Assembly (NCBI RefSeq): GCF_014489515.1
Contig: NZ_CP060782.1
Span: 372,001-436,000 of the forward strand
DNA: 64,000 nucleotides
Reading direction: 5' to 3'
Source: Sphingomonas sediminicola
GTDB lineage: Bacteria > Pseudomonadota > Alphaproteobacteria > Sphingomonadales > Sphingomonadaceae
The notes under the pieces: model-generated
What the model saw: the letters and a program-made list of their open reading frames with translations, nothing else
What the model was told of the DNA's origin: nothing
Databases searched by the model: none
Made by a program: the position numbers and the translations under genes
Part shown: positions 1 through 64,000 of the stretch, in pieces
Position numbering within the stretch: the first letter of the stretch is position 1
Layout: every line of letters starts with the position of its first letter

Positions 1-179
1 TAGAGCGCGGTCATGATGGCGGTCATCGACGCGCAGCTTGCCTGATGCCCGCCGACTTTCAGGCCGTCGCTGTTCTCGCGGATGTGATTGGCGTGATGGA
101 TCGTCCACGCCGACAGCCAGCGCAGCCGTTCGTCGAGGATCTTGAGCGCTTCGATGTCGGTCGTGACGGGCTTCAGCAT
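1..179 (-). CDS. Transketolase-like E1 enzyme, N-terminal fragment cut by window edge
   Basis: The first 59 residues of a leftward gene are visible, starting at an ATG at 179 and running off the window. They contain 'LRWLSAWTIHHANHIRE' followed by 'GLKVGGHQASCASM'. This matches the start of the large thiamine-diphosphate-dependent transketolase/pyruvate dehydrogenase E1-like family, where these residues begin the cofactor-binding domain. I infer a decarboxylating or ketol-transferring E1-type enzyme, but substrate and exact subfamily cannot be told from the fragment. Only a weak ribosome site (TAGGGC) precedes the ATG. The gene diverges from the SnoaL-like gene at 294; the roughly 110 bases between them show no clear promoter. 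Confidence 0.6.
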   Translation of the reverse strand, partial: MLKPVTTDIEALKILDERLRWLSAWTIHHANHIRENSDGLKVGGHQASCASMTAIMTAL

Positions 180-293
180 GGCGCAAGCCCTAGCTCTTGC
201 AACAAGCGCCGCAAAGCCGCATTTCCTCGACCGCCCGCGCTTGGCCGGCGCTCGGTGAGTTGGCATCTTGATCGGCCGAACCTGGGGCAATTC

Positions 294-767
294 ATGACGC
301 GAACGCTGCTGCTCGCCGCCGTTTCAATCATTGCGTGGACCGCGCCGGCTCAGGCCGGGCCGGCGGAGGATGCGACGGCGGCCGTCACTACCTGGCTGGA
401 CAAGTTCAACGCGGGAGATGCGGAAGCATTCTACGCAGCGCACGTGGACGGCGCGCTCATCGTCGACGAATTCGCGCCTTTCGTCTGGGGCGGCCCGCAA
501 TCGGCGCAGCATTGGCTCGCCGATTACATGAAGGACGCAGGGGCCAGGGGCATCAGCGGCGGCCGCGTCGATTACGAAAAGACCCCGATCCAGGCGAACA
601 GCGACGGCAATTCCGCCTACGTCGTGCTGCCCACGACCTACCGGTTCAGCCAAGAGGGTACAAGGATGGCCGGCAAGGGGAGCATGACATTTGTGCTGAT
701 CCGATCCGGAAGGGACTGGAAAATCGCGAGCTGGACCTATTCGGGAGCAACGCCTGCGGCGGAATAG
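294..767 (+). CDS. Secreted SnoaL-like/DUF4440 protein
   Basis: A 157-residue protein with a clear signal peptide (residues 1-21, 'AQA' before the cut), so it is probably periplasmic. The mature part has the layout of the NTF2-like SnoaL/DUF4440 fold: an amphipathic helix ('AVTTWLDKFNAGDAEAFYAAH'-like start), then a conical beta sheet ending 'SMTFVLIRSGRDWKIASWTYSG'. Such domains bind small ligands or have small enzymatic roles, and nothing here fixes the substrate. I chose the ATG at 294 because a GGGG ribosome site lies about 8 bases upstream and because the signal peptide begins there. An in-frame start at 45 would add 83 residues without conserved character. Confidence 0.75.
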   Translation: MTRTLLLAAVSIIAWTAPAQAGPAEDATAAVTTWLDKFNAGDAEAFYAAHVDGALIVDEFAPFVWGGPQSAQHWLADYMKDAGARGISGGRVDYEKTPIQANSDGNSAYVVLPTTYRFSQEGTRMAGKGSMTFVLIRSGRDWKIASWTYSGATPAAE

Positions 768-771
768 CGGC

Positions 772-1113
772 TTAGCGTGCGTTCCGTAGGACAGCTTCTT
801 TGATTAGCGCCTTGAACGCCGCCTCGTCGACCTGTTCGCCCTCACGGATGTCGATCGCGCGGCGGGTTCCGGCGTCGAGGCTGGCGTTGAACAGGCCGGC
901 CGGATCGTCGAGCGAAGCACCCTGAGCGAAAGTCAGCTTCACCTTGTCCCTATAGGTTTCGCCCGTGCAGATGATCCCGTTATGCTCCCAAACGGGAACG
1001 CCGTCGGGGTTCGATGGCTTCCGCCACTTCACGGTTTCCGTCGCTTCGGGGTCGGCCTGCCGGATGAGCTCACGGACCTTGTCGAGCGTCTCGACGCGCC
1101 AATCTTTCGCCAT
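772..1113 (-). CDS. DUF1801-domain protein
   Basis: A 113-residue cytoplasmic protein that resembles the DUF1801 (YdhG-like) family: an N-terminal helix ('VRELIRQADPEATETVKWRKPS'-like), a central 'VPVWEHNGIICTGETYRDKVKLTF' strand region and a C-terminal 'FKALIKEAV' helix. Family members are small alpha/beta proteins of unknown biochemical role. The ATG at 1113 follows an AAGGG ribosome site, and a TTG directly before it is the less likely start. The gene lies just downstream of bkdB, 18 bases past its stop on the same strand, so it may be co-transcribed, but no functional link is known. Confidence 0.7.
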   Translation of the reverse strand: MAKDWRVETLDKVRELIRQADPEATETVKWRKPSNPDGVPVWEHNGIICTGETYRDKVKLTFAQGASLDDPAGLFNASLDAGTRRAIDIREGEQVDEAAFKALIKEAVLRNAR

Positions 1114-1131
1114 CAACCCTTCCCAATCCGA

Positions 1132-2415
1132 CTAGGAAAGCAATCGCAGCGGATTTTCGAGCAGTGGCTTCAACGCCTGCATGAAGCTTGCCGCGTCCCA
1201 GCCGTCGACAACACGGTGATCGCAGGACAGGGACAGGTTCATCCGCTTGCGGACTTCGATCTCGTTGTCGATCGGGACGAGCTTGTCCTCGATCTTGTTG
1301 ACCGCGACGATCGCGACCTGGGGCGGATTGACGACTGGTGTCGAAGTGATGCCGCCCATCGGGCCGAGGCTGGAAATCGTGAAGGTCGCGCCGCTGAGCT
1401 CCTCGCGGGTTGCCTTGCCGGATCGCGCGGCTTCGGACAGGCGTCCGATCTCTGACGCGAGCTGCCAGATAGACTTCGACTGAGCGTCGCGGATGGTGGC
1501 GACCATCAGTCCATTCGGCGTTTGCGTCGCCATACCCATGTGCACGGGTCCGTGGCGCGTCACGACCATCGCCTCGTCGTCGAACGTCGCGTTGAGCATC
1601 GGCCAGTCCGCAAGCGCGCGTGACATTGCGGTGATCAGGAAGGGAAGAAGCGTCAGCTTCGGATTGTCGCCGCGGTCGCGGTTCATCATCTGCCGCGCTT
1701 CCTCGAGCGCAGTGACGTCAAACTCTTCGACCAGAGTGAAGTGCTGGATGCGACGATTCGCCTCCGCCATGTTCTCCGCGATCTTGCGGCGCAGGCCGAC
1801 GACCTTGATCGTTTCGTCATTGCGCGGAGTACCGGCGCCGCGCGTGGAAACGCTGCCGCCGTTGTAGAGCAGGTATGCGTCGAGGTCGGAGTGGCGGACG
1901 CGGTCGCCTGTGATCTTCACCTGATCAAGGTCGATGCCCAGATCGCGAGCGCGAGCGCGGACTGCAGGGGAAGCGAGCACATGCGGTCCGCCTGCTTCCT
2001 TCTTCGCAACTTCGGGTTCGACCCGGGGCTCCGGAGCGCGCGGCGGTTCCTTCGGTGCTTCGACCGCGGTTGTCGGCAGCTCTTCCGCCTGCGCGGGAGT
2101 CGGTTCGGCGGCCCCATCGGCAATCGGTACTTCCTCTGCCGCAGGAGCGGGCGCCGCTTGGGACGGCGCTTCGCCCTCGGTCTCGATCACCGCGAGCACT
2201 GACCCGATCGGGATCTGGTCGCCAACCTCACCCGCAAGCTGGACGACCTTGCCGGCCACGGGAGATTCCATCTCCACCGTCGCCTTGTCGGTCATCATGT
2301 CGGCGATCTGCTGGTCCTCGGCGATGGTGTCGCCGACCTTCACGTGCCAGGCGACGATCTCCGCTTCGGCAATGCCCTCGCCGATGTCCGGCAGCTTGAA
2401 CTCATATTTCGCCAT
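1132..2415 (-). CDS. bkdB: Branched-chain 2-oxoacid dehydrogenase E2 (dihydrolipoyl acyltransferase)
   Basis: A 427-residue E2 core subunit. The N-terminal lipoyl domain (about residues 3-78) carries the lipoylated lysine in 'DKATVEMESP' (K44). A long Ala/Pro-rich linker follows, then a peripheral-subunit-binding domain ('VLASPAVRARARDLGIDL', about 145-180), then the catalytic acyltransferase domain ending in 'SLSCDHRVVDGWDAASF' with active-site H400 and D404. It moves the acyl group from the E1 thiamine diphosphate to CoA in breakdown of valine, leucine and isoleucine. Its ATG overlaps the TGA of bkdA2 (ATGA), so translation is probably coupled. No E3 gene is present in the window, so E3 must come from elsewhere. 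Confidence 0.93.
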   Translation of the reverse strand: MAKYEFKLPDIGEGIAEAEIVAWHVKVGDTIAEDQQIADMMTDKATVEMESPVAGKVVQLAGEVGDQIPIGSVLAVIETEGEAPSQAAPAPAAEEVPIADGAAEPTPAQAEELPTTAVEAPKEPPRAPEPRVEPEVAKKEAGGPHVLASPAVRARARDLGIDLDQVKITGDRVRHSDLDAYLLYNGGSVSTRGAGTPRNDETIKVVGLRRKIAENMAEANRRIQHFTLVEEFDVTALEEARQMMNRDRGDNPKLTLLPFLITAMSRALADWPMLNATFDDEAMVVTRHGPVHMGMATQTPNGLMVATIRDAQSKSIWQLASEIGRLSEAARSGKATREELSGATFTISSLGPMGGITSTPVVNPPQVAIVAVNKIEDKLVPIDNEIEVRKRMNLSLSCDHRVVDGWDAASFMQALKPLLENPLRLLS

Positions 2416-3428
2416 CAGTCTGCCATCACTTTCTCAAGCGCAGTCTTCATGCGCTTCGGACCAGGGAAGTACGCCCATTCGTAGGCGTGCGGATAGGGCG
2501 TGTCCCATCCTGTGACGCGCTCCACCGGCGCTTCGAGATGATAGAAGCAGCGTTCCTGGACGAGAGCGCTGAGCTCAGCCGCGAAGCCGGACGTGCGCGG
2601 CGCTTCCTGAGCGATCAGGCAGCGGCCGGTCTTTTCGACCGACTTCTCGATCGTCTCGATATCGAGCGGGACTAAAGAGCGGAGGTCGATCACCTCGGCG
2701 TCGATGCCCTGCTCGTTCACCGCGGCGAGCGCGACGTGCACCATCGTGCCGTAGGCGAGGACGGTCAGCTCATTGCCCTCGCGAACGACCGCCGCCTTGC
2801 CGAGCGGCACCGTGTAATGGCCTTCCGGAACCTCGCTCGCTGGATGCTTCGCCCACGGCGTGACGGGACGGTCGTGGTGACCTTCGAACGGGCCGTTGTA
2901 GATGCGCTTCGGCTCGAAGAAGATGATCGGGTCCGGATCCTCCACTGCGGCGATCAGCAGGCCCTTGGCGTCATAAGGCGTCGACGGGACGACCACCTTT
3001 AGGCCCGCGATGTGCGTGAACAGGCTTTCGGGCGACTGGCTGTGCGTCTGGCCGCCGAAGATGCCGCCGCCGTAGGGAGTGCGGATGACCATTGGCATCG
3101 TCCACTCGCCGGCGGTGCGGTAGCGCATCTTTGCGACTTCGCTGACGATCTGGTCGTAGCCGGGGTAGATATAGTCGGCGAACTGGATCTCGATCAGCGG
3201 CTTGATGCCGTAGGCGGCCATGCCGACCGCTGTCGCGACGATGCCGCCTTCGCTGATCGGGGCGTCGAACACGCGCTGCTTGCCGAATTCCTTCTGCAAG
3301 CCTTCCGTCACGCGGAACACGCCGCCGAAGAAGCCGATGTCTTCGCCGAACACGACGATATCCTCGTCGCGGCGCATCATCACCTTGTGGGCGTCGTTGA
3401 GCGCCTGGATCATGTTCATCGTCGGCAT
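2415..3428 (-). CDS. bkdA2: Branched-chain 2-oxoacid dehydrogenase E1 beta
   Basis: A 337-residue transketolase-type E1 beta subunit, beginning 'MPTMNMIQALNDAHKV'. It contains 'VVFGEDIGFFGGVFRVTEGL' and 'FDAPISEGGIVATAVGMA', the conserved core that contacts thiamine diphosphate at the alpha/beta interface, and a C-terminal transketolase domain ('LIAQEAPRTSGFAAEL'). I place the start at 3428 because that ATG overlaps the bkdA1 TGA. An in-frame start at 3476 would add 16 unconserved residues inside bkdA1. With bkdA1 it forms the decarboxylating E1 heterotetramer. It is the middle gene of a leftward three-gene operon with ATGA overlaps at both ends. Confidence 0.93.
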   Translation of the reverse strand: MPTMNMIQALNDAHKVMMRRDEDIVVFGEDIGFFGGVFRVTEGLQKEFGKQRVFDAPISEGGIVATAVGMAAYGIKPLIEIQFADYIYPGYDQIVSEVAKMRYRTAGEWTMPMVIRTPYGGGIFGGQTHSQSPESLFTHIAGLKVVVPSTPYDAKGLLIAAVEDPDPIIFFEPKRIYNGPFEGHHDRPVTPWAKHPASEVPEGHYTVPLGKAAVVREGNELTVLAYGTMVHVALAAVNEQGIDAEVIDLRSLVPLDIETIEKSVEKTGRCLIAQEAPRTSGFAAELSALVQERCFYHLEAPVERVTGWDTPYPHAYEWAYFPGPKRMKTALEKVMAD

Positions 3429-4696
3429 CAGCGATTCTCGTCCAGCGCCTGCTCGCGCTGCTCCGCGATGTGCCACGGCACTTCCGCGTAAACGTCCTCG
3501 AACATGCTGCCGATATTGTCCTTGCCTTGCTGCGGAAGGATGCCGAGCTTTTCGGATTCCTTCTGCGCAGCGCGAACTTTGGCGTCGGCTTCCTTGGTCA
3601 GTTCGTCGTGGCGCTCATCGTCCCACTCGCCGAGCTGGATCAGGTGTGCCTTCAGCCGTTCGATCGGATCGCCGAGCGGCCAGGCCTTGGCCTCGTCGGT
3701 CGGGCGGTAACCGGACGGATCGTCCGATGTGGAATGGCCTTCGGCTCGGTACGTGAAGAATTCGATCAGGGTCGGGCCCTGGTTCGTGCGCGCACGCTCG
3801 GATGCCCAGCGAACGGCGGCGTAAACCGCGAGCGCGTCATTGCCGTCCACCCGAAGCCCGGCAATGCCGTAACCGACTGCGCGCTGGGCGAAGGTCGCGC
3901 GCTCCGCACCTGCGATTCCCGAGAAACTCGAGATCGCCCACTGATTGTTCACCGTCGCGAGGATCACAGGCGCGTTGTACACCGCGGCGAAGGTCATCGC
4001 GGAGTGGAAGTCGCCTTCCGCGGTCGCTCCGTCTCCGATCCAGCCCATGCAGATGCGGCTGTCGCCCTTGATCGCTGCAGCCATTGCCCAACCGACCGCC
4101 TGCGGAAATTGCGTGCCGAGATTGCCCGAGATCGAGAAGAAGCCGTAGGCCTTGTCCGAATACATGATCGGAAGCTGGCGACCCTGCAGCTTGTCGCCCT
4201 TGTTCGAGTAGATCTGGTTCATCATGTCGACGAGCGGATAGTCGCGCGCGACGAGAAGCCCCTGCTGCCGATAAGTCGGGAAGTGCATGTCCTCGCGGTC
4301 GAGGGCGTTCTGGGCGGCGACTGCGATCGCCTCTTCGCCCGTGCACTTCATGTAGAAGCTGGTCTTACCCTGCCGCTGCGAGCGGTACATGCGGTCGTCG
4401 AAGACGCGCACGGTAACCATGTCGCGCAGCATCTTGCGAAGCGTTTCGGGATCGAGCTTCGGGTCCCACGGACCGACCGCCCGATTGTCCTCGTCGAGAA
4501 CCCGAACGAGCGCGGTCGTCAGAGGATGCGTCTCGGACGCCGCAGCGGAAACGTCCGGCCGCGGCGCGGAACCGGCTGCGGGCACCTTCATCTTCGAAAA
4601 GTCGGGCTTGTCGCCAGGCCGGAACGGCGGCTCGGGCACGTGTAGTGCGAGCTTCGGCCTGTTCGGCTTTAGGGGCGCTGGATCCTTGTCGCTCAT
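3428..4696 (-). CDS. bkdA1: Branched-chain 2-oxoacid dehydrogenase E1 alpha
   Basis: A 422-residue E1 alpha subunit and first gene of the bkd operon. The thiamine-diphosphate motif is visible as 'GWIGDGATAEGDFHSAM' (GDG start) with a downstream 'NNQWAIS'. The phosphorylation-loop region 'YRAEGHSTSDDPSGYR' is typical of branched-chain E1 alpha. About 50 extra Pro/Lys-rich residues precede the first conserved segment, a known feature of the bacterial BkdA1 type. It decarboxylates branched 2-oxo acids and passes the acyl group to the E2 lipoyl arm. No strong ribosome site is seen before the ATG at 4696. The reading frame on the opposite strand (3470-4645) is a GC-rich shadow. Confidence 0.93.
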   Translation of the reverse strand: MSDKDPAPLKPNRPKLALHVPEPPFRPGDKPDFSKMKVPAAGSAPRPDVSAAASETHPLTTALVRVLDEDNRAVGPWDPKLDPETLRKMLRDMVTVRVFDDRMYRSQRQGKTSFYMKCTGEEAIAVAAQNALDREDMHFPTYRQQGLLVARDYPLVDMMNQIYSNKGDKLQGRQLPIMYSDKAYGFFSISGNLGTQFPQAVGWAMAAAIKGDSRICMGWIGDGATAEGDFHSAMTFAAVYNAPVILATVNNQWAISSFSGIAGAERATFAQRAVGYGIAGLRVDGNDALAVYAAVRWASERARTNQGPTLIEFFTYRAEGHSTSDDPSGYRPTDEAKAWPLGDPIERLKAHLIQLGEWDDERHDELTKEADAKVRAAQKESEKLGILPQQGKDNIGSMFEDVYAEVPWHIAEQREQALDENR

Positions 4697-4782
4697 GTGG
4701 ATGAGGCGCTTAGTCCGGAGTCACGAATGCGGCAACTAGCGCGCGTTGACCTCACAAGCGCCGCGAGGCTAGGGCGCTGGCC

Positions 4783-5067
4783 ATGGCCGAAGACAAGACC
4801 GAACTTCCCGACCGCCTCTCGCTCGATCCGCGCAGTCCTTATTGCGACGCGGAAATTCTCAAGCGCGGGGTGGGCATCCGTTTCAACGGGCAGGAAAAGA
4901 CCAACGTCGAGGAATATTGCGTGTCCGAGGGCTGGATCCGCGTCTCGGCCGGCCGCAGCCGCGACCGCTACGGCAATCCGATGACGCTGAAGCTCAAAGG
5001 GAAGGTCGAGCCCTATATCGAGCCGTCGCTCGGTGAGACTCAGGACGGAGAGGCGCCCGAAGGATAG
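4783..5067 (+). CDS. DUF3297 family protein
   Basis: A 94-residue protein that I recognise as the small DUF3297 family of proteobacteria, from 'LPDRLSLDPRSPYCDAEIL' and 'RGVGIRFNGQEKTNVEEYCV'. It has no signal peptide or membrane segment and is predicted to be cytoplasmic. Its function is unknown. It is divergent from bkdA1 (87 bases between the start codons) and its 3' end overlaps the end of the leftward gene at 5040-5260 by 28 bases. An AGGGC stretch lies about 12 bases before the ATG. Confidence 0.75.
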   Translation: MAEDKTELPDRLSLDPRSPYCDAEILKRGVGIRFNGQEKTNVEEYCVSEGWIRVSAGRSRDRYGNPMTLKLKGKVEPYIEPSLGETQDGEAPEG

Positions 5068-5260
5068 TGCGGATTGCGGCGTTCCCGCCGCTTGTCCCAC
5101 ATTTTCTTCGCCGCCCATCCGGCCCTAGCGCAAGCGCCAGCGGACCGAGCCCGCGTCGCGCAACCGCGGCAACGCCCGCGCCCAGGACTGCGCCCCTCAG
5201 CCCGCGATTGCGGCCTGCCATCTTCTCTCCGACATACGCTCCGGCAAGCTTACCCAACAT
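5040..5260 (-). CDS. Small conserved hydrophobic protein, apparent frameshift near 5123-5125
   Basis: The frame from the ATG at 5260 reads 'MLGKLAGAYVGEKMAGRNRG' and then a hydrophobic stretch ending 'RRGLGPLALAL'. At a CCC run (plus strand 5123-5125) the sensible continuation moves to another frame, 'AGWAAKKMWDKRRERRNPHY', and stops at 5040. Adding one base to the run gives a 73-residue protein with one membrane-like segment and a basic tail, a layout I associate with small sphingomonad proteins of unknown role. Read without repair, the first frame runs on to 4994 into low-quality sequence. I treat the break as a probable sequencing error. The ribosome site region reads as weak. Confidence 0.55.
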
Positions 5261-5420
5261 CTGAACATCCTTTCGAATTGCGCTTGGTGCACCAACGCGG
5301 CAGGTCTCGCGCGGGTCCCGCAGGGCCGGTTGGGAATCTTCACCAAGCCTAGGTGGCAAATCCCGCCAACTCGCCGCTGAAATGGATCCCGTCTTAGCAT
5401 TTTTCGCAGTTTTCTGGGAT

Positions 5421-5436
5421 TGGCACGGCTCTTGTA
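5421..5436 (+). promoter_or_regulatory. Sigma-54 (-24/-12) promoter of the psp operon
   Basis: The sequence TGGCAC-N5-TTGTA matches the sigma-54 consensus TGGCAC-N5-TTGCA at all but one position, with the GG and TG dinucleotides at the expected spacing. It lies about 60 bases before the first psp start codon. Sigma-54 control with PspF is established for psp operons of other proteobacteria; no pspF gene is in this window. Confidence 0.7.
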
Positions 5437-5494
5437 TCGTACCTGGCACCGGCCCGCGACTGATGAAGCGGACCGGCAAAAAGGGAGATTACAA

Positions 5495-5632
5495 ATGTCC
5501 GGTCAGTCGCAACTTGCTCGTACGCTTACTGCTCTTGCAGCAGCGCTCCTGATGAGCTCCGTCGCGGTCAGCGCCGCGGTCGGTCCGGCCCAGGCAGTCG
5601 CCAGCCCCGTCGCAGTTTCGGCCAATGCGTGA
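5495..5632 (+). CDS. 45-residue secreted or membrane-anchored peptide leading the psp operon
   Basis: The frame starts at an ATG 7 bases after a strong GGGAG ribosome site and encodes 45 residues. Residues 1-28 look like a signal peptide (Arg10 followed by 'TLTALAAALLMSSVAVSAAV'), leaving only about 17 small, Ala/Val/Ser-rich residues. I do not recognise a family. It is the first gene after the sigma-54 promoter and ends 64 bases before pspA, so it should be co-induced with pspA under membrane stress. It could act as a small exported effector, as a translation leader, or be a signal-anchor peptide. The start is well supported by its ribosome site, but the function is open. Confidence 0.6.
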   Translation: MSGQSQLARTLTALAAALLMSSVAVSAAVGPAQAVASPVAVSANA

Positions 5633-5696
5633 ACTCGAGATCATCGAAGCGAAGATTCCGGTGAGGACGCCCCGGTTGGTTAGGGAGCCCGAAACA

Positions 5697-6404
5697 ATGA
5701 CTTCCGGCAGCACGCAGCTCGCTACCTGGTTCAACGGCCCGGTCTTCAGCCGCGCTAGGGATATTTTCGCGGCGAACATGACCGAGCTGTTGGATCGGGC
5801 CGAGGACCCCGCCCGGATGATCCGCATGATTATCCTGGAGATGGAGGAAACCCTCGTCGAGCTTCGTTCCAGCGCGGCGCGCTCGATCGCAGACGCCAAG
5901 GAGATGAAGCGTGCGGTCGGCCGGCTGGAAGAGCTGCAGATCGGCTGGAACGATAAGGCCGAGCTGGCGCTGTCGAAGGACCGCGAGGACCTGGCGAAGC
6001 AGGCTCTCGTCGAGAAGCAGAAGGCGGCCGAAATGGCCGATGGCCTTCGCTCGGAGATGGAGCAGATCGAGCAGGTTCTGCGAAGCTACGAAGTGGACAT
6101 CACCAAGCTTCAGACCAAGCTTCGTGAAGCTCGCGCACGGCAGAATGCCATTGCGGCCCGGATTGAAAGCGCGGTGGCCCGCGCCAAGGCCCGCGAAGTG
6201 ATGCACGGCAGCCGTACGCTCGATGCATTCGCCAAGTTCGAGGTGCTCGAGCGTCACGCAGATTTCGCCGAAGGCCGCGCGGAAGCGCTGGGGATGACCG
6301 GCCCCAAGAGCCTTGAGGAAGAGATCGCCGAGCTCCGCGCCGCCGAGAAGGTCGACGCCGATCTGGAAGCCATGAAGGCCGCGATCGCGGCACGCACCAA
6401 GTGA
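5697..6404 (+). CDS. pspA: Phage shock protein A (ESCRT-III-like membrane stress protein)
   Basis: A 235-residue PspA/IM30 protein, almost entirely helical. The diagnostic 'FSRARDIFAANMTELLDRAE' start is followed by 'ARMIRMIILEMEETLVELR' and long coiled coils to about residue 150. PspA binds stressed inner membrane and, in other proteobacteria, also inhibits PspF. It carries about 12 extra residues ('TSGSTQLATWFNG'-like) before the usual amphipathic N-terminal helix, which is the membrane-binding part in known PspA. The ATG at 5697 has a GGGAG site upstream; an in-frame start at 5625 overlapping the previous gene is less likely. It sits second in the psp operon. Confidence 0.92.
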   Translation: MTSGSTQLATWFNGPVFSRARDIFAANMTELLDRAEDPARMIRMIILEMEETLVELRSSAARSIADAKEMKRAVGRLEELQIGWNDKAELALSKDREDLAKQALVEKQKAAEMADGLRSEMEQIEQVLRSYEVDITKLQTKLREARARQNAIAARIESAVARAKAREVMHGSRTLDAFAKFEVLERHADFAEGRAEALGMTGPKSLEEEIAELRAAEKVDADLEAMKAAIAARTK

Positions 6405-6421
6405 ACGAAAGGGGAAGGGCA

Positions 6422-6823
6422 ATGGCCCGCTACAACTACCGCTACTCGATGGACCGCCGTGAGAAGAAGGTTGCAGGTGTCTGCTCGACGTTTGGCGAGG
6501 TGTTCAACATCGACCCGACCTTCATCCGGATCGGCTTCGTCGCTGCCGCGATCCTGGTCAGCTGGAAGCTCGCTCTGATCGCCTACGTCGGCGCGGGCAT
6601 CTACATGCACATCCAGCGCAACAAGGCGACCCGCGGATACGAGCGGAGCCAGCTAAGCGACTACGACCGCATGGAGAATGTGGCCCGGGTTCGCCCGACC
6701 GTTCACGCCCTGCGGACGCAGCTCGACGAAACCGACCGCCGTCTGATGGCGATCGACGACCACATCAACTCAACCAATGATGAGCTGGCGCGTGAAATCG
6801 AGGCGCTGCGGGAGGAGAAGTGA
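6422..6823 (+). CDS. pspC: PspC-domain membrane protein
   Basis: A 133-residue protein with an N-terminal PspC domain ('RREKKVAGVCSTFGEVFNID', then 'FIRIGFVAAAILVSWKLALI' as the membrane helix). The cytoplasmic tail is charged and likely coiled coil ('LRTQLDETDRRLMAIDDHIN'). PspC proteins sense envelope stress and recruit PspA to the membrane. The chosen ATG at 6422 follows GGGGAAGGG. It starts 17 bases after pspA and its TGA overlaps the next ATG, so the three genes are probably translated together. Confidence 0.88.
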   Translation: MARYNYRYSMDRREKKVAGVCSTFGEVFNIDPTFIRIGFVAAAILVSWKLALIAYVGAGIYMHIQRNKATRGYERSQLSDYDRMENVARVRPTVHALRTQLDETDRRLMAIDDHINSTNDELAREIEALREEK

Positions 6824-7053
6824 TGGAACCGCTGACGATTAGCATCCTGGCCGGTGGCATCTTCGCCGGGCTGAGCGCAGCAAGTGTTGCGGCTCTCAAG
6901 GGATGGCAGGGCTGGCTCGAGTTGAGGCGTTTCGAGCTAACCCATGCCGCAGGAGACCGGATGCTTCCTCCCGCGGGCAACCGCATCGAGGTCGCCGACC
7001 TTCGCGAACGCGTCCGCAAGCTGGAAGCCATCGCCGCGGGCATCGACCTTTAA
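6823..7053 (+). CDS. PspB-like small membrane protein
   Basis: A 76-residue protein with one N-terminal membrane helix (about residues 4-28, 'TISILAGGIFAGLSAASVAA') and a C-terminal charged helix ending 'LRERVRKLEAIAAGI', which resembles the leucine-zipper end of PspB. The middle part is longer than in classical PspB, so similarity is by layout more than sequence. Its ATG overlaps the pspC stop. PspB and PspC form the membrane sensor in other bacteria, and I infer that role here. It is the last gene of the operon and is followed by a terminator. Confidence 0.6.
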   Translation: MEPLTISILAGGIFAGLSAASVAALKGWQGWLELRRFELTHAAGDRMLPPAGNRIEVADLRERVRKLEAIAAGIDL

Positions 7054-7096
7054 GAAAAGTTTCCCCGGCCGCTCGCTCTCCCCAGCAAGCGGCGAG

Positions 7097-7127
7097 GCGG
7101 CCCGGCCAACCCCTTGAGCCGGGCCGC
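7097..7127 (+). terminator. Hairpin terminator after the psp operon
   Basis: A perfect 10-bp GC-rich stem (7097-7106 with 7118-7127) with an 11-base loop lies 43 bases after the PspB-like gene. The following bases (TTCACATTT) are only moderately T-rich, so termination may be partial. Confidence 0.55.
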
Positions 7128-7138
7128 TTCACATTTGG

Positions 7139-7225
7139 TTAGCCGTAGTACCAGCCATTCAGGATCGCGAGCGCCAGGGCGGCGCCAAGCGCCAGGATTG
7201 CCAACGAGATCCAGATCCGCCGCAC
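7139..7225 (-). CDS. Possible 28-residue single-pass membrane peptide
   Basis: A GTG-started frame encodes 28 residues: a basic start (VRRIW), a continuous hydrophobic helix rich in Ala and Leu, and an aromatic end 'NGWYYG'. This is the look of a genuine small membrane protein, and the sequence pattern is unlikely to arise in the other frames here. No good ribosome site is seen before the GTG. It lies in the gap between the psp terminator and the TonB receptor, in the same direction as the receptor and downstream of it. The function is unknown. Confidence 0.4.
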   Translation of the reverse strand: MRRIWISLAILALGAALALAILNGWYYG

Positions 7226-7261
7226 GCGGTCAGTTTAGCCGAGATGGACGGCGTTCGTCTT

Positions 7262-9405
7262 CTAAAAGCCCAATCGAGCGGTCAGGCGGATGTCGCGCCC
7301 CGCAAGCGGCGCGAAATCCTTGAGCAGGCTCGTGCTTCGTCGCGCCTCGACGTCGAAAAGATTGTTTGCCGCAAGCGACAGCGAAAGCTCCGGATTGGCG
7401 GAGAAGGGATGCCAATCGACCGAGGCGTTCACGAGCGTGTAGCCCGGCGCGTCGGTCTCGATCGGGGCAGTGCGGTTGTGGTCAAACGCATGTTCGACTT
7501 CCAGCCGGCCATCGACCGTTCCGCGGCTGCCTTCGATCGCGCCGAGAATGCGGAGCGGCGGGATTAGGGGGGCGGGGCCATAGTCTTTCACCGTCGCATT
7601 GACTGCATCGGCCTGGAGCTCGCCCTTCCACTTTACGCCAAACGCTTCACCAAACTTCGCCAGCGCCTGGGCCTCGAAGCCGTAATAATTGGCTCGGCCC
7701 TGGAGATATTGGAAAACGGGAAGATCCCTTCCGTTTCGCCCGTAGGCGCCTGGAAGATGAAGTTGGAGAAGCGGTTGTAATAGAGGCTGGCATTCAGCGT
7801 GACGGGTCCCGACTGGCGATGCAGCACGGCCTCGACGCCGACGCTAGTTTCGGGATTGAGATTCGGATTGCCGACTTCGAACGACTGGCTGGCGCCGTGC
7901 GGGCCGTTCGAGAACAGTTCGTCGATCGAGGGGGCGCGTGAGCTTCGCGACAAGGTCAGCCCTGCGCGCCAGCCGGGCGAGAATTCGTACTGACCGCCCA
8001 GCGAGCCCGACCAGGTGGTGAAGTTGCGTGAGCGGTCGGGCGTCGCGAGCTGCTCGTCGGCGTCGGCGGTGAGCTTGCTGAACTCCACCCGAGCGCCGCC
8101 TTCGACCCGGAGCGGCCCGCTAACCAGGGTTTGCAGGGTGAAAAGCCCGGCCTGGCGCTGCCTGCTGTCGGGCAGGAACTTCTCGTCGCCTTCGATCCGT
8201 GCGTTGCGGTCGAGGTACTGCAAGCCGCTCGTTCCGCCCCACCCCGCGCGCTCGCTCTGGATCAGCTCGAAGCGGCCCTCGCCGCCCTTGCTGAAGAAGC
8301 TCGAGCCGATTGCGCCCGTGTCGTCGAGCTCGTCGTGATGATAGTCGGCATAACCGCCGCGAGCACGGATTTGGCTGAAGAATCCACGGACCGGAATCTC
8401 CGCGCGGAAGTCATAGCGGGTCTGTTCCTGGTCAATCGTCGGCGCTTCCGCTTCCACGCCCGAGACCAGCGAATAGCGGATCGGCACCTGGTAGGTCGCG
8501 AGGTGCCGGGTGATAGACGCGCCGATGTTCAGCCCGCCATCGACATAGGCAAGGCCGATGGCGCCTTCCTTGGATTCGGCGGCGGAATTGGGAAGCTTGC
8601 CCTTGAGGTCGGCGAGCGTCTGGATTTCGGGATCGGGACTGGCCAAAGCCTGCTCGCGAAGATCCTTCGAAAGGATATGGCCGCCTGTCCGCAGGTCATC
8701 GCTCTTCTGCCAATTGCCATCGAGATGGACGACGAACTTGCCGGCGAGGGGAACGTCTACGGACCCGTTGATGAGGCGCTCGTTCGCCGCCGTGCCGTAG
8801 CTCGCGAGAGCGGTCACCCCGACGGCATTCTTGGGAAGACGGCGCGGAATGCGCGCGTCGATCACGTTCACGACGCCGCCGATCGCGGACGACCCGAACA
8901 GCAGGGCCGAGGGTCCGCGAAGGACCTCGATGCGCTCCGCTGTGACGGGGTTGATGGAAATGGCGTGATCCGGCCCGGACGACGACAGGTCGAGGCTGCC
9001 AATGCCGTCTGTGAGAACCCGGACGCGGTCGCCGGATAGACCGCGAAGAACGGGCGCGGACGCGGCCGGGCCGAAGCTGGTCGCGCTGACGCCGGGCTGG
9101 CGAGCAAGGGTCTCGCCAATGCTCGGACGCACTTCGCGAGTGAGGTCCGCCTCGTCGAGAACCGAGATTCCGCCAAGCACGTCGTTCGCCTTGCGGCGCA
9201 CGCCGGTCACGACGACGTCGTCGCTGTGGTCGTGATGCGCGTCATCGGCGTTGCCGGGCTGCGGCGCGTCGGCCGTCGCAGCCGAAGAGTCGCCCGACGT
9301 GGCACTCGTCGCGGACACATCGGTCCCAGCGACCGTCGTTTCGGCCCAGGCGGGGGATGCAAGGAAGGAGAGGGCTGCCGCGAGGGCCAGTCGAGAAGAG
9401 ATCAT
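7262..9405 (-). CDS. ZnuD-like TonB-dependent outer-membrane receptor, apparent frameshift near 7726-7728
   Basis: The frame starts with a signal peptide (residues 1-21), a His-rich segment (HHDH at 57-60), a TonB box ('VVVTGV', 64-69), a plug domain ('EADLTREVRPSIGETLARQP', 'IEVLRGPSALLFGSSAIGGV') and a long beta barrel. After 'GRNGRD'-equivalent coding near 7728 the frame breaks at a CCC run; one added base restores 'LPVFQYLQGRANYYGFEAQ' and the barrel continues to the typical terminal 'RDIRLTARLGF'. The metal-type His cluster and 'SGPDHAISINPVTAERIEVL' resemble the zinc receptor ZnuD. A Zur-box-like site upstream supports zinc uptake. Repaired length is about 714 residues, normal for the family. 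Confidence 0.8.
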
Positions 9406-9451
9406 CAGTCCTGATTTGCTACGGATCGAATCGAATCACGCGTACGTCGGA

Positions 9452-9466
9452 TGTTATACTATTACA
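9452..9466. promoter_or_regulatory. Zur-box-like palindrome between the ZnuD-like gene and thrC
   Basis: TGTTATACTATTACA is a near-perfect dyad around a central C, close to the TGTTATA-N-TATAACA form reported for the zinc repressor Zur in alphaproteobacteria. It lies 47 bases before the receptor start and 39 bases before thrC, so zinc-bound Zur could repress the receptor and perhaps affect thrC. Confidence 0.6.
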
Positions 9467-9505
9467 ACCTCGCTTCGACGAACCGCGCGGGCTACGGGGC
9501 GGCCC

Positions 9506-10708
9506 ATGTATGTGACCCATCTTGAATGCTCGCTTACAGGCGAGCGTTATCCCGCGGGCGAGCCCCACAATCTCAGCAAGGCGGGAAAACCGCTGCTCGT
9601 CCGATATGATTTCGAGCGGGCACTACGAACGCTGACCCGTGAAAGCCTGGGTCAGCGTGAAGCCGGGATGTGGAAGTGGCGGGAGCTGCTGCCGCTGCCC
9701 GAAGACGCCGAGCCGGTGAGCCTGGGCGAGCCAGAGACGCCGATCGTTTCCCTGACGCGAACTGCGGCCAAGGTCGGAGCTTCTAGTCTGCTGGTGAAGG
9801 ACGAGGGCCGCCTCCCAACCGGATCGTTCAAGGCGCGCGGCCTGGCGATGGCGGTCTCGATGGCGAGGCAGTTCGGGATCAAGAGAGTCTCGCTTCCGAC
9901 CAACGGCAATGCCGGCGCGGCGCTCGCCGCTTATGCCGCCCGCGCCGGAATGGAGGCCGTGGTGGTCTGCCCGGCCGAGACGCCCGAAATCAACGTGCGG
10001 GAAACGGCCGCTTATGGCGCGCGCGTCTGGGTCGCGGACGGTCAGATCGATGAATGCGGTCGGCTGATCCGCGAGGGCGCGGCGGAAGGTCGCTGGTTCG
10101 ACTGCTCGACGCTGAAGGAGCCGTACCGCCTCGAAGGCAAGAAGGTGATGGGCTTTGAGCTGGTCGAGCAGCTCGGCTGGAAAGTTCCTGACGCGATCTT
10201 CTATCCGACCGGTGGCGGCACCGGCCTGATCGGCATGTGGAAGGCGTTCGACGAGCTGGAAGCTGTCGGTCTCATCGGTCCCGAGCGGCCGCGCATGTAC
10301 GCCATCCAGGCGGTCGGATGCGCGCCGATGGTCCGTGCATTCGAGCGGGGCGACGAGTTCGCCGAACGCTGGGAAGGCGCGGCAACGGTCGCGACCGGAA
10401 TTCGCGTTCCCAGCGCGGTCGGCGATTTCCTCATCCTGCGCGCGGTGCGTGAGAGCGGCGGCGCGGCGATCGCCGTCGATGAGCAGGATATCCTGCAGGC
10501 GGTCGAGGACGTGGCACGCGACGATGGAATGCTGCTGTGCCCGGAAGGTGGCGCTGTCCTGGCGGGGTGGCGTGCCGCGCTCGCTCGCGGCCTGGTCACG
10601 CTCGATGAAACGGCGCTGCTGTTCAACTGCGCGAACGGAAACAAGTACCCGCTGTCGGACAATTCGCGGCGGCTTCAGCTCGCGAGCGCGAAGGCGGAGA
10701 TGCTCTGA
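9506..10708 (+). CDS. thrC: Threonine synthase
   Basis: A 400-residue PLP enzyme of fold type II that turns O-phosphohomoserine into threonine. The PLP lysine is in 'LPTGSFKARGLAM' (K109); 'SLPTNGNAGAALAAYAARAG' is the phosphate and substrate loop, and 'YPTGGGTGLIGMWKAF' is the Gly-rich cofactor-phosphate loop. The short N-terminal 'LECSLTGERYPAGEPHNLS' segment is typical of this class. I start at the ATG at 9506 because it opens the conserved N-terminus; an upstream in-frame start would overlap the receptor gene. A hairpin follows the stop. The Zur-like site upstream is shared with the divergent receptor. Confidence 0.92.
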   Translation: MYVTHLECSLTGERYPAGEPHNLSKAGKPLLVRYDFERALRTLTRESLGQREAGMWKWRELLPLPEDAEPVSLGEPETPIVSLTRTAAKVGASSLLVKDEGRLPTGSFKARGLAMAVSMARQFGIKRVSLPTNGNAGAALAAYAARAGMEAVVVCPAETPEINVRETAAYGARVWVADGQIDECGRLIREGAAEGRWFDCSTLKEPYRLEGKKVMGFELVEQLGWKVPDAIFYPTGGGTGLIGMWKAFDELEAVGLIGPERPRMYAIQAVGCAPMVRAFERGDEFAERWEGAATVATGIRVPSAVGDFLILRAVRESGGAAIAVDEQDILQAVEDVARDDGMLLCPEGGAVLAGWRAALARGLVTLDETALLFNCANGNKYPLSDNSRRLQLASAKAEML

Positions 10709-10714
10709 AACGTT

Positions 10715-10749
10715 GGAGCCCCGCCGGCACTGATGGCTGGCGGGGCTCC
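10715..10749 (+). terminator. Terminator after thrC
   Basis: A perfect 11-bp stem (10715-10725 with 10739-10749) begins 7 bases after the thrC stop. The T-run after it is weak (CGTACTTCTA). Confidence 0.65.
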
Positions 10750-10940
10750 CGTACTTCTAATCCAATGATCTGCGTCCGGTCGCCGATCGCCAACTTTCGT
10801 CCGCGTTCCGCGTCATCATGACGCTGATCTGCGGATCCGAAGTACGACGCGACAACCCGCGCCGTCGGAACAGGTTCCAACTGCTGTTGCGTGGAGCAGC
10901 GATTTCATTGGGGGAGGCGATTGCGCCGCAAAAGGAAAAC

Positions 10941-10962
10941 CCCGCCAACCGAAGTTGGCGGG
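10941..10962 (-). terminator. Leftward intrinsic terminator with no gene in front of it
   Basis: On the minus strand this is a perfect 9-bp stem closed by a TTCG tetraloop, followed by GTTTTCCTTTT, a textbook intrinsic terminator. No protein gene runs leftward into it: the nearest upstream sequence on that strand is the roughly 175-base gap before xthA. This points to a short non-coding transcript. Confidence 0.6.
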
Positions 10963-11090
10963 TCCCATGCTTCGCTTCCCTTTCGGGTCCTGAAGCACAT
11001 AACAACAATAGCTGGCGACGACGGATGTTCCAGCGGATTCTGCATGGGTCCGCATAAATTCTGTGGATGTAATGGTGGATAAACCTGTGC
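10941..11090 (-). ncRNA. Candidate small RNA ending at an orphan terminator
   Basis: The 430-base gap between thrC and xthA holds no convincing protein gene. Its leftward strand ends in a strong UUCG-tetraloop terminator at 10941-10962, so something is probably transcribed leftward from about 11090. The 5' boundary is a guess. The segment also contains two DnaA-box-like words (GGTGGATAA near 11073 and TGTGGATGT near 11062). No known RNA family was recognised. Confidence 0.25.
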
Positions 11091-11139
11091 GACTCGCGAC
11101 AAGGCGCCGATTCAGCCCGCGATCGAACGGAGAGCCTTC

Positions 11140-11157
11140 ATGATGGTTTCACGCTGA
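11140..11157 (+). promoter_or_regulatory. Five-codon leader frame overlapping the xthA start
   Basis: ATGATGGTTTCACGCTGA follows an ACGGAGAG ribosome site at a proper distance, and its TGA overlaps the xthA ATG (TGATG). xthA has no ribosome site of its own at the right distance, so its translation may depend on ribosomes finishing this tiny frame. Confidence 0.35.
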
Positions 11158-11948
11158 TGAGCAAGAAACGCGCGCTCCGCATCGCCAGCTACAACATCAA
11201 CGGCATCAATTCGCGGCTGCCCGTGCTGCTTCGCTGGCTCGAGGAGATCCGTCCCGACGTCGTTGGATTGCAGGAGCTGAAATGCACAGATGAGGCCTTT
11301 CCGGCCAAGGACATCGAAGCGCTCGGCTATTCGGCGATCTGGCACGGGCAGAAGAGTTGGAACGGCGTCGCCATTCTGAGCCGTGTCGGGGAGCCGGTCG
11401 AGACAGGACGCGGCCTGCCCGGTGGTCCCGATGACGTCCAAAGCCGCTACATCGAAGCCGCGGTCTGCGGCATCCTCATCGCGAACCTTTACCTTCCCAA
11501 CGGCAATCCATGGCCGGGGCCGAAGTTCGACTACAAACTGGCCTGGATGGACCGGCTGCAGGCTCATGCGAGGCACCTTCTCGACAGCGGATTGCCGTCG
11601 ATGCTGATGGGTGACTTCAACGTCATCCCGACCGAGCTGGACGTCTACAAGCCGGAGCGCTGGGCGAAGGACGCGCTTTTCTCGCCGCAGGCGCGCGCGA
11701 AGTTCGCGGAGCTGGTCGACCAGGGCTGGACCGACGCAATCCGCAAGCTCCATCCGGGCGAGCGAATCTACACCTTCTGGCATTACTGGCGGAACTCGTT
11801 CCAGCGCGACGCGGGTATCCGCATCGACCATTTCCTGCTCAGTCCGCCGCTCGTCAAGAAGCTGAAAGCGGCAGGCGTCGATCGCGAGCCACGCGGATGG
11901 GAAAAGACTAGCGATCACGCTCCCACGTGGGTCGAGCTGGCGGTTTGA
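11157..11948 (+). CDS. xthA: Exodeoxyribonuclease III
   Basis: A 263-residue Mg-dependent endonuclease/exonuclease/phosphatase-fold protein that cleaves at abasic sites and degrades 3' ends in base excision repair. Motifs: 'ASYNINGINSRLP' (substrate Asn), catalytic E40 in 'GLQELKCTD', 'GDFNVIP' (D153, N155) and the C-terminal 'DHAPTWVEL' with catalytic H254. The length is normal. The start at 11157 begins just before the conserved strand and overlaps a five-codon leader frame. It converges with the universal stress gene at 11971, with a short hairpin between them. Confidence 0.93.
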   Translation: MSKKRALRIASYNINGINSRLPVLLRWLEEIRPDVVGLQELKCTDEAFPAKDIEALGYSAIWHGQKSWNGVAILSRVGEPVETGRGLPGGPDDVQSRYIEAAVCGILIANLYLPNGNPWPGPKFDYKLAWMDRLQAHARHLLDSGLPSMLMGDFNVIPTELDVYKPERWAKDALFSPQARAKFAELVDQGWTDAIRKLHPGERIYTFWHYWRNSFQRDAGIRIDHFLLSPPLVKKLKAAGVDREPRGWEKTSDHAPTWVELAV

Positions 11949-11972
11949 CGCTCAGAGCGTGAGCGAACTTTT
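11949..11972 (+). terminator. Short hairpin terminator after xthA
   Basis: A 6-bp stem (11949-11954 with 11960-11965) with a 5-base loop, followed by AACTTTT, lies directly after the xthA stop. Confidence 0.4.
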
Positions 11973-12861
11973 AATGCGCAATCAGCAGCGGGACCGGGGA
12001 GGACTTGAGCAGGCTGCGGGTCACTCCGCCGAAGACGAACTCACCCACCCGGCTGTGGTTATAGCCGCCCATCACGAGATAGGCCGCGCCGATGGCTCGC
12101 GCGTGGGCGACGAGCGCGTCCGACACGAATTCCTTTGACGAGGCTTCCTCTGTGAACAGCTCGGCGTGGATGTCGTGGCGCGACAGATATTCAAGCAGCT
12201 TCGTGCCCGGGAACGCCTCTTCCGCCTTCTCTCGGATCTGGAGGATTCTCACCTGCGATGCGACCTTGAGGAGGCCGACCGCCGAGCGGACTGCGTTCGC
12301 CGCTTCGTAGCTTCCGTCCCATGCGATCAGGGCCGTTCCAGCCGGGTCTGGCGGGGTGCCGTCGTCAGCCGGGATGAATAGCGGCGTCCGCGCTCGATGG
12401 AGAAGCTCGCCCAGCAAACCGATCGTCGGCCCGGCAAAATCGGTCCGATGCGGCTCGCGTCCGGTCACGACAAGGTCCGTAAGCGCGGCCCTGCTGACAA
12501 TCTGGCTGGCGATATTGGCGGTGGTTTCGACATAGTCCCAGGAGACGTCTTCGTTCCGCAGCTTTTCGTGGAGACTCTTGCGGATCCGCACAGCCTCCTC
12601 ATCGACCGCGGCGATCACGTCGTTCATGACGAAGACTCCGCCGAAGCTGTCGAACGCGACGTAGGATTCGATCGGCGTGATGTGCACACAGCTGAGATGG
12701 GCCTCGCAAGCACGGGCAAGGGCCAGTGCCGTCTGCACCCGCGAATCCAGCGATTTGTCGTTCTGGACATGCAGCAGGATGGTCTTGACGCCTGCCTGCA
12801 CGCGCTGGCCGCCAGCGGCTTTCGTGGCCTGCTCGGGCTCCAAGTAAATCTGTGTCGTCAT
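11971..12861 (-). CDS. Tandem universal stress protein (UspA family)
   Basis: A 296-residue cytoplasmic protein with two Usp folds. The first spans about 25-150 ('VKTILLHVQNDKSLDSRVQT' to 'TDLVVTGREP'), the second about 165-296 ('ALIAWDGSYEAANAVRSAVG' to 'YLVMGGYNHSRVGEFVFGGV'). The second has the Gly-rich 'GGYNHSRVGEFVFGG' loop that in ATP-binding Usps holds the nucleotide; the first lacks it. Such proteins aid survival in starvation and low oxygen in other bacteria. It is divergent from the P-type ATPase and opens the stress island. Confidence 0.85.
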   Translation of the reverse strand: MTTQIYLEPEQATKAAGGQRVQAGVKTILLHVQNDKSLDSRVQTALALARACEAHLSCVHITPIESYVAFDSFGGVFVMNDVIAAVDEEAVRIRKSLHEKLRNEDVSWDYVETTANIASQIVSRAALTDLVVTGREPHRTDFAGPTIGLLGELLHRARTPLFIPADDGTPPDPAGTALIAWDGSYEAANAVRSAVGLLKVASQVRILQIREKAEEAFPGTKLLEYLSRHDIHAELFTEEASSKEFVSDALVAHARAIGAAYLVMGGYNHSRVGEFVFGGVTRSLLKSSPVPLLIAH

Positions 12862-12926
12862 CGATCGTCTCCCGACTCTCGGCGCAAATCACCGATCGTC
12901 CTGAAGCATCGACATCTCCGGGCCTG

Positions 12927-12951
12927 AACGTAATCAGGATATTCACGTAAG
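12927..12951. promoter_or_regulatory. Direct repeat ACGTAAT/ACGTAAG before the P-type ATPase
   Basis: Two ACGTAA words at 12928 and 12945 are 17 bases apart, 34-57 bases before the ATPase start and 66-90 before the divergent Usp start. The spacing and place fit a tandem activator site, and related CG(T/C)A words recur before other genes of the island. The FixJ-like regulator encoded nearby is the candidate binder. Confidence 0.3.
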
Positions 12952-12984
12952 TTCGGACCGCCCTTCGACGGATAGCGACCAACG

Positions 12985-15453
12985 ATGGATCTTGCGGCGC
13001 ATCTTCATGGATTGTCCGAGGAGGAAGCCGCTTCGCGCCTTGCGCGATACGGCCGTAACATCGTTCGCGAGCCGAGGTCGCGCGCTCTCCACCAGATCAT
13101 CTTCGGGACGCTTCGGGAGCCCATGTTCCTGCTCCTTCTGGCTGCCGCAGCACTCTACCTCACGATCGGCGATCTGGCGGAGGGCCTATTCCTGACCGCT
13201 GGCGCAATGCTGTCCCTTGGGCTGGTGATCTTCCAGGACGCACGCAGCGAAAGGGCGCTGAAAGCGCTGAACGCGCTGGCGGAGCCGCAGGCGCGCGTCA
13301 TTCGCAACGGGGTCACGCGGTCCGTCCCTTCTGGCGAGCTGGTCCCGGGGATATCGTCCTGCTGGGTGAGGGTGGGCGGATTCCAGCCGATTCCGTCCTC
13401 GTCGATGGCGACGCGCTCGAGGTCGACGAGTCCGCGCTCACCGGCGAGTCCAGCCCATCCACCAAGAAGCCGGCAGGCGCCCAGCTGCTGTCGGACGAGC
13501 TACAGCCGCCCGGCGAGGCGGAAACGAGTTCTCTCTTCGCTGCGACCTTGATCGTGCGCGGGCAAGGTGTCGCGCGCATCGTTCGCACCGGCACGTCCAC
13601 CGAAGTGGGTAGGATCGGCGTCGAGCTCGGTGAAGCGGTCGAAGAACCGACTCTCGTGCAACGGGACGTTCGCCGGCTGGTCGGCATCATCGGCGTGCTT
13701 GCAGTCGGCTTCTGCCTGGCCGTGGCCCTGGTCTATGGATTGCTTCGGGGCGACTGGCTGGCCGGCGCGCTCAGCGGACTCACGCTGGCGATTTCGCTCG
13801 TCCCGGAAGAATTTCCGATGGTCCTGACGATCTTCATGGCGCTCGGCTCGCTTCGGCTGGCCCGGCACAATGTGCTGGTCCGGCGGTCTGCCGTCATCGA
13901 GACCCTCGGCGCGACCACGCTCCTCTGCGTCGACAAGACTGGGACCATCACCGAAAACCGGATGGCGCTACGGTCGGTATGGCGCTCGGGCCAGCGCTTC
14001 GAGCTGTCGGGAGGGCGGCCGGCCGGCGCCGATCCCGTCTTGCGCGCGGCGCAGATGGCGTCCGCGCTCCGCCCGCACGATCCGATGGATCTTGCTGTGC
14101 ATAATGCCTGTTCGGAGCGGCCGGCCGGCTCGCCACTCAGGTCCTATCCGCTGCGGCCTGATTTCCTTGCCTTCGTCCAGGTCTGGCCAACTGCGGGCGG
14201 TGGTGTGCTCTATGCCGCGAAGGGCGCCCACGAGGCGCTGGTGCCCCTATGCGATGAGGAAAAAGGGACGGGGCTGAGGCCGCGGCCCATGAGCTTGGCT
14301 CCGAAGGCATGCGAGTCCTGGCGGTTGCCACTGCGCAGTTTGCAGATGACCCGCAGCTCGAGCCCGCCGCAATCCGCTATCGTCTCGAAGGGCTCCTGGG
14401 CTTCGGGGATCCGGTGCGGAGTGATGTACCCCAAGCGCTGGCTGAAGCGCAGCGGGCCGGCGTGTCGGTCGCGATGATCACCGGCGACTTTCCCGCGACC
14501 GCGCTGGCTTCTGCGCGAGCCGCCGGCATCTCAACGACTGGCGGAGTGGTCACTGGAGCCGACCTCGCCAAGGCGGCCGACGTGCCGGTCGAAGCACGCA
14601 TCTTCGCGCGCATCATGCCGGGCCAAAAGCTGGCCCTCGTGCAGGCATTCAGGCAGGCGGGCCACGTCACTGCAATGACGGGAGACGGGATCAACGATGC
14701 GCCCGCGTTGGCGGCCGCGGATATCGGAATTGCGATGGGGCGGCGGGGCACCGACGTCGCTCGCGAGGCAGCGGACCTCATTCTACTCGACGATCGCTTC
14801 GCTTCCATCGTCCGAGGAATAGCGCTCGGCAGGCGAATCTTCGCCAACCTGCGCCGGGCGATGACCTACATCACCGCCGTCCACATCCCGGTGGCGGGTT
14901 GGCGCTGATCCCGATCCTCGTCGGCCTTCCGCCGATGCTTTTTCCGATGCACCTCGTGCTGCTCGAGCTGCTGATCGACCCGCTTTGTTCGATCGTGTTC
15001 GAAGGGGAGCGCAGCGAATCCGGCGCGATGCTGCGGTCGCCGCGCCGCCGCGACGAGCGGCTGTTCGGGCGCCGCGAGCTTATGTTGGCGATCGTCCAGG
15101 GAACGGTGGTGCTCGCGTCGGTCTTTGCGTTCTACGCTTGGCTGAATGCGTCGAACGTTGGAGAGCAGATCGCCAGGGCCGGTGCCTTCGTTGCGCTCGT
15201 TACCGGTCACCTCAGCCTCGCGCTGGCCGAAAGCAGCTCGCTCGGTCAGCCGCTGTTGGCTCGGGGGCGAGCCGTGTTCTGGGCGATCGTCGCCGGTGCG
15301 GTCCTGCTCGTCACCGCCTCGCTGACGGTTCCGTTCCTGCTCGAAGTGCTGCGCTTCGCCATGCCACCCCTCTCGATCCTGGCGATGAGCATGTTCATCG
15401 GGCTGGTATCGGGTGGATGGTCCGTCGTCCTGCGTTCACGCCCAATCCACTGA
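12985..15453 (+). CDS. Cation-transporting P-type ATPase, three apparent frameshifts
   Basis: The gene opens 'LHGLSEEEAASRLARYGRNI' (cation-ATPase N-terminal domain) and shows 'DESALTGESSPS' (actuator TGES near 13438), 'SLVPEEFPMVLTIFMALG' (membrane helix 4), 'LCVDKTGTITENRM' (phosphorylated Asp at about 13932) and 'TGDGINDAPALAAADIGIAM' (about 14677). The frame breaks at GGGG 13347-13350, AAAAA 14260-14264 and GGG 14896-14898; each is mended by one added base. Repaired length is about 824 residues, typical of type II Ca/Mg-like pumps. PEEF in place of the PEGL of Ca pumps marks a bacterial subgroup of unknown ion. It is inner-membrane and divergent from Usp. Confidence 0.85.
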
Positions 15454-15519
15454 CAAGCGAGTCCCGGCCGTGCTAGTCTGCCGACCTCTCGACTCGTGGG
15501 CTGGTAATGGAGGGCTGCG

Positions 15520-15675
15520 ATGGAGGCGTTCGTCGCACGCGAAAACATCAAGCGCTTCAAGGCGCAGCTGCGCTCAACCGAAGACGAGGAGCAGAAGGCG
15601 ACGCTGCGCAAGTTGCTCGATGAAGAGCAACTCCACCTTCAGCAGGTCATCGAGGCCCGGCACACGGGCGGCTGA
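15520..15675 (+). CDS. 51-residue charged helical protein
   Basis: The frame ATG 15520 to TGA 15675 encodes 51 residues, mostly one amphipathic charged helix ('ENIKRFKAQLRSTEDEEQ', 'LRKLLDEEQLHLQQVIEA'), with no signal peptide. I do not recognise a named family, though comparable short helical proteins occur near FixLJ-type genes in alphaproteobacteria. It follows the ATPase gene by 66 bases and converges with fixJ, whose stop lies 6 bases beyond. GGAGGG lies close upstream of the ATG. A role as a small partner or anti-kinase peptide is possible but unproven. Confidence 0.6.
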   Translation: MEAFVARENIKRFKAQLRSTEDEEQKATLRKLLDEEQLHLQQVIEARHTGG

Positions 15676-15680
15676 GGCCG

Positions 15681-16298
15681 CTAGGACTGCTCCTGCGCTG
15701 CAAAGGCGAGACGCAAGGCTTCGGAGAGGCTCCGGACCTCCAGCTTGGTCATCAGGTTTGCGCGGTGGATTTCCACCGTTCGGGGACTGATCCCCAGGTC
15801 GTATGCAATGGTCTTGTTCGGGAGGCCCTGGGCTAGTCCGTCCAGCACTTCGCGCTCGCGAGGGGTCAGGACCTGAAGCCTGACGGCGGCGTCCTTCGCC
15901 TTTTCGCGTCCTGAATCCGCCCTCTTCAAAACGGCGAAGCCGCTTTCAATCGCGGTGATCAGGACGTCTTTTTCGAACGGCTTCTCGATGAAGTCGATCG
16001 CTCCCGCCTTCATCGCCCGAACCGACAAGGGAACGTCGCCGTGACCGGTCATGATGATGACCGGCAACGGCACTCCGTGGCTCCTGAGAGCTTCCTGGAC
16101 TTCGAGACCGTCCATACCCGGCATCCGGATATCGAGCAGGATGCAGCCGGGCTCCAGCGCCTTTGATTCCTTGAGGATTTCTACGCCAGACGCGAATGAG
16201 CGGACCCGATAGCCAGAAGTCTTGAGCATGAAGCCGACGGACCGGCGAACGGAATCGTCGTCGTCGACCACATGAACGACTCTCTCGGCGTCACTCAT
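15681..16298 (-). CDS. fixJ: FixJ-family response regulator
   Basis: A 205-residue two-domain regulator. The receiver has acidic D12-D15, phosphoacceptor D56 in 'GCILLDIRMPGMDG', and 'VIIMTGHGDVPLSVRAM' plus 'FIEKPFEKD' (switch and Lys). The C-terminal LuxR-type helix-turn-helix ('LTPREREVLDGLAQGLPNKT', 'ISPRTVEIHRANLMTKLEV') matches FixJ/TodR-type. In rhizobia FixJ turns on oxygen-limited respiration genes after phosphorylation by FixL. The ATG at 16298 lies 2 bases after the fixL stop with GGGGAG in front, so the pair is one operon. Likely targets are the surrounding island genes. Confidence 0.9.
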   Translation of the reverse strand: MSDAERVVHVVDDDDSVRRSVGFMLKTSGYRVRSFASGVEILKESKALEPGCILLDIRMPGMDGLEVQEALRSHGVPLPVIIMTGHGDVPLSVRAMKAGAIDFIEKPFEKDVLITAIESGFAVLKRADSGREKAKDAAVRLQVLTPREREVLDGLAQGLPNKTIAYDLGISPRTVEIHRANLMTKLEVRSLSEALRLAFAAQEQS

Positions 16299-16300
16299 TC

Positions 16301-17458
16301 TCAACTCCCCGCAGACGGTAAGGTGAAGTGGAAGGCGGTACCGCCGCCGGGCCGCTCTTCAAACCAGATCCGGCCGCCATGGCTCTCGACTATGGTTCGG
16401 CAGATCGAGAGGCCGATGCCCATGCCCGCGCTTTTCGATGTCACGAACGGCTGGAACAACTCCGCGATGACGCTTTCGCTGATTCCGGGGCCGGTATCCT
16501 CGACGGTGACGGTCACGTAATCCTGAGGTTCAGCCGAGGTTCGGATGATCAGCGATTTCTGATTGCTGTCGATCATCGCATCGATCGCATTTCGAATGAG
16601 GTTGGTCAGCACCTGCTGGACCTGGATTCTGTCGACGAACACGAGGTCCGCGTCGGGATCGAGCTGGACCTGGACCTCGATCCCATGTTCGCGCGAGCCG
16701 ACCAGCGCCAAGGCATTGGCCTCAGTGATCAGCCGCCCGAGGGATTCGACGCGTTGTTCCGTCTCGCCCCGGCTAATGAAGTTGCGTAGCCGGCGAACGA
16801 TCTGCCCCGCTCGCACGGACTCTTTTGAGGCCTCGTCGAGAGCCTCCTGGACCGTATCCAGGGTCTCGCGGTCCGAGCCATTGCCGAGGAGGTCGCGGGC
16901 CGCTTCACAATAATTGGCGATGGCGGTGAGCGGCTGGTTGAGCTCGTGCGCGAGCGATGAAGCAAAGGACGCCATCTCGCTCACTCGTCCGACGTGGGCC
17001 AGCTCTGACTGCAGGTCCTGCAGCCGTCGCTCGACGTTCTGGCGCTGCGTGATGTCGTGGATGAAGCCGGTGAAAATTCGCTTTTCGTCCAGCCAGGCTT
17101 CGCCAACCGACAATTCGATCGGGAATGTGTAGCCATCTCGATGCCGGGCGGTCGTCACCCGTCCAATGCCGATGATCTTGCGCTCACCGGTATCGCGATA
17201 GTTTTCGAGATAGCTGTCATGCCGTTCGCGATCCGGCGAGGGCATCAGCATGGACACGTTTTCGCCGAGCACTTCTTCTTCGTTGTATCCGAACATCCGT
17301 TCGGCGGCGGCGCTGAAGGAGAGGATATGACCGGTCTCGTCGATCACGACCATTGCGTCGGGAACGGTGGCCAGGATCGACCGAAGATGGGATTCGCTAT
17401 CGCGCATTGAGACTGAGCTGGCGCCCGTGATCCGGTCCATGGGCGCGGACAATATCAC
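16301..17458 (-). CDS. fixL: FixL-like heme-PAS sensor histidine kinase
   Basis: A 385-residue cytosolic kinase: PAS domain (about 18-140), then HisKA with H171 in 'FASSLAHELNQPLTAI', then HATPase ('NLIRNAIDAM', 'DTGPGISE', 'GMGIGLSI'). The PAS aligns closely with rhizobial FixL: H80 in 'RERHDSYL' corresponds to the proximal heme ligand (Bradyrhizobium H200), and R100 in 'IIGIGRV' to R220, which stabilises bound oxygen. Asn replaces R206. So an oxygen-sensing heme is likely. No membrane segments are present, unlike Sinorhizobium FixL. The start is a GTG at 17458; an internal ATG at 17407 is also plausible. Confidence 0.88.
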   Translation of the reverse strand: MILSAPMDRITGASSVSMRDSESHLRSILATVPDAMVVIDETGHILSFSAAAERMFGYNEEEVLGENVSMLMPSPDRERHDSYLENYRDTGERKIIGIGRVTTARHRDGYTFPIELSVGEAWLDEKRIFTGFIHDITQRQNVERRLQDLQSELAHVGRVSEMASFASSLAHELNQPLTAIANYCEAARDLLGNGSDRETLDTVQEALDEASKESVRAGQIVRRLRNFISRGETEQRVESLGRLITEANALALVGSREHGIEVQVQLDPDADLVFVDRIQVQQVLTNLIRNAIDAMIDSNQKSLIIRTSAEPQDYVTVTVEDTGPGISESVIAELFQPFVTSKSAGMGIGLSICRTIVESHGGRIWFEERPGGGTAFHFTLPSAGS

Positions 17459-17473
17459 CCAAGATCAAATTCG

Positions 17474-17850
17474 CTACGCTTGAGCGGAACTTCGGTTCGT
17501 GCCGCCGATGCTCGCAACCGTGAAGGGCTGCGTGGCTCCGTTGGCATCCTGGACGGTAACCTGATCGTGCAGGCCGAGTGGAACAGCCGGCATCCGATAG
17601 ACATCCTCGCCCCGTTTGCGAGGGCAGCGAAACACCCAATGCCCGTCGGCGCGCTCGATGTGACCGAATTGATCTGGCTCGGACGACCAGGTCCGCAGCA
17701 CCGTCGCCCGCAGGGGTCGCGCGCAAGTTCGGCCGCGTCGATGACGCCGAGTTCGTCGAGGGGAACGCGAATGAGGAATGCCCGGCTGGGCGATGCTTTC
17801 GTGGAACTCACGTTCGGCGAGAGTTCAAGTCGGACAGTCTTCCAGATCAT
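17474..17850 (-). CDS. Conserved hypothetical upstream of fixL, apparent frameshift near 17713-17716
   Basis: The frame from 17850 reads 'MIWKTVRLELSPNVSS' and on to 'LGVIDAAELARDP'. At a GGGG run (plus strand) it derails; adding one base gives 'LRATVLRTWSSEPDQFGHIE' then 'GHWVFRCPRKRGEDVYR' and 'PFTVASIGG', ending 16 bases before fixL. The repaired protein is about 125 residues, cytoplasmic, with alternating strands. It resembles a small family of unknown function that I associate with alphaproteobacterial stress loci, without a formal name. It probably heads the fixLJ transcript. A TACGCAATG-type element sits 36 bases upstream. Confidence 0.6.
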
Positions 17851-17885
17851 GCTGCTGCTCGTAAGGGGCCGAAGGCGCAGGCGTA

Positions 17886-17899
17886 ATACGCAATGCTCC
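17886..17899. promoter_or_regulatory. Shared element TACGCAATGCTCCT before the fixL-leading gene
   Basis: This 14-base word recurs with one change at 31298-31311. Each copy stands 36-37 bases upstream of a leftward gene of the stress island (17850 and 31261). The equal placement suggests a common regulator site or promoter element. Two copies alone are modest evidence. Confidence 0.3.
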
Positions 17900-17911
17900 T
17901 AGGAGACCGGA

Positions 17912-18499
17912 TCACGGGCGCTTCGGCAGGACGATGGTCGGGCCGAGGTCCGCCATCACCTTGCGAGCGTCGAACACGCGAGTGTTACCGGCAGGGATCG
18001 CGCCGCGGCCGAGGGCGATCTCGGCCTGCGCCTCGAAGGACTCGACCGTCGTCACATCCATGCTGTCCGCCCAGAAGGGCCCATAGCCGGGATACCAGTC
18101 GTGCCAGCCGAACCCGGGCCGGTAGTAACGCCAGGACGGAAGCCAGTAGCCGTAATCCGGACCGTACCAAGGCCGGTAGAAGGGGTCCGGTCGGGCATAG
18201 GTTCGGACGTCATGTTCGGTTCGCCGGTCGACGACGGTGAACCAGTCGTAACCGTTCTGGGTGGTGACTTCGGCGGCCCGATAGAGGAGGTAGCCCTCCA
18301 CCCGGTCGCGGGATGTCAGTTCATTGCCGTGAAATCTCACGATGTAGCGGTCGAGCGCCAGGCGCTGCTCGGAGTAGCCGCCGTGAACGCCGCCGGCCAT
18401 TTCCGGCCTGTACGGCTGGTATGGAGTTGCGGTGGTGCAGGCCGTTGCCGTCGCGATTGCGAGGGTCAGGGCGAGGCTTTTCAAGGGACGACTGATCAT
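17912..18499 (-). CDS. Lipoprotein of the CC0125/CC1285-like type
   Basis: A 195-residue lipoprotein: signal peptide with lipobox ending in C21 ('AIATATAC'), then a domain with 'PYQPYRPEMAGGVHGGYSEQ' and 'RVEGYLLYRAAEVTTQNGYD' typical of an alphaproteobacterial lipoprotein family of unknown function. The centre is Tyr/Trp/Pro-rich ('PFYRPWYGPDYGYWLPSW'), perhaps for wall or membrane contact. The ending has a plain alpha/beta character ('TRVFDARKVMADLGPTIV'). It diverges from the L,D-transpeptidase gene, 143 bases away, which suggests a joint envelope role. Confidence 0.7.
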   Translation of the reverse strand: MISRPLKSLALTLAIATATACTTATPYQPYRPEMAGGVHGGYSEQRLALDRYIVRFHGNELTSRDRVEGYLLYRAAEVTTQNGYDWFTVVDRRTEHDVRTYARPDPFYRPWYGPDYGYWLPSWRYYRPGFGWHDWYPGYGPFWADSMDVTTVESFEAQAEIALGRGAIPAGNTRVFDARKVMADLGPTIVLPKRP

Positions 18500-18641
18500 C
18501 CGGCCCGTTTCGCACCGATCGGGTGGCGTCTCGAATAAGTAATCTTCCGTAAAAGAGCCGCTCCTGCGTCAGGAAAATCACGTATCCTGAATTTTGCATG
18601 CCGCCCGCATTAGCGGACCGGAGTGAAAAGGAGCGTTTGGC

Positions 18642-19645
18642 TTGCCGCTATCCCTGTACGGTGCGTCGCCGCGTTGCCGGTCCGTTGCAATCGCCATCGG
18701 AATGGGCGTGTTGCTTTGGGGCGGAGGGCGTCCGCGCAGCGGGTCGACCTTGGATCGGGCTCGATCGTCGAAACCGTCAAGAAGCTGCATGCAGGCGAAT
18801 ACGTCTGGGCTCCGGAGATTGCGCCTGAAGGCCCAACCCTCCTGATCGTCAACCTTAAGACCCAGCGCGCGACGCTCTTTCGCAACGGCGTTCCGATCGG
18901 TGCGTCGACGGTGTCCACCGGCCGCCCCGGCTATGACACCCCGACCGGAGTGTTCACGATCCTTCAGAAGCACGTCGAGCATTATTCCCGAAAGTACGAC
19001 AATGCACCGATGCCCTACATGCAGCGGCTCACTTGGTACGGCATCGCGCTGCACGGAGGAAACCTTCCGGGATATCCAGCCTCCCATGGTTGCATCCGCC
19101 TTCCGATCGGATTCGCGAAACTGCTCTATGGATCGACACGCCTGGGAATGACGGTGGTGATTACCGACGAGCCTACGACCCCTCGGCTCGCGTCCACGCT
19201 GTCCGCCAGCCAGCCATTCAGCGAAGTGAATGGGAGTGAGGGCGGAACTTTCGTCTGGCAACCGGAGCGCTCGCCGTCGGGGCCGATCTCGATTGTCGTC
19301 AGCGTGGCGGACGGCAGAGCGGTCGTGCTTCGGAATGGTGTGGAGATCGGATCGGGGCCGGTCACCGTCGAAGGCCCGATTACGGGAAGCTGGGCCTATG
19401 CGCTACGCTCCGTGGACGCGGCAGGCCCGCACTGGATGCGCGTGTCCTTGTCGAAAGGTGGCGAAGACGGACGGGTCCCTCGCGAGGAATGGCAGCGGTT
19501 CAAGGCGCCGGAATCCTTCCGGCGGGCCGTCGCCGGCATTCTCGAGCCGGGCACCACGATCGTGGTCACTGCGGACTCTCTGAAAGAAGGGGCGACCGGC
19601 ACGGGCTTGACCGTCATCGAAGCCGAGCCGACGGAGAAACCGTGA
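18642..19645 (+). CDS. L,D-transpeptidase (YkuD), apparent frameshift near 18726-18728
   Basis: A TTG start 8 bases after AAGGAG opens a signal peptide ('RSVAIAIGMGVLLWGGG'); one added base in the GGG run joins it to 'ASAQRVDLGSGSIVETVKK'. The YkuD catalytic domain follows, with 'GIALHGGNLPGYPASHGCIR' carrying His and the nucleophile Cys of the SHGCIR motif. The C-terminal half ('GPISIVVSVADGRAVVLRNG') repeats the beta layout of the substrate-side domain. It probably makes 3-3 peptidoglycan links or attaches proteins in the periplasm, a wall-hardening reaction used in stress. Its TGA overlaps the next GTG. A GTG at 18623 in the second frame lacks a signal peptide. Confidence 0.85.
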
Positions 19646-21021
19646 CGCTGAGCCTTACCAGCCTGGGCGGAGCCGGCACCGTGACCGGTTCTAAGCATCT
19701 CCTGAATTATGACGGCCGCCGATTGCTGGTCGACTGCGGGTTGTTCCAGGGCCCGCGCGAGCTTCGCGAGCTGAACTGGCGGCGGTTGGAAGTCGAGCCG
19801 GCGAGCATCGATGCGGTCGTGCTCACCCACGCTCACCTCGATCACAGCGGCTACCTGCCGCGGCTGGTGAAAGACGGGTTCGACGGGCCGATCTACGCGA
19901 CTCCCGCGACGATGGACGTGGCGCGTCTCATCTTGCTGGACAGCGCCTTTCTTCAGGAAAAGGACGCCGAGTTCGCGAACCGGCACGGCTTCAGCCGCCA
20001 TCGGCCCGCGCTTCCCTTGTACACTCGCGCGGATGCCGAGCTCGCCCTTGAGAAGTTCAGGCCCGTTGCATTTCATGAACTGCACGATCTTGGCGGGGAC
20101 GCGTCACTGCTGTTTCGGCGGGCAGGGCACATCCTTGGAGCGGCAACCGCGGAGATCCGTCTTTCGGGCCAGACGATCGTCTTCTCCGGCGACCTCGGCC
20201 GCTTTGGCGATGAGACGATGGTCGATCCCGAGCCAGTGCCGCATGCCGACTATCTCGTGATCGAATCCACCTACGGCGATCGTCTTCATCCGAAGATCGA
20301 TACACAAAAGGTGCTGCACGATATCATTGAGCGGACTGCTCGACGCGGTGGAACGATCTTGATTCCGGCTTTCGCCGTCGGCCGGACCCAGTCGCTGCTC
20401 TACCATTTGTGGGCGCTCAAGATGCACGGAGAGCTTCCGCTCATTCCGATCTATGTCGACAGCCCGATGGCGACCAATGCCACCGATCTGTTGTGCGCGC
20501 ACATGGACGACCATCGAATGCAGCCGATGGTTTGCCGGGACGCGTGCGCGATCGCGACCTACGTCCGCGACACGGACGGGTCCAAGGCGCTCTCGGCAAG
20601 TCCGGTGCCAAAGGTCATCATCTCGGCGAGCGGAATGGCGACGGGCGGCCGGGTGCTCCACCACATCAAGGCGTTCGGACCCGATCCGCGCAACACCATC
20701 CTGTTCGCCGGCTTCCAAGCGCCAGGCACTCGTGGCCGGGCTATGGTCGACGGCGTTCGCGAGGTGAAGATCCACGGACAATTTATCGAGATCCGTGCGG
20801 AAGTCGCGGACCTGACCAGCCTTTCCGCGCACGCCGATTCCGATCAGTTGCTGCAATGGATTCGAGGCTTTCAGGGGCCGCCGCGCGAGACGTTCATCGT
20901 CCATGGCGAGCCGGACGCATCGGCTTCCCTGCGTGATCGAATCGAACGAGAGTTGAAGTGGAACTGCACGATCCCGGCAATGGGACAGAGAAGCGAATTG
21001 GCTGAGGGAGAATTGGCATGA
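19642..21021 (+). CDS. Beta-CASP metallo-beta-lactamase-fold RNA-processing-type hydrolase
   Basis: A 459-residue cytoplasmic protein with metal motif 'LTHAHLDHSGYLPRL' (H63, H65, D67, H68), a further His in 'RRAGHILGAATAEI', an 'FSGDLGRFGDE' motif and a beta-CASP insert. C-terminal 'LSAHADSDQLLQWI' and 'FIVHGEPDAS' are the beta-CASP motifs of CPSF73/Ysh1-like nucleases. Bacterial members are annotated as mRNA 3'-end-processing-like exonucleases; their RNA targets are unclear. The GTG start overlaps the transpeptidase TGA and follows CGGAGA. It is probably co-transcribed in ldt-MBL-oxidase order. Confidence 0.88.
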   Translation: MTLSLTSLGGAGTVTGSKHLLNYDGRRLLVDCGLFQGPRELRELNWRRLEVEPASIDAVVLTHAHLDHSGYLPRLVKDGFDGPIYATPATMDVARLILLDSAFLQEKDAEFANRHGFSRHRPALPLYTRADAELALEKFRPVAFHELHDLGGDASLLFRRAGHILGAATAEIRLSGQTIVFSGDLGRFGDETMVDPEPVPHADYLVIESTYGDRLHPKIDTQKVLHDIIERTARRGGTILIPAFAVGRTQSLLYHLWALKMHGELPLIPIYVDSPMATNATDLLCAHMDDHRMQPMVCRDACAIATYVRDTDGSKALSASPVPKVIISASGMATGGRVLHHIKAFGPDPRNTILFAGFQAPGTRGRAMVDGVREVKIHGQFIEIRAEVADLTSLSAHADSDQLLQWIRGFQGPPRETFIVHGEPDASASLRDRIERELKWNCTIPAMGQRSELAEGELA

Positions 21022-21488
21022 GCGCGGCTCAAGAGGGCAAGGCCATTCGAATATTGGACGGCCAGAGGCTCATGGCCGTATCGACGGTCCGCCCGGACGG
21101 CTGGCCGCAGACGACAATCGTTGGCTACGCAAACATCGGACTGGTCATCTACTTCCTCATCTTTCGGGCAAGCCAGAAGTTCGAGAACATCTCGAAAGAC
21201 AATCGCGTTTCGATTGCCGTTGCGCCTGAGCCCCGGAATTTGGGTGAGCTTCAGGCGGTCTATGCCGGCGCTACGGCATCGGAGGTTGTCGATAGGGCGG
21301 AGCGCGACCAGGCTTGGCGGTTGCTCGTGGAGCGCCATCCGAATCTCACGGACTACGAATTGCCGTCGACGTCAGTGACGGCGTTGATGCGGGCAAACTG
21401 CAAATATGTCTCGGTTCTCGATTACGCGACCAGCTGGGGCGCGGCCGAGAAATTCACGGTCGAGGAAGAAACCGCCGGGTCATCCTAG
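21018..21488 (+). CDS. Pyridoxamine-5'-phosphate oxidase-fold protein
   Basis: A 156-residue split-barrel protein of the PNPOx-like family: 'LMAVSTVRPDGWPQTTIVGY', 'YFLIFRASQKFENISKDNRV' and 'LQAVYAGATASEV'. Such proteins bind FMN, F420 or heme and act as oxidoreductases or small-molecule sensors. The length is typical of the stand-alone forms seen in stress islands, and too short for the real pyridoxine enzyme. The ATG overlaps the previous TGA. Ligand and reaction are unknown. Confidence 0.75.
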   Translation: MSAAQEGKAIRILDGQRLMAVSTVRPDGWPQTTIVGYANIGLVIYFLIFRASQKFENISKDNRVSIAVAPEPRNLGELQAVYAGATASEVVDRAERDQAWRLLVERHPNLTDYELPSTSVTALMRANCKYVSVLDYATSWGAAEKFTVEEETAGSS

Positions 21489-21495
21489 GGAAGAA

Positions 21496-21509
21496 TCCGT
21501 ACTGACTGG
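21496..21509. promoter_or_regulatory. Shared element TCCGTACTGACTGG before the hydrolase-PRTase fusion
   Basis: The word differs by two bases from the element at 27296-27309. It is 54 bases before the fusion gene, and the partner copy is 27 bases before ppsA. A common promoter or regulator site is suggested; two copies are modest evidence. Confidence 0.3.
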
Positions 21510-21562
21510 TTCCGGCGAGTTGTGGGAGAGGCTCCTAGCCAAGCCGCACCAAGGAGCCGGTC

Positions 21563-22891
21563 ATGGGCACCATCGCAATCCCCGACCCTACGCCTGTAGT
21601 GGTCGGTTCGAGCCATCTGGCAGGACTTCTCGTCGTGCCCCCGGACGCGAAGGGGCTGGTGATCTTCGCTCACGGAAGCGGCAGCGGCCGCTTCAGTCCC
21701 CGCAACAACCATGTCGCCCGCAAGCTACAGGAGTTAGGGTTCGCCACACTCCTGCCCGACCTGCTGAAGCTCGAGGAGGAAACAGACCGCCGCAACGTCT
21801 TCGACATTCCGCTGCTTGCCCGCCGGCTCAGGGAAGTCACCGAATGGGCCGAGAATTCGCCGGCGACGGTTGGCCTCCCTATCGCCTATTTCGGCGCGAG
21901 CACGGGCGCCGGCGCGGCATTGCTCGCAGCGGGCTTTTCGGATTCTAGTATTTCTGCGGTCGTTTCTCGCGGCGGCCGGCCAGACCTTGCGATGGCGGCA
22001 TTGCCGTCCGTCAAGGCTCCGACCCTGCTTCTCGTGGGAAGTCGCGACACGCAGGTCATCGAGCTCAATCGGACAGCACTCGCCGAGCTGCGCTGCAAGA
22101 AGAAGCTCACGATAATTCCTGGCGCATCGCACCTCTTCGAGGAACCAGGAACGCTCGACCTGGTCGTCGATGAAGCGGCGGACTGGTTCAGCATGCATCT
22201 GGGCCCGCCTGAGCTGAAGGTTCGGCTTCCGTTTGCTGATCGCCGTGAGGCGGGACGTATGCTCGGGCAGGCGCTTGCGAGGTTCAAGGATCAGAAGCCG
22301 CTGGTGCTCGCTCTCCCGAGGGGTGGAGTGCCGGTCGCCTATGAGGCTGCCAAATCCATCGGGGCCGATCTCGACGTTCTTCTGGTGCGCAAGCTCGGCG
22401 CGCCCGGGCACGAAGAGCTGGGGATCGGTGCAATCGTGGACGGCGACAAGCCGCAGGTCATCCTCAACCCCCAACTCGTTCGAATGCTGTCCCTTCCTCC
22501 TGGATACATCCAGCGGGAAGCCGAGCAGCAATACGTGGAGCTCGAGCGCAGGCGGCGAGAATATCTCGGAAGCCGCGAGCCGCGATCCGTGGACGGCCGA
22601 ACGGTCATCATCGTCGACGATGGGATCGCGACCGGCGGGACTGTCCGGGCAGCGCTGGAGGCCATTCGCAAGAGAAAGCCGGCAAAGCTCGTGCTTGCTG
22701 TACCCGTCGCCCCGGAGGATTCGCTCAGGGAACTAGAGCCCGAATGCGACGAGGTGGTCTGCCTCGCGACGCCCGACCCATTTTACGCTGTCGGCTCGCA
22801 ATACGTCGATTTCACCCAGACGACGGACGCTGAAGTGAAGCAGCTTCTCGACGAGGCGCGCGGTACGGAGCGGCCGGTGGAGACTACCTAG
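21563..22891 (+). CDS. Alpha/beta-hydrolase fused to a phosphoribosyltransferase
   Basis: A 442-residue two-domain protein. Residues 1-210 form a dienelactone-hydrolase-like alpha/beta hydrolase with nucleophile S113 in '[12 protein letters not shown]', acid D162 ('LVGSRDTQ') and H190 ('IPGASHLFE'). Residues 220-440 form a type I phosphoribosyltransferase: '[20 protein letters not shown]' and the PRPP loop '[13 protein letters not shown]' (348-360). Both active sites look complete. Separately such domains cleave esters or lactones and transfer phosphoribose; the joined reaction is not known. It starts after AAGGAG. The gene is monocistronic or leads into the ABC genes 50 bases on. Confidence 0.82.
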
Positions 22892-22941
22892 GTAGCTGCC
22901 CCTATTCGGCCGCGCCGGATTGCGGGATAAACCTAGCCGCG

Positions 22942-23712
22942 TTGAAACTGCTTGGGCGGCCGGTGCATAGGCGGAGTGGCGAGTCATCGTCTGGCCAGCA
23001 AGCTGCGCGGCAGTGCATCTACCGTATCGAGAAGCTGACCAAGACCTACGGTTCCGGGCCTGCGGCCGTTCATGCGCTGCGGGGCGTGGATCTCGACGTC
23101 GACGAAGGCGAGATGTTCGTGCTTCTCGGCCCCTCCGGGTCGGGCAAATCGACCTTCCTCAACATCCTCGGCGGGCTCGATAGGGCTACCTCCGGCCATG
23201 CGCATTTCTTCGACACCAATTTGACCGACCTGGATGACGACGGGCTCACCGAATATCGCCGGGAGAGCGTCGGGTTCGTCTTTCAGTTCTACAATCTCAT
23301 CGCGTCGCTCACCGCGCGCGAGAACGTCTCGCTGATTACCCAGATCAGCAAGGATCCCATGGATCCGGCGGAAGCGCTGGCGATGGTCGGCCTGCAGGAT
23401 CGCATCGATCATTTCCCGTCGCAGCTCAGCGGCGGCGAGCAGCAGCGCGTCGCCATTGCCCGCGCCATCGCCAAGCGCCCGCGCGTGCTGCTCTGCGACG
23501 AGCCGACGGGGGCGCTCGACAGCGCCACCGGAGTCCGGGTGCTCGACGCGCTCGACCGCATCAATCGCGAGATCGGAACGACCGTCTTCATCATCACCCA
23601 TAATGCCGTAGTGGCCGAGATGGCAGATGATGTCGTGCTGTTCGGTGACGGCAGGATCGTCGACCGCCGAAGCAATCCTGCTCGCAAGCCTCCGCTGGAG
23701 CTTCGCTGGTGA
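22942..23712 (+). CDS. ABC transporter ATP-binding protein (LolD/MacB type)
   Basis: A 256-residue ATPase with Walker A '[10 protein letters not shown]' (63-70), Q-loop 'FVFQFYNLI', signature '[14 protein letters not shown]', Walker B '[12 protein letters not shown]' and a His switch. It powers the FtsX-like permease encoded next. The start is unsure: a TTG at 22942 is the only start in frame before the conserved '[14 protein letters not shown]', and it adds about 25 odd residues, with no obvious ribosome site. A lost base near 23000 is possible. The next gene overlaps by four bases (GTGA). Confidence 0.85.
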
Positions 23713-26070
23713 GACTGTCGCCGCTGACCATCAAGCTTTTGCGCGACGTCTGGCGGCTTCGAGCCCAGGCGGTCGCAATCGCGCTGGTCATCGCGGCAGG
23801 CGTCGGAATGGTGATCATGTCGTTCGGGATGATCCGGTCGCTCGAAGCGACGCGAGCGTCCTATTACGACATCTATCGCTTCGCCGATGTCTTCGCACCC
23901 ATCCGCCGGGCGCCATTGTCGGCCATCGCAACCGTTCGCCAGATCCCGGGCGTCGCTTATGCGGAAGGGCGCGTCAGCGCTGGCGCGATCCTCGACGTGC
24001 CCGGGATCGCGGAGCCCGTTTCCGCCCGGGTTCATTCGCTTCCGGATCCGAAGGGGCTAAACCTCCTCGTCCTGCGCGAAGGCCGCCTCCCGAACCCGGG
24101 CGCGACTGACGAAGTGGTCGCCAACGAAGCGTTCGCGAAGGCCGCGCGACTGTCGCCGGGAGATCGTTTCTCCGCTCTGATCTACGGAAAGCGCATCGAC
24201 CTGCGGCTAACCGGGACGGTGCTGTCGCCGGAATATGTCTATGCGGTCGCGCCGGGCAGATCTTCCCGGACAACCGCCGCTACGGCGTGATCTGGATGAA
24301 CGAAGAAGCGCTCGCCGGTGCGCTCGACCTTCGAGAATCCTTCAACGAGGCGCTGGTACGCCTCGCCCCCGGCGCCGACCGCGCCGAGGTCATCCGCAAA
24401 CTGGATATCGTGCTCGACCGCTACGGGGCGATCGGCGCCTACGGCCGCGACCTGCAGATCTCCGACCGGTTCGTGTCCAACGAGATCGAGCAGCTGGCGA
24501 CCACTGTCGAAATCCTCCCGCCGATCTTCCTGGCCGTCGCGGCATTCCTCCTGAACATCGTACTCGCCCGCCTGGTCGAGACGGAGCGTGAGGTCATCGG
24601 ACTGCTCAAGGCCTTCGGTTACCGTGATCGGGCGATCTTCTTCCACTACGGTCAGCTGGCCGTTCTTCTGTCATTCGGCGGACTGGTCCTAGGCGCCGGT
24701 CTCGGGACCTGGCTCGGCCGCGGACTTGCGGGCATGTACCAGCGCTATTTCGTGTTTCCCTTCCTAGAATTCCGGGCCGGGGCCGATATCTACCTGATCG
24801 GTATCGCAGCGACCTTGATCGCTGTTCTCGCCGGTGCGGCCCTCGCAGTTACGCGCGCTGCGAAGCTGACCCCCGCCGAAGCGATGCGACCTCCAGCGCC
24901 GGCGGATTTTTCCGGCCGATGGACCGCGAACGCCGCGCGGGCGCTAGTACCCGACGAACCCAGCAGGATGATTCTGCGCGGCCTTCTCCGCCGACCCCTT
25001 CGAAGCATGCTTGCCGTCCTCGGACTCTCCTCTGCGCTCGCGCTCTACATCGCGTCGGCGAGCGCAACGGACAATGTCGACCGGATGATCGAGCTGGCGT
25101 TCGGAAAGGCGGAGCGCGAGGATCTGGTCGTCACCTTCGCCGAGCCACGCGATGCCCGCGCACTTTATGAGCTGAGCCGGCTTCCCGGAGTGCTCCGGGT
25201 AGAGCCGTATCGCGCCACCAGCGCGCGATTGGTTGCAGGTCATCACGAAGTCCGCGAGGGCCTCGTCGGTTCCCCGCCGCAAAGCGACCTCAGCCGTGCG
25301 GTCGACCTCAAGGGCCGCGTGATCGAGCCTCCGCAATCAGGCGTCGTCATCTCGAGCAGGCTCGCGCGCCGCCTTGACGTCCGCGCTGGCGATCCCATCC
25401 GGGCGATCGTGACAGAGGGCGAGCGGCCGGTCCTAGACCTGCCGGTCTCGGCCGTCATCGACACGCCGCTCGGCTCGTCAGCACGGCTGGACCGGGCCAA
25501 TCTTAACCGCATGCTTCGAGAGGGAGCGACGCTTTCCGGCGCCTATCTTGCTGTCGACAGCAATTACGGAGACTCTGTGTTCCGGGCGCTGAAGGAGACG
25601 CCGCAGGTGGCGGGGTCACTTCGCAACAGGCAATCGTTCAGGGCGTGAGGGATACAGTCGCAGAGCAGATGGGTATCGTGACCTTGTTCAACACGTTGTT
25701 CGCGGCGCTCATCGTGCTTGGGGTCGTTTACAACAGCGCCCGCATTAGCCTCTCGGAGAGGGCGCGCGATTTAGCATCCATGCGCGTCCTTGGTTTTCGG
25801 AGAGGCGAAGTCGCCTACGTCTTGCTTGGCGAGCTCGGCCTGCTCGTGCTGATCTCACTCCCGATCGGCATCGGCCTGGGCATCGCTCTGACGCGGTACG
25901 TGACACAGCAATTCAGTGCCGATCTCTACAGCATCCCATTGGGATTCAATCCCCAGACGCCCGCCGAAGGCGTGCTTGCAGTGGTGGTCGCGGCGGCCGC
26001 GACTGCATTGCTGATCCGAAGCAGGATCGACCGACTCGACCTCGTCCGCGCATTGAAGACGAGGGAATGA
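23709..26070 (+). CDS. FtsX-like ABC permease, two apparent frameshifts
   Basis: A large inner-membrane permease that repairs to about 787 residues. It has an N-terminal anchor helix ('[20 protein letters not shown]') with a periplasmic MacB-type domain, three helices in a first FtsX domain ('[20 protein letters not shown]', '[18 protein letters not shown]'-like), a second periplasmic region and a last FtsX domain ('[20 protein letters not shown]'). Breaks fall at GGG 24254-24256 and GGGG 25612-25615, each fixed by one base. Duplicated FtsX layout is typical of lipoprotein or macrolide-type exporters. It uses a GTG start overlapping the ATPase stop. The exported substrate is unknown. Confidence 0.85.
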
Positions 26071-27275
26071 TGCGAAATTGGCTGACGGGACCGAGGCTGT
26101 TGCTCGCACTGCTTGTCGCAGCAGTCGCGCTAGCCGTCTTCGTTGCGCTTCGAGAGCCCGCAGTGAACGTCGAGCTGGGTCGTGCTGAACACGGTCCTCT
26201 CGTCGTCACGATCGACGATCTCGGGGAGACGCGGGTGACCAACCTCTACGTCGTATCCGCTCCGATCACCGGGCAGCTCTTGCGCGTCCCGCTGAAGCCC
26301 GGCGCGCAGGTCGTGCCGAGGCAAACCTTGCTCGGGAGGATCCAGCCGGTCGAACCCAGTCCGCTCGACGCGCGCGCCTATGCCCAGGCCACGGCGGAAA
26401 TCCGTTCGCTCCAGGCGCAGCTTGCCGCATCGCAGTCGCGGGTTTCGGAAGCTCGCGCCGAGCAGATACTCGCCGAGCGGGAGTTCAGCCGGGCGTCCGA
26501 CCTCGCCAACCGTGGCTTCGTTTCTCGGGCCAACGTCGACCGGGCGCGCGCGGCACGGGACCGCAGCCGCGCTGCCTTCGCCGAGGCCAATCAATCGGTC
26601 GCGGCAACCTCCCAGGGCCTTCAGGCCGCTCGCGCCGCGCTGATGGTCGCGGGGACGAAAGCCAAAGGCGCTGGAGCGGTCGACGTGACGTCGCCCGTCC
26701 CGGGCTTCGTGCTCCGCGTCCCGCAGGAGAGCGAGCGGGTTGTGGTCGCGGGAACCCCCCTGGTCGAAGTGGGCGATCCCGATCGGCTGGAAATCGTCAC
26801 GGACCTTTTATCAGCTGACGCGGTCCGCGTTCGGCCGGGAGCGGAAGTCTTCATCGAGGACTGGGGTGGAGATCGTCCGCTCAAGGGCCGGGTGCGTCTG
26901 GTCGAGCCGTACGGATTCACGAAGATTTCCGCTCTGGGGGTCGAGGAGCAGAGGGTCAACGTGGTCATCGATTTTGCCGAGCCGCGCGAAGCCTGGCTGC
27001 GTCTGGGCCATGGGTATCGCGCTACGGTTCGCATCGTCGTCTCAGCCGCCCCCAATGTCTTGAAAGTGCCGATCAGCGCGCTCTTCCGCTCGGGGCGCGA
27101 GTGGAGCGTGTTTGTCGTGGATGCCGGAGGAAGGGCACGCAGTAAGCAGGTCAAGGCAGGCCGGATGAATGACGAGGAAGCGGAGATCGTCAGCGGTCTG
27201 GCCGCCGGAGAACGCGTGATCCTCCATCCGAGCGACAAGGTCGACGAAGGCGTCAGGGTCCGCGAGCGCGACTAA
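26067..27275 (+). CDS. HlyD/MacA-like periplasmic adaptor
   Basis: A 402-residue membrane-fusion protein with one N-terminal anchor helix (about residues 10-27), a lipoyl/barrel-sandwich half ('SAPITGQLLRVPLKPGAQVV'), a coiled-coil hairpin (about 105-190, Ala/Arg-rich with 'AEREFSRASDLANRGFVSRA'), a second lipoyl half ('TSPVPGFVLRVPQESERVVV') and beta-barrel plus membrane-proximal domains ending 'LAAGERVILHPSDKVDEGVR'. It completes an ABC tripartite-type exporter with the two preceding genes. No outer-membrane TolC homolog lies here. The ATG overlaps the permease stop. Confidence 0.87.
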   Translation: MMRNWLTGPRLLLALLVAAVALAVFVALREPAVNVELGRAEHGPLVVTIDDLGETRVTNLYVVSAPITGQLLRVPLKPGAQVVPRQTLLGRIQPVEPSPLDARAYAQATAEIRSLQAQLAASQSRVSEARAEQILAEREFSRASDLANRGFVSRANVDRARAARDRSRAAFAEANQSVAATSQGLQAARAALMVAGTKAKGAGAVDVTSPVPGFVLRVPQESERVVVAGTPLVEVGDPDRLEIVTDLLSADAVRVRPGAEVFIEDWGGDRPLKGRVRLVEPYGFTKISALGVEEQRVNVVIDFAEPREAWLRLGHGYRATVRIVVSAAPNVLKVPISALFRSGREWSVFVVDAGGRARSKQVKAGRMNDEEAEIVSGLAAGERVILHPSDKVDEGVRVRERD

Positions 27276-27295
27276 GCTCCCAAGCTAAGTAGACT

Positions 27296-27309
27296 TCCGC
27301 ACTGACAGG
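27296..27309. promoter_or_regulatory. Shared element TCCGCACTGACAGG before ppsA
   Basis: It matches the 21496-21509 element at 12 of 14 positions and lies 27 bases before the PEP synthase start. It suggests shared control with the fusion gene. Confidence 0.3.
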
Positions 27310-27336
27310 CGCGGCTGGCGCGGTGATTGTCGCGCC

Positions 27337-29745
27337 ATGGCAGACAACGACTCCACTCTTGTCGAGGCCGAGGCGGTTTTGCAGACCGGAGCTTTCGTTC
27401 TGCCTTTCGAATGCATTGGGATGGGCGACGTCGCCATAGTCGGCGGCAAGAATGCCTCCCTCGGCGAGCTGATTGGAACTCTCGGTGCACAGGCAATTCG
27501 CGTTCCAGACGGCTTCGCGACGACCGCCGACGCTTATCGGCTGCACATATCCTCCAACGGAATCGAACCGAGGATCAGGGATCTGCTTGCAAGCTTGCAC
27601 GCTGGCGAAAAGTCGCTGCGGGACGCTGGCGCGGAAATTCGAGCGCTCATTCTCGCGGGCACACTCCCGCCGCCGGTCGAGCAGCAGCTGCGCGATGCCT
27701 ACTGCGAATTGGGCCGGAAGACAGGTCGGACAAATCCCGCGGTAGCTGTTCGCAGCAGCGCGACCGCGGAGGACCTTCCCGGCGCGAGCTTCGCCGGACA
27801 GCTTGAAAGCTTCCTCAACGTGCAGGGCGAAGACGCCTTCATCGATGCCTGCCGGCGCTGTTTCGCATCGCTCTTCACCGACCGGGCGATCACCTATCGC
27901 GAGGCGAAGGGCTTCGACCATTTGCAGGTCGCGCTGTCGATCGGTGTCCAGCTCATGGTCCGCTCGGACCTGGGCGGATCGGGCGTCATGTTCACGCTTG
28001 ACACGGAAAGCGGCTTTCCGCGCGTCGTGACCATCAATGCCGCCTTGGGCCTCGGCGAGACCGTGGTCCAGGGTACCGTCGATCCCGACCGGCTGATGGT
28101 CTTCAAGCCTTTGCTGCGGAACGGATACCGGCCAATCATTGAGAAGGTCCGGGGAGCGAAGAACCAGAAGCTCGTTTACGGCGCGGATGGACGCGGGACG
28201 GAGCTCTTGCAGACCAGCGAAGTTGAGCGCGAAAGCTTTGTCCTGAGCGATGATGAGGCCCTGCGGCTTGCTCGCTGGGGCGTCGCGATAGAAGCGCATT
28301 ACGGCCGTCCGATGGACGTCGAATGGGCAAAGGATGGGGCTTCGGGCGAGCTGTTCATAGTCCAGGCGCGTCCGGAGACCGTGCATGCGGCCAAGTCCGG
28401 CACCAGCTTTGACGTCTATACATTGCAGGCAAAGGGGCAGCGCCTGGTCGAAGGCGTCGCGATCGGCGGCGCAATCGTCAGCGGGAAAGCCTGCATCGTC
28501 CGAAATCCCGAGGACATCGAACGGTTCGAGGACGGTGCAATTCTCGTCGCAGAGGCGACCAACCCTGACTGGGTGCCGATCATGAAGCGCGCGGCCGGAA
28601 TCGTGACGGACCATGGCGGACCTACAAGCCACGCCGCGATTGTCGGGCGGGAGCTCGGAGTGACGGCCGTCATCGGCACCGGCAATGGGACGAGCGTCCT
28701 TCGGGCCGGCCAGGAGATCACCGTCTCCTGCGCGGAAGGATCGCGCGGAGCGGTCTATTCGGGAATCCTGCCGTTCGTGCGGGAAACGATCGACGTCGGA
28801 ACACTCGGCGAGCCGCCCGTGGACATCATGGTCAACATGGCCAATCCGGGAGCAGCATTCGAATGGTGGCGGTTGCCGGCGAATGGCGTCGGCCTGGCTC
28901 GGATGGAGTTCATTATCGGCTCTGCGATCAAGCTCCATCCGATGGCCGCAGCGCATCCGGAGCGACTGTCCGCCGCCGATGCGGAAATGGTCCGCGCCCT
29001 GAGCGAGGGCTTCACGACGCCCGCGGACTATTTCGTCGACCGGTTGGCCGTTGGCGTCGCAAAGCTCGCGAGCGCCTTCCACCCGTATCCGGCTATCGTT
29101 CGCCTCAGCGACTTCAAGACCAACGAATATGCGGACCTGATCGGCGGTGAGGCGTTCGAGCCGAAGGAAGAGAATCCGATGCTCGGGTTCCGCGGAGCGT
29201 CTCGCTATTACAATGACCGCTACAAGGACGGCTTCGCGCTTGAATGCCGCGCCCTGAAGCGGGTGCGCGAGGAGATGGGCTTCACGAACCTGATCGTGAT
29301 GGTGCCCTTCTGTCGAACAGTGACCGAAGCAGACCGGGTCCTTCAGGCGATGGCGGAGAATGGTCTCCGCCGCGGCAAGGATGGTCTCCAAGTCTACATG
29401 ATGTGCGAGATACCCTCGAACGTCATCCTCGCGGAGGAATTCGCCAAGCGGTTCGACGGCTTTTCGATCGGCTCCAATGACCTGACCCAACTGGTGCTCG
29501 GCGTAGACCGGGATTCAGCCGATCTCGCAGACCTTTTCGACGAGCGCGACGAAGCGGTGAAGCGCATGGTTGGAGATGCGATCGACGGTGCGCACCGGGC
29601 CGGAATCAAGGTCGGGATCTGCGGACAGGCGCCGAGCAACTATCCCGAGTTTGCGCAGTTTCTCGTCGAGAAGCGGATCGACTCCATCTCGCTGAACCCC
29701 GACAGTTTCGTGACGACGGTGCGGGCGCTTACTTCGAAAGCGTGA
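27337..29745 (+). CDS. ppsA: Phosphoenolpyruvate synthase
   Basis: An intact 802-residue PEP-utilising enzyme. The N-terminal ATP-grasp domain (about 30-370) shows 'GGKNASLGELIGTL' and 'AVRSSATAEDLPGASFAGQL'. The swivelling phosphohistidine domain has H432 in 'DHGGPTSHAAIVGRELG'. The C-terminal TIM barrel has 'DFKTNEYADLIGG', 'MCEIPSNVILAEEF', 'IGSNDLTQLVLGVDRD' and 'VGICGQAPSN' with the active Cys. It converts pyruvate, ATP and water to PEP, AMP and phosphate, opening gluconeogenesis. It converges with, and overlaps by 17 bases, the phosphorylase gene. A 745-codon frame on the other strand is a shadow. Confidence 0.93.
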   Translation: MADNDSTLVEAEAVLQTGAFVLPFECIGMGDVAIVGGKNASLGELIGTLGAQAIRVPDGFATTADAYRLHISSNGIEPRIRDLLASLHAGEKSLRDAGAEIRALILAGTLPPPVEQQLRDAYCELGRKTGRTNPAVAVRSSATAEDLPGASFAGQLESFLNVQGEDAFIDACRRCFASLFTDRAITYREAKGFDHLQVALSIGVQLMVRSDLGGSGVMFTLDTESGFPRVVTINAALGLGETVVQGTVDPDRLMVFKPLLRNGYRPIIEKVRGAKNQKLVYGADGRGTELLQTSEVERESFVLSDDEALRLARWGVAIEAHYGRPMDVEWAKDGASGELFIVQARPETVHAAKSGTSFDVYTLQAKGQRLVEGVAIGGAIVSGKACIVRNPEDIERFEDGAILVAEATNPDWVPIMKRAAGIVTDHGGPTSHAAIVGRELGVTAVIGTGNGTSVLRAGQEITVSCAEGSRGAVYSGILPFVRETIDVGTLGEPPVDIMVNMANPGAAFEWWRLPANGVGLARMEFIIGSAIKLHPMAAAHPERLSAADAEMVRALSEGFTTPADYFVDRLAVGVAKLASAFHPYPAIVRLSDFKTNEYADLIGGEAFEPKEENPMLGFRGASRYYNDRYKDGFALECRALKRVREEMGFTNLIVMVPFCRTVTEADRVLQAMAENGLRRGKDGLQVYMMCEIPSNVILAEEFAKRFDGFSIGSNDLTQLVLGVDRDSADLADLFDERDEAVKRMVGDAIDGAHRAGIKVGICGQAPSNYPEFAQFLVEKRIDSISLNPDSFVTTVRALTSKA

Positions 29746-31261
29746 TCGCATCCCCGGCGCTCGCCGCATAGTCGAGGGCGTAATTGAGTTCCGCCGCCGT
29801 CTCGGCGTGAAGGGTAAAAAGCGGGTCGCCGCGATTGACGGAGTCGCCCAGGCGAGCATGGAGCCGAAGCCCGGCGGAGGGTGAGTCCGGGGCGCCCGCG
29901 AACTTCGCAAGGCGGGCGATCTTCCGATTGTCGACGGCTTGCACCGTTCCTGACCCCGAAGCCGTCACGATCCTGTGCAACCGAGCCACTTTTGGCTCGC
30001 GAAAGCCGCCCTGGGCCCGGCAGATGCTTTCGAACCTCCGCAAGGCCGAGCCGTCATCGAGCAATTGCCGGGCGCGTTCGTTGCCGCGACCTCTGCCGAC
30101 GGCTCCACCCAGCTCGAGAACCGCAGCGGCAAGCGTAAGAGCCCGATCGCGAAGGTCAGCCGGTGCATCGCTTTCGCCACGCAGGACCGCGAGCACGTCC
30201 ATCATCTCGAGCGCCGGCCCGACCGACCGGCCGACAGGTTGACGCCCGTCCGAAAGCAGGCAGTGGGCGGCCACTCCAAATCGAGCCGCAATTCCTGTCA
30301 TGCGCTTGGCCAAATCGTGACCCGCGGCCTGGCTCCTGACTTTGGCGGTTGGACCGACGGGTATGTCCAGCACCAGCCGCTTCGCTCCCGCCGCGATTTT
30401 CTTCGACAGGACGGACGCGATCAGCTGCCCTTCCGGGTCGATGTCCAGCTGCCGCTCGACCCCGATGAAGATGTCGTCGGCGGGGCTTAGCCTCAGCGCT
30501 CCGCCCCAGGCGAGGCAGCCTCCTTCGGCTTCCACGACCTTGCGGATCGTATCGAGGTCGAGGTCGACCTTCGTAACAGTCTCCATCGCGTCCGCCGTGC
30601 CTGCGGGGGATGTGATCGCTCGGGAAGACGTCTTCGGAATCCGGAGGCCGGCGGCGGCCGCGATTGCGACAACGATCGGCGTGGTCCGATTACCTGGGAG
30701 GCCTCCGACGCTGTGCTTGTCGATGACGTCGAATTCCCAGTCGAGCCGGTCGCCCGCGCCGGCCATTGCGGCGGTCAGCGCGAAAGTCTCCTCGTCGTCG
30801 AAGGGGACCGCTGTCCCGGCGGTGATGAATGCTGAAAGCTGGACGTCGCTGTATCTTCCGGCGACCACGTCTTCGACAATCCGGGCCAAATCGGTCTGCC
30901 CGAGCGATCCGCCGAAGATGCGCCCGCGTACCGATCCCATGGATTCGACCGGAGGGAGGTGGCTGATCCGAACTCGCTCGTGCTCGATCCCGCCGAGCAA
31001 TTCCCAGGCGGCTTCGGACAGGCCGATCTCGTTCGGCGCGAGCAATTCGTCCGCGCCCTGGAAAAGAATGGCCGCGACTTCGCGCCCGTCGGCTTTTAAA
31101 AGGACCTGGGACCTCGGTGCGAGGCCTTCCGAACGGCATACGGGACAATCGCTCCGCATGACGACGATCGGCTCCCGCTGCGTATGAAGCCCGATCCGCT
31201 TCGTCCTCAGGATCGCTCCAGACTGCTCGTGGCGGTCGTCCATGGCTCTCGCTGTTTCCAT
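29729..31261 (-). CDS. AMP-phosphorylase-type nucleoside (thymidine phosphorylase family) enzyme
   Basis: A 510-residue member of the pyrimidine-nucleoside phosphorylase superfamily. After an N-terminal extension of about 90 residues it has the glycosyltransferase-3 helical domain and the phosphate motif 'DKHSVGGLPGNRTTPIVVAI', with 'IPKTSSRAITSPAGTADAME' behind it. The 'KTSSRAITSPAGTAD' text is characteristic of the AMP-phosphorylase/DeoA-like branch, longer than normal thymidine phosphorylase (about 440). It is therefore likely to split nucleotides with phosphate, to a base and ribose bisphosphate. Start at 31261 or 31243 (ATG after 6 residues). A TACGCAATG element is 37 bases upstream. Confidence 0.8.
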   Translation of the reverse strand: METARAMDDRHEQSGAILRTKRIGLHTQREPIVVMRSDCPVCRSEGLAPRSQVLLKADGREVAAILFQGADELLAPNEIGLSEAAWELLGGIEHERVRISHLPPVESMGSVRGRIFGGSLGQTDLARIVEDVVAGRYSDVQLSAFITAGTAVPFDDEETFALTAAMAGAGDRLDWEFDVIDKHSVGGLPGNRTTPIVVAIAAAAGLRIPKTSSRAITSPAGTADAMETVTKVDLDLDTIRKVVEAEGGCLAWGGALRLSPADDIFIGVERQLDIDPEGQLIASVLSKKIAAGAKRLVLDIPVGPTAKVRSQAAGHDLAKRMTGIAARFGVAAHCLLSDGRQPVGRSVGPALEMMDVLAVLRGESDAPADLRDRALTLAAAVLELGGAVGRGRGNERARQLLDDGSALRRFESICRAQGGFREPKVARLHRIVTASGSGTVQAVDNRKIARLAKFAGAPDSPSAGLRLHARLGDSVNRGDPLFTLHAETAAELNYALDYAASAGDAITLSK

Positions 31262-31297
31262 CCTTGCGTGGCTACATAGGCCACTACGGGCTCACGC

Positions 31298-31311
31298 TAC
31301 GCAATGGTCCT
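31298..31311. promoter_or_regulatory. Shared element TACGCAATGGTCCT before the phosphorylase gene
   Basis: Second copy of the element at 17886-17899 (13 of 14 positions identical), again 37 bases before a leftward start. It also lies about 80 bases before the rightward redoxin-like gene, so it could serve both. Confidence 0.3.
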
Positions 31312-31391
31312 TATCCGGATCAGGGCAATTACGGATTCGAACGCGCGCGCTCCGGGCCTAGCCACTCAGCCTCTGTATCTGCGAGGCGACG

Positions 31392-31826
31392 ATGCGCACG
31401 GAACTGAAGTTCGGCATTCCAGACCTCGAATTGCCGCGCCTTAGCGGGGGCAAGGTCAGTCCTGCTGCATTCGCGGGGCATGCCCTTGTCGTGCTCTTCT
31501 GCCCGCGGGGGCGGGCTGCGGAGACCGCCGCTCTCGACCAATATGCGACGGCTGCGTGCGAGTTCTCCGGCTACGACGCATGGCTGTTGACCGTGATCGA
31601 GCAGGATGGCGTCTCGCCGGAGCCGAAATGCCCCTGTGCGATCGTTTACGATCCGCACGGGACGGCGTGGGAAGCGTTCCAGAAGGTTGCCGAACCAGAC
31701 TTGAAGCTGGACCGTGACCAGGGCGCGACGTTCCTGTTCGCTCGTGGCGGGTCGCTCCACCACGCCTGGGCGGGCGTCGCATCACCCGAGCTCGTCATCC
31801 AATCGCTGGCCCGGCGAGAGGCTTGA
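31392..31826 (+). CDS. Redoxin-fold protein without a canonical peroxidatic cysteine
   Basis: A 144-residue protein with thioredoxin/AhpC-TSA fold layout: 'FGIPDLELPRLSGGKVSP' start, 'ALVVLFCPRGRAAETAALDQ', an 'AWEAFQKVAEPDLKL' helix and a 'GATFLFARGGSLHHAWAG' strand typical of thioredoxin-like proteins. The peroxiredoxin loop that should hold the peroxidatic Cys reads 'GRAAETAA' and has none; a Cys sits earlier (FCPRG) and a 'KCPC' pair lies further on. So peroxide reduction by the usual mechanism is unlikely. It starts 130 bases from the divergent phosphorylase gene and 3 bases before the Usp gene. Confidence 0.6.
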   Translation: MRTELKFGIPDLELPRLSGGKVSPAAFAGHALVVLFCPRGRAAETAALDQYATAACEFSGYDAWLLTVIEQDGVSPEPKCPCAIVYDPHGTAWEAFQKVAEPDLKLDRDQGATFLFARGGSLHHAWAGVASPELVIQSLARREA

Positions 31827-31829
31827 GCC

Positions 31830-32273
31830 ATGTTCAAGCGCATCTTGATGGCGGTCGACCTGAAGCGGCCGGAATCGTGGGAAAAAGCTCTCCCGGTCGT
31901 CCAGTCACTGGCGCATTGTTATTCGTCCGAGGTCACACTTTGCGCGATTGCAACCGCCGCTGAGGCGGTCGAAACCGGGGAGTGGTGGCCCAACTCCTAT
32001 CAGGAGCGGATTGCCGAGAAGTACTCCGAGCTTGACGAAATCGCTGCTCGGATGAGGGACGGCATCAAGGTCCATGTCGAGGTCGGAACGGGCACGGTCG
32101 ACAGTGGGCTTATCGACGTTGCCGAACGGATCGGAGCCGACCTCATCGTCTTGTCGCCGCACCACTATTCGATGCTCGACCGGCTTCTGCCGACGCATTC
32201 GGGAGGTTTGTCCCGAAACGCGGGCTGCTCGGTGCTCGTCCTTCGACCTGGCAAGGAGCAGCAGGCGACGTGA
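31830..32273 (+). CDS. Single-domain universal stress protein
   Basis: A 147-residue Usp ('MFKRILMAVDLKRPESWEKA' with 'VHVEVGTGTVDSGLIDVAER' and 'ADLIVLSPHHYSMLDRLLPT'). The glycine-rich loop reads 'HHYSMLDRLLPTHSGGLSRN' and fits the ATP-binding type loosely. Its start is 3 bases from the previous stop, so it is co-transcribed with the redoxin-like gene. It closes the island, matching the tandem Usp at its other end. Confidence 0.85.
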   Translation: MFKRILMAVDLKRPESWEKALPVVQSLAHCYSSEVTLCAIATAAEAVETGEWWPNSYQERIAEKYSELDEIAARMRDGIKVHVEVGTGTVDSGLIDVAERIGADLIVLSPHHYSMLDRLLPTHSGGLSRNAGCSVLVLRPGKEQQAT

Positions 32274-32282
32274 CGGCGGTGC

Positions 32283-32358
32283 TGGTGCCGGATGCAGGAT
32301 TCGAACCCGCGACCTTCGGTTTACAAAACCGCTGCTCTACCAACTGAGCTAATCCGGC
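32283..32358 (-). tRNA. tRNA-Thr (anticodon TGT)
   Basis: The 76-base minus-strand sequence folds as a cloverleaf: acceptor GCCGGAT pairs ATCCGGC, D-arm 'GCTC..GAGC', anticodon loop TTTGTAA (anticodon TGT), T-arm 'GCGGG/CCTGC' and an encoded CCA. Position 27:43 in the anticodon stem is G:A. It ends 9 bases after the Usp gene stop. Confidence 0.95.
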
Positions 32359-32476
32359 CCTCAAACGCGCCTATGGCCACCGAGGCCTAGCGCGGCAAGG
32401 CTTTACCGTCTGTTTACCTTGTTGGGAGCATCCTCACTCTGCCGGGCTTGTGTCCGGCGCGGTAAGGAACGAGCAC

Positions 32477-32626
32477 ATGGTTTGGATCGCAATGACCATG
32501 TTTATCGCGCTGATTGGTTGGGGCGCGCGCTACTTCGGTTGGGATGACCCGGCCGGGAAAGTGCAACTCGCCTTGTTCACGAGTTTCATCCTAGGCGCGG
32601 TCTGCGGATACAAATCGAAGGACTGA
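32477..32626 (+). CDS. 49-residue two-helix membrane protein
   Basis: An ATG after AAGGAAC opens 49 residues with two hydrophobic stretches ('VWIAMTMFIALIGWGARYF' and 'LALFTSFILGAVCGY') joined by 'GWDDPAGKVQ', ending in the charged 'KSKD'. I recognise no family, but the base pattern and ribosome site make it a credible gene. It lies between the tRNA and the thioesterase gene. Function unknown. Confidence 0.6.
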   Translation: MVWIAMTMFIALIGWGARYFGWDDPAGKVQLALFTSFILGAVCGYKSKD

Positions 32627-32670
32627 CCTTCGCGCTTGGCGCTGTTGCCTCGCTCGCCTAACGCACTCGG

Positions 32671-33056
32671 GTGCGTAATCTTCCACCCTATGTCCAGCTT
32701 CTGAAGCTCCGGATCGAGGATGGCGATCATGGGCCGTTGGTCGTGATGCCGTTCCACGACGATGTCGTCGGACGGCCGGGATATCTTCATGGTGGCGCGA
32801 TTGCGGGCTTGCTTGAATTTGCAGCGTTCACGGCGCTTGGCCGAGAGCTGGGCGACGAGGGTGTAGTCATGAAGCCGATTACGGTCACCGTGGACTACAT
32901 GCGGGGCGGGACGGCACGCGAGACCTTCGCCGCGGCGATCATCGAAAGGCTGGGGCCCGCATCGCCAACGTCGAAGCCTTTGCCTGGCAGAAGGAGCGCT
33001 CACGACCGATTGCGAGTGCGCGGCTCAATTTCCTGCTCGATCGCGGCGATCAGTAG
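32671..33056 (+). CDS. PaaI-type hotdog thioesterase, apparent frameshift near 32952-32955
   Basis: A GTG-started frame encodes a hotdog fold with the family motif 'GRPGYLHGGAIAGLLEFAAF' and 'KPITVTVDYMRGGTARETFA'. At GGGG the frame slips; one added base gives 'GARIANVEAFAWQKERSRPI' and 'SARLNFLLDRGDQ', a proper C-terminus at 33056 and about 128 residues. Without repair the tail is unconserved. It probably hydrolyses acyl-CoA thioesters as a partner of the acyl-CoA dehydrogenases that converge on it (their genes overlap by 7 bases). No good ribosome site is visible. Confidence 0.75.
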
Positions 33057-34174
33057 CCGCTGAGCTCCGCGACCTTGTTGCGGTGATAGTAGACGTCGCC
33101 GAACAGCTCGCCCAGCACCGCTTCGCGCTTGAGATAGAGGCCGATGTCGTGCTCGTCGGTCATGCCAATTCCGCCATGCATCTGGACGCCTTCACGAACG
33201 GCTAGGGATGCCACGTCCGCTGCCTTTGCCTTTGCAACCGCAACCGCAAGCTCGGCCCTATCGTCGCCGGAATCGATGAGCTCCGCGGCCTTGAGCGCCG
33301 CAGCACGAGCGATCTCGATCTCGCCGTGGAGATGAGCGGCGCGGTGCTGAAGCGCCTGGAATTCGCCGATCAGCTTCCCGAATTGCTTCCGCTGCTTGAG
33401 ATATTCGACGGTCATGGTCGAAGCGCCGGCGGCGACGCCGACCAGTTCGGCAGCAGCACCAGCGCGGCCTGCATTCAGGGCCCGCGCCAGCGGCGTCCAC
33501 CCATTGTCGACCTCGCTGACCACCGCGTCAGCGTCGAGCTCGACATTGTCGAACTTGATTCGCGCCGCCTTGGAACTGTCGGCCAGAGTTACGCTGTCGA
33601 CTTCCGCTGCTCCCTTCGGGACAGCGAACAACGTCAGCCCGTCGCGGTCGCCTGGCGAACCGGAGGTTCTCGCAACCGTTAGGATTACATCAGCCGAATT
33701 GCCGTGGACGACGAATTGCTTCGCGCCATTGAGGACGAAGCCGTTTCCCCGGCGCTCGGCCGAGAGGCCAGTCTTTTCAGGGCTATGTCCGCGAGACTCG
33801 TCGACCGCGAGCGCGAGGACGCAATCCCCGACGAGGATACCCGGATACAAACGCTCGGCATGCGCGGTTCCTTCGATCGCACGTGCGCCGGCTACAGCGG
33901 TTGTCAGGAATGGCGAGGGCGTCAGGTTGCGGCCGATTTCTTCAAGGACCAATGCCGCTTCGACCGAGCCGAGCCCAAGGCCGCCCTGATCTTCGGGAAT
34001 GCAAATTCCGGTGAGGCCGAGCTCGGCGAATTTCTTCCAGAGCTCCGTGCCGTAGCCGTCGGTGCAGCCGGTGTCGCGCCAATGACGGAGCTGCTTCGCC
34101 GGCCCGCCCTCGTCGGCAAGGAATCCCGCCGCGGTTTCCTTCAGCATTTTCTGGTCGTCGGTCAGAAGCGGCAT
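33050..34174 (-). CDS. Acyl-CoA dehydrogenase, second of a pair
   Basis: A 374-residue FAD flavoprotein ('LTDDQKMLKETAAGFLADEG', 'FVLNGAKQFVVHGNSADVIL', 'GRAGAAAELVGVAAGASTMT', 'VQMHGGIGMTDEHDIGLYLK'). The last motif is the FAD/substrate loop usual for the family. It starts 3 bases after the previous dehydrogenase, as in heteromeric FadE-type pairs of Actinobacteria and Sphingomonadales. The substrate could be a branched, steroid or long-chain acyl-CoA; sequence alone does not tell. The catalytic Glu was not aligned. Confidence 0.85.
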   Translation of the reverse strand: MPLLTDDQKMLKETAAGFLADEGGPAKQLRHWRDTGCTDGYGTELWKKFAELGLTGICIPEDQGGLGLGSVEAALVLEEIGRNLTPSPFLTTAVAGARAIEGTAHAERLYPGILVGDCVLALAVDESRGHSPEKTGLSAERRGNGFVLNGAKQFVVHGNSADVILTVARTSGSPGDRDGLTLFAVPKGAAEVDSVTLADSSKAARIKFDNVELDADAVVSEVDNGWTPLARALNAGRAGAAAELVGVAAGASTMTVEYLKQRKQFGKLIGEFQALQHRAAHLHGEIEIARAAALKAAELIDSGDDRAELAVAVAKAKAADVASLAVREGVQMHGGIGMTDEHDIGLYLKREAVLGELFGDVYYHRNKVAELSGY

Positions 34175-34177
34175 GCG

Positions 34178-35341
34178 TCAGGCTCCCGGAAGGCCGAGGA
34201 TGTGCTTGGCGACGATGTTGAGCTGGATCTCGCTCGTGCCGCCTTCGATCGAGTTACCCTTGGTGCGGAGCCAGTCGCGAGCGTTCTTGCCGTTCTTCGA
34301 GCGCTCGCTGTCCCACTCGAGCGCGTCGGAGCCGCCCGCGGCCATCACGAGCTCGTGGCGGCGCTTGTTCAGCTCGGTGCCGGCATATTTCATCATCGAC
34401 GGGCTGGCGGGATGCGCTTCACCGGCCTTGAACATCTCGAAGAAGCGCTCGCTCATCGCTGCGAAGGCCAGGGCGTCTACATCGAATGCCGCGATGTCAG
34501 CCCGAAGCAGCGCATTGTCGGGTTTGAGCGCCGCGCCCAGTGAACCCGCGCCGAGGCCGCCCATTCCGCCGAGCCCCATGCCCGCGATCATTTCGCGCTC
34601 GTGGCCGAGGAGATATTTGGCGACGTCCCAGCCGCGGTTCACTTCTCCCACGACCTGATCCTTGGGCACCTTCACATCGTCGAAGAAGGTTTCGCAAAAT
34701 GGCGAGTAGCCGCTGATCAGCTTGATCGGCTTGGTCGACACGCCCGGCGTCGTCATGTCGAACAGGACGAAGCTGATGCCCTGGTGCTTGGACTCGGTCG
34801 AAGTTCGAACGAGGCAGAAGATCCAGTCGGCCTTGTCGGCATAGCTGGTCCAGACCTTCTGGCCGTTGATCAGCCAGTGATCGCCTTTGTCCTCGGCCTT
34901 GGTCGCCAGCCCGGCGAGGTCGGACCCGGCACCCGGTTCGGAATAGCCCTGGCACCAACGGATTTCGCCGCGCGCGATCTCGGGCAGGAAATGCTTCTTC
35001 TGCTCCTCGGTGCCGAACTTGAGCAGCGCAGGCCCGAGCATAGAGATGCCGAAGCTGGTGAGCGGGGAGCGTGCGCCAATCCGCGCCATTTCTTCCTTGA
35101 GCACCTTGGTCTCGGCGGTCGAAAGCCCGCCGCCGCCATAGTCCTTCGGCCAGTGCGGGACGGTCCAGCCCCTCTCGGCCATGAGCTCCATCCAGTGACG
35201 CTGGGCGTCGCTCTGGAAGGTAGGGTTGCGGCCGCCCCAGCAGGCGTCGGCCTCGGACCGCATCGGCTCGCGCATTTCGGCTGGGCAATTCGCCTCCAGC
35301 CAAGCGCGCGTTTCGGACCGGAAGATGTCGAGATCAGCCAT
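34178..35341 (-). CDS. Acyl-CoA dehydrogenase, first of a pair
   Basis: A 387-residue FAD protein: N-terminal helical part ('DIFRSETRAWLEANCPAEMR'), 'RWCQGYSEPGAGSDLAGLAT' (FAD and CoA binding), 'WLINGQKVWTSYADKADWIF', and C-terminal 'LRTKGNSIEGGTSEIQLNIV', a strong family match. It probably forms an alpha2beta2 enzyme with the next gene. Both run leftward and end against the thioesterase gene. The ATG at 35341 begins the conserved text; only weak purine runs precede it. Confidence 0.87.
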   Translation of the reverse strand: MADLDIFRSETRAWLEANCPAEMREPMRSEADACWGGRNPTFQSDAQRHWMELMAERGWTVPHWPKDYGGGGLSTAETKVLKEEMARIGARSPLTSFGISMLGPALLKFGTEEQKKHFLPEIARGEIRWCQGYSEPGAGSDLAGLATKAEDKGDHWLINGQKVWTSYADKADWIFCLVRTSTESKHQGISFVLFDMTTPGVSTKPIKLISGYSPFCETFFDDVKVPKDQVVGEVNRGWDVAKYLLGHEREMIAGMGLGGMGGLGAGSLGAALKPDNALLRADIAAFDVDALAFAAMSERFFEMFKAGEAHPASPSMMKYAGTELNKRRHELVMAAGGSDALEWDSERSKNGKNARDWLRTKGNSIEGGTSEIQLNIVAKHILGLPGA

Positions 35342-35530
35342 GGGTCGCCCCGAGAAGGTTACAGAGGTCCGTGACCTCTTAGTTTGCTCGAATCAAGCCG
35401 TGGATTCGACCGTAACCGGCCGGATGGCGGATGCCGTAACGTCGCGCATGAACGACGAATAACGGAGGGGTTCAGCATGGGGTTAGCCCAAGGGGTGCAA
35501 AAGGGCCCCAATCTCATCGGGAGAGCCGAA

Positions 35531-36007
35531 ATGCGTAAGTTTCTGATTCTCGCTGCGACTGCAGCTTCTGCCCTTGCAGTTGCGACCCCGGCCGCGGCGC
35601 AGTGGTATCCGCCGCAGTACAACAACTATCCGCCGCAATATGGCTACGGCGGGTACGGCGGCTACAATAATTACGGCAATCTGCAGTACCGGATCGACCG
35701 CTTGCAGAACCACATTGCCCAGTTCGACCGGGCGAACGTGATCAGCAATCGCGAGGCGCGTAGCCTCCGCGCTGCGACGTTCGATCTCGAGCGTCAGCTT
35801 CGTTACGGCGGGGGTGGAGCCTATGGCGTCGAGCGTCGTCTCGCGCAGCTCGAACAGCGGGTCGATTATATCGCCAGCCGCACTCGCTACGGTCGCTACG
35901 GTTACAGCAACTACAACAATCAGTGGAACGGTGACCACAACTGGAACCAGAACCACAATGACCGCAACTGGCGCGATCACGACGATGATGATGACGACGA
36001 TGATTGA
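35531..36007 (+). CDS. Secreted Tyr/Gly/Asn-rich protein with an acidic tail
   Basis: A 158-residue secreted protein. Signal peptide residues 1-23 ('AASALAVATPAAA'), then 'QWYPPQYNNYPPQYGYGGYG', a helical middle ('LQYRIDRLQNHIAQFDRAN', 'LRAATFDLERQLRYGGG') and a tail rich in Asn/Trp/His ending in eight consecutive Asp. It has no clear family assignment. Proteins of this look occur in sphingomonads and are unexplained. The acidic tail might bind metal or a basic partner. A terminator follows; an in-frame start at 35477 is less likely because it lacks the signal peptide at its front. Confidence 0.65.
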   Translation: MRKFLILAATAASALAVATPAAAQWYPPQYNNYPPQYGYGGYGGYNNYGNLQYRIDRLQNHIAQFDRANVISNREARSLRAATFDLERQLRYGGGGAYGVERRLAQLEQRVDYIASRTRYGRYGYSNYNNQWNGDHNWNQNHNDRNWRDHDDDDDDDD

Positions 36008-36030
36008 TCTCGTCTGAAGTCGAAACGCCC

Positions 36031-36064
36031 GGCGGCTCGTGCTTTGGCACGGGCCGCCTTTTTT
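36031..36064 (+). terminator. Strong terminator after the acidic-tail gene
   Basis: A 12-bp stem (36031-36042 with 36047-36058, one G:T pair), tetraloop TTTG, followed by six T (36059-36064). Confidence 0.85.
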
Positions 36065-36068
36065 GTTG

Positions 36069-37256
36069 CTAAGTGCAGTCCACGCGGCTGAGCGAGGGCG
36101 GGGCATCGGGGCGCAACCGAAATCGCGGAGTGAGCTCGGTCAGCCGGCGCACATAAGCGTCCGTAAAGACGGTCGCGCATTTGCGGCTGAGATGCGACCA
36201 TTCGGGCAGGTTCCAGCCATGGGCGGAGACCGGAAGATCGTCGGCATGAATGCCGATGCTATGCGTGTTGCGCAGAAGGAAATCCCAGCCCTTCGCTTTG
36301 GGCACCTGGGCTTCCTCGTTCACGCGAAGCTGCGGCGCGGACGGCGGTCGGATGAAGACGACGTCGCCTCCGCGCGCCCGAATCTTGTCGACGGCAGCCT
36401 TGGCGCGTGCGTGTCCATTCGCAATCAGCTCCGGCGTGTACGGAAATTTCTCCTTGAAGCCCTTCCAGGCCCAGCGGGTGCGGGCTCGCCAGGCGGGATC
36501 ATATTCGACGCGGTCCCAGAGGTGCGTTGCACGATGCTCGCCGACCTCCTGCAGCTTCCAGATGTCGTCCATCGGGCCCTCGACGCCGGGCCGGAAATCG
36601 CGGTCTAGCCGATGGGCGAGGACGCTCAGCCGGTAATTGGAATCGAGGAAAGCGATCCTCCGCTGGAGGACGTGATCGATCTCGTTCGAAACGATCCTGT
36701 AGGGCGCCCTAAACTCGTGCCACTTTTTGACGTAGCCGCCGTACCCGTCGAATGGCTGGAAGAACATCGTGTCGGCAAGCCCGACGATAAGGACGCCCTT
36801 GAAATTGGGGTCGTCCGCCATGTTTTCCAGAAGCGTCAGGGCGCTGGTGCCGTGGATGGCGAGCTGGATCGGGCGCACGCCGGTCAAGGCTTCGAAGCGG
36901 TCGAGGTCGGTGTCGAACAGGATCCGGGAATCGCCGACAATCGCCGCCTGCGCTCCGGCCGCGCGCAATTTCTCATTGCTCCACGCGATTTCGCTGTTGT
37001 CGAGGTCGCCGGCGTGAAGGCCTATGCGTTCGCGCGCATTCACCTCGAGTCCAATCGCGCTGACGATGAGTGCGCCCAGAACGCCGATGAGTATTCGTCC
37101 CCACGGCTGTGCGGGGACATCCCGGGTGGGAACCGGCTGCGCTTGTCCTGGCCGATCCGATGCGGTCAGCCGAAGGCCGGCCGGCAACGCGCCTTCGCGC
37201 TGGAGGATGCCCTTGGGAACGGAGCCGGGGTCAGAACTGGAAGTAGATGAAGGCAC
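36069..37256 (-). CDS. SGNH-like membrane-anchored partner of the MBOAT acyltransferase
   Basis: A 395-residue protein with one anchor helix (about 53-72, 'RILIGVLGALIVSAIGLEV') and a large periplasmic domain. 'IVGDSRILFDTDLDRFEALT' (GDSL-type Ser) and 'HGWNLPEWSHLSRKC' (His) look like SGNH-type catalytic text, as in AlgX/AlgJ-like O-acetyltransferases, although the fold is divergent. Its start overlaps the MBOAT gene end by 26 bases, so the pair is an operon. Together they would acylate a surface polysaccharide or lipid. The N-terminal 50 residues are low-complexity. Confidence 0.65.
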   Translation of the reverse strand: MPSSTSSSDPGSVPKGILQREGALPAGLRLTASDRPGQAQPVPTRDVPAQPWGRILIGVLGALIVSAIGLEVNARERIGLHAGDLDNSEIAWSNEKLRAAGAQAAIVGDSRILFDTDLDRFEALTGVRPIQLAIHGTSALTLLENMADDPNFKGVLIVGLADTMFFQPFDGYGGYVKKWHEFRAPYRIVSNEIDHVLQRRIAFLDSNYRLSVLAHRLDRDFRPGVEGPMDDIWKLQEVGEHRATHLWDRVEYDPAWRARTRWAWKGFKEKFPYTPELIANGHARAKAAVDKIRARGGDVVFIRPPSAPQLRVNEEAQVPKAKGWDFLLRNTHSIGIHADDLPVSAHGWNLPEWSHLSRKCATVFTDAYVRRLTELTPRFRLRPDAPPSLSRVDCT

Positions 37257-38652
37257 TGCCTTTCCCCTGTTCCGCTAGGACTGCCACCGCCATGATCGCG
37301 AGGAGGCCGCCAACCAGCCAGGCGGGCGTTCGCTCGACCGCGATCTCGAGCGTCTTGTCGCGCATCCACCAGTGGGTTCCGACGATCGCAGAGATGATCA
37401 GCATGGCGTAGATCATCGGCAGAAGCGCGATCATCGGGACCGGCTTCTCGGCCAGGCCGGCCATCGACTGCAGCATCGTCGACGCGCCACCGAAGGTCTT
37501 CGCCCGGAAGAACACCCAGGTGATGTTGACGAGCACGTAGGTCATCAATCCGAGGGCCACGAATGCCAGCGGTCCGGGGGTCCATCCGGCGAACCTCGCC
37601 CTGAGCCAGCGCTCGACGGCTAGATAGGTGCCGTGCAGGCCGCCCCAGACGACGAACGTCCAGGCGGCGCCGTGCCAAAGCCCGCCGAGCAGCATCGTGC
37701 CCATGAGCGCAGTGTAGGTGCGTACGGGACCGTGCCGGTTTCCTCCAAGCGGGATGTAGAGATAATCCCGCAGCCAGCTCGACAGTGTGATGTGCCATCG
37801 TCGCCAGAAGTCTGAGAAGCCAACCGCCGCGTACGGGAAGCGGAAGTTGTCCGGCATCGCGAACCCAAGGCACATCGCAACGCCGATCGCGGTCGTCGAA
37901 TAGCCTGCGAAATCGCAGAAGATCTGGCCGCTGAACGCCAGCGTCGCGACCCAGGCATCGAGCGCCATCGGGACGCCCTCGTGGGCGTCGTAGACCTTTT
38001 CGACGACCGGCGAGAGAAACCCGTCGGCGAGCACGACCTTCTGGAACAGGCCGAGGATCATCAGCGACAGGCCGAAGTACAATTGGTGGGCGGTCGCTCT
38101 GCGCTTGCTTGCAAACTGTGGGACCAGCTCGGTCGGCCGCATGATCGGACCCGCGACGAGGTGCGGGAAGAAGGTCACGAACAGCGCGTAATCGAGGAAG
38201 TGCTGGGCCGGCTTGGCGCGGCGGAGGTAGACGTCCAGCGTGTAGGACAAGGTCGCGAAGGTGTAGAAGCTGATCCCGACCGGCAGGATGATGTCCCACT
38301 TGGGCGGCTGGTACGCAATGCCGACCGAGGCCGCGAGCGTGACGAAATTCTCGAGCAGGAACTCGCCGTACTTGAAGTAACCGAGCATGCCGATGTTCAC
38401 GACTACCGACGTGATCATCCAGATCTTGCGCGTCCGTTGGTGCTTGGCGCGCACCATCCATTGCGCCGCCCACCAGTCGACGACGGTCGACACCCAGAGA
38501 AGGATGACGAACGGCGGGTTCCAGGCCGCGTAGAACAGGTACGACGCGACAAGCAGGTTTATCTTCTTCTGGTGCCAGCTGAAGAAAGGCGCGTTGTGCA
38601 TAGCCAGCACGAGCGCGAAGAACACCAGGAAGGTCAGCGAATTGAAGATCAT
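37231..38652 (-). CDS. MBOAT family O-acyltransferase (AlgI/DltB-like)
   Basis: A 473-residue inner-membrane protein with about 11 helices. Conserved 'SDFWRRWHITLSSWLRDYLY' contains H287, and 'LLGGLWHGAAWTF' contains the catalytic H327. 'FVTFFPHLVAGPIMRPTELV' is also typical. It moves an acyl group across the membrane to a surface acceptor; alginate, cell-wall or lipid acceptors are all possible. The reading frame that runs over the same region (37166-38674) is a shadow. The ATG at 38652 overlaps a 21-base palindrome and has no clear ribosome site. Confidence 0.88.
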   Translation of the reverse strand: MIFNSLTFLVFFALVLAMHNAPFFSWHQKKINLLVASYLFYAAWNPPFVILLWVSTVVDWWAAQWMVRAKHQRTRKIWMITSVVVNIGMLGYFKYGEFLLENFVTLAASVGIAYQPPKWDIILPVGISFYTFATLSYTLDVYLRRAKPAQHFLDYALFVTFFPHLVAGPIMRPTELVPQFASKRRATAHQLYFGLSLMILGLFQKVVLADGFLSPVVEKVYDAHEGVPMALDAWVATLAFSGQIFCDFAGYSTTAIGVAMCLGFAMPDNFRFPYAAVGFSDFWRRWHITLSSWLRDYLYIPLGGNRHGPVRTYTALMGTMLLGGLWHGAAWTFVVWGGLHGTYLAVERWLRARFAGWTPGPLAFVALGLMTYVLVNITWVFFRAKTFGGASTMLQSMAGLAEKPVPMIALLPMIYAMLIISAIVGTHWWMRDKTLEIAVERTPAWLVGGLLAIMAVAVLAEQGKGSAFIYFQF

Positions 38653-38671
38653 CGCGGCAGTCTGCCGCGAT
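38651..38671. repeat. 21-base perfect palindrome over the MBOAT start codon
   Basis: ATCGCGGCAGTCTGCCGCGAT (20 symmetric bases around a central T) overlaps the MBOAT ATG. It may be a repressor site or, in the mRNA, a hairpin hiding the start. No ribosome site is seen upstream. Confidence 0.45.
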
Positions 38672-38823
38672 CACCGGCCCGAGCTTTCATGCACTGCGCC
38701 CCCGCAAGTGTGCACGCGTCGACCTACGAGACTCGGCAGGCGGACGGTCGCAGGCTCGCACGGTTCCTAACCGCACACAATAACTTGCGGTCTAGCTGTT
38801 CTTAATGGCCGCCTGAGGTCGGC

Positions 38824-39363
38824 TTAGGCGAAGTCAGCCTTATAGATATGCCACTTGCGCTGCTCTTCGGTTGAGCCTGGCACGTCGTTGACGCGGCGAA
38901 GGGTCATCGTGCCGCGCGATTTGAACTCCTTGCCGTCCTTCAGGCGGCCGTAAAGCTGCACGGTGTAATCGACGTAGCTGGAGCCCGCCGCGCCCTCCAT
39001 GCCCCCTGGGGCGCCGATGTTCGCGTGGATTTCGCGATACTTGCTCAGGTCGAGCTTTTCGGCGCCTTCGGACCAGAGCTTGTTCGCGTCGGCGGACTTT
39101 CCCTGCTCCGCTAGTGCGAAATAGGTCTGAAGGACTTGCCCGGCACCCTGGGCGCTCTTCGGGTCGATCGGGCTTTCCAAGACCGGAGTGCGGTCGTCAG
39201 GCAATCCGCCGGGTTCGCCCGGCGCAGGCGGATTCAGCGGTGCTTCCGGAGCCGGCGTATTGGTCGCAGGCAGTTTCGTCTCGGGCGCGTTTGCGACCTC
39301 ATCCTGCGGGGTTTGCTGAGAGCAGGCGGCGAGGAACAGGGCGGGGAGGACGAAGCGCTTCAT
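38824..39363 (-). CDS. Small lipoprotein with Pro-rich linker
   Basis: A 179-residue protein with signal peptide and lipobox 'FLAAC' (C14). A disordered Pro/Ala/Glu stretch follows (to about 60), then a compact domain with 'AGQVLQTYFALAEQGKSADA' and 'YVDYTVQLYGRLKDGKEFKS' resembling NTF2-like folds. No family is named with confidence. It lies 7 bases after the monooxygenase stop on the same strand, so co-transcription is likely. Confidence 0.6.
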   Translation of the reverse strand: MKRFVLPALFLAACSQQTPQDEVANAPETKLPATNTPAPEAPLNPPAPGEPGGLPDDRTPVLESPIDPKSAQGAGQVLQTYFALAEQGKSADANKLWSEGAEKLDLSKYREIHANIGAPGGMEGAAGSSYVDYTVQLYGRLKDGKEFKSRGTMTLRRVNDVPGSTEEQRKWHIYKADFA

Positions 39364-39370
39364 GAAGCCA

Positions 39371-40852
39371 TTACGCGCGAACGGCCGTAGCGTTGCGGCT
39401 GAACTCCAGGTCCGCGTCCACCGGAACGAAGCGCATCGCGAGGCGGTCCTTCACGTAATTCTGGGGGACGAGCCATGGCTGCCGGTTTCCCTGCTTGGGG
39501 AGGGAGGGGAGCGCGCGCTGTACATAGCCGGAGCTGAAGGAGATGACCGGAATGCGCTCCATCCCTTCCTTTGGCTCCCGCGGAGTGCAGACGTCGAAGC
39601 CACGGCGAGCCATGTGGTTGAGGATCTTGCAGACGGCGCGCGCGGTAACGTCGCTGCGTAAGGTCCACGACGCATTGGTGTACCCGAACGACAGGAAGAA
39701 GTTCGGCACGCCGCTCAGCATCATGCCCTTGTAGATGAGGCGCTCCCCGGGCGTGACCGGTTTGCCGTCTACCTTGAGCGCAATTCCGCCGAAGAGCTTT
39801 ACGACCAGGCCGGTGGCCGTGATGATGATGTCGGCCGCGACGTCTTCTCCGGATTCCAGACGAAGGCCGTCTTTGGTGAATCGCTCGACGGCGCCTGTGG
39901 CGATGGAGACCTTGCCGGAGCGCATCGACGCGAACAGGTCGCCATCCGGAACGAGACAGAGCCGCTGGTCCCATGGCTTGTACTGCGGGGTGAAATCCCG
40001 GTCGACCGGATAATCTTCCGGAAGCTCCTTGCGGATCATGTTCTTAATGAACGCAGCCGCGCGCTCCGGCCGCTTTCGCGCCCGCGAGTACATGTAGATG
40101 GTCAGGAGCACGTTCTTCCAGCGGATCGCCGAATGCGCCGCCTTGCGCGGCAGGATGCGCTGGAGCACGCCGGCAATGCGGTCACGGGCGGGTCGCGAGA
40201 CGATATAGGTCGGCGAGCGCTGGACCATCGTCACGTGTGTGGCCTTTTCGGCGAGCGAAGGCACTAGCGTCACCGCCGTCGCGCCGCTGCCGATTACGGC
40301 GACTTCCTTGCCGGAATAGTCGAGCTCTTCGGGCCAGGCCTGCGGATGGACGATCTGCCCGCCGAATTCCTTCTCGCCCGGCCATTCGGGTCGGTAGCCT
40401 GCTTCGTAGTCGTAATATCCGCCGCAAGAGAACAGGAAGGTGCAGGTGAGGCGGCGAGTCTGGCCTTGGTGCTCCGCCTCGACGGTCCAGCGCCCCTCTT
40501 CGGACGACCAGGAAGCGCCGACGACCCGGTGCCCGAACCGGATTTGCTCGAAGATGCCGAACTCATGCGCAGTGTCCTCGACATAGTCGCGGATCGCGGC
40601 GCCTTCGACGATCGCCTGGTCGGACGGCCACGGCCGGAACGGGAATCCGAGTGTGAAGATGTCGGAATCCGAGCGGACTCCCGGATAGCGAAACAGGTCC
40701 CAGGTCCCGCCGATGCGGTCTCGCGCTTCCAGGATCAGCCAGCTCTTGCCCTTAGAGAGGGTCTTCAGGCGATAGGCGGCATCCACGCCGGAAATGCCGG
40801 CGCCAACGATAATCACATCAACATGATCGGTCTGCGGATCGTCCCGAGCCAT
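39371..40852 (-). CDS. Baeyer-Villiger-type flavin monooxygenase
   Basis: A 493-residue flavoprotein: FAD-binding 'IIVGAGISGVDAAYRLKTLS', the Baeyer-Villiger fingerprint 'FGGQIVHPQAWPEEL' (FxGxxxHxxxWP), and NADPH-binding 'VAVIGSGATAVTLVPSLAEK'. It probably inserts an oxygen next to a carbonyl, or hydroxylates, in the breakdown of a ketone or terpenoid-like compound. The rightward fatty-acid genes begin 84 bases upstream, divergent, so the whole zone may serve one catabolic route. No frame break. Confidence 0.85.
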   Translation of the reverse strand: MARDDPQTDHVDVIIVGAGISGVDAAYRLKTLSKGKSWLILEARDRIGGTWDLFRYPGVRSDSDIFTLGFPFRPWPSDQAIVEGAAIRDYVEDTAHEFGIFEQIRFGHRVVGASWSSEEGRWTVEAEHQGQTRRLTCTFLFSCGGYYDYEAGYRPEWPGEKEFGGQIVHPQAWPEELDYSGKEVAVIGSGATAVTLVPSLAEKATHVTMVQRSPTYIVSRPARDRIAGVLQRILPRKAAHSAIRWKNVLLTIYMYSRARKRPERAAAFIKNMIRKELPEDYPVDRDFTPQYKPWDQRLCLVPDGDLFASMRSGKVSIATGAVERFTKDGLRLESGEDVAADIIITATGLVVKLFGGIALKVDGKPVTPGERLIYKGMMLSGVPNFFLSFGYTNASWTLRSDVTARAVCKILNHMARRGFDVCTPREPKEGMERIPVISFSSGYVQRALPSLPKQGNRQPWLVPQNYVKDRLAMRFVPVDADLEFSRNATAVRA

Positions 40853-40935
40853 CGCCTATCTCTTGCAGCCCAAGCGCCCCAAGCTTAGCGGAAATCAGCC
40901 GCAAAAGCGCATGCGGAACAAGGAAAGGCAACGCC

Positions 40936-42176
40936 TTGGACTTTGACCTTACGGAACGACAGGCTTCTTTCCGCAATCGCGTCCGCGATTTCATGGACGC
41001 CGAAGTCCGCCCGCGAGTCGAGGATTACCACCGCGACCAGAAAACCGGCGATCGCTGGAAGGTGATCGAGGTCATCGAGGCGCTGAAACCGAAGGCTCGC
41101 GAGGCTGGTCTCTGGAACCTGTTCATGCCGCCCGGCGGCGCGCTCCAGCACGTGGACGAGAGCTTCCCGTTCGAGGGCGAGCAGCTGACCAACCTCGAGT
41201 ATGCGCTCTGCGCCGAGGAGATGGGGCGGATTCACTGGTCCAGTGAGGTCTTCAACTGCTCGGCCCTGACACCGGCAACATGGAAGTGCTGCATCGTTAC
41301 GGCACGCGGGATCAGAAGGACGAGTGGCTGAGCCCGCTCATGCGCGGCGAGATTCGGTCCGCTTTCCTGATGACGGAGCCGGGCGTTGCGTCGTCGGATG
41401 CGACCAACATCCAGTGCGAAATCCGCCGCGACGGCAATGAGTACGTCATCAACGGCAAGAAATGGTGGTCGTCGGGCGCCGGCGATCCGCGCTGCAAGGT
41501 CGCGATCCTGATGGGCAAGACCGACACGTCGGCGAAGGCGCACCAGCAGCAGTCGATGATCCTGATGCCGCTGGACGCGGAAGGCGTGACCATCGAGCGT
41601 CACCTGACAGTCTACGGCTATGACGATGCGCCGCATGGGCACATGGAGATCAAGCTCGACAATGTCCGCGTGCCGCCGTCGAACCTGCTTCTCGGCGAGG
41701 GCAGAGGCTTCGAGATTGCGCAGGGGCGGCTCGGGCCGGGACGCATCCACCACTGCATGCGGACGATCGGCGCAGCCGAAGAAGCGCTAGAGCTGATGTG
41801 CAAGCGGCTGCAGAGCCGCATTGCCTTCGGCAAGAAGATTTCGGAGCACAGCATCTGGGAGCAGCGCGTCGCCGAGGCGCGGATCGAGATCGATTGCACG
41901 CGGCTGCTCTGCCTCAAGGCAGCCGATTTGATGGACAAGGCCGGCAACAAGGCCGCCAGGGCTGAGATCGCGATGATCAAGGTTAAGGCGCCGCGAATGG
42001 CGCTTCAGGTCATCGACGATGCCGTGCAGGCGTTTGGCGCCGCCGGGGTCAGCCAGGACACGCCGCTCGCCGCGAGCTGGGCGGGCATCCGCACACTGCG
42101 CCTCGCCGACGGGCCTGACGAGGTCCACAACCGCGCCATCGCAAAGCTGGAGTTTGCCAAACATGTCCCGGCTTAA
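40936..42176 (+). CDS. Acyl-CoA dehydrogenase, apparent frameshift near 41264-41266
   Basis: A TTG start after AAGGAAAGG opens '[20 protein letters not shown]'-type text. In frame one, conserved text runs to '[10 protein letters not shown]'; at CCC it breaks, and one added base gives '[20 protein letters not shown]', '[20 protein letters not shown]' and '[18 protein letters not shown]'. Repaired length is about 413 residues. '[16 protein letters not shown]' and the closing motifs fit the ACAD10/11-like branch, which often acts on 4-hydroxy or branched acyl-CoAs. The SDR gene starts within its last 14 bases. Confidence 0.85.
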
Positions 42177-42918
42177 AGGCAAGGTCGCCATCATCACCGG
42201 CGCCGCGTCGGGAATCGGAGAGGCGACGGCTGACCTGTTCAGGTCCGAAGGCGCGACGGTGGTTGCTGCCGACCGCGCCGAGGGTGTGGACATCGTCTCC
42301 GTAGATGCGGGCTCGGAAGCGGACGTCGAGCGGCTCGTCGAGCAGACGGTGGCCGATCACGGCGGCGTCGATATTGTCTTTGCCAATGCCGGTATTTCCG
42401 GCGGGCTCGCGGGCCTGTTCGAGCAGAGCACGGCCGATTGGGAGGAAATCCTTCGGGTCAATCTGATCGGGCCTTGGCTCGCGATCAAATATGCCGCTCC
42501 CCACATGAAGCAGCGCGGCGGCGGATCGATTGTCTGCACAGCCTCGGTCGCTGGCCTTCGCGCAGGAGCGGGCGGAGTCGCCTATTCGGCATCCAAGGCG
42601 GGCGTCATCAACTTGGTGAAGACGGCCGCAGCGCAGCTCTGCGACAGCAACATCCGGGTCAACGCCATCTGCCCCGGCCTGATCGAGACCGGAATGACGC
42701 AGGGCATTTACGACATGGCTCGCGCGGCCGGAAAGCAGGAGATGATCGGGCAGCTCAACCCGCTCCGGCGCGGCGGCGAGCCCAACGAAATTGCGCAAGT
42801 TGCGCTGTTCCTGGCGTCCGACGAGTCCAGCTACGTCAACGGCCATGCTTTGGTCGCCGACGGCGGACTGTCGATCAGCCACCCGTTCACGCGGCAAGCC
42901 TACGGCTGCACGTTCTAG
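42163..42918 (+). CDS. Short-chain dehydrogenase/reductase
   Basis: A 251-residue classical SDR: cofactor motif '[16 protein letters not shown]', '[13 protein letters not shown]' and the YxxxK pair in '[20 protein letters not shown]'. The acid '[10 protein letters not shown]' after strand 2 favours NAD. It probably oxidises a hydroxyacyl or secondary alcohol in the same pathway as its neighbours. The start overlaps the dehydrogenase end by 14 bases, and the FadB-like gene follows 19 bases later. Confidence 0.87.
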
Positions 42919-42937
42919 AGATTCATTGGAGAGCATC

Positions 42938-45023
<2,086 letters not shown>

Positions 45024-45075
45024 AGTGAACCCCTGCCGTCCGACCGCGTTTCCGTCTGATTGAAGGGAGAAGCCG

Positions 45076-45705
45076 ATGACGAGCGTCCCCGAAACCGCTC
45101 CTCAGCGCGCGGTGCTGCGCTATTCGAATACGGCCGTCGCATTTCACTGGATCACGGCCGCATTGGTCTTGTTGCAGGCCTATCTCGGCTTCCGGTTCGG
45201 GCTATCCGAGCCGGGCCCGGGTCGTGACGAGGTCTTCATCTGGCACAAGAGCGTGGGAGCGCTGATCCTGCTGCTGGTGTTGGCCCGGCTGGCCTATCGG
45301 GTGAAGAACCCGCCGCCGCCTTTCCCGCCCGAGCTATCGGCGTTTGAGCGCCTTGCGGCAGTCTGGAACCACCGCCTGTTCTATACCTTGCTCATCGCCA
45401 TGCCGATCGTCGGTTTCACCGCCGTATCGGGCTTTGCGAACGGCCCCACGACGCCGCTGGTTGGGGGCATTTCGGTGCCCGTGATCCCCGGCATCAGCAA
45501 GGGTACCGGCGAACTGGCGGGAGAAGTGCATGAGATGGCCGCCTATTTGCTCGTCGCGCTAATCCTGCTGCACGTCGCTGCTGCGCTGAAGCACCAGTTT
45601 ATCGACCGTTGGCGCGGTTCGGCCCGAATGCCGCCGTTCAAGGCTCCGCACGACGAGCCCGTGGTTATCGGGCAGGGTCGCGGCGAGACTCTCCAAGAAG
45701 GCTGA
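45076..45705 (+). CDS. Cytochrome b561-type membrane protein
   Basis: A 209-residue four-helix protein with heme histidines in 'AVAFHWITAALVLLQAYLGF' (H about 24), 'FIWHKSVGALILLLVLARLA', 'GEVHEMAAYLLVALILLHVA' and 'ALKHQFIDRWRG'. It matches diheme b561 (YodB-like) proteins that pass electrons between quinone and superoxide, thiol or a periplasmic partner. It follows the FadB-like gene by 52 bases. Its 3' end overlaps the end of the MFS gene by 41 bases in convergent orientation. Confidence 0.85.
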   Translation: MTSVPETAPQRAVLRYSNTAVAFHWITAALVLLQAYLGFRFGLSEPGPGRDEVFIWHKSVGALILLLVLARLAYRVKNPPPPFPPELSAFERLAAVWNHRLFYTLLIAMPIVGFTAVSGFANGPTTPLVGGISVPVIPGISKGTGELAGEVHEMAAYLLVALILLHVAAALKHQFIDRWRGSARMPPFKAPHDEPVVIGQGRGETLQEG

Positions 45706-46849
45706 GCATTGCGAGCGCGACGGCGGCCGCGCCGGCTCCGGCGAGGAAGGTCATCGACCCGCCGTCGCGATCCCAGATGAAGCCGGCGGCAAGGCTCGCA
45801 ACCAAAGTGCCGATGCCGCTGACGAAGTAGTAAGCGCCGAAGCTCGTTGCGCGAAGGTGGTCCGGCGCCGCATCCGCAATCATCCGGGCGAAGATGCCCT
45901 GCGTCAGGGCCATGTGCGCTCCCCACAACAGGATGCCGACAACCAGTCCGACGACGCCAATGTCCTGGCCCAGAAGGAGGTTGGCCACGACCAGGACGCT
46001 CATGCCGGCAATCAGGATGTGGCGGGGGCTAAGCCGGTCGCTCAGTGCTCCGGCGGGATAGGCGAGAGCGAGGAAGCCGAGGTTGAAGGCAACCAACGCC
46101 AGCGGCGACAGAGTGGCCGACACGCCGATGTCGAGCGCCCGAAGGATGAGGAAGCTTTCCGAAAACCGGGCAAGCGAGAACAGAAAGGCCACTGCCAGGA
46201 GCCGACGCATTGGCTTGTCGAGATCGCGGAACCCGCTGAACAGCGGCTGCTGCTTGCCGTCCGGAAGGTGAACCGAAGGCTCCTTCACGGCCGCGAGGGC
46301 CAGTAGGAAGGACAATGCGGCGGGGATTGCCGCGATCCAGAAGACCGCGCGGATGTTCTCGAGGAAGAGATACATCAAACCGATCGCGGCGAGTGGTGCG
46401 ATCAGGGCGCCTACCGTGTCCAGCGCCTGTCGCAGGCCGAATGCCCGCCCGCGTATTTCCGGCGGCGTTTCGTCTGCAATGATCGCATCGCGCGGAGCAC
46501 CGCGAATTCCCTTGCCGACGCGATCGGCGAAACGCGCGCCCATGAGCTCGAGTGCACCCTGAGCGATTGGGAAGAGCGGCTTGGACAGGGCGGCCAGACC
46601 GTATCCGAGCAGCACCCAGGGCTTCCGCTTCCGGCTTCGGTCGGAAAGCCGGCCGGACGCGAGCTTGGCGAAACTGGCGGTCGCTTCCGCAACTCCGTCG
46701 ATCGCCCCGAGCGCAACTGCCGGAAGTCCGAGCGTCACCGTGATGAACGCCGGAAGTAGCGCGTGATAGATCTCCGAGCTGAGGTCCATCAGCAGGCTGA
46801 CGAAACCCAAAATCCAGACGTTGCGGGGGAGCTTCGGTTTCGGCTGCAC
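45665..46849 (-). CDS. Major facilitator superfamily transporter
   Basis: A 394-residue, 12-helix exporter or importer. 'GRLSDRSRKRKPWVLLGYGL' is the cytoplasmic loop after helix 2 with its basic motif; a second copy after helix 8 ('GALSDRLSPRHILIAGMSV') gives the twofold MFS layout. The inserted 'GKGIRGAPRDAIIADETPPE' is seen in a subgroup of poorly characterised carriers. Substrate unknown. It diverges from a MarR gene with a dyad between them, so efflux of a ligand sensed by MarR is the natural guess. Confidence 0.82.
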   Translation of the reverse strand: MQPKPKLPRNVWILGFVSLLMDLSSEIYHALLPAFITVTLGLPAVALGAIDGVAEATASFAKLASGRLSDRSRKRKPWVLLGYGLAALSKPLFPIAQGALELMGARFADRVGKGIRGAPRDAIIADETPPEIRGRAFGLRQALDTVGALIAPLAAIGLMYLFLENIRAVFWIAAIPAALSFLLALAAVKEPSVHLPDGKQQPLFSGFRDLDKPMRRLLAVAFLFSLARFSESFLILRALDIGVSATLSPLALVAFNLGFLALAYPAGALSDRLSPRHILIAGMSVLVVANLLLGQDIGVVGLVVGILLWGAHMALTQGIFARMIADAAPDHLRATSFGAYYFVSGIGTLVASLAAGFIWDRDGGSMTFLAGAGAAAVALAMLSLLGESRRDPAR

Positions 46850-46869
46850 GCAGCTTGCTAGCTACAAAC

Positions 46870-46883
46870 TTGCCAAGCGGCAA
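46870..46883. promoter_or_regulatory. Candidate MarR operator (TTGCC-AAGC-GGCAA)
   Basis: A perfect 5+5 dyad in the 54-base gap between the divergent MFS and MarR genes, a usual place for a MarR autorepressor and transporter operator. Confidence 0.45.
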
Positions 46884-46903
46884 ACCGTTGCTACTCTGCA
46901 ATC

Positions 46904-47311
46904 ATGTTGTGGGGCTCTTCACCGGCCGCGGTCGCGGCTCGTTACGTAGCGGTTTCGCAGCTGTTCCTTGCGGACGGGCCTGCTGAACGCGCGGATCGGG
47001 CACGCCGCATTCTCCTGTCCGCAGTGGCTTCGAATGAGCCCGCCACTCTCAACCAGGTGGCGAAGACCGTCGGGCGAGGCGCTCCGGCCGTCAGTCGCTC
47101 GGTCGATGCTCTCGTGCGCGTTGGCCTGGTCGAGCGGGCCGCCGACCCGGACAATCGCCGCAGGCTCGCCATGCGGCTCACGCAGGCTGGACGGGACGTG
47201 CTTCAGCAGCCGTCCGAATCCGGCGCCCTCGCGAGCAAGCTCGAACGGCTCGCGCCGAGCGAAGTTCGGGCGATCGAGCGCGCCGTCGAAATCCTCGAGC
47301 GCGCCAAGTAG
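46904..47311 (+). CDS. MarR-family transcriptional regulator
   Basis: A 135-residue winged-helix protein: dimer helices at both ends, recognition region 'TLNQVAKTVGRGAPAVSRSV', and the wing 'AADPDNRRRLAMRLTQAGRD' typical of MarR. It probably represses the divergent transporter gene until a ligand binds. The start at 46904 begins 'MLWGSSPAAVAARYVAVSQL', with no clear ribosome site. No cysteine suggesting redox sensing is seen. Confidence 0.8.
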   Translation: MLWGSSPAAVAARYVAVSQLFLADGPAERADRARRILLSAVASNEPATLNQVAKTVGRGAPAVSRSVDALVRVGLVERAADPDNRRRLAMRLTQAGRDVLQQPSESGALASKLERLAPSEVRAIERAVEILERAK

Positions 47312-47318
47312 CTAAGGC

Positions 47319-47543
47319 CTAACCTTTCCCGCGGCGGCGTCGGGTCTCCCAGCCCTTCTTGGCTGCCGCGCTGCGGCTGCTCGAGCGGCCAGAGCCGCTG
47401 TTCTTGCCGCCCTTGTCCTGCTTGTTGACCGTTGCCCAGGCCCGGCGCTCGGCTTCTTTCTTGCTTACGCCGCGCTTCTCGTAGCCTTCCTCGATATGCT
47501 CGGCTTTGCGGTCCTGCTTCTCAGTGTACGCACCGCGAGGCAT
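47319..47543 (-). CDS. Small basic Lys/Arg/Ser-rich protein
   Basis: A 74-residue cytoplasmic protein, 'MPRGAYTEKQDRKAEHIEEG', then 'GVSKKEAERRAWATVNKQD' and a low-complexity basic tail ending 'KKGWETRRRRGKG'. Homologs of this type are often labelled plasmid stabilisation protein by automatic annotation, without known function. The ATG at 47543 follows AAGGAGAG, a strong ribosome site. Its C-terminal KKGWETRRRR resembles the KGG repeats of stress-resistance proteins. Confidence 0.65.
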   Translation of the reverse strand: MPRGAYTEKQDRKAEHIEEGYEKRGVSKKEAERRAWATVNKQDKGGKNSGSGRSSSRSAAAKKGWETRRRRGKG

Positions 47544-47667
47544 GATAACTCTCCTTCGCTGACGATTTCGCGCCATAAACGCTTGACGGCGGCGCGCGTT
47601 GCCTCGCTGCGTTGCAACATCCTCGCTCATTCACTATGTCCGCGGCTCACATTTTCCGGGATAAATC

Positions 47668-49484
47668 ATGAAGCTCCGTAACGTGGCGATCATCGCCCAC
47701 GTCGATCACGGCAAGACGACCCTTGTCGACCAGCTCTTCCGCCAGTCCGGCACCTTCCGCGACAACCAGCGTGTCGAGGAGCGGGCGATGGATTCGAACG
47801 ACCTCGAGAAAGAGCGCGGGATCACCATCCTTGCCAAGTGCACTTCGGTGGACTGGCACGGCACGCACATCAATATTGTCGACACTCCCGGCCACGCTGA
47901 CTTCGGCGCCGAGGTCGAGCGCATTCTCAGCATGGTCGACGGCGTTATCCTGCTGGTCGACGCGGCCGAGGGGCCAATGCCTCAGACGAAATTCGTCACG
48001 GGCAAGGCGCTGGCGCTGGGACTCAAGCCGATCGTCGTCGTCAACAAGATCGACCGTCCGGATGCGCGCCCGGCCGAAGTGCTCGACGAAGTGTTCGAGC
48101 TGTTCCTGAACCTCGAAGCCAATGACGAGCAGCTCGACTTCCCGACTCTCTACGCGAGCGGCCGCGCCGGCTACGCGGGCCTTGCCGACGATGTCCGCTC
48201 CGGCGACCTGACGCCGTTGTTCGACACTATTGTCAGCCATGTCCCGCCGCCACGCGTCGACGCGGGCCCGTTCCGCATGCTCGCCACCCTGCTCGACCGC
48301 GATCCCTTCCTCGGTCGCATTCTCACCGGGCGGATCGAGAGCGGCAAATTGACGACTAACATGCCGATCAAGGCGATCGACGTGGACGGCAATGTCGTCG
48401 AGGAAGGCCGCGCGACCAAGGTCTTCGCATTTCGCGGCTTGGAGCGGGTGCCGGTCGAGAGCGCGGAAGCGGGCGAGATTGTCGCCATCGCCGGCCTCAT
48501 CAAGGCCACCGTTTCGAACACCTTTGCCGATCCGGCGGTAAGTGCGCCCTTGAAAGCGCGGCCGATCGATCCGCCCACGCTGGCCATGAGCTTTTCGGTC
48601 AACGACAGCCCATATGCTGGCCGCGACGGTGACAAGGTGCAGAGCCGCGTGATTCGCGATCGCCTGGAGCGAGAAGCGGAGGGCAATGTCGCCATCCGAG
48701 TCACGACCGCGCGCGACAACGACAGCTTCGAGGTCGCCGGCCGAGGCGAGCTTCAGCTTGGCGTGCTCATCGAGACTCTTCGCCGCGAAGGATTCGAGCT
48801 GTCGATCAGCCGCCCTCGCGTTCTGTTCCGCGACGGCCCGAACGGTCTCGAGGAACCCTACGAGACGGTCGTGGTCGACGTGGACGACGAATTCTCGGGC
48901 ACGGTCATCGACAAGATGGCGATGCGCAAGGCGGAGATGACCGACATGCGCCCGTCGGGCGGGGCAAGACGCGCCTGATCTTCAGCGCGCCGTCACGCGG
49001 CCTGATCGGCTATCACGGCGAATTCCTGTCGGATACGCGCGGTACCGGCATCATGAACCGGTTGTTCGAGAGATACGGCCCTCACAAGGGTCCGATCAGC
49101 GGCCGCCAGAACGGCGTCCTCATCTCGATGGAGCAGGGCAAGGCCGTCGCCTACGCGCTCAACGCTCTCGAAGAGCGCGGCATCCTGTTCATCTCGCCGG
49201 GCGACGACCTCTACGAAGGCATGGTCATCGGCGAGAATGCGAAGATCCACGATCTCGAGGTCAATCCGCTCAAGTCGAAGCAGCTCACCAACTTCCGCGC
49301 TTCCGGGCCTAAGGACGAGGGCATCCGCCTGACCCCGCCCCGCCGGATGACGCTGGAGCAGGCGATCGCCTACATCCAGGACGATGAGCTGGTGGAGGTC
49401 ACGCCTAAGGTCGTGCGCATCCGCAAGCGCTTCCTCGATCCGCACGAGCGCAAGCGCCAGTCGCGGAAGATGGAAGCCGCCTAG
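47668..49484 (+). CDS. typA: GTPase BipA/TypA, apparent frameshift near 48961-48964
   Basis: A ribosome-associated translational GTPase of 605 residues after repair. G1 '[14 protein letters not shown]', G2 '[14 protein letters not shown]', G3 '[11 protein letters not shown]', G4 '[10 protein letters not shown]'. In the C-terminal half the frame breaks at GGGG; one added base gives '[20 protein letters not shown]' and '[15 protein letters not shown]', ending '[17 protein letters not shown]', typical BipA. It helps ribosome assembly and stress adaptation. Its 3' end overlaps the quinone oxidoreductase by 4 bases, in convergent orientation. Confidence 0.93.
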
Positions 49485-50509
49485 GCGGCAGCCGGAAGGT
49501 CGGGGCAAAGCACGACTTTGCCCTCTAGACCGCCTGCCTCAAGACGGCGATGCATGTCGGCGACCTTGTCGAACGAGATCCGTTCCGCGACGCGCGGCCT
49601 GATCTCGCCGGATTCCAGCAGGCGGAACAGATGTTCGAGGTCTTCCCGGAACCATTCGGGATGGCGCACGCGCATTGCGTTGATCGAATAGAAGCGTGCT
49701 CGCTTTCCGCCGGGAAGGAATCTCCAAAGGTACAGGCGGGCAATGCCCGACAGGATCGAAAACATTCCCTGCTTGGCCTGCACGCCCGCGGAATAGCCGA
49801 TCGCGATGAGCAGGCCGCCTGGCTTCAGCGCAGCGAACGAGCGACGATAACCGTCCTCGCCGATCCCGTCGCAAACGACATCGAAGCCGCCGGGAAGGAC
49901 TCGCGTGAAGTCTTCCTTGTCGTAGTCGACCGGTGTCGCGCCAAGCTCGCGGATCAGTGCGGCATGCTTGCCAAAGGCCCCGCCCCACATTTCGACGCCG
50001 GCAAGCCTTCCAAGCACGAGAGCGGCCTGACCGACCGCGCCGCCAGCGCCATGGACAAGGACACGATCGCCTTTCTTCACTTTGGCTGAGCGATGGAGGA
50101 GTTGGTACGCAGTCATCCAGCTGAGGATGAGTGTGGCAGCCTCCGCCGGGTCGACACCAAGTGGCACCCGGGTGAGGTTCTTCGCTTTCAGTAAGCGATA
50201 AGTCGCGTTGGAGCCGACCACCGTCATGTCGGCGACACGGTCGCCGAACGCAAAGCCGGTCACCCCTTCGCCGACCTGATCGACATCGCCGACGACGTCA
50301 TAGCCCATGACGAAGGGCGGCTTCAGGCCGGCGGTCTGCGGGTAGAGGTGCTTTCGGATCAGCACTTCGGTGTAGTTCAGGCTCGAAGCGAGTACGCGGA
50401 TTCTGACTTCGCCGCGGCCGGCCGCCGGTGTTTCGATTTCAGCGGTGCGCAGGTTCTCCGGTCCGCCATAGCGGCTGAGCTGGACAACTTTATTGGTCGG
50501 CCCGGTCAT
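49481..50509 (-). CDS. NADPH:quinone oxidoreductase-like medium-chain reductase
   Basis: A 342-residue zinc-free MDR protein with N-terminal GroES-like fold ('FVMGYDVVGDVDQVGEGVTG') and a Rossmann core ('VLVHGAGGAVGQAALVLGRL'). No zinc-binding Cys set is seen, so it is of the quinone-reductase type, reducing quinones or enones with NADPH. Neighbours give no hint of a substrate. The start 'MTGPTNKVVQLSRYGGPENL' is usual. Confidence 0.85.
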   Translation of the reverse strand: MTGPTNKVVQLSRYGGPENLRTAEIETPAAGRGEVRIRVLASSLNYTEVLIRKHLYPQTAGLKPPFVMGYDVVGDVDQVGEGVTGFAFGDRVADMTVVGSNATYRLLKAKNLTRVPLGVDPAEAATLILSWMTAYQLLHRSAKVKKGDRVLVHGAGGAVGQAALVLGRLAGVEMWGGAFGKHAALIRELGATPVDYDKEDFTRVLPGGFDVVCDGIGEDGYRRSFAALKPGGLLIAIGYSAGVQAKQGMFSILSGIARLYLWRFLPGGKRARFYSINAMRVRHPEWFREDLEHLFRLLESGEIRPRVAERISFDKVADMHRRLEAGGLEGKVVLCPDLPAAA

Positions 50510-50568
50510 AGAGCCTGCCCCGCAAGATGTTTCGGCGCGCCGTCAGCTGCGCGTGCGCCAATATACTC

Positions 50569-53006
50569 TTATCTCAGCCGTTCCGCGATCCTTCCGAGGG
50601 CCTGGCGCAGCGCCGAGGCGCGCGTTGCCGTAGCCGGATCGCTGCTCGACGTGGGTACGCCTGAAGCCAGCCCGCCGATCCGCGAGGCGAGCTGCGCGTC
50701 GGACCTCTTATGGCCGATCTCCGTGGCAGCCTGCGTGAGTGCCTGCCTGAGCATGGCGATTTGCTCGGGGGGAAGCGCCTTCGCTCGCTCGAGCTGATCG
50801 AGATAGGCGAGGGCGATTACGGGATGGTCGGGCCAGGTCACGGGGAACTGCTGCTGCGGGTTGAACCGTCCGCCGTAATTGGCGAGCGCGGCCGCGGCGA
50901 TTTCGTTCTGCGTCAGTTGTGCACTTGGGGTGAGCGCAAGCACATCGAGCCCGCGCGCGATCTCCGTTCCGTAGATGCGGCCGTTGTACCAATAGGCCGA
51001 CCAGTAGCCGCCAAGGACGTTATGCTCCTTGTCGATCGGGCCGCGGTCGAAATAGGCGATCTCGACCGGTTTCGTGGAGTCCGTGAAGTCGATGATCGAG
51101 ATGCCGCCCTGGTACCAGGCCTGCACGAAGATATCGCGGCCCGGGACGGGGATGATCGACCCGTTGTGCGCGACGCAATTCTCCTGTTCCGTCTGCGCGG
51201 CTGGCAGCTTGTAGTGACTGCGAAACCGAAGCTTGCCGTCGACGATGTCGTACACCGCGTCCGCGCCCCAGTTGCGCGGATCCTGAACCCGGCATCGAGC
51301 CCGCGACCCGCCGCCCCATTCGTCGGTGAACAGGACCTTGGTCCCGTCATTGTTGAACGTCGCCGAGTGCCAGTAGGCGAAGCCGGGGTCGAACACGGCG
51401 TCGATGCGCTTGGGTTTGCGCGGATTCGAGATGTCGAAGATGATCCCGTTGCCGGAGCACGCGCCGGCCGCCAGCTTGCGCGCTGGGAAGACGGTGATGT
51501 CATGGCACTGGTCTGTGCGGGCTGTTGAATGCTCGGGGTCCTCGTGGTCGTCGCCGCGGTAGAGGCCAGCGAGATTGCCGGTGGCGGGATCGGCGAAGAC
51601 GGCCGGGCTGTCGATGATCCGCGCGCGGGACGGGTTCGAGACAGGGATCTCGACTACGTCGATGCGGAATAACGCGGTGCGGGGATCGCCCGCGACCTCG
51701 CCCACGCAGCCCTGGAGTTCCTTCTCGTCCCGGACGACCGACGTGCCGGAAACGTAGACGATGATGGAGCCGTCCTTGTCAGGGCCGGACACGACCGAAT
51801 GCGTATGGGAGCCACGGCACGTCTGAACCAGTCCGACCTGAACGGGCAGCGCCGGATTGCTGATGTCGAAAATGCGGAGGCCGCGGAAGCGCTCGGCGCT
51901 CACGTCATCGATGACGCCCTGGCGCCCGCAATCGACGCGGCCGCGTCGCTGTTCGACCGACATGATCATCAGATTTCCGACGATCGAAAGGTCACCCTGG
52001 CCGCCGGGGCAGATGGTCGAGCTGACCAGCTGCGGCGCGCCGGCGGTGTCGATCCGGTAGATGTTGAAACCATGGTAGTTGCCGACGGCCAGTAGGTTCC
52101 CTGAAAAGGCCATGTCGGTGTTGGCGAAGCTGAGCAGCGGGAAGCGCTCGTCCTTTTCGTCCGCCGGTTTGTCGGCATTCGCCTTAGCGTTCTTGTCCTT
52201 CGGCTTCTCGGGCGGGAGGCCCGCAGGATTGGCGGGATCGAGGAATCCGGTCGGCTTGGGCAGCGACGCGACGAGCCGGAGGTTGCTGATTGCCTGGCCT
52301 GCATTTGCAAAACCGGGCTTGAGGCTCGATCGGGGTCTTCGGCCAACGCTGGGACCAGCGCGCTCATGCGCTTGATCTCGGCCTTCTGGTCGTTGATCAC
52401 CTCGTTCACGAACTCGAACAGGACAGGGTCGTAGGCCGAGCCCGCACGGTCGAGCAGCTTGTTTGCCATCGTGACCGCGCCCTCGTGGTGGGCGATCATC
52501 CGTTCGAGGAACATCCGGTCGAACGCGAGCCCTTTCGCACCCGCCAAGGCCGCCATCTGCTCGGGTGTGGCCATTCCCGGTACGCCGTGGTCGGTCATGC
52601 CGGATGCGGCGTGCATCATGTGCATCGCATGAGCATCGGGTCCCGACTGGCCGCGCTCGCGGAGCCAGGTTTTCATGAAAGTCATCTCGTCTGCCTGCGA
52701 CGCGTCGATGCGGCGCGCGACGGCGATGACTTCCGGCCGATTGGTCCGATCCTTCACCAACGCCGCCATGTCGATGGCCTGCTGGTGATGGGTGATCATC
52801 TCCTGCATGAAGCGGACGTCGTCTGGCGAGAAGCGCGTGTCGGCGATGCGGATCGCATCCTGGGGATTGATCGGCCTAGTCGGCTGTCCAGGTGCTCCGG
52901 GCTGAAGGATGGGCGCGTTCTGCGCCAGGGCGGCCCCGGCAAGGACGGTGCCACAAAGCAGGAACGAGCGCGCAAAGGCGAACACGGACGGCCGACGCAA
53001 GATCAT
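50569..53006 (-). CDS. Secreted DUF305 protein fused to LVIVD-type beta-propeller, apparent frameshift near 52332-52335
   Basis: A signal peptide (residues 1-28) leads to a DUF305 four-helix domain with 'MQEMITHHQQAIDMAALV' and 'ERMIAHHEGAVTMANKLL' (His-rich, probably metal-binding). A CCCC run then breaks the frame; one added base gives 'RSSLKPGFANAGQAISNLRL' and a long domain of about 500 residues with LVIVD-type repeats ('NLLAVGNYHGFNIYRID', 'RGLRIFDISNPALPVQVGL', 'NGIIFDISNPRKPKRIDAV', 'GGISIIDFTDSTKPVEIAYF'), which fits a beta-propeller. Repaired length is about 812 residues. The role may be periplasmic metal or copper handling, judging from DUF305 alone. Confidence 0.78.
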
Positions 53007-53120
53007 GGATGCCCCTCAATTACTCATTGAGGTGGCGTAACACGGCAAATCAACATTGGGGAGCAGAGTCGGAGGAGCTGGGGAGGCACGACGCCGCCCC
53101 GGCACACAGCCGTCTAGCGA

Positions 53121-53300
53121 CTATCTCAATTTCGAGATCTTGAGCTTGTCGGTTCGCGCGCGGTCCTTGATCGATTCCTCGCTGCGCGTAAGTGCCTTGG
53201 CGATCGCCTTCAGCGACATCCCCTTGCCCGCCAGTTGGTGTAGCTTCTGGATTTCGTCCTGCCGCCAGGGCTGGCGGTGCCGTTCAAATCGTTCAGCCAT
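53121..53300 (-). CDS. Small helical protein with HTH-like region
   Basis: A 59-residue cytoplasmic protein, 'MAERFERHRQPWRQDEIQKL' then 'AGKGMSLKAIAKALTRSEES', which looks like a SANT/Myb or helix-turn-helix of a single-domain DNA-binding protein. The short 'DKLKISKL' end is basic. Its ATG overlaps the TGA of the EVE gene. Target unknown. Confidence 0.55.
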   Translation of the reverse strand: MAERFERHRQPWRQDEIQKLHQLAGKGMSLKAIAKALTRSEESIKDRARTDKLKISKLR

Positions 53301-53695
53301 CAGCCTGCCATTCCCAGTACGGTTTTCCATTCGTCGTCGCGGACGGGCGCGACCGACAGGCGAGACTGGCGGATCAGTTCCATCTTGGCGAGCTTCGGCT
53401 CCGCCTTGATGGCCTTGAGGGTCACGGGACCGATCGCCTTCACCGGCTCGACCCGGACCGAGACCCAGTCGGTGTCCTTGGGGTCGGGCTGAGCCTCTCG
53501 CGTAATCCGCATGATCCCAACGACCGCCTTGTCGGTCATGCTCGCATAGAAGAAGGCTTCATCGCCTTTCTTCATCGCCTTGAGATGCAGGCGCGCGGCG
53601 TTGTTGCGCACGCCGTCCCACTCCGTGCCCCCGTCGCGGACGAGATCGTCCCAGCTGTAGCTCGAAGGTTCGGATTTCATCAGCCAGTACGCCAT
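53300..53695 (-). CDS. EVE-domain protein
   Basis: A 131-residue PUA/ASCH-like EVE protein: 'YWLMKSEPSSYSWDDLVRDG', 'EWDGVRNNAARLHLKAMKKG', 'EAFFYASMTDKAVVGIMRIT'. The aromatic pocket residues are typical of a fold that in other proteins reads modified bases in RNA or DNA. Length matches stand-alone members. It is translated together with the small HTH-like gene. No restriction or modification genes are near. Confidence 0.85.
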   Translation of the reverse strand: MAYWLMKSEPSSYSWDDLVRDGGTEWDGVRNNAARLHLKAMKKGDEAFFYASMTDKAVVGIMRITREAQPDPKDTDWVSVRVEPVKAIGPVTLKAIKAEPKLAKMELIRQSRLSVAPVRDDEWKTVLGMAG

Positions 53696-53880
53696 ATCCG
53701 AACCAACTATCGCGCCACTCGGCTTCGCGAAAGCGGCAGTTTCGAACCGGCGAGTCGAGCCGATCCATCGGCGAGTTGAGAATTAACCGTAATGTTCCGC
53801 AGGTTAACCCGCTTGCGGCTCGACTCGCCGTCCCTAGGGTTGGGTTAAACGAATGACGCCCCTATCTGGCCGTTAACGAT

Positions 53881-54723
53881 TTGAAGCGGGTGAGCCAGCG
53901 CGAATTGAGCGCGGCTCCGGGCAAGACGGACGACCAACTCCGCAGGATTGATCAGGCGCAGAATGAGCGCCCGGTAGCGGTCGACCGCCAGTACAAAGAG
54001 AAAGATTTGAAGAGGTTCTTGGTGGGCCGCGGCTTGACCGCGGTTGCGGGGCTATTCCTTGTAGCAGCGTCCAATTCGGCCACGGCAGCTCCGCTGTCGG
54101 CGGGAACGATCGACGCAGCTGCAAAGCCGCTGGGCGCCGTGACGCAGGTCGTGCGGTCTGCGGCGAGCAGCCTGAGCACTGCGACCACGGCGGTCGTCTC
54201 GACGGTTTCGGGCGGGGTCATCCAGGCTCGTCCGGCGACGGCGGTCACGATGAGCCTCGCGCCATCGATCAATCGCGAAGCTGCCTGGCTCTATCAGAAC
54301 GGCTGGCCGCTCTATGCGCTGGTCGACCGCTACAGCACCGGCGCACCGCTAGACGAAGAGGCGACCTGCCTTGCCACGGCGGTCTATTTCGAGGCGCGCG
54401 GTGAATCGGTCGAGGGACAGCTGGCAGTCGCGCGCGTGGTGATGAATCGCGCAGCGTCCGGCCGTTACCCTTCCAGCTGGTGCGCTACCGTCAAGCAGCC
54501 GTGGCAGTTCTCGTTCGTCCGCAACGGTCAGTTCCCGTATGTCGACTCCGACTGCGACGCCTGGCGGAAGGCCCAGGGGATCGCACGCCTTGCCATGAGC
54601 AACGCTGTGCCCAGCGTGTCGAACGACGTGCTCTGGTATCACGCGAATTATGTCGCCCCATCGTGGGGACGCCGGTTGACCCGGGTCAGCCAGATCGGCG
54701 CACACATCTTCTATCGCGCTTAA
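53881..54723 (+). CDS. SleB-type cell-wall hydrolase
   Basis: A 280-residue exported protein with a C-terminal SleB (Hydrolase_2) domain: 'CLATAVYFEARGESVEGQLA' with the conserved Glu, 'VVMNRAASGRYPSSWCATVK' and 'YHANYVAPSWGRRLTRVSQI' with the conserved final part. It is a lytic-type or N-acetylmuramoyl hydrolase for peptidoglycan. The TTG at 53881 gives 42 residues before a signal-peptide-like stretch; a TTG at 54007 ('LKRFLVGRGLTAVAGLFLVA') is an alternative start. A strong terminator follows. Confidence 0.8.
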   Translation: MKRVSQRELSAAPGKTDDQLRRIDQAQNERPVAVDRQYKEKDLKRFLVGRGLTAVAGLFLVAASNSATAAPLSAGTIDAAAKPLGAVTQVVRSAASSLSTATTAVVSTVSGGVIQARPATAVTMSLAPSINREAAWLYQNGWPLYALVDRYSTGAPLDEEATCLATAVYFEARGESVEGQLAVARVVMNRAASGRYPSSWCATVKQPWQFSFVRNGQFPYVDSDCDAWRKAQGIARLAMSNAVPSVSNDVLWYHANYVAPSWGRRLTRVSQIGAHIFYRA

Positions 54724-54748
54724 TTTCATCGAGTTTTTAAGAGGGGAG

Positions 54749-54782
54749 GGCCGGGACGCAGAGCGCGTTCCGGCCTTTTCTT
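54749..54782 (+). terminator. Terminator after the SleB-type gene
   Basis: An 11-bp stem (54749-54759 with 54765-54775, one G:T pair) with a 5-base loop and a TTTTCTTTC tail, 25 bases after the stop. Confidence 0.85.
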
Positions 54783-54904
54783 TCATCTGGGCGGGCCACC
54801 GAGTCGGTTCGTCGTAAACTTCGTTCAACGGGGATTCGCAGCGGGCGATTTTCGGTCGAGCATCCGATCCAGTGACTTTCTCCATGGGGATGGGGAGGAA
54901 TTCG

Positions 54905-55408
54905 GTGCTCAAGATCTTAATTGTTGAGGACGACTCTCAGCTCGCAACGACGCTGAAGTATCTGGTGGAGGACAATCCCCGATATAAAGTCGTCGCGATC
55001 GCGGACGATGCCGACAATGCTGTCGCTGCAGCTGAGCATTTCGAACCGGATCTCGCTCTCGTCGATCTGCACCTCGCGCGCGGCAGCACCGGTTTCTCGG
55101 CGGCGGTCCGGCTCGGCGACTTCGACGTGCCGTGCCTTTTCGTCAGCGGCAAGGCGCCCAACTTTCCGATGCCCGACCTTGCGCTCGGGTGCCTGATGAA
55201 GCCGTTCACCGCCGAAGAAGTGCATCGGGCCCTGAACCTGGCGGAAGACAAGCTTCGCGGCCGCGAGACCGTCCGGCCTCGCATTCCCCAGAATTTGAAG
55301 ATTTACGAGACTCCCGCTGCTTCGGACGTCCCGGAGGCGGGCTTCATTCCCTCGCGTCGTTCACTTCGCACACGCTTTGAGCACTGGATCGCCGGTCAGC
55401 ACCACTAG
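54905..55408 (+). CDS. Single-domain response regulator with a long tail
   Basis: A 167-residue protein starting at a GTG with GGGGAGG in front. The receiver (1-118) has acidic E8-D10 ('ILIVEDDSQLATTLKYLVED'), phosphoacceptor D54 in 'LALVDLHLARGSTG', a Ser in 'CLFVSGKAP' and Lys in 'GCLMKPFTAEEV'. The tail of about 45 residues has no DNA-binding domain. It may signal by phosphorylation alone, like CheY or Sphingomonas general-stress-type regulators, but no kinase is adjacent. An ATG at 54887 is also in frame. Confidence 0.8.
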   Translation: MLKILIVEDDSQLATTLKYLVEDNPRYKVVAIADDADNAVAAAEHFEPDLALVDLHLARGSTGFSAAVRLGDFDVPCLFVSGKAPNFPMPDLALGCLMKPFTAEEVHRALNLAEDKLRGRETVRPRIPQNLKIYETPAASDVPEAGFIPSRRSLRTRFEHWIAGQHH

Positions 55409-55423
55409 GTGCACCGGCAGGGG

Positions 55424-56377
55424 TCACAGGAACCGCCGGAAGTAATCGATGGTCTTCACCAGCCCTTGCTCGAGCTCGATCGACGGCTGCCAGTCGAGGA
55501 CTTCCTTTGCCTTCGTGATATCAGGCTGACGCTGCTTCGGATCATCCTGGGGCAGCGGTTCCTGCACGATCTGGGAGCTTGAGCCGATCAACGCGATGAC
55601 CTTCTCGGCCAGCTCGCGCACGGTGAACTCGTTCGGATTACCGATGTTGATCGGCCCGGTCGTCTCCGGCCCCGTTTCCATCAGCGCCATGAGACCGCGG
55701 ATCAGATCGTCGACGTAGCAGAAGGATCGCGTCTGGCTGCCGTCACCGTAGATGGTAATCGGTTCGCCCTTCAGCGCCTGCATGATGAAATTGGAAACGA
55801 CGCGTCCGTCGGCCGGGTGCATGCGCGGACCGTAGGTGTTGAAGATCCGAGCAACCTTGATCGGAACCCCGTTCTGCCGGTGATAGTCGAAGAACAGGGT
55901 CTCAGCGCAGCGCTTGCCCTCGTCGTAGCAGGAGCGGATGCCGATGGGGTTCACATGGCCCCAATATTCCTCGCTCTGGGGATGGACTGACGGATCGCCG
56001 TATACCTCGCTGGTCGAGGCCTGGAGGATCTTGCAGCCGAGGCGCTTGGCAAGGCCGAGCATGTTGATGGCGCCATGCACCGACGTCTTCGTCGTCTGCA
56101 CCGGATCGTGCTGGTAGTGGATTGGCGAGGCCGGGCAGGCGAGATTGTAGATCTCGTCCACCTCCACGAAGAGGGGGAAGGTTACATCGTGCCGCATGAA
56201 CTCGAAGCTGGGGTTCGAGTGCAGGTGCCCGATATTGTCCTTGGTGCCCGTGAACAGATTGTCGACGCAGAGCACGTCATGGCCCGCGTCAAGCAGGCGG
56301 TCACAGAGGTGGGAGCCGAGGAAGCCCGCACCGCCGGTCACCATCACCCGCTTTCGCATATTGTAGCTGCGAGCCAT
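55424..56377 (-). CDS. UDP-glucuronate decarboxylase (UDP-xylose synthase)
   Basis: A 317-residue extended SDR: '[20 protein letters not shown]', '[20 protein letters not shown]', catalytic '[19 protein letters not shown]' and '[18 protein letters not shown]'. The 'CYDEGKR' and '[10 protein letters not shown]' text is the UXS type. It makes UDP-xylose from UDP-glucuronate for surface polysaccharide. The sugar genes at 61422-63654 are separated by envelope genes, so they are only loosely linked. ATG at 56377 or 56359 (M7). Confidence 0.88.
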
Positions 56378-56581
56378 TCATTCCCCTCCGACACTGCGGC
56401 TGCCTCTAAGTAGCGAGTTCCGATCTCCGGTCGCAACCATTCCTCTTAGCACGGAGCCGAATCCCATTTTGATACAAAGAATGTTAATATCTTGTTGAGG
56501 AACATTAAGATTTCGTTTAGCGTTTGGATTGGGTGCTCATTCTAACAGGGATGGGTCGTCGCTCACTCAACGAGGTGAAAT

Positions 56582-57217
56582 ATGCGTCGCTCAGTTTTCA
56601 AATTCCTTGCTGCTGCCTCCATGGCCGCGGCCGCCGCGTCCCCGGCTCTTGCCAAGGACACCCGGCAGATCAATCTTCCGCCGTCCGGTGGCACGACTAA
56701 CTCGCTGACCGTTGTGTCGGCTTGCGACCTCAGCCTCCCGACGCCGGACGCCATCGCGTGCGCCGGCTACTACTCGGGGAACCTGCTTAACGGCAGTGCA
56801 GAGGATATCGCCAACCAGCAGGCGGCGATCGACTCGCTTCCGGGTGACTTCCAGTTCGACGGTAACTGGAATGCCCTGGCCGACAACACGATCCTGTCGC
56901 TGACAAACGGCAATCAGCTGAACTTCGGCGAGACCATGTTTGGCCTGACGATCATCGGTGCCCACTTCGGCAACGTCGCGGGTCCGGCAGGCAATGTTTC
57001 GGTCTTCTGGCTGTTCGACTTCGGCACCACTGGCGCCAACTTCGTCACGCTGGACGATCCGAGCGGTTGGTCGAACGCCACGCTGTACACGACCGGCTCG
57101 CCTCCGGGTGTTCCGGAGCCCGCGACCTGGGCGATGATGCTGCTGGGCTTCGGCGCAGCGGGCACGGCGCTCCGCCGCAGCCGCCGTCGCACCGGCGACC
57201 TGCTTCAGATCGCCTAA
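56582..57217 (+). CDS. PEP-CTERM (PEPxxWA) sorted surface protein
   Basis: A 211-residue exported protein: signal peptide residues 1-23 ('AALASPALA'-like end 'SPALA'), a beta-rich body ('CAGYYSGNLLNGSAEDIANQ', 'FFDFGTTGANFVTLDDPSG'-like) and the sorting signal 'PEPATWAMMLLGFGAAGTAL' (178-197) with Arg-rich 'RRSRRR' tail. The membrane-helix plus basic tail is recognised by exosortase-type sorting in sphingomonads. Substrate or ligand unknown. The ATG follows GAGGTGA. No exosortase gene is in the window. Confidence 0.85.
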   Translation: MRRSVFKFLAAASMAAAAASPALAKDTRQINLPPSGGTTNSLTVVSACDLSLPTPDAIACAGYYSGNLLNGSAEDIANQQAAIDSLPGDFQFDGNWNALADNTILSLTNGNQLNFGETMFGLTIIGAHFGNVAGPAGNVSVFWLFDFGTTGANFVTLDDPSGWSNATLYTTGSPPGVPEPATWAMMLLGFGAAGTALRRSRRRTGDLLQIA

Positions 57218-57243
57218 GCACACTCGATTGAGTGAGCACGCAG

Positions 57244-57269
57244 CTGCCGGCCTTCGGGCCGGCAGTTTT
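57244..57269 (+). terminator. Terminator after the PEP-CTERM gene
   Basis: A 9-bp stem (57244-57252 with 57257-57265), TTCG tetraloop, then TTTT, 26 bases after the stop. Confidence 0.85.
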
Positions 57270-57299
57270 CGTTTGTTTGTGTTCGCTATGGGCGGGCCG

Positions 57300-58571
57300 T
57301 CAGCCGACCAGCCTGACTTCGGTTCCGCGGAAGTTCATGACGCTCGAACCCGAGCAGCCCGACGCGATCAGGACACGGCCCTGGAAGATCAGGCGTCGTC
57401 CGATGAACCGGGAGCATTGAATGTCGGGTGTGTATGTCGCGTCGACGCGCAGCGTCTCCGACGGGAAATAGATCAGCCCTTTGAGCTCCGAAAAACTGTT
57501 CCCGCCGATGATGTTCTCGGTCTCATCGTGGGCACCTGCCGAGCGGCGGTCCTGAAAGATCAGAATTCCGGCGTTCGGGCCCTGGGTTGGGGCGGCAAGC
57601 TTGACCTTTGCATGACTGTCGATCTGAACCTTGCCAACTGACCAGGGATCGGTTGCTGCCTGCTCACTCGTCAGGAAGATCGTGCAGGCCTTGCACGTCA
57701 CTTCGGCCGTCGGCCCGATCACCAGATTTCCGCGATTGAGGATGTATTCGCCGTCGGCCAGCAGCACCGGACCGTCGATGAGGACGTTTCCGTAGCAACC
57801 GGCGGGCAACGTGACCCGTCCGCCGTTCGTGGAGGCCGCGTCCGCGTTGATCGTCACGTTCGGGCAGCCGGTATTGGGGATCAAAGGCGGATCTCGCTCG
57901 GCAAGCGGGTCCTTCTGCCGCACGCTGTAGGCGCGCACGCGCGACGACTGGATGCCATCTGCGTCGATTCCGCCGAATGCGACGATATTCTCGGCCTGAA
58001 TTGTCGCGGAGCCATCGGCCTGAATGGCCTTTGGGGACGACGCGTTGGTCGCCAGACCACAATCCATCTCAACGTCGGCGCTTGGATCAATTTGCAGTCC
58101 GGTTTCCGAACCGGAGCCGATGGCGAAGGCGCAGAAATCGCCATTCTCGACAACGGTTGCCGTGGCCTCGACTGAAATAACGGGTGCGCGTTTGAGGAAG
58201 AGCGAGGCGAACGTCATCCTCGTAGGACTTGCGATCCGCACCCTGACTGCGAACGGATCATCTTTGTAAATGTCCGGGGACTGTTCCGCCGTGACCGCAC
58301 GTCGCGGATCGAGTTCCGGGTTCGAAGCGATCGAGCGGTCGACTGCCCCTTCCATGTCACCGGCCTGGATCAGCCCGTAGACGCCCGCGAGTGCAGCAGA
58401 GTCTGCGGCAGCCTGGAGCTCGCGCTTGGCGTAGACCCATTGGACTGTGTCCACGGCGAGTGCCGCGCAACCCAGAAAAATCGGAAGCCCGATCGCCGCC
58501 AGCGCCAGCACATTGCCGCGGTCATCCCTGAGCAGGGCCTCAAGAGTTGTGGTGACCCGTCGAAACGTCAT
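57300..58571 (-). CDS. TadG-like pilus-assembly/surface protein
   Basis: A 423-residue protein with the TadE/TadG N-terminus ('RDDRGNVLALAAIGLPIFLG' and 'AALAVDTVQWVYAKRELQAA', then 'ADSAALAGV'), one membrane helix and a large extracytoplasmic part with 'FCAFAIGSGSETGLQID' and Cys residues. The later part ('CPNVTINADAASTNGGRVTL') is beta-helix-like. Such proteins belong to Flp/Tad pilus loci, but no other tad gene is here, so it may serve another surface structure. Its promoter region contains a GGTTAAAGG-A-CCTTTATCC-type dyad. Confidence 0.7.
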   Translation of the reverse strand: MTFRRVTTTLEALLRDDRGNVLALAAIGLPIFLGCAALAVDTVQWVYAKRELQAAADSAALAGVYGLIQAGDMEGAVDRSIASNPELDPRRAVTAEQSPDIYKDDPFAVRVRIASPTRMTFASLFLKRAPVISVEATATVVENGDFCAFAIGSGSETGLQIDPSADVEMDCGLATNASSPKAIQADGSATIQAENIVAFGGIDADGIQSSRVRAYSVRQKDPLAERDPPLIPNTGCPNVTINADAASTNGGRVTLPAGCYGNVLIDGPVLLADGEYILNRGNLVIGPTAEVTCKACTIFLTSEQAATDPWSVGKVQIDSHAKVKLAAPTQGPNAGILIFQDRRSAGAHDETENIIGGNSFSELKGLIYFPSETLRVDATYTPDIQCSRFIGRRLIFQGRVLIASGCSGSSVMNFRGTEVRLVG

Positions 58572-58644
58572 GCAACATGGTTAGGCGGTCAGGGTTAAAG
58601 GACCTTTATCCTCGCCGATGGTGAGGTGCCGGAAGCTTTCCTGA

Positions 58645-58962
58645 TCATTGATCCGGGCAAGGCCGGCGAACGGCTTTGTTACGGCTTTGGTTTGGGTTCC
58701 GGATGATCATGACGATCGTCGGCCCCGGTGCTTTCGGTGGCACCGTCGTCGGGACATCGATCGGTTTTCCCATCGCGGCGTTGTTACCGCCTTCGGCCAG
58801 CGCGGGATGGCGCTTCATCGCCTGGATGAGGGCCTGACGCTCGGCGTCGTCACGCTGGATTTCCGTCATTGGTGGCTTATGCGATTCGCAGGCCGCGAGC
58901 GCCGCCGCCAAGACAAAGAGTGCAAGACCCCTTGCCTTGGCGGGTGCGATCGCCAGGATCAT
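58645..58962 (-). CDS. Small lipoprotein upstream of the TadG-like gene
   Basis: A 105-residue lipoprotein: signal peptide with lipobox 'LAAALAAC' (C25), then a helical charged part ('EIQRDDAERQALIQAMKRHP') and a Pro-rich region ('PTTVPPKAPGP') and a basic tail. No recognised family. It starts 3 bases after the DUF1996 stop, so it is the second gene of that unit. The in-frame start at 59307 would run over the DUF1996 coding sequence. Confidence 0.55.
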   Translation of the reverse strand: MILAIAPAKARGLALFVLAAALAACESHKPPMTEIQRDDAERQALIQAMKRHPALAEGGNNAAMGKPIDVPTTVPPKAPGPTIVMIIRNPNQSRNKAVRRPCPDQ

Positions 58963-58964
58963 GA

Positions 58965-60225
58965 CTACGGGACGGGCACGAGCCGCGGGCTCGCCAGCCA
59001 TGTGAAACCCGCATACTGCTTCATCTGCTTGCCGTTGCCGAGGTTGCCACCCGAGCAATTGAGCATTTTGTTGATGCAGTTGTCCATCCACATGCTCATG
59101 ACCGTATTGTCCCAGGCCCCGAACCAGTCGGCATGGAACGTAGTTCCTGGCTTCGACGGGGTCATTCCGGCCATAGTGTCCGAAGACAGGCTCCACGTCA
59201 CGGTCTTTCCCGCTTCCCAAGTGCCCGAGCGGTCGAGCGTGTCGTCGACCGTGTACCAGGCACCAAGCGTGAACGCCGGTATGACATAGGGGTGCGTCGA
59301 CGGACACTTGTAATAGCCCCAGTCACCGTAGCTCCCGTAAGAAACGTGGCTCCGGTGATCCGGGCTGTCGAGGTTCTTGCCGTCCCAGCAGTCGGGCGCC
59401 TTGATGACCGCTCCGATCTGCGCCCCGTCGGGCAGTTCTTGGCGGCCGTTACGAGATCCGGATAGGTGCCGGGCACGGCGCCAGTTCCCTGGCAGTTGAA
59501 GTAGAGCGACCCGGTCGGAGTCTTCGCCGGATCGAGCATGTTGTATCCGAATACGAATTTCAGTCCGTTCGGGAGCGGAACGCAATTGCCCTCCGCTTGC
59601 GGGTCGCCGCTCGTCAGCGAGCATTTCGGATCCGTGATCGGCCGGCGCTTGTAGTAGATTGCGACGAAATCCGGACGGACCACGCTGCCGCGGCCGTTTA
59701 GCATGGCGGGCATCCAGTACGCCGAACGATTCAACGGCGACATGCACGTGCTATCGCCTGCTCCCTCAAGGATGCATAGGTCGAGTAGGCGTCGGCGGTC
59801 GTATTCCCGTAGAACTGGTGAAGGTGCGACTTTCCCGGTTGGCCCGGGAAGACGATGGGATCGTCGTAACGCAGCTGTCCCGCATTGCAGATGAAGCGGA
59901 ACGCGCCAACGACGTCCGGGGCGGCGGATCCGGGGACGGTCGCGCTCACCAGCTCCGTATTGATGTCGAAGTTGCTGGGGACCATCGTTTCCTCGGTGTA
60001 GAAACTGTTGGTCGTGGTCGACGTGGTGGTCGTGGTTGTCGTGCCGCTCAGACTAGTGTCCGTAGTGGTGGTGGTTGGCGCGGGATCGGTCGTCCGACCC
60101 TTCTTCTTGGTAAGCCTCAACGGATCGAACTGGCCGCCGGTAACTTCCGGCGCCACCATAGTGACAATCAGCAGAGCAGCGACACCACCTGCCAGGGCCT
60201 TAAAGGCCGAGAAATCTTCGCCCAT
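58965..60225 (-). CDS. Exported DUF1996 protein with Thr-rich linker, two apparent frameshifts
   Basis: The ATG at 60225 follows GGGAGG. A signal-anchor helix (about 12-30) leads to a Thr/Ser-rich linker (about 48-75, with runs of T), then a DUF1996 domain: 'VGAFRFICNAGQLRYDDPIV', 'FPGQPGKSHLHQFYGNTTAD', and after one added base at CCC 59763-59765, 'GDSTCMSPLNRSAYWMPAML'; after a second at GGG 59430-59432, 'DGAQIGAVIKAPDCWDGKNL' and 'CPSTHPYVIPAFTLGAWYTV'. Repaired length is about 420. DUF1996 proteins are secreted, Cys-rich and of unknown function; the mucin-like linker is unusual in bacteria. Confidence 0.75.
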
Positions 60226-60337
60226 CTGTTTTGCCTCCCCAGACAAAAGCAGGGGCACATTCGGGCTTCCGGAGTTAAGATATCGTCACTCCGTAGGAAA
60301 CTCTGGATTAACCGTGTTTTCGGTCGGGCGCGGCGGA

Positions 60338-61443
60338 TCAGCAGCCGGCGCCGGTTCCTTGCACGCGAAGGTCGTTGGACGAGAGCGCTTTCATCCGTTT
60401 TGCTCCATCGTCAGGGCAGCCCTGTGTCGTCTTCGATGTTGGTTTGGAAGAGGTGGGTGGTGCGCTTGGCTCGCCGTCAACCAGCAACGTTCCCTGGAGA
60501 GCGTCGGCGACGAGCTGCGGCTTGGGCTCGCCGCTGGTGATCAGATCTCCTGCCGATACCCGAAGCGGATCCTCGACGGTCGGGCCCGACAGCATTGGCC
60601 CCGCGTTTTGAACTGCATCCAGCGCCACTTCCACGGTCGTGGGCGACGGCGGCAATGGCTCCGCACCGCTGTAGCGCTGGCGGAAAGCGTTGATTGCGCC
60701 GAGGCCGCCCTTGAGGCGATAGAAGATATGCCGCCCGATCTGCACCGATTTGTCGAGCGAGTCGGCCCAATACGGAAGGACGTAGTCGGCATGATAATGG
60801 GTCGAGTGACCCACCGGCGCGAATACCTTTCCGGCAAGGGCCTGACTGGCGATCCTTTGAGCCTGTTTCCATAGGGCAGGGATCGGAATTCTCGCGAGCG
60901 AGCCATCGCAGGTGAACGTGAACTGGCAGCCGACCGGCCGGTCCGAGCCCTGATAGACGACGCCGCAAACGCTTGCCGGATAGGCAGGGTGACGCATCCG
61001 GTTCAGCACCACTTGAGCCACCGCTCGTTCGCCATCGGCGCCGTCGCCCGCCGCTTCGTAATAAACGGCTTGGGTAAGGCACTCGAGCGCGCGCTCTCGC
61101 GATGTGGAGTCGGCTTTGAGGGTGAAGGCGGCCGCGGCACTGTCGGGCCGCTCCGAGAATTCTCGCTTCGAATTTTCAGCGAGCGCTTCTTCAGGCGAGA
61201 TCGGCCGAAGGAGATCGGGGGCGGGATGTTCAATTTCACCGTCACCGATCTCGAAAGTGCGGATGGCTTGTTCGAGCGCGCGATTTCGAATGGTTGTGAC
61301 CCTGATTGCGAGAGCAGGATCGCTGCCCCGATGATGAGGAAGAGGACTGCTGCGCCTATTCCGCCGAAAATGAACAAGCGCCGGCGCTGGCGCTTTCTCC
61401 ATTGTCTCGCCGCTTCGACTTTCATGCGGTTCTTTTTCGCCAT
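60338..61443 (-). CDS. Second SleB-type cell-wall hydrolase, apparent frameshift near 61300-61302
   Basis: From ATG 61443 the frame gives a basic start ('MAKKNRMKVEAARQWRKRQR') and a membrane anchor ('LFIFGGIGAAVLFLIIGAAI'). At CCC the frame slips; one added base joins 'SQSGVTTIRNRALEQAIRTF' and the SleB domain 'LECLTQAVYYEAAGDGADGE', 'VVLNRMRHPAYPASVCGVVY' with the conserved Glu. A disordered Pro/Ser-rich C-terminus follows. It would cut peptidoglycan from the periplasmic face. It overlaps the WecG-type gene end by 22 bases. Confidence 0.75.
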
Positions 61444-62174
61444 CGAAGGGCGAGCAAGAAGATGGCTGGGCCCTCGACGAGATACCGGCGCCACAGACGC
61501 CGGGGATCGGTTAGCAGGCGGTGTGCCCATTCCAGCCCCAATCGCCGGGCCAGCACCGGAGCGCGTTTAGTCTGCCCGGTTATGAACTCGAGTGCCGCCC
61601 CGATGCAGAAAGCCATTCCACTCGCGGTTCCAAGTTTCGCCGCTTCGGCGGCGATCATCTCTTGCTGGGGCGAACCGACGCAAATGAAGCTGAAGCGCGC
61701 CTTCTGATCCGAGATGAATTCCGCGGCCGTCGTTCGCGCATCCGGGTTCTGCATCAGGCCCATCGGCGGGCAATGCTGGACGAACTGAATTTTCGGGTGC
61801 GCTCGCTGGAGGCCTCGGAGAAGCGCCGGGTCGCCGCCGACAATGGCAATCCGGTCCCCGCTTTGGATCACCCTGTCGAACATGAGTGCGGTCAGGTCGC
61901 TCCCAGGCAAGACCGGCAGGTGCACGCCGCGCCATCTCGCGAGCAGACCCAGGACCTTGCTGTCGCAGATACAGAGGTCGGCCCTGCGGTACGCTTCCTC
62001 AAGACCGTCTATCTGGCCGCTCCGCTTGTGAAGGCGAACCATGTGATCGACATTCGGAGTGACGAGGTAGCGGAACGGAGCGCCGGACCGGGTCTCCTCG
62101 ATTCGGGAAAGCAACCGGTCGACCGAAAGGACATCGAAAGCGACGTCCAGAAAGTTCTCGCGGTCAGTAGGCAT
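61422..62174 (-). CDS. WecG/TagA/CpsF-type glycosyltransferase
   Basis: A 250-residue GT26 enzyme: 'FDVLSVDRLLSRIEETRSG', 'LVTPNVDHMVRLHKRSG', 'ADLCICDSKVLGLLARW', 'GGDPALLRGLQRAHPKIQFV' and 'FICVGSPQQEMIAAEAAKLG'. It moves an N-acetylhexosaminuronic or amino-sugar unit onto the lipid-linked intermediate made by the preceding sugar transferase. The ATG at 62174 overlaps its TGA, so both are translated together. The C-terminal basic region ('LLALRWRKR') binds membrane. Confidence 0.85.
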   Translation of the reverse strand: MPTDRENFLDVAFDVLSVDRLLSRIEETRSGAPFRYLVTPNVDHMVRLHKRSGQIDGLEEAYRRADLCICDSKVLGLLARWRGVHLPVLPGSDLTALMFDRVIQSGDRIAIVGGDPALLRGLQRAHPKIQFVQHCPPMGLMQNPDARTTAAEFISDQKARFSFICVGSPQQEMIAAEAAKLGTASGMAFCIGAALEFITGQTKRAPVLARRLGLEWAHRLLTDPRRLWRRYLVEGPAIFLLALRWRKRTA

Positions 62175-63654
62175 CGCGGTCGAAAAGCACCGCGCGAACG
62201 GTCGCAATCATGATCCAGAAGTCGAGACCCAGTGACCAGCGGTCAATATATTCCTTGTCCAGCTCGACCCTACGCTTCGCGCGCTCGACCGAACGGATTT
62301 CGCCGCGAAGGCCCTTGACCTGAGCGAGGCCGGTGATGCCCGGCCGAACGCGGTGACGCCCCGCGTACCCGCGTACTGCATCCTGATAGTAGCGGTCCCC
62401 GACCCGCATCTCGAGCGCATGAGGCCTCGGCCCCACGAGCGACATGTCGCCTCTAATGACGTTGATCAGCTGCGGTAGCTCGTCGACGCTCAGCTTGCGA
62501 AGGATCCGGCCTACCGGAGTCACTCGCGGATCGTCGCGTGTCGTCGTCTCGCGCGCGCCGAGGTCCGACTGGTCCGCGAACATGGTTCGGAACTTGAGGA
62601 CGTGGATGATCTCGTTGTTGAAGCCTACCCGCGGCTGCACGAACAGCACGGGGCCAGGGCTCGAGAGCCGAACTAGAAGTGCCGCGAGACCAATGATCGG
62701 CGAAAGGAAGACGAGTGCAATCCCACCAAGGATAAGATCTTCGCCTCGCTTCACGAACTGGTTGATGTCGCGGAACGGCCGCTGCCACAGGTTCAGAACT
62801 GGAAGCGATCCAAGGAGATGGACCCGATAATCCGGGGCGAGCTCGATCGCCTCCGGCGGTATTAAGGACACGTCGACCGAAACGGCGCTCAGTCCGTCTA
62901 CGATTTCGTGCAGTCGCTTGGTCGGCAGGTTTGGAACGCTGATCAGTACCTGGTCGACTTCGCCTCGCCGCGCGAGCTCGGCCAGTTCCTTGTAGCCTCC
63001 GATTAACTTGAGATCGTCGAGCTTGCCGATCTTGGGCCTGTCGTCCGCGACTCCGACGAAGCGCAGGTGAGGCAGATCGAGCGCGCCCAGCAATTGGCGT
63101 ATCATTGCGATCGACTGAGGATCGGCGCCGTAGAAGGCGATGCGCTGCTCGATCGATCCACGCGCCGCCATGCGGGTGAGGCCGATCCTGATCAGCGGCC
63201 GGGACAATGCGAGGCAGAAGAGCAGCGAGACGAGATACAGCAGGCTGACACCGCGGGAATAATTGCCGATCATCCCGAACTGCCAGACGAGCGCCGACGC
63301 GAGGAGGCTGCTGACCGTCGCGTCGACGAGCGCGTCGCCTTCCTCATGCATCAGATTGACGAGCGTGCGGCGGTAGGCGCGCCTCGAGGAACGGATCAGC
63401 AGGAAGCTCGCCGAGAGGATGGCGAACGCAAAAACGTGCACCGAGTATATGAGCCGCTCGCCGACGAGGAGTTCGTAAGCGATGAGCGACATGGGGACGC
63501 TCAGGGCAAGGCATGCCAGGTCGCTCGCGAGGATGATCGGCCCGACGATGTTCGATGTGAAGCGCACTGGCCGCTTGCGCGAGTCAGTAGCCCGCGCATC
63601 GACTGCGGGATCAACTGGTTTCTGCACCACGATTGCGTCGTCAGCAGGTGGCAT
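62164..63654 (-). CDS. Polyprenyl-phosphate sugar-1-phosphate transferase (priming enzyme)
   Basis: A 496-residue enzyme with four or five N-terminal membrane helices (about 30-130), a cytoplasmic CoA-binding-like domain, then a bacterial sugar transferase domain: 'VKRGEDLILGGIALVFLSPI' (helix), 'VLFVQPRVGFNNEIIHVLKF', 'LRKLSVDELPQLINVIRGDM', 'SLVGPRPHALEMRVGDRYYQ'. It starts repeat-unit assembly of an exopolysaccharide on undecaprenyl phosphate, as in GumD/WcaJ. Its start overlaps the TPR gene stop (ATGA), and the WecG-type gene overlaps its end. Confidence 0.9.
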   Translation of the reverse strand: MPPADDAIVVQKPVDPAVDARATDSRKRPVRFTSNIVGPIILASDLACLALSVPMSLIAYELLVGERLIYSVHVFAFAILSASFLLIRSSRRAYRRTLVNLMHEEGDALVDATVSSLLASALVWQFGMIGNYSRGVSLLYLVSLLFCLALSRPLIRIGLTRMAARGSIEQRIAFYGADPQSIAMIRQLLGALDLPHLRFVGVADDRPKIGKLDDLKLIGGYKELAELARRGEVDQVLISVPNLPTKRLHEIVDGLSAVSVDVSLIPPEAIELAPDYRVHLLGSLPVLNLWQRPFRDINQFVKRGEDLILGGIALVFLSPIIGLAALLVRLSSPGPVLFVQPRVGFNNEIIHVLKFRTMFADQSDLGARETTTRDDPRVTPVGRILRKLSVDELPQLINVIRGDMSLVGPRPHALEMRVGDRYYQDAVRGYAGRHRVRPGITGLAQVKGLRGEIRSVERAKRRVELDKEYIDRWSLGLDFWIMIATVRAVLFDRDAY

Positions 63655-64000
63655 CAGATGAATTCTCGCACCAGCTCCGCATCCTGTTGATGTCGGTATT
63701 CCTCATCCACCGCCTCGGCGGCGTCTGGTCCGTCGGACTTGGCGACATGCGCACGCAGTGCCTCGTAAAGGTCGCGGTTGGCGGGAATCTCATGAAACGC
63801 ATTCCAGAGTGTCCTGTCCAGCTGGCGGCTGTCACCAGCAGCAGCATAAGCACGCGCAAGCAAGAGACGATCGCGAGCCGACTTGGGCAGGACGCTTACT
63901 AGCCTTTGGGCATCGCTGATCGCCGCAATTGCCCTACCAGCTCTTATTTCGAGGTTAATTCGCGCGCGCAGCGCATAGACGTGATCGGGCTCCAGCTTCA
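63654..64000 (-). CDS. TPR-type protein, C-terminal fragment at the window edge
   Basis: An open frame of 114 residues enters from the right edge: 'KLEPDHVYALRARINLEIRA', 'AISDAQRLVSVLPKSARDRL', 'LLARAYAAAGDSRQLDRTLW', 'RDLYEALRAHVAKSDGPDAA'. Paired helices of about 34 residues fit tetratricopeptide repeats. It heads the sugar transferase-WecG unit and stops 63654 in an ATGA overlap. Probably a lipopolysaccharide or exopolysaccharide assembly TPR lipoprotein, but the N-terminus is outside the window. Confidence 0.6.
   Translation of the reverse strand, partial: KLEPDHVYALRARINLEIRAGRAIAAISDAQRLVSVLPKSARDRLLLARAYAAAGDSRQLDRTLWNAFHEIPANRDLYEALRAHVAKSDGPDAAEAVDEEYRHQQDAELVREFI

Follow-up and report, generated by a model that had tools for sequence, protein, structure and literature searches.

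The stretch of DNA analysed here (the window) comprises 64,000 nucleotides and corresponds to positions 372001-436000 of a single-contig genome of 2.757 Mb with a completeness of 90.6%. Within it, a divergent intergenic region of exactly 100 bases (9406-9505) separates the ATG of a TonB-dependent receptor gene (9405, minus strand) from the ATG of a gene annotated as thrC (9506, plus strand). The near-palindromic Zur-type box TGTTATACTATTACA occupies positions 9452-9466 and is separated by 46 bases from the ATG of the receptor and by 39 bases from that of thrC, in agreement with the initial annotation, which had placed a Zur-type motif midway in this gap. The receptor is encoded on the minus strand by a main frame (7633-9405) carrying the plug and most of the barrel, and by a C-terminal part in another frame (7262-7591). 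The plus-strand frame at 9506-10708 encodes a PLP-dependent enzyme that carries the annotation threonine synthase (NF006050/PRK08197).

The box reads GTTA-TACTA-TTAC, one change from the GTTA-N5-TAAC type known as the proteobacterial Zur motif (PMC4176598, in excerpt), and 12 of its 14 non-central columns are self-complementary. At up to three mismatches it is unique on both strands of the window, with a chance expectation of 0.02. A scoring matrix built from the sites of relatives gave 18.6 bits for the box vs 7.5 bits for the second-best site of the window, and 12.3 bits for the site of the Zur operon. A separate matrix was derived from three other sites of the same genome, the window site being omitted; one of these seeds (three mismatches) was chosen for its position before the Zur operon. 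Genome-wide, TGTTATANTATWACA gave 25 strand-matches with up to three mismatches vs 30 for the reversed control, so that only close matches carry weight, and matches with none to two mismatches were found at only three places. The genome has two genes of the FUR family. The best NCBIfam match of one of them is Zur, at 56 bits and below the cut-off of 167; assigned to Zur on this best but sub-cut-off model, it stands behind a MerC gene that is preceded by the box GGTTACAACATTACA (L013/L023), and the Zur-like gene of this genome thus has a similar site of its own. A TonB gene, coding for an energy transducer, is preceded at a distance of 34 bases by the Zur-like box TGTAATGTTGTAACA (L008, 1501-1515; G000:C1:2476541), as would be consistent with a TonB that works for zinc receptors. 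A strong Zur-like box, of 20.9 bits (L007, 1501-1515; G000:C1:1606133), has a DUF4126 gene on one side and on the other a gene whose small product begins like a signal peptide, as judged by eye, and has no Pfam match. Both flanking genes are candidate Zur targets.

Pfam analysis of the receptor revealed a plug (residues 74-178) and a barrel, as expected for a TonB-dependent receptor, and a signal peptide and the TonB box VVVTG were read by eye. Among proteins of solved structure, the best match is ZnuD of Neisseria meningitidis (4rdr, E 5e-51), whose zinc ligands are Asp99, His100, Glu340 and His499 (PMC4557270, in excerpt). By comparison, these correspond to D146, H147, E359 and H503 of the receptor, with a constant offset of 14, and the 33 remaining receptor rows, from 31 distinct genomes, likewise show D-H-E-H, except that one of them ends before the last ligand. 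The four retained ligands, together with the matrix scores and the sites in the gaps of the genus described below, support the initial reading of a Zur box next to a ZnuD-like receptor. The main frame scored 265.7 bits with the ZnuD model NF038289, far under its cut-off of 950, and we therefore refer to the protein as ZnuD-like and not as ZnuD. The HHDH His cluster to which the initial annotation had drawn attention is indeed present (residues 57-60), but it precedes the plug, away from the zinc site of ZnuD and not in extracellular loop 3, a difference from the N. meningitidis protein.

What had been overlooked is the splitting of the receptor frame, a further difference from ZnuD. A tblastn search with the receptor of G206, the nearest sampled relative, matched two frames, over residues 12-604 and 602-755, and in relatives the receptor is intact in one open frame. 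The gene may therefore be dead or misassembled. An apparently split P-type cation ATPase, its family recognized by eye, is encoded nearby on the plus strand (12985-14477, as 12985-13551 and 13548-14477). That a second gene close by looks split as well points to assembly errors, decay of the receptor still being possible.

In order to relate the box to its two neighbours, we compared 61 genomes of the genus; the gene annotated as thrC was present in 42 of them, and its upstream side could be viewed in 41, over up to 4.5 kb and less at contig ends. Every divergent-receptor gap was scanned with the matrix of three sites (24 rows, representing 23 distinct genomes once one duplicate had been dropped, namely 22 of the genus including the present one, and S. 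hankyongi, where a CDF gene separates the box from thrC). Best sites of 11.3-20.5 bits, as expected of Zur operators in relatives, were found in all 23, and among 300 mononucleotide shuffles of each gap 0 to 4% scored as high; as the genomes are related, conservation of the box does not count independently for each of them.

The comparison of gene orders was informative as to which gene the box accompanies. The receptor and thrC are directly divergent in 14 of the 41 genomes, and in seven others the receptor is divergent from a gene of the CDF family that is followed by thrC. Same-strand arrangements consist of receptor, CDF gene or its remnant and thrC (five genomes) or of receptor and then thrC (four); the CDF gene is inverted in one genome (G158). 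Five genomes have a CDF gene followed by thrC with no receptor in the viewed stretch, and the remaining five have neither gene by thrC. Upstream of thrC, a receptor was thus seen in 31 of 41 genomes, and at least one of the two, receptor or CDF gene, in 36. A rearranged cluster with a CDF remnant before thrC was observed in G176 (L222). In all nine same-strand receptor genomes the best site, with a score of 10.8-23.1 bits, precedes the receptor, and none of the sites listed between the start of the receptor and thrC exceeds 3.2 bits. Likewise, in G158 (L237) the box remains by the receptor and none adjoins thrC. Among the genomes with a CDF gene only, G183 and G190 have weaker sites ahead of that gene (13.2 and 11.9 bits), no site was found in the viewed stretch of G179 and G182, and too little sequence was visible in G188 for a site search. 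In the five genomes with neither gene nothing above 7.5 bits was detected, the viewed stretch of G181 being 1.6 kb. Where the gene order differs, the box therefore follows the receptor and not thrC, which argues that it belongs to the receptor.

Distances were measured in the 14 direct arrangements. The box lies 36-53 bases from an in-frame receptor ATG in 12 of them, the exceptions being G172 (20 bases) and G165, where the script found no such ATG. Its distance to the first aligned codon of thrC varies from 39 to 103 bases, being shortest in the present genome (39) and in G206 (40) and 67-103 bases in the other 12, six of which have a thrC ATG further upstream.

The CDF gene scored above the cut-off of the CDF superfamily model but not above that of ZitB; its substrate is presumably zinc. 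In several genomes thrC abuts or overlaps its end. A quick tree of 31 proteins of the genus and three outgroups, in which 13 of 31 inner branches are weak, does not separate genomes that have the CDF gene from those that lack it and requires at least four changes, a pattern that fits repeated loss of this gene but does not prove the direction of change. The named genomes with the most similar thrC products (76-81% identity) all belong to Sphingomonas, namely S. hankyongi, S. segetis, one strain and metagenome bins. Outside the clade the association was not seen: in 74 of the best 80 named loci (of 583), neither a receptor of this kind nor a CDF gene was present within a distance of 3 kb, some loci being shortened by contig ends, and the six loci with one are the clade's own.

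Whether Zur could nevertheless reach thrC depends on the position of the thrC promoter. A candidate -10 element, CTAC, lies at 9492-9495 on the plus strand, 14 bases before the ATG. An element of the form [CT]TA[GC] occurs at -12 to -15 of the thrC ATG in all 14 direct arrangements, while 2000 shuffles gave a mean of 0.6 and a maximum of 5. It is also found at the like place in seven of 12 other arrangements, all of them lacking a box beside thrC. A promoter-like element at a near-fixed distance, with or without a box, suggests that thrC has a promoter of its own. The idea that zinc control is shared with a threonine synthase, raised as a question in the initial annotation, is made doubtful by these data, since the box goes with the receptor, thrC carries its own promoter-like element even where no box adjoins it, and the enzyme label is itself doubtful (see below).

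The strongest competing explanation is that in this lineage the thrC promoter has come within reach of bound Zur, one box repressing both the receptor and thrC. We regard this as a minority reading. With a -10 element at 9492, the -35 element would fall at about 9468-9473, adjoining the box, and with a spacing of only 39 or 40 bases, the shortest of the 14, Zur control of thrC is possible in the present genome and in G206. The frequent presence of a CDF gene or zinc receptor upstream of thrC, and the genomes in which thrC abuts or overlaps the end of the CDF gene, also speak for such control. Against it stand the longer distances of the other 12 direct arrangements, the lack of a good site between receptor and thrC in the nine same-strand genomes, and the five genomes that have thrC with no receptor, CDF gene or good box in the viewed stretch; one of these five, G163, clusters with G206 and the present genome in the tree, with a support of 85.

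The identity of the enzyme itself was then considered. It contains a PALP domain and scored 584 bits with the NF006050 equivalog model (cut-off 303) but only 159 with TIGR00260 thrC (cut-off 167.1). Its structure, predicted from 36 sequences with a pLDDT of 91, retrieved threonine synthases as the 21 best of the 50 matches listed in a fold search, the best structures being class I threonine synthases with about 33% identity. The fold and an identity of about 25-33% are thus shared with class I enzymes (2d1f, 6cgq, 1uim, 2c2b), whereas the active-site motifs, as compared with three bacterial enzymes, are changed from SFKDRG to SFKARG, from STGNT to TNGNA and from NSVNP to TLKEP. Hardly any of the changed residues vary among relatives: A110, T132-A136, T202, L203, E205 and P206 showed no variation in the 36 aligned sequences.

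Two other identities were rejected. The N-terminus, THLECSLTGERY...HNLSKAGKPL, is zinc-ribbon-like with three of four cysteines lost, as compared with a four-cysteine version that we take to be the intact zinc-ribbon form. A Zur-regulated zinc-free (C-minus) paralogue is not indicated, as much the same N-terminal text is found in members with and without zinc genes nearby and as the genome holds no close second copy, the next matches to the enzyme reaching at most 38 bits, a weak score, with 25-27% identity. Cysteate synthase was considered on account of CapA2, presumably with a role in cysteate making, among the fold-search matches; the TIGR03844 score was 53.5 against a cut-off of 324.9.

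We then compared the genomes for the remainder of the threonine pathway. In the present genome, 90.6% complete, searches revealed no match to homoserine dehydrogenase (PF00742), to ThrB (TIGR00191, not even a faint match), to thrB_alt (TIGR00938) or to class II ThrC, and no genes for a supply of O-phosphohomoserine by homoserine dehydrogenase and homoserine kinase were therefore found. Throughout the 61 genomes of the genus, homoserine dehydrogenase was detected in 14, class II ThrC in 11, ThrB above cut-off in 11 and the present enzyme in 42. ThrB above cut-off and class II ThrC occur in exactly the same 11 genomes, and class II ThrC is absent from 35 of the 42 genomes with the enzyme, being present in seven. 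When faint sub-cut-off matches are counted, ThrB rises to 48 of 61 genomes; faint thrB_alt matches were seen in ten, in a weak test that was above cut-off in only one of 14 control genomes. No homoserine dehydrogenase match was obtained in 47 of the 61 genomes, and 50 had neither class II ThrC nor ThrB above cut-off. From these sequence comparisons we predict that the threonine branch has been widely lost in this clade.

With homoserine dehydrogenase, ThrB and class II ThrC not found, a role of the enzyme in making threonine de novo is hardly conceivable here unless genes were missed. The alternative that it is a genuine threonine synthase whose pathway genes are unrecognized or absent from the assembly is accordingly judged improbable. 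The NF006050 score, the class I structures as nearest relatives and the incompleteness of the genome favour it; the unmatched models, the restriction of ThrB above cut-off to genomes with class II ThrC and the invariant replacements in the three motifs weigh against it. The label 'threonine synthase' is thus doubtful in this genome: the protein appears to be a PLP enzyme related to ThrC that probably takes no part in the synthesis of threonine in this organism. As for its function, we would guess at an amino-acid lyase with an imported substrate; a Microcystis ThrC with threonine deaminase activity has been reported (PMC12172450, in excerpt).

There is very little to recommend the idea that the box is a chance AT-rich palindrome or the site of another Fur-family regulator, for which the excess of reversed-control matches and the second FUR-family gene might be cited, given a similar site in every divergent-receptor gap examined, like sites beside the Zur operon and the TonB gene, and a neighbouring receptor with the zinc ligands of ZnuD.

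Taken together, the site is likely to be the Zur operator of a ZnuD-type zinc receptor, with thrC a neighbour through the gene cluster and transcribed from its own promoter. By analogy with the Zur family and with Caulobacter, zinc-loaded Zur would bind the box when zinc is sufficient, probably over the -10 region of the receptor, and repress it, and a shortage of zinc would allow the receptor to be made. 'thrC' would be transcribed from its own, nearly leaderless promoter. It would lie beside the box as a member of a genus-specific cluster of receptor, box, CDF-family transporter and thrC, this lineage having probably lost the CDF gene.

The receptor half of this arrangement has clear precedents. 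In Caulobacter crescentus, Zur represses the TonB receptors znuK, znuL and znuM (PMC4176598, in excerpt), alphaproteobacterial Zur sites thus preceding zinc TonB receptors as does the candidate GTTA-N5-TTAC motif here. Zur also represses import and activates export in Streptomyces coelicolor, as with zitB (PMC5472717, in excerpt), and Caulobacter Zur is described as a dual regulator of import and export with czrCBA (PMC4176598, in excerpt). A single box between a receptor and a CDF gene would therefore be an understandable design, and seven genomes of the genus have one such box, with a ZnuD-like receptor on one side and, on the other, a CDF-family gene behind which thrC follows. The window has no CDF gene at that place. 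In the literature searched for threonine synthase or thrC with Zur and zinc, no threonine synthase under the control of Zur was described. In one excerpt retrieved for thrC and the Zur regulon, thrC figured as an integration site only, the word threonine is absent from the Caulobacter paper (PMC4176598) and from a Zur review (PMC6103462), and a search for Sphingomonas and Zur found only seemingly unrelated papers.

The Zur box of the ZnuD-like receptor is well supported by comparison; it is an ordinary case that adds this Sphingomonas clade to those with a known design. The unexpected part is that a PLP enzyme labelled thrC keeps company with zinc genes in most of the genus genomes viewed. This label should not be used for inferring metabolism, since in most genomes of the clade neither homoserine dehydrogenase nor ThrB nor class II ThrC was seen. 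More tentatively, a mislabelled PLP enzyme may form, with the receptor and the CDF transporter, a zinc module of the genus under one Zur box, in which loss of the CDF gene, as in the window, would bring Zur to act directly on the enzyme. If so, the Zur regulon would gain an amino-acid enzyme with no known role in zinc.
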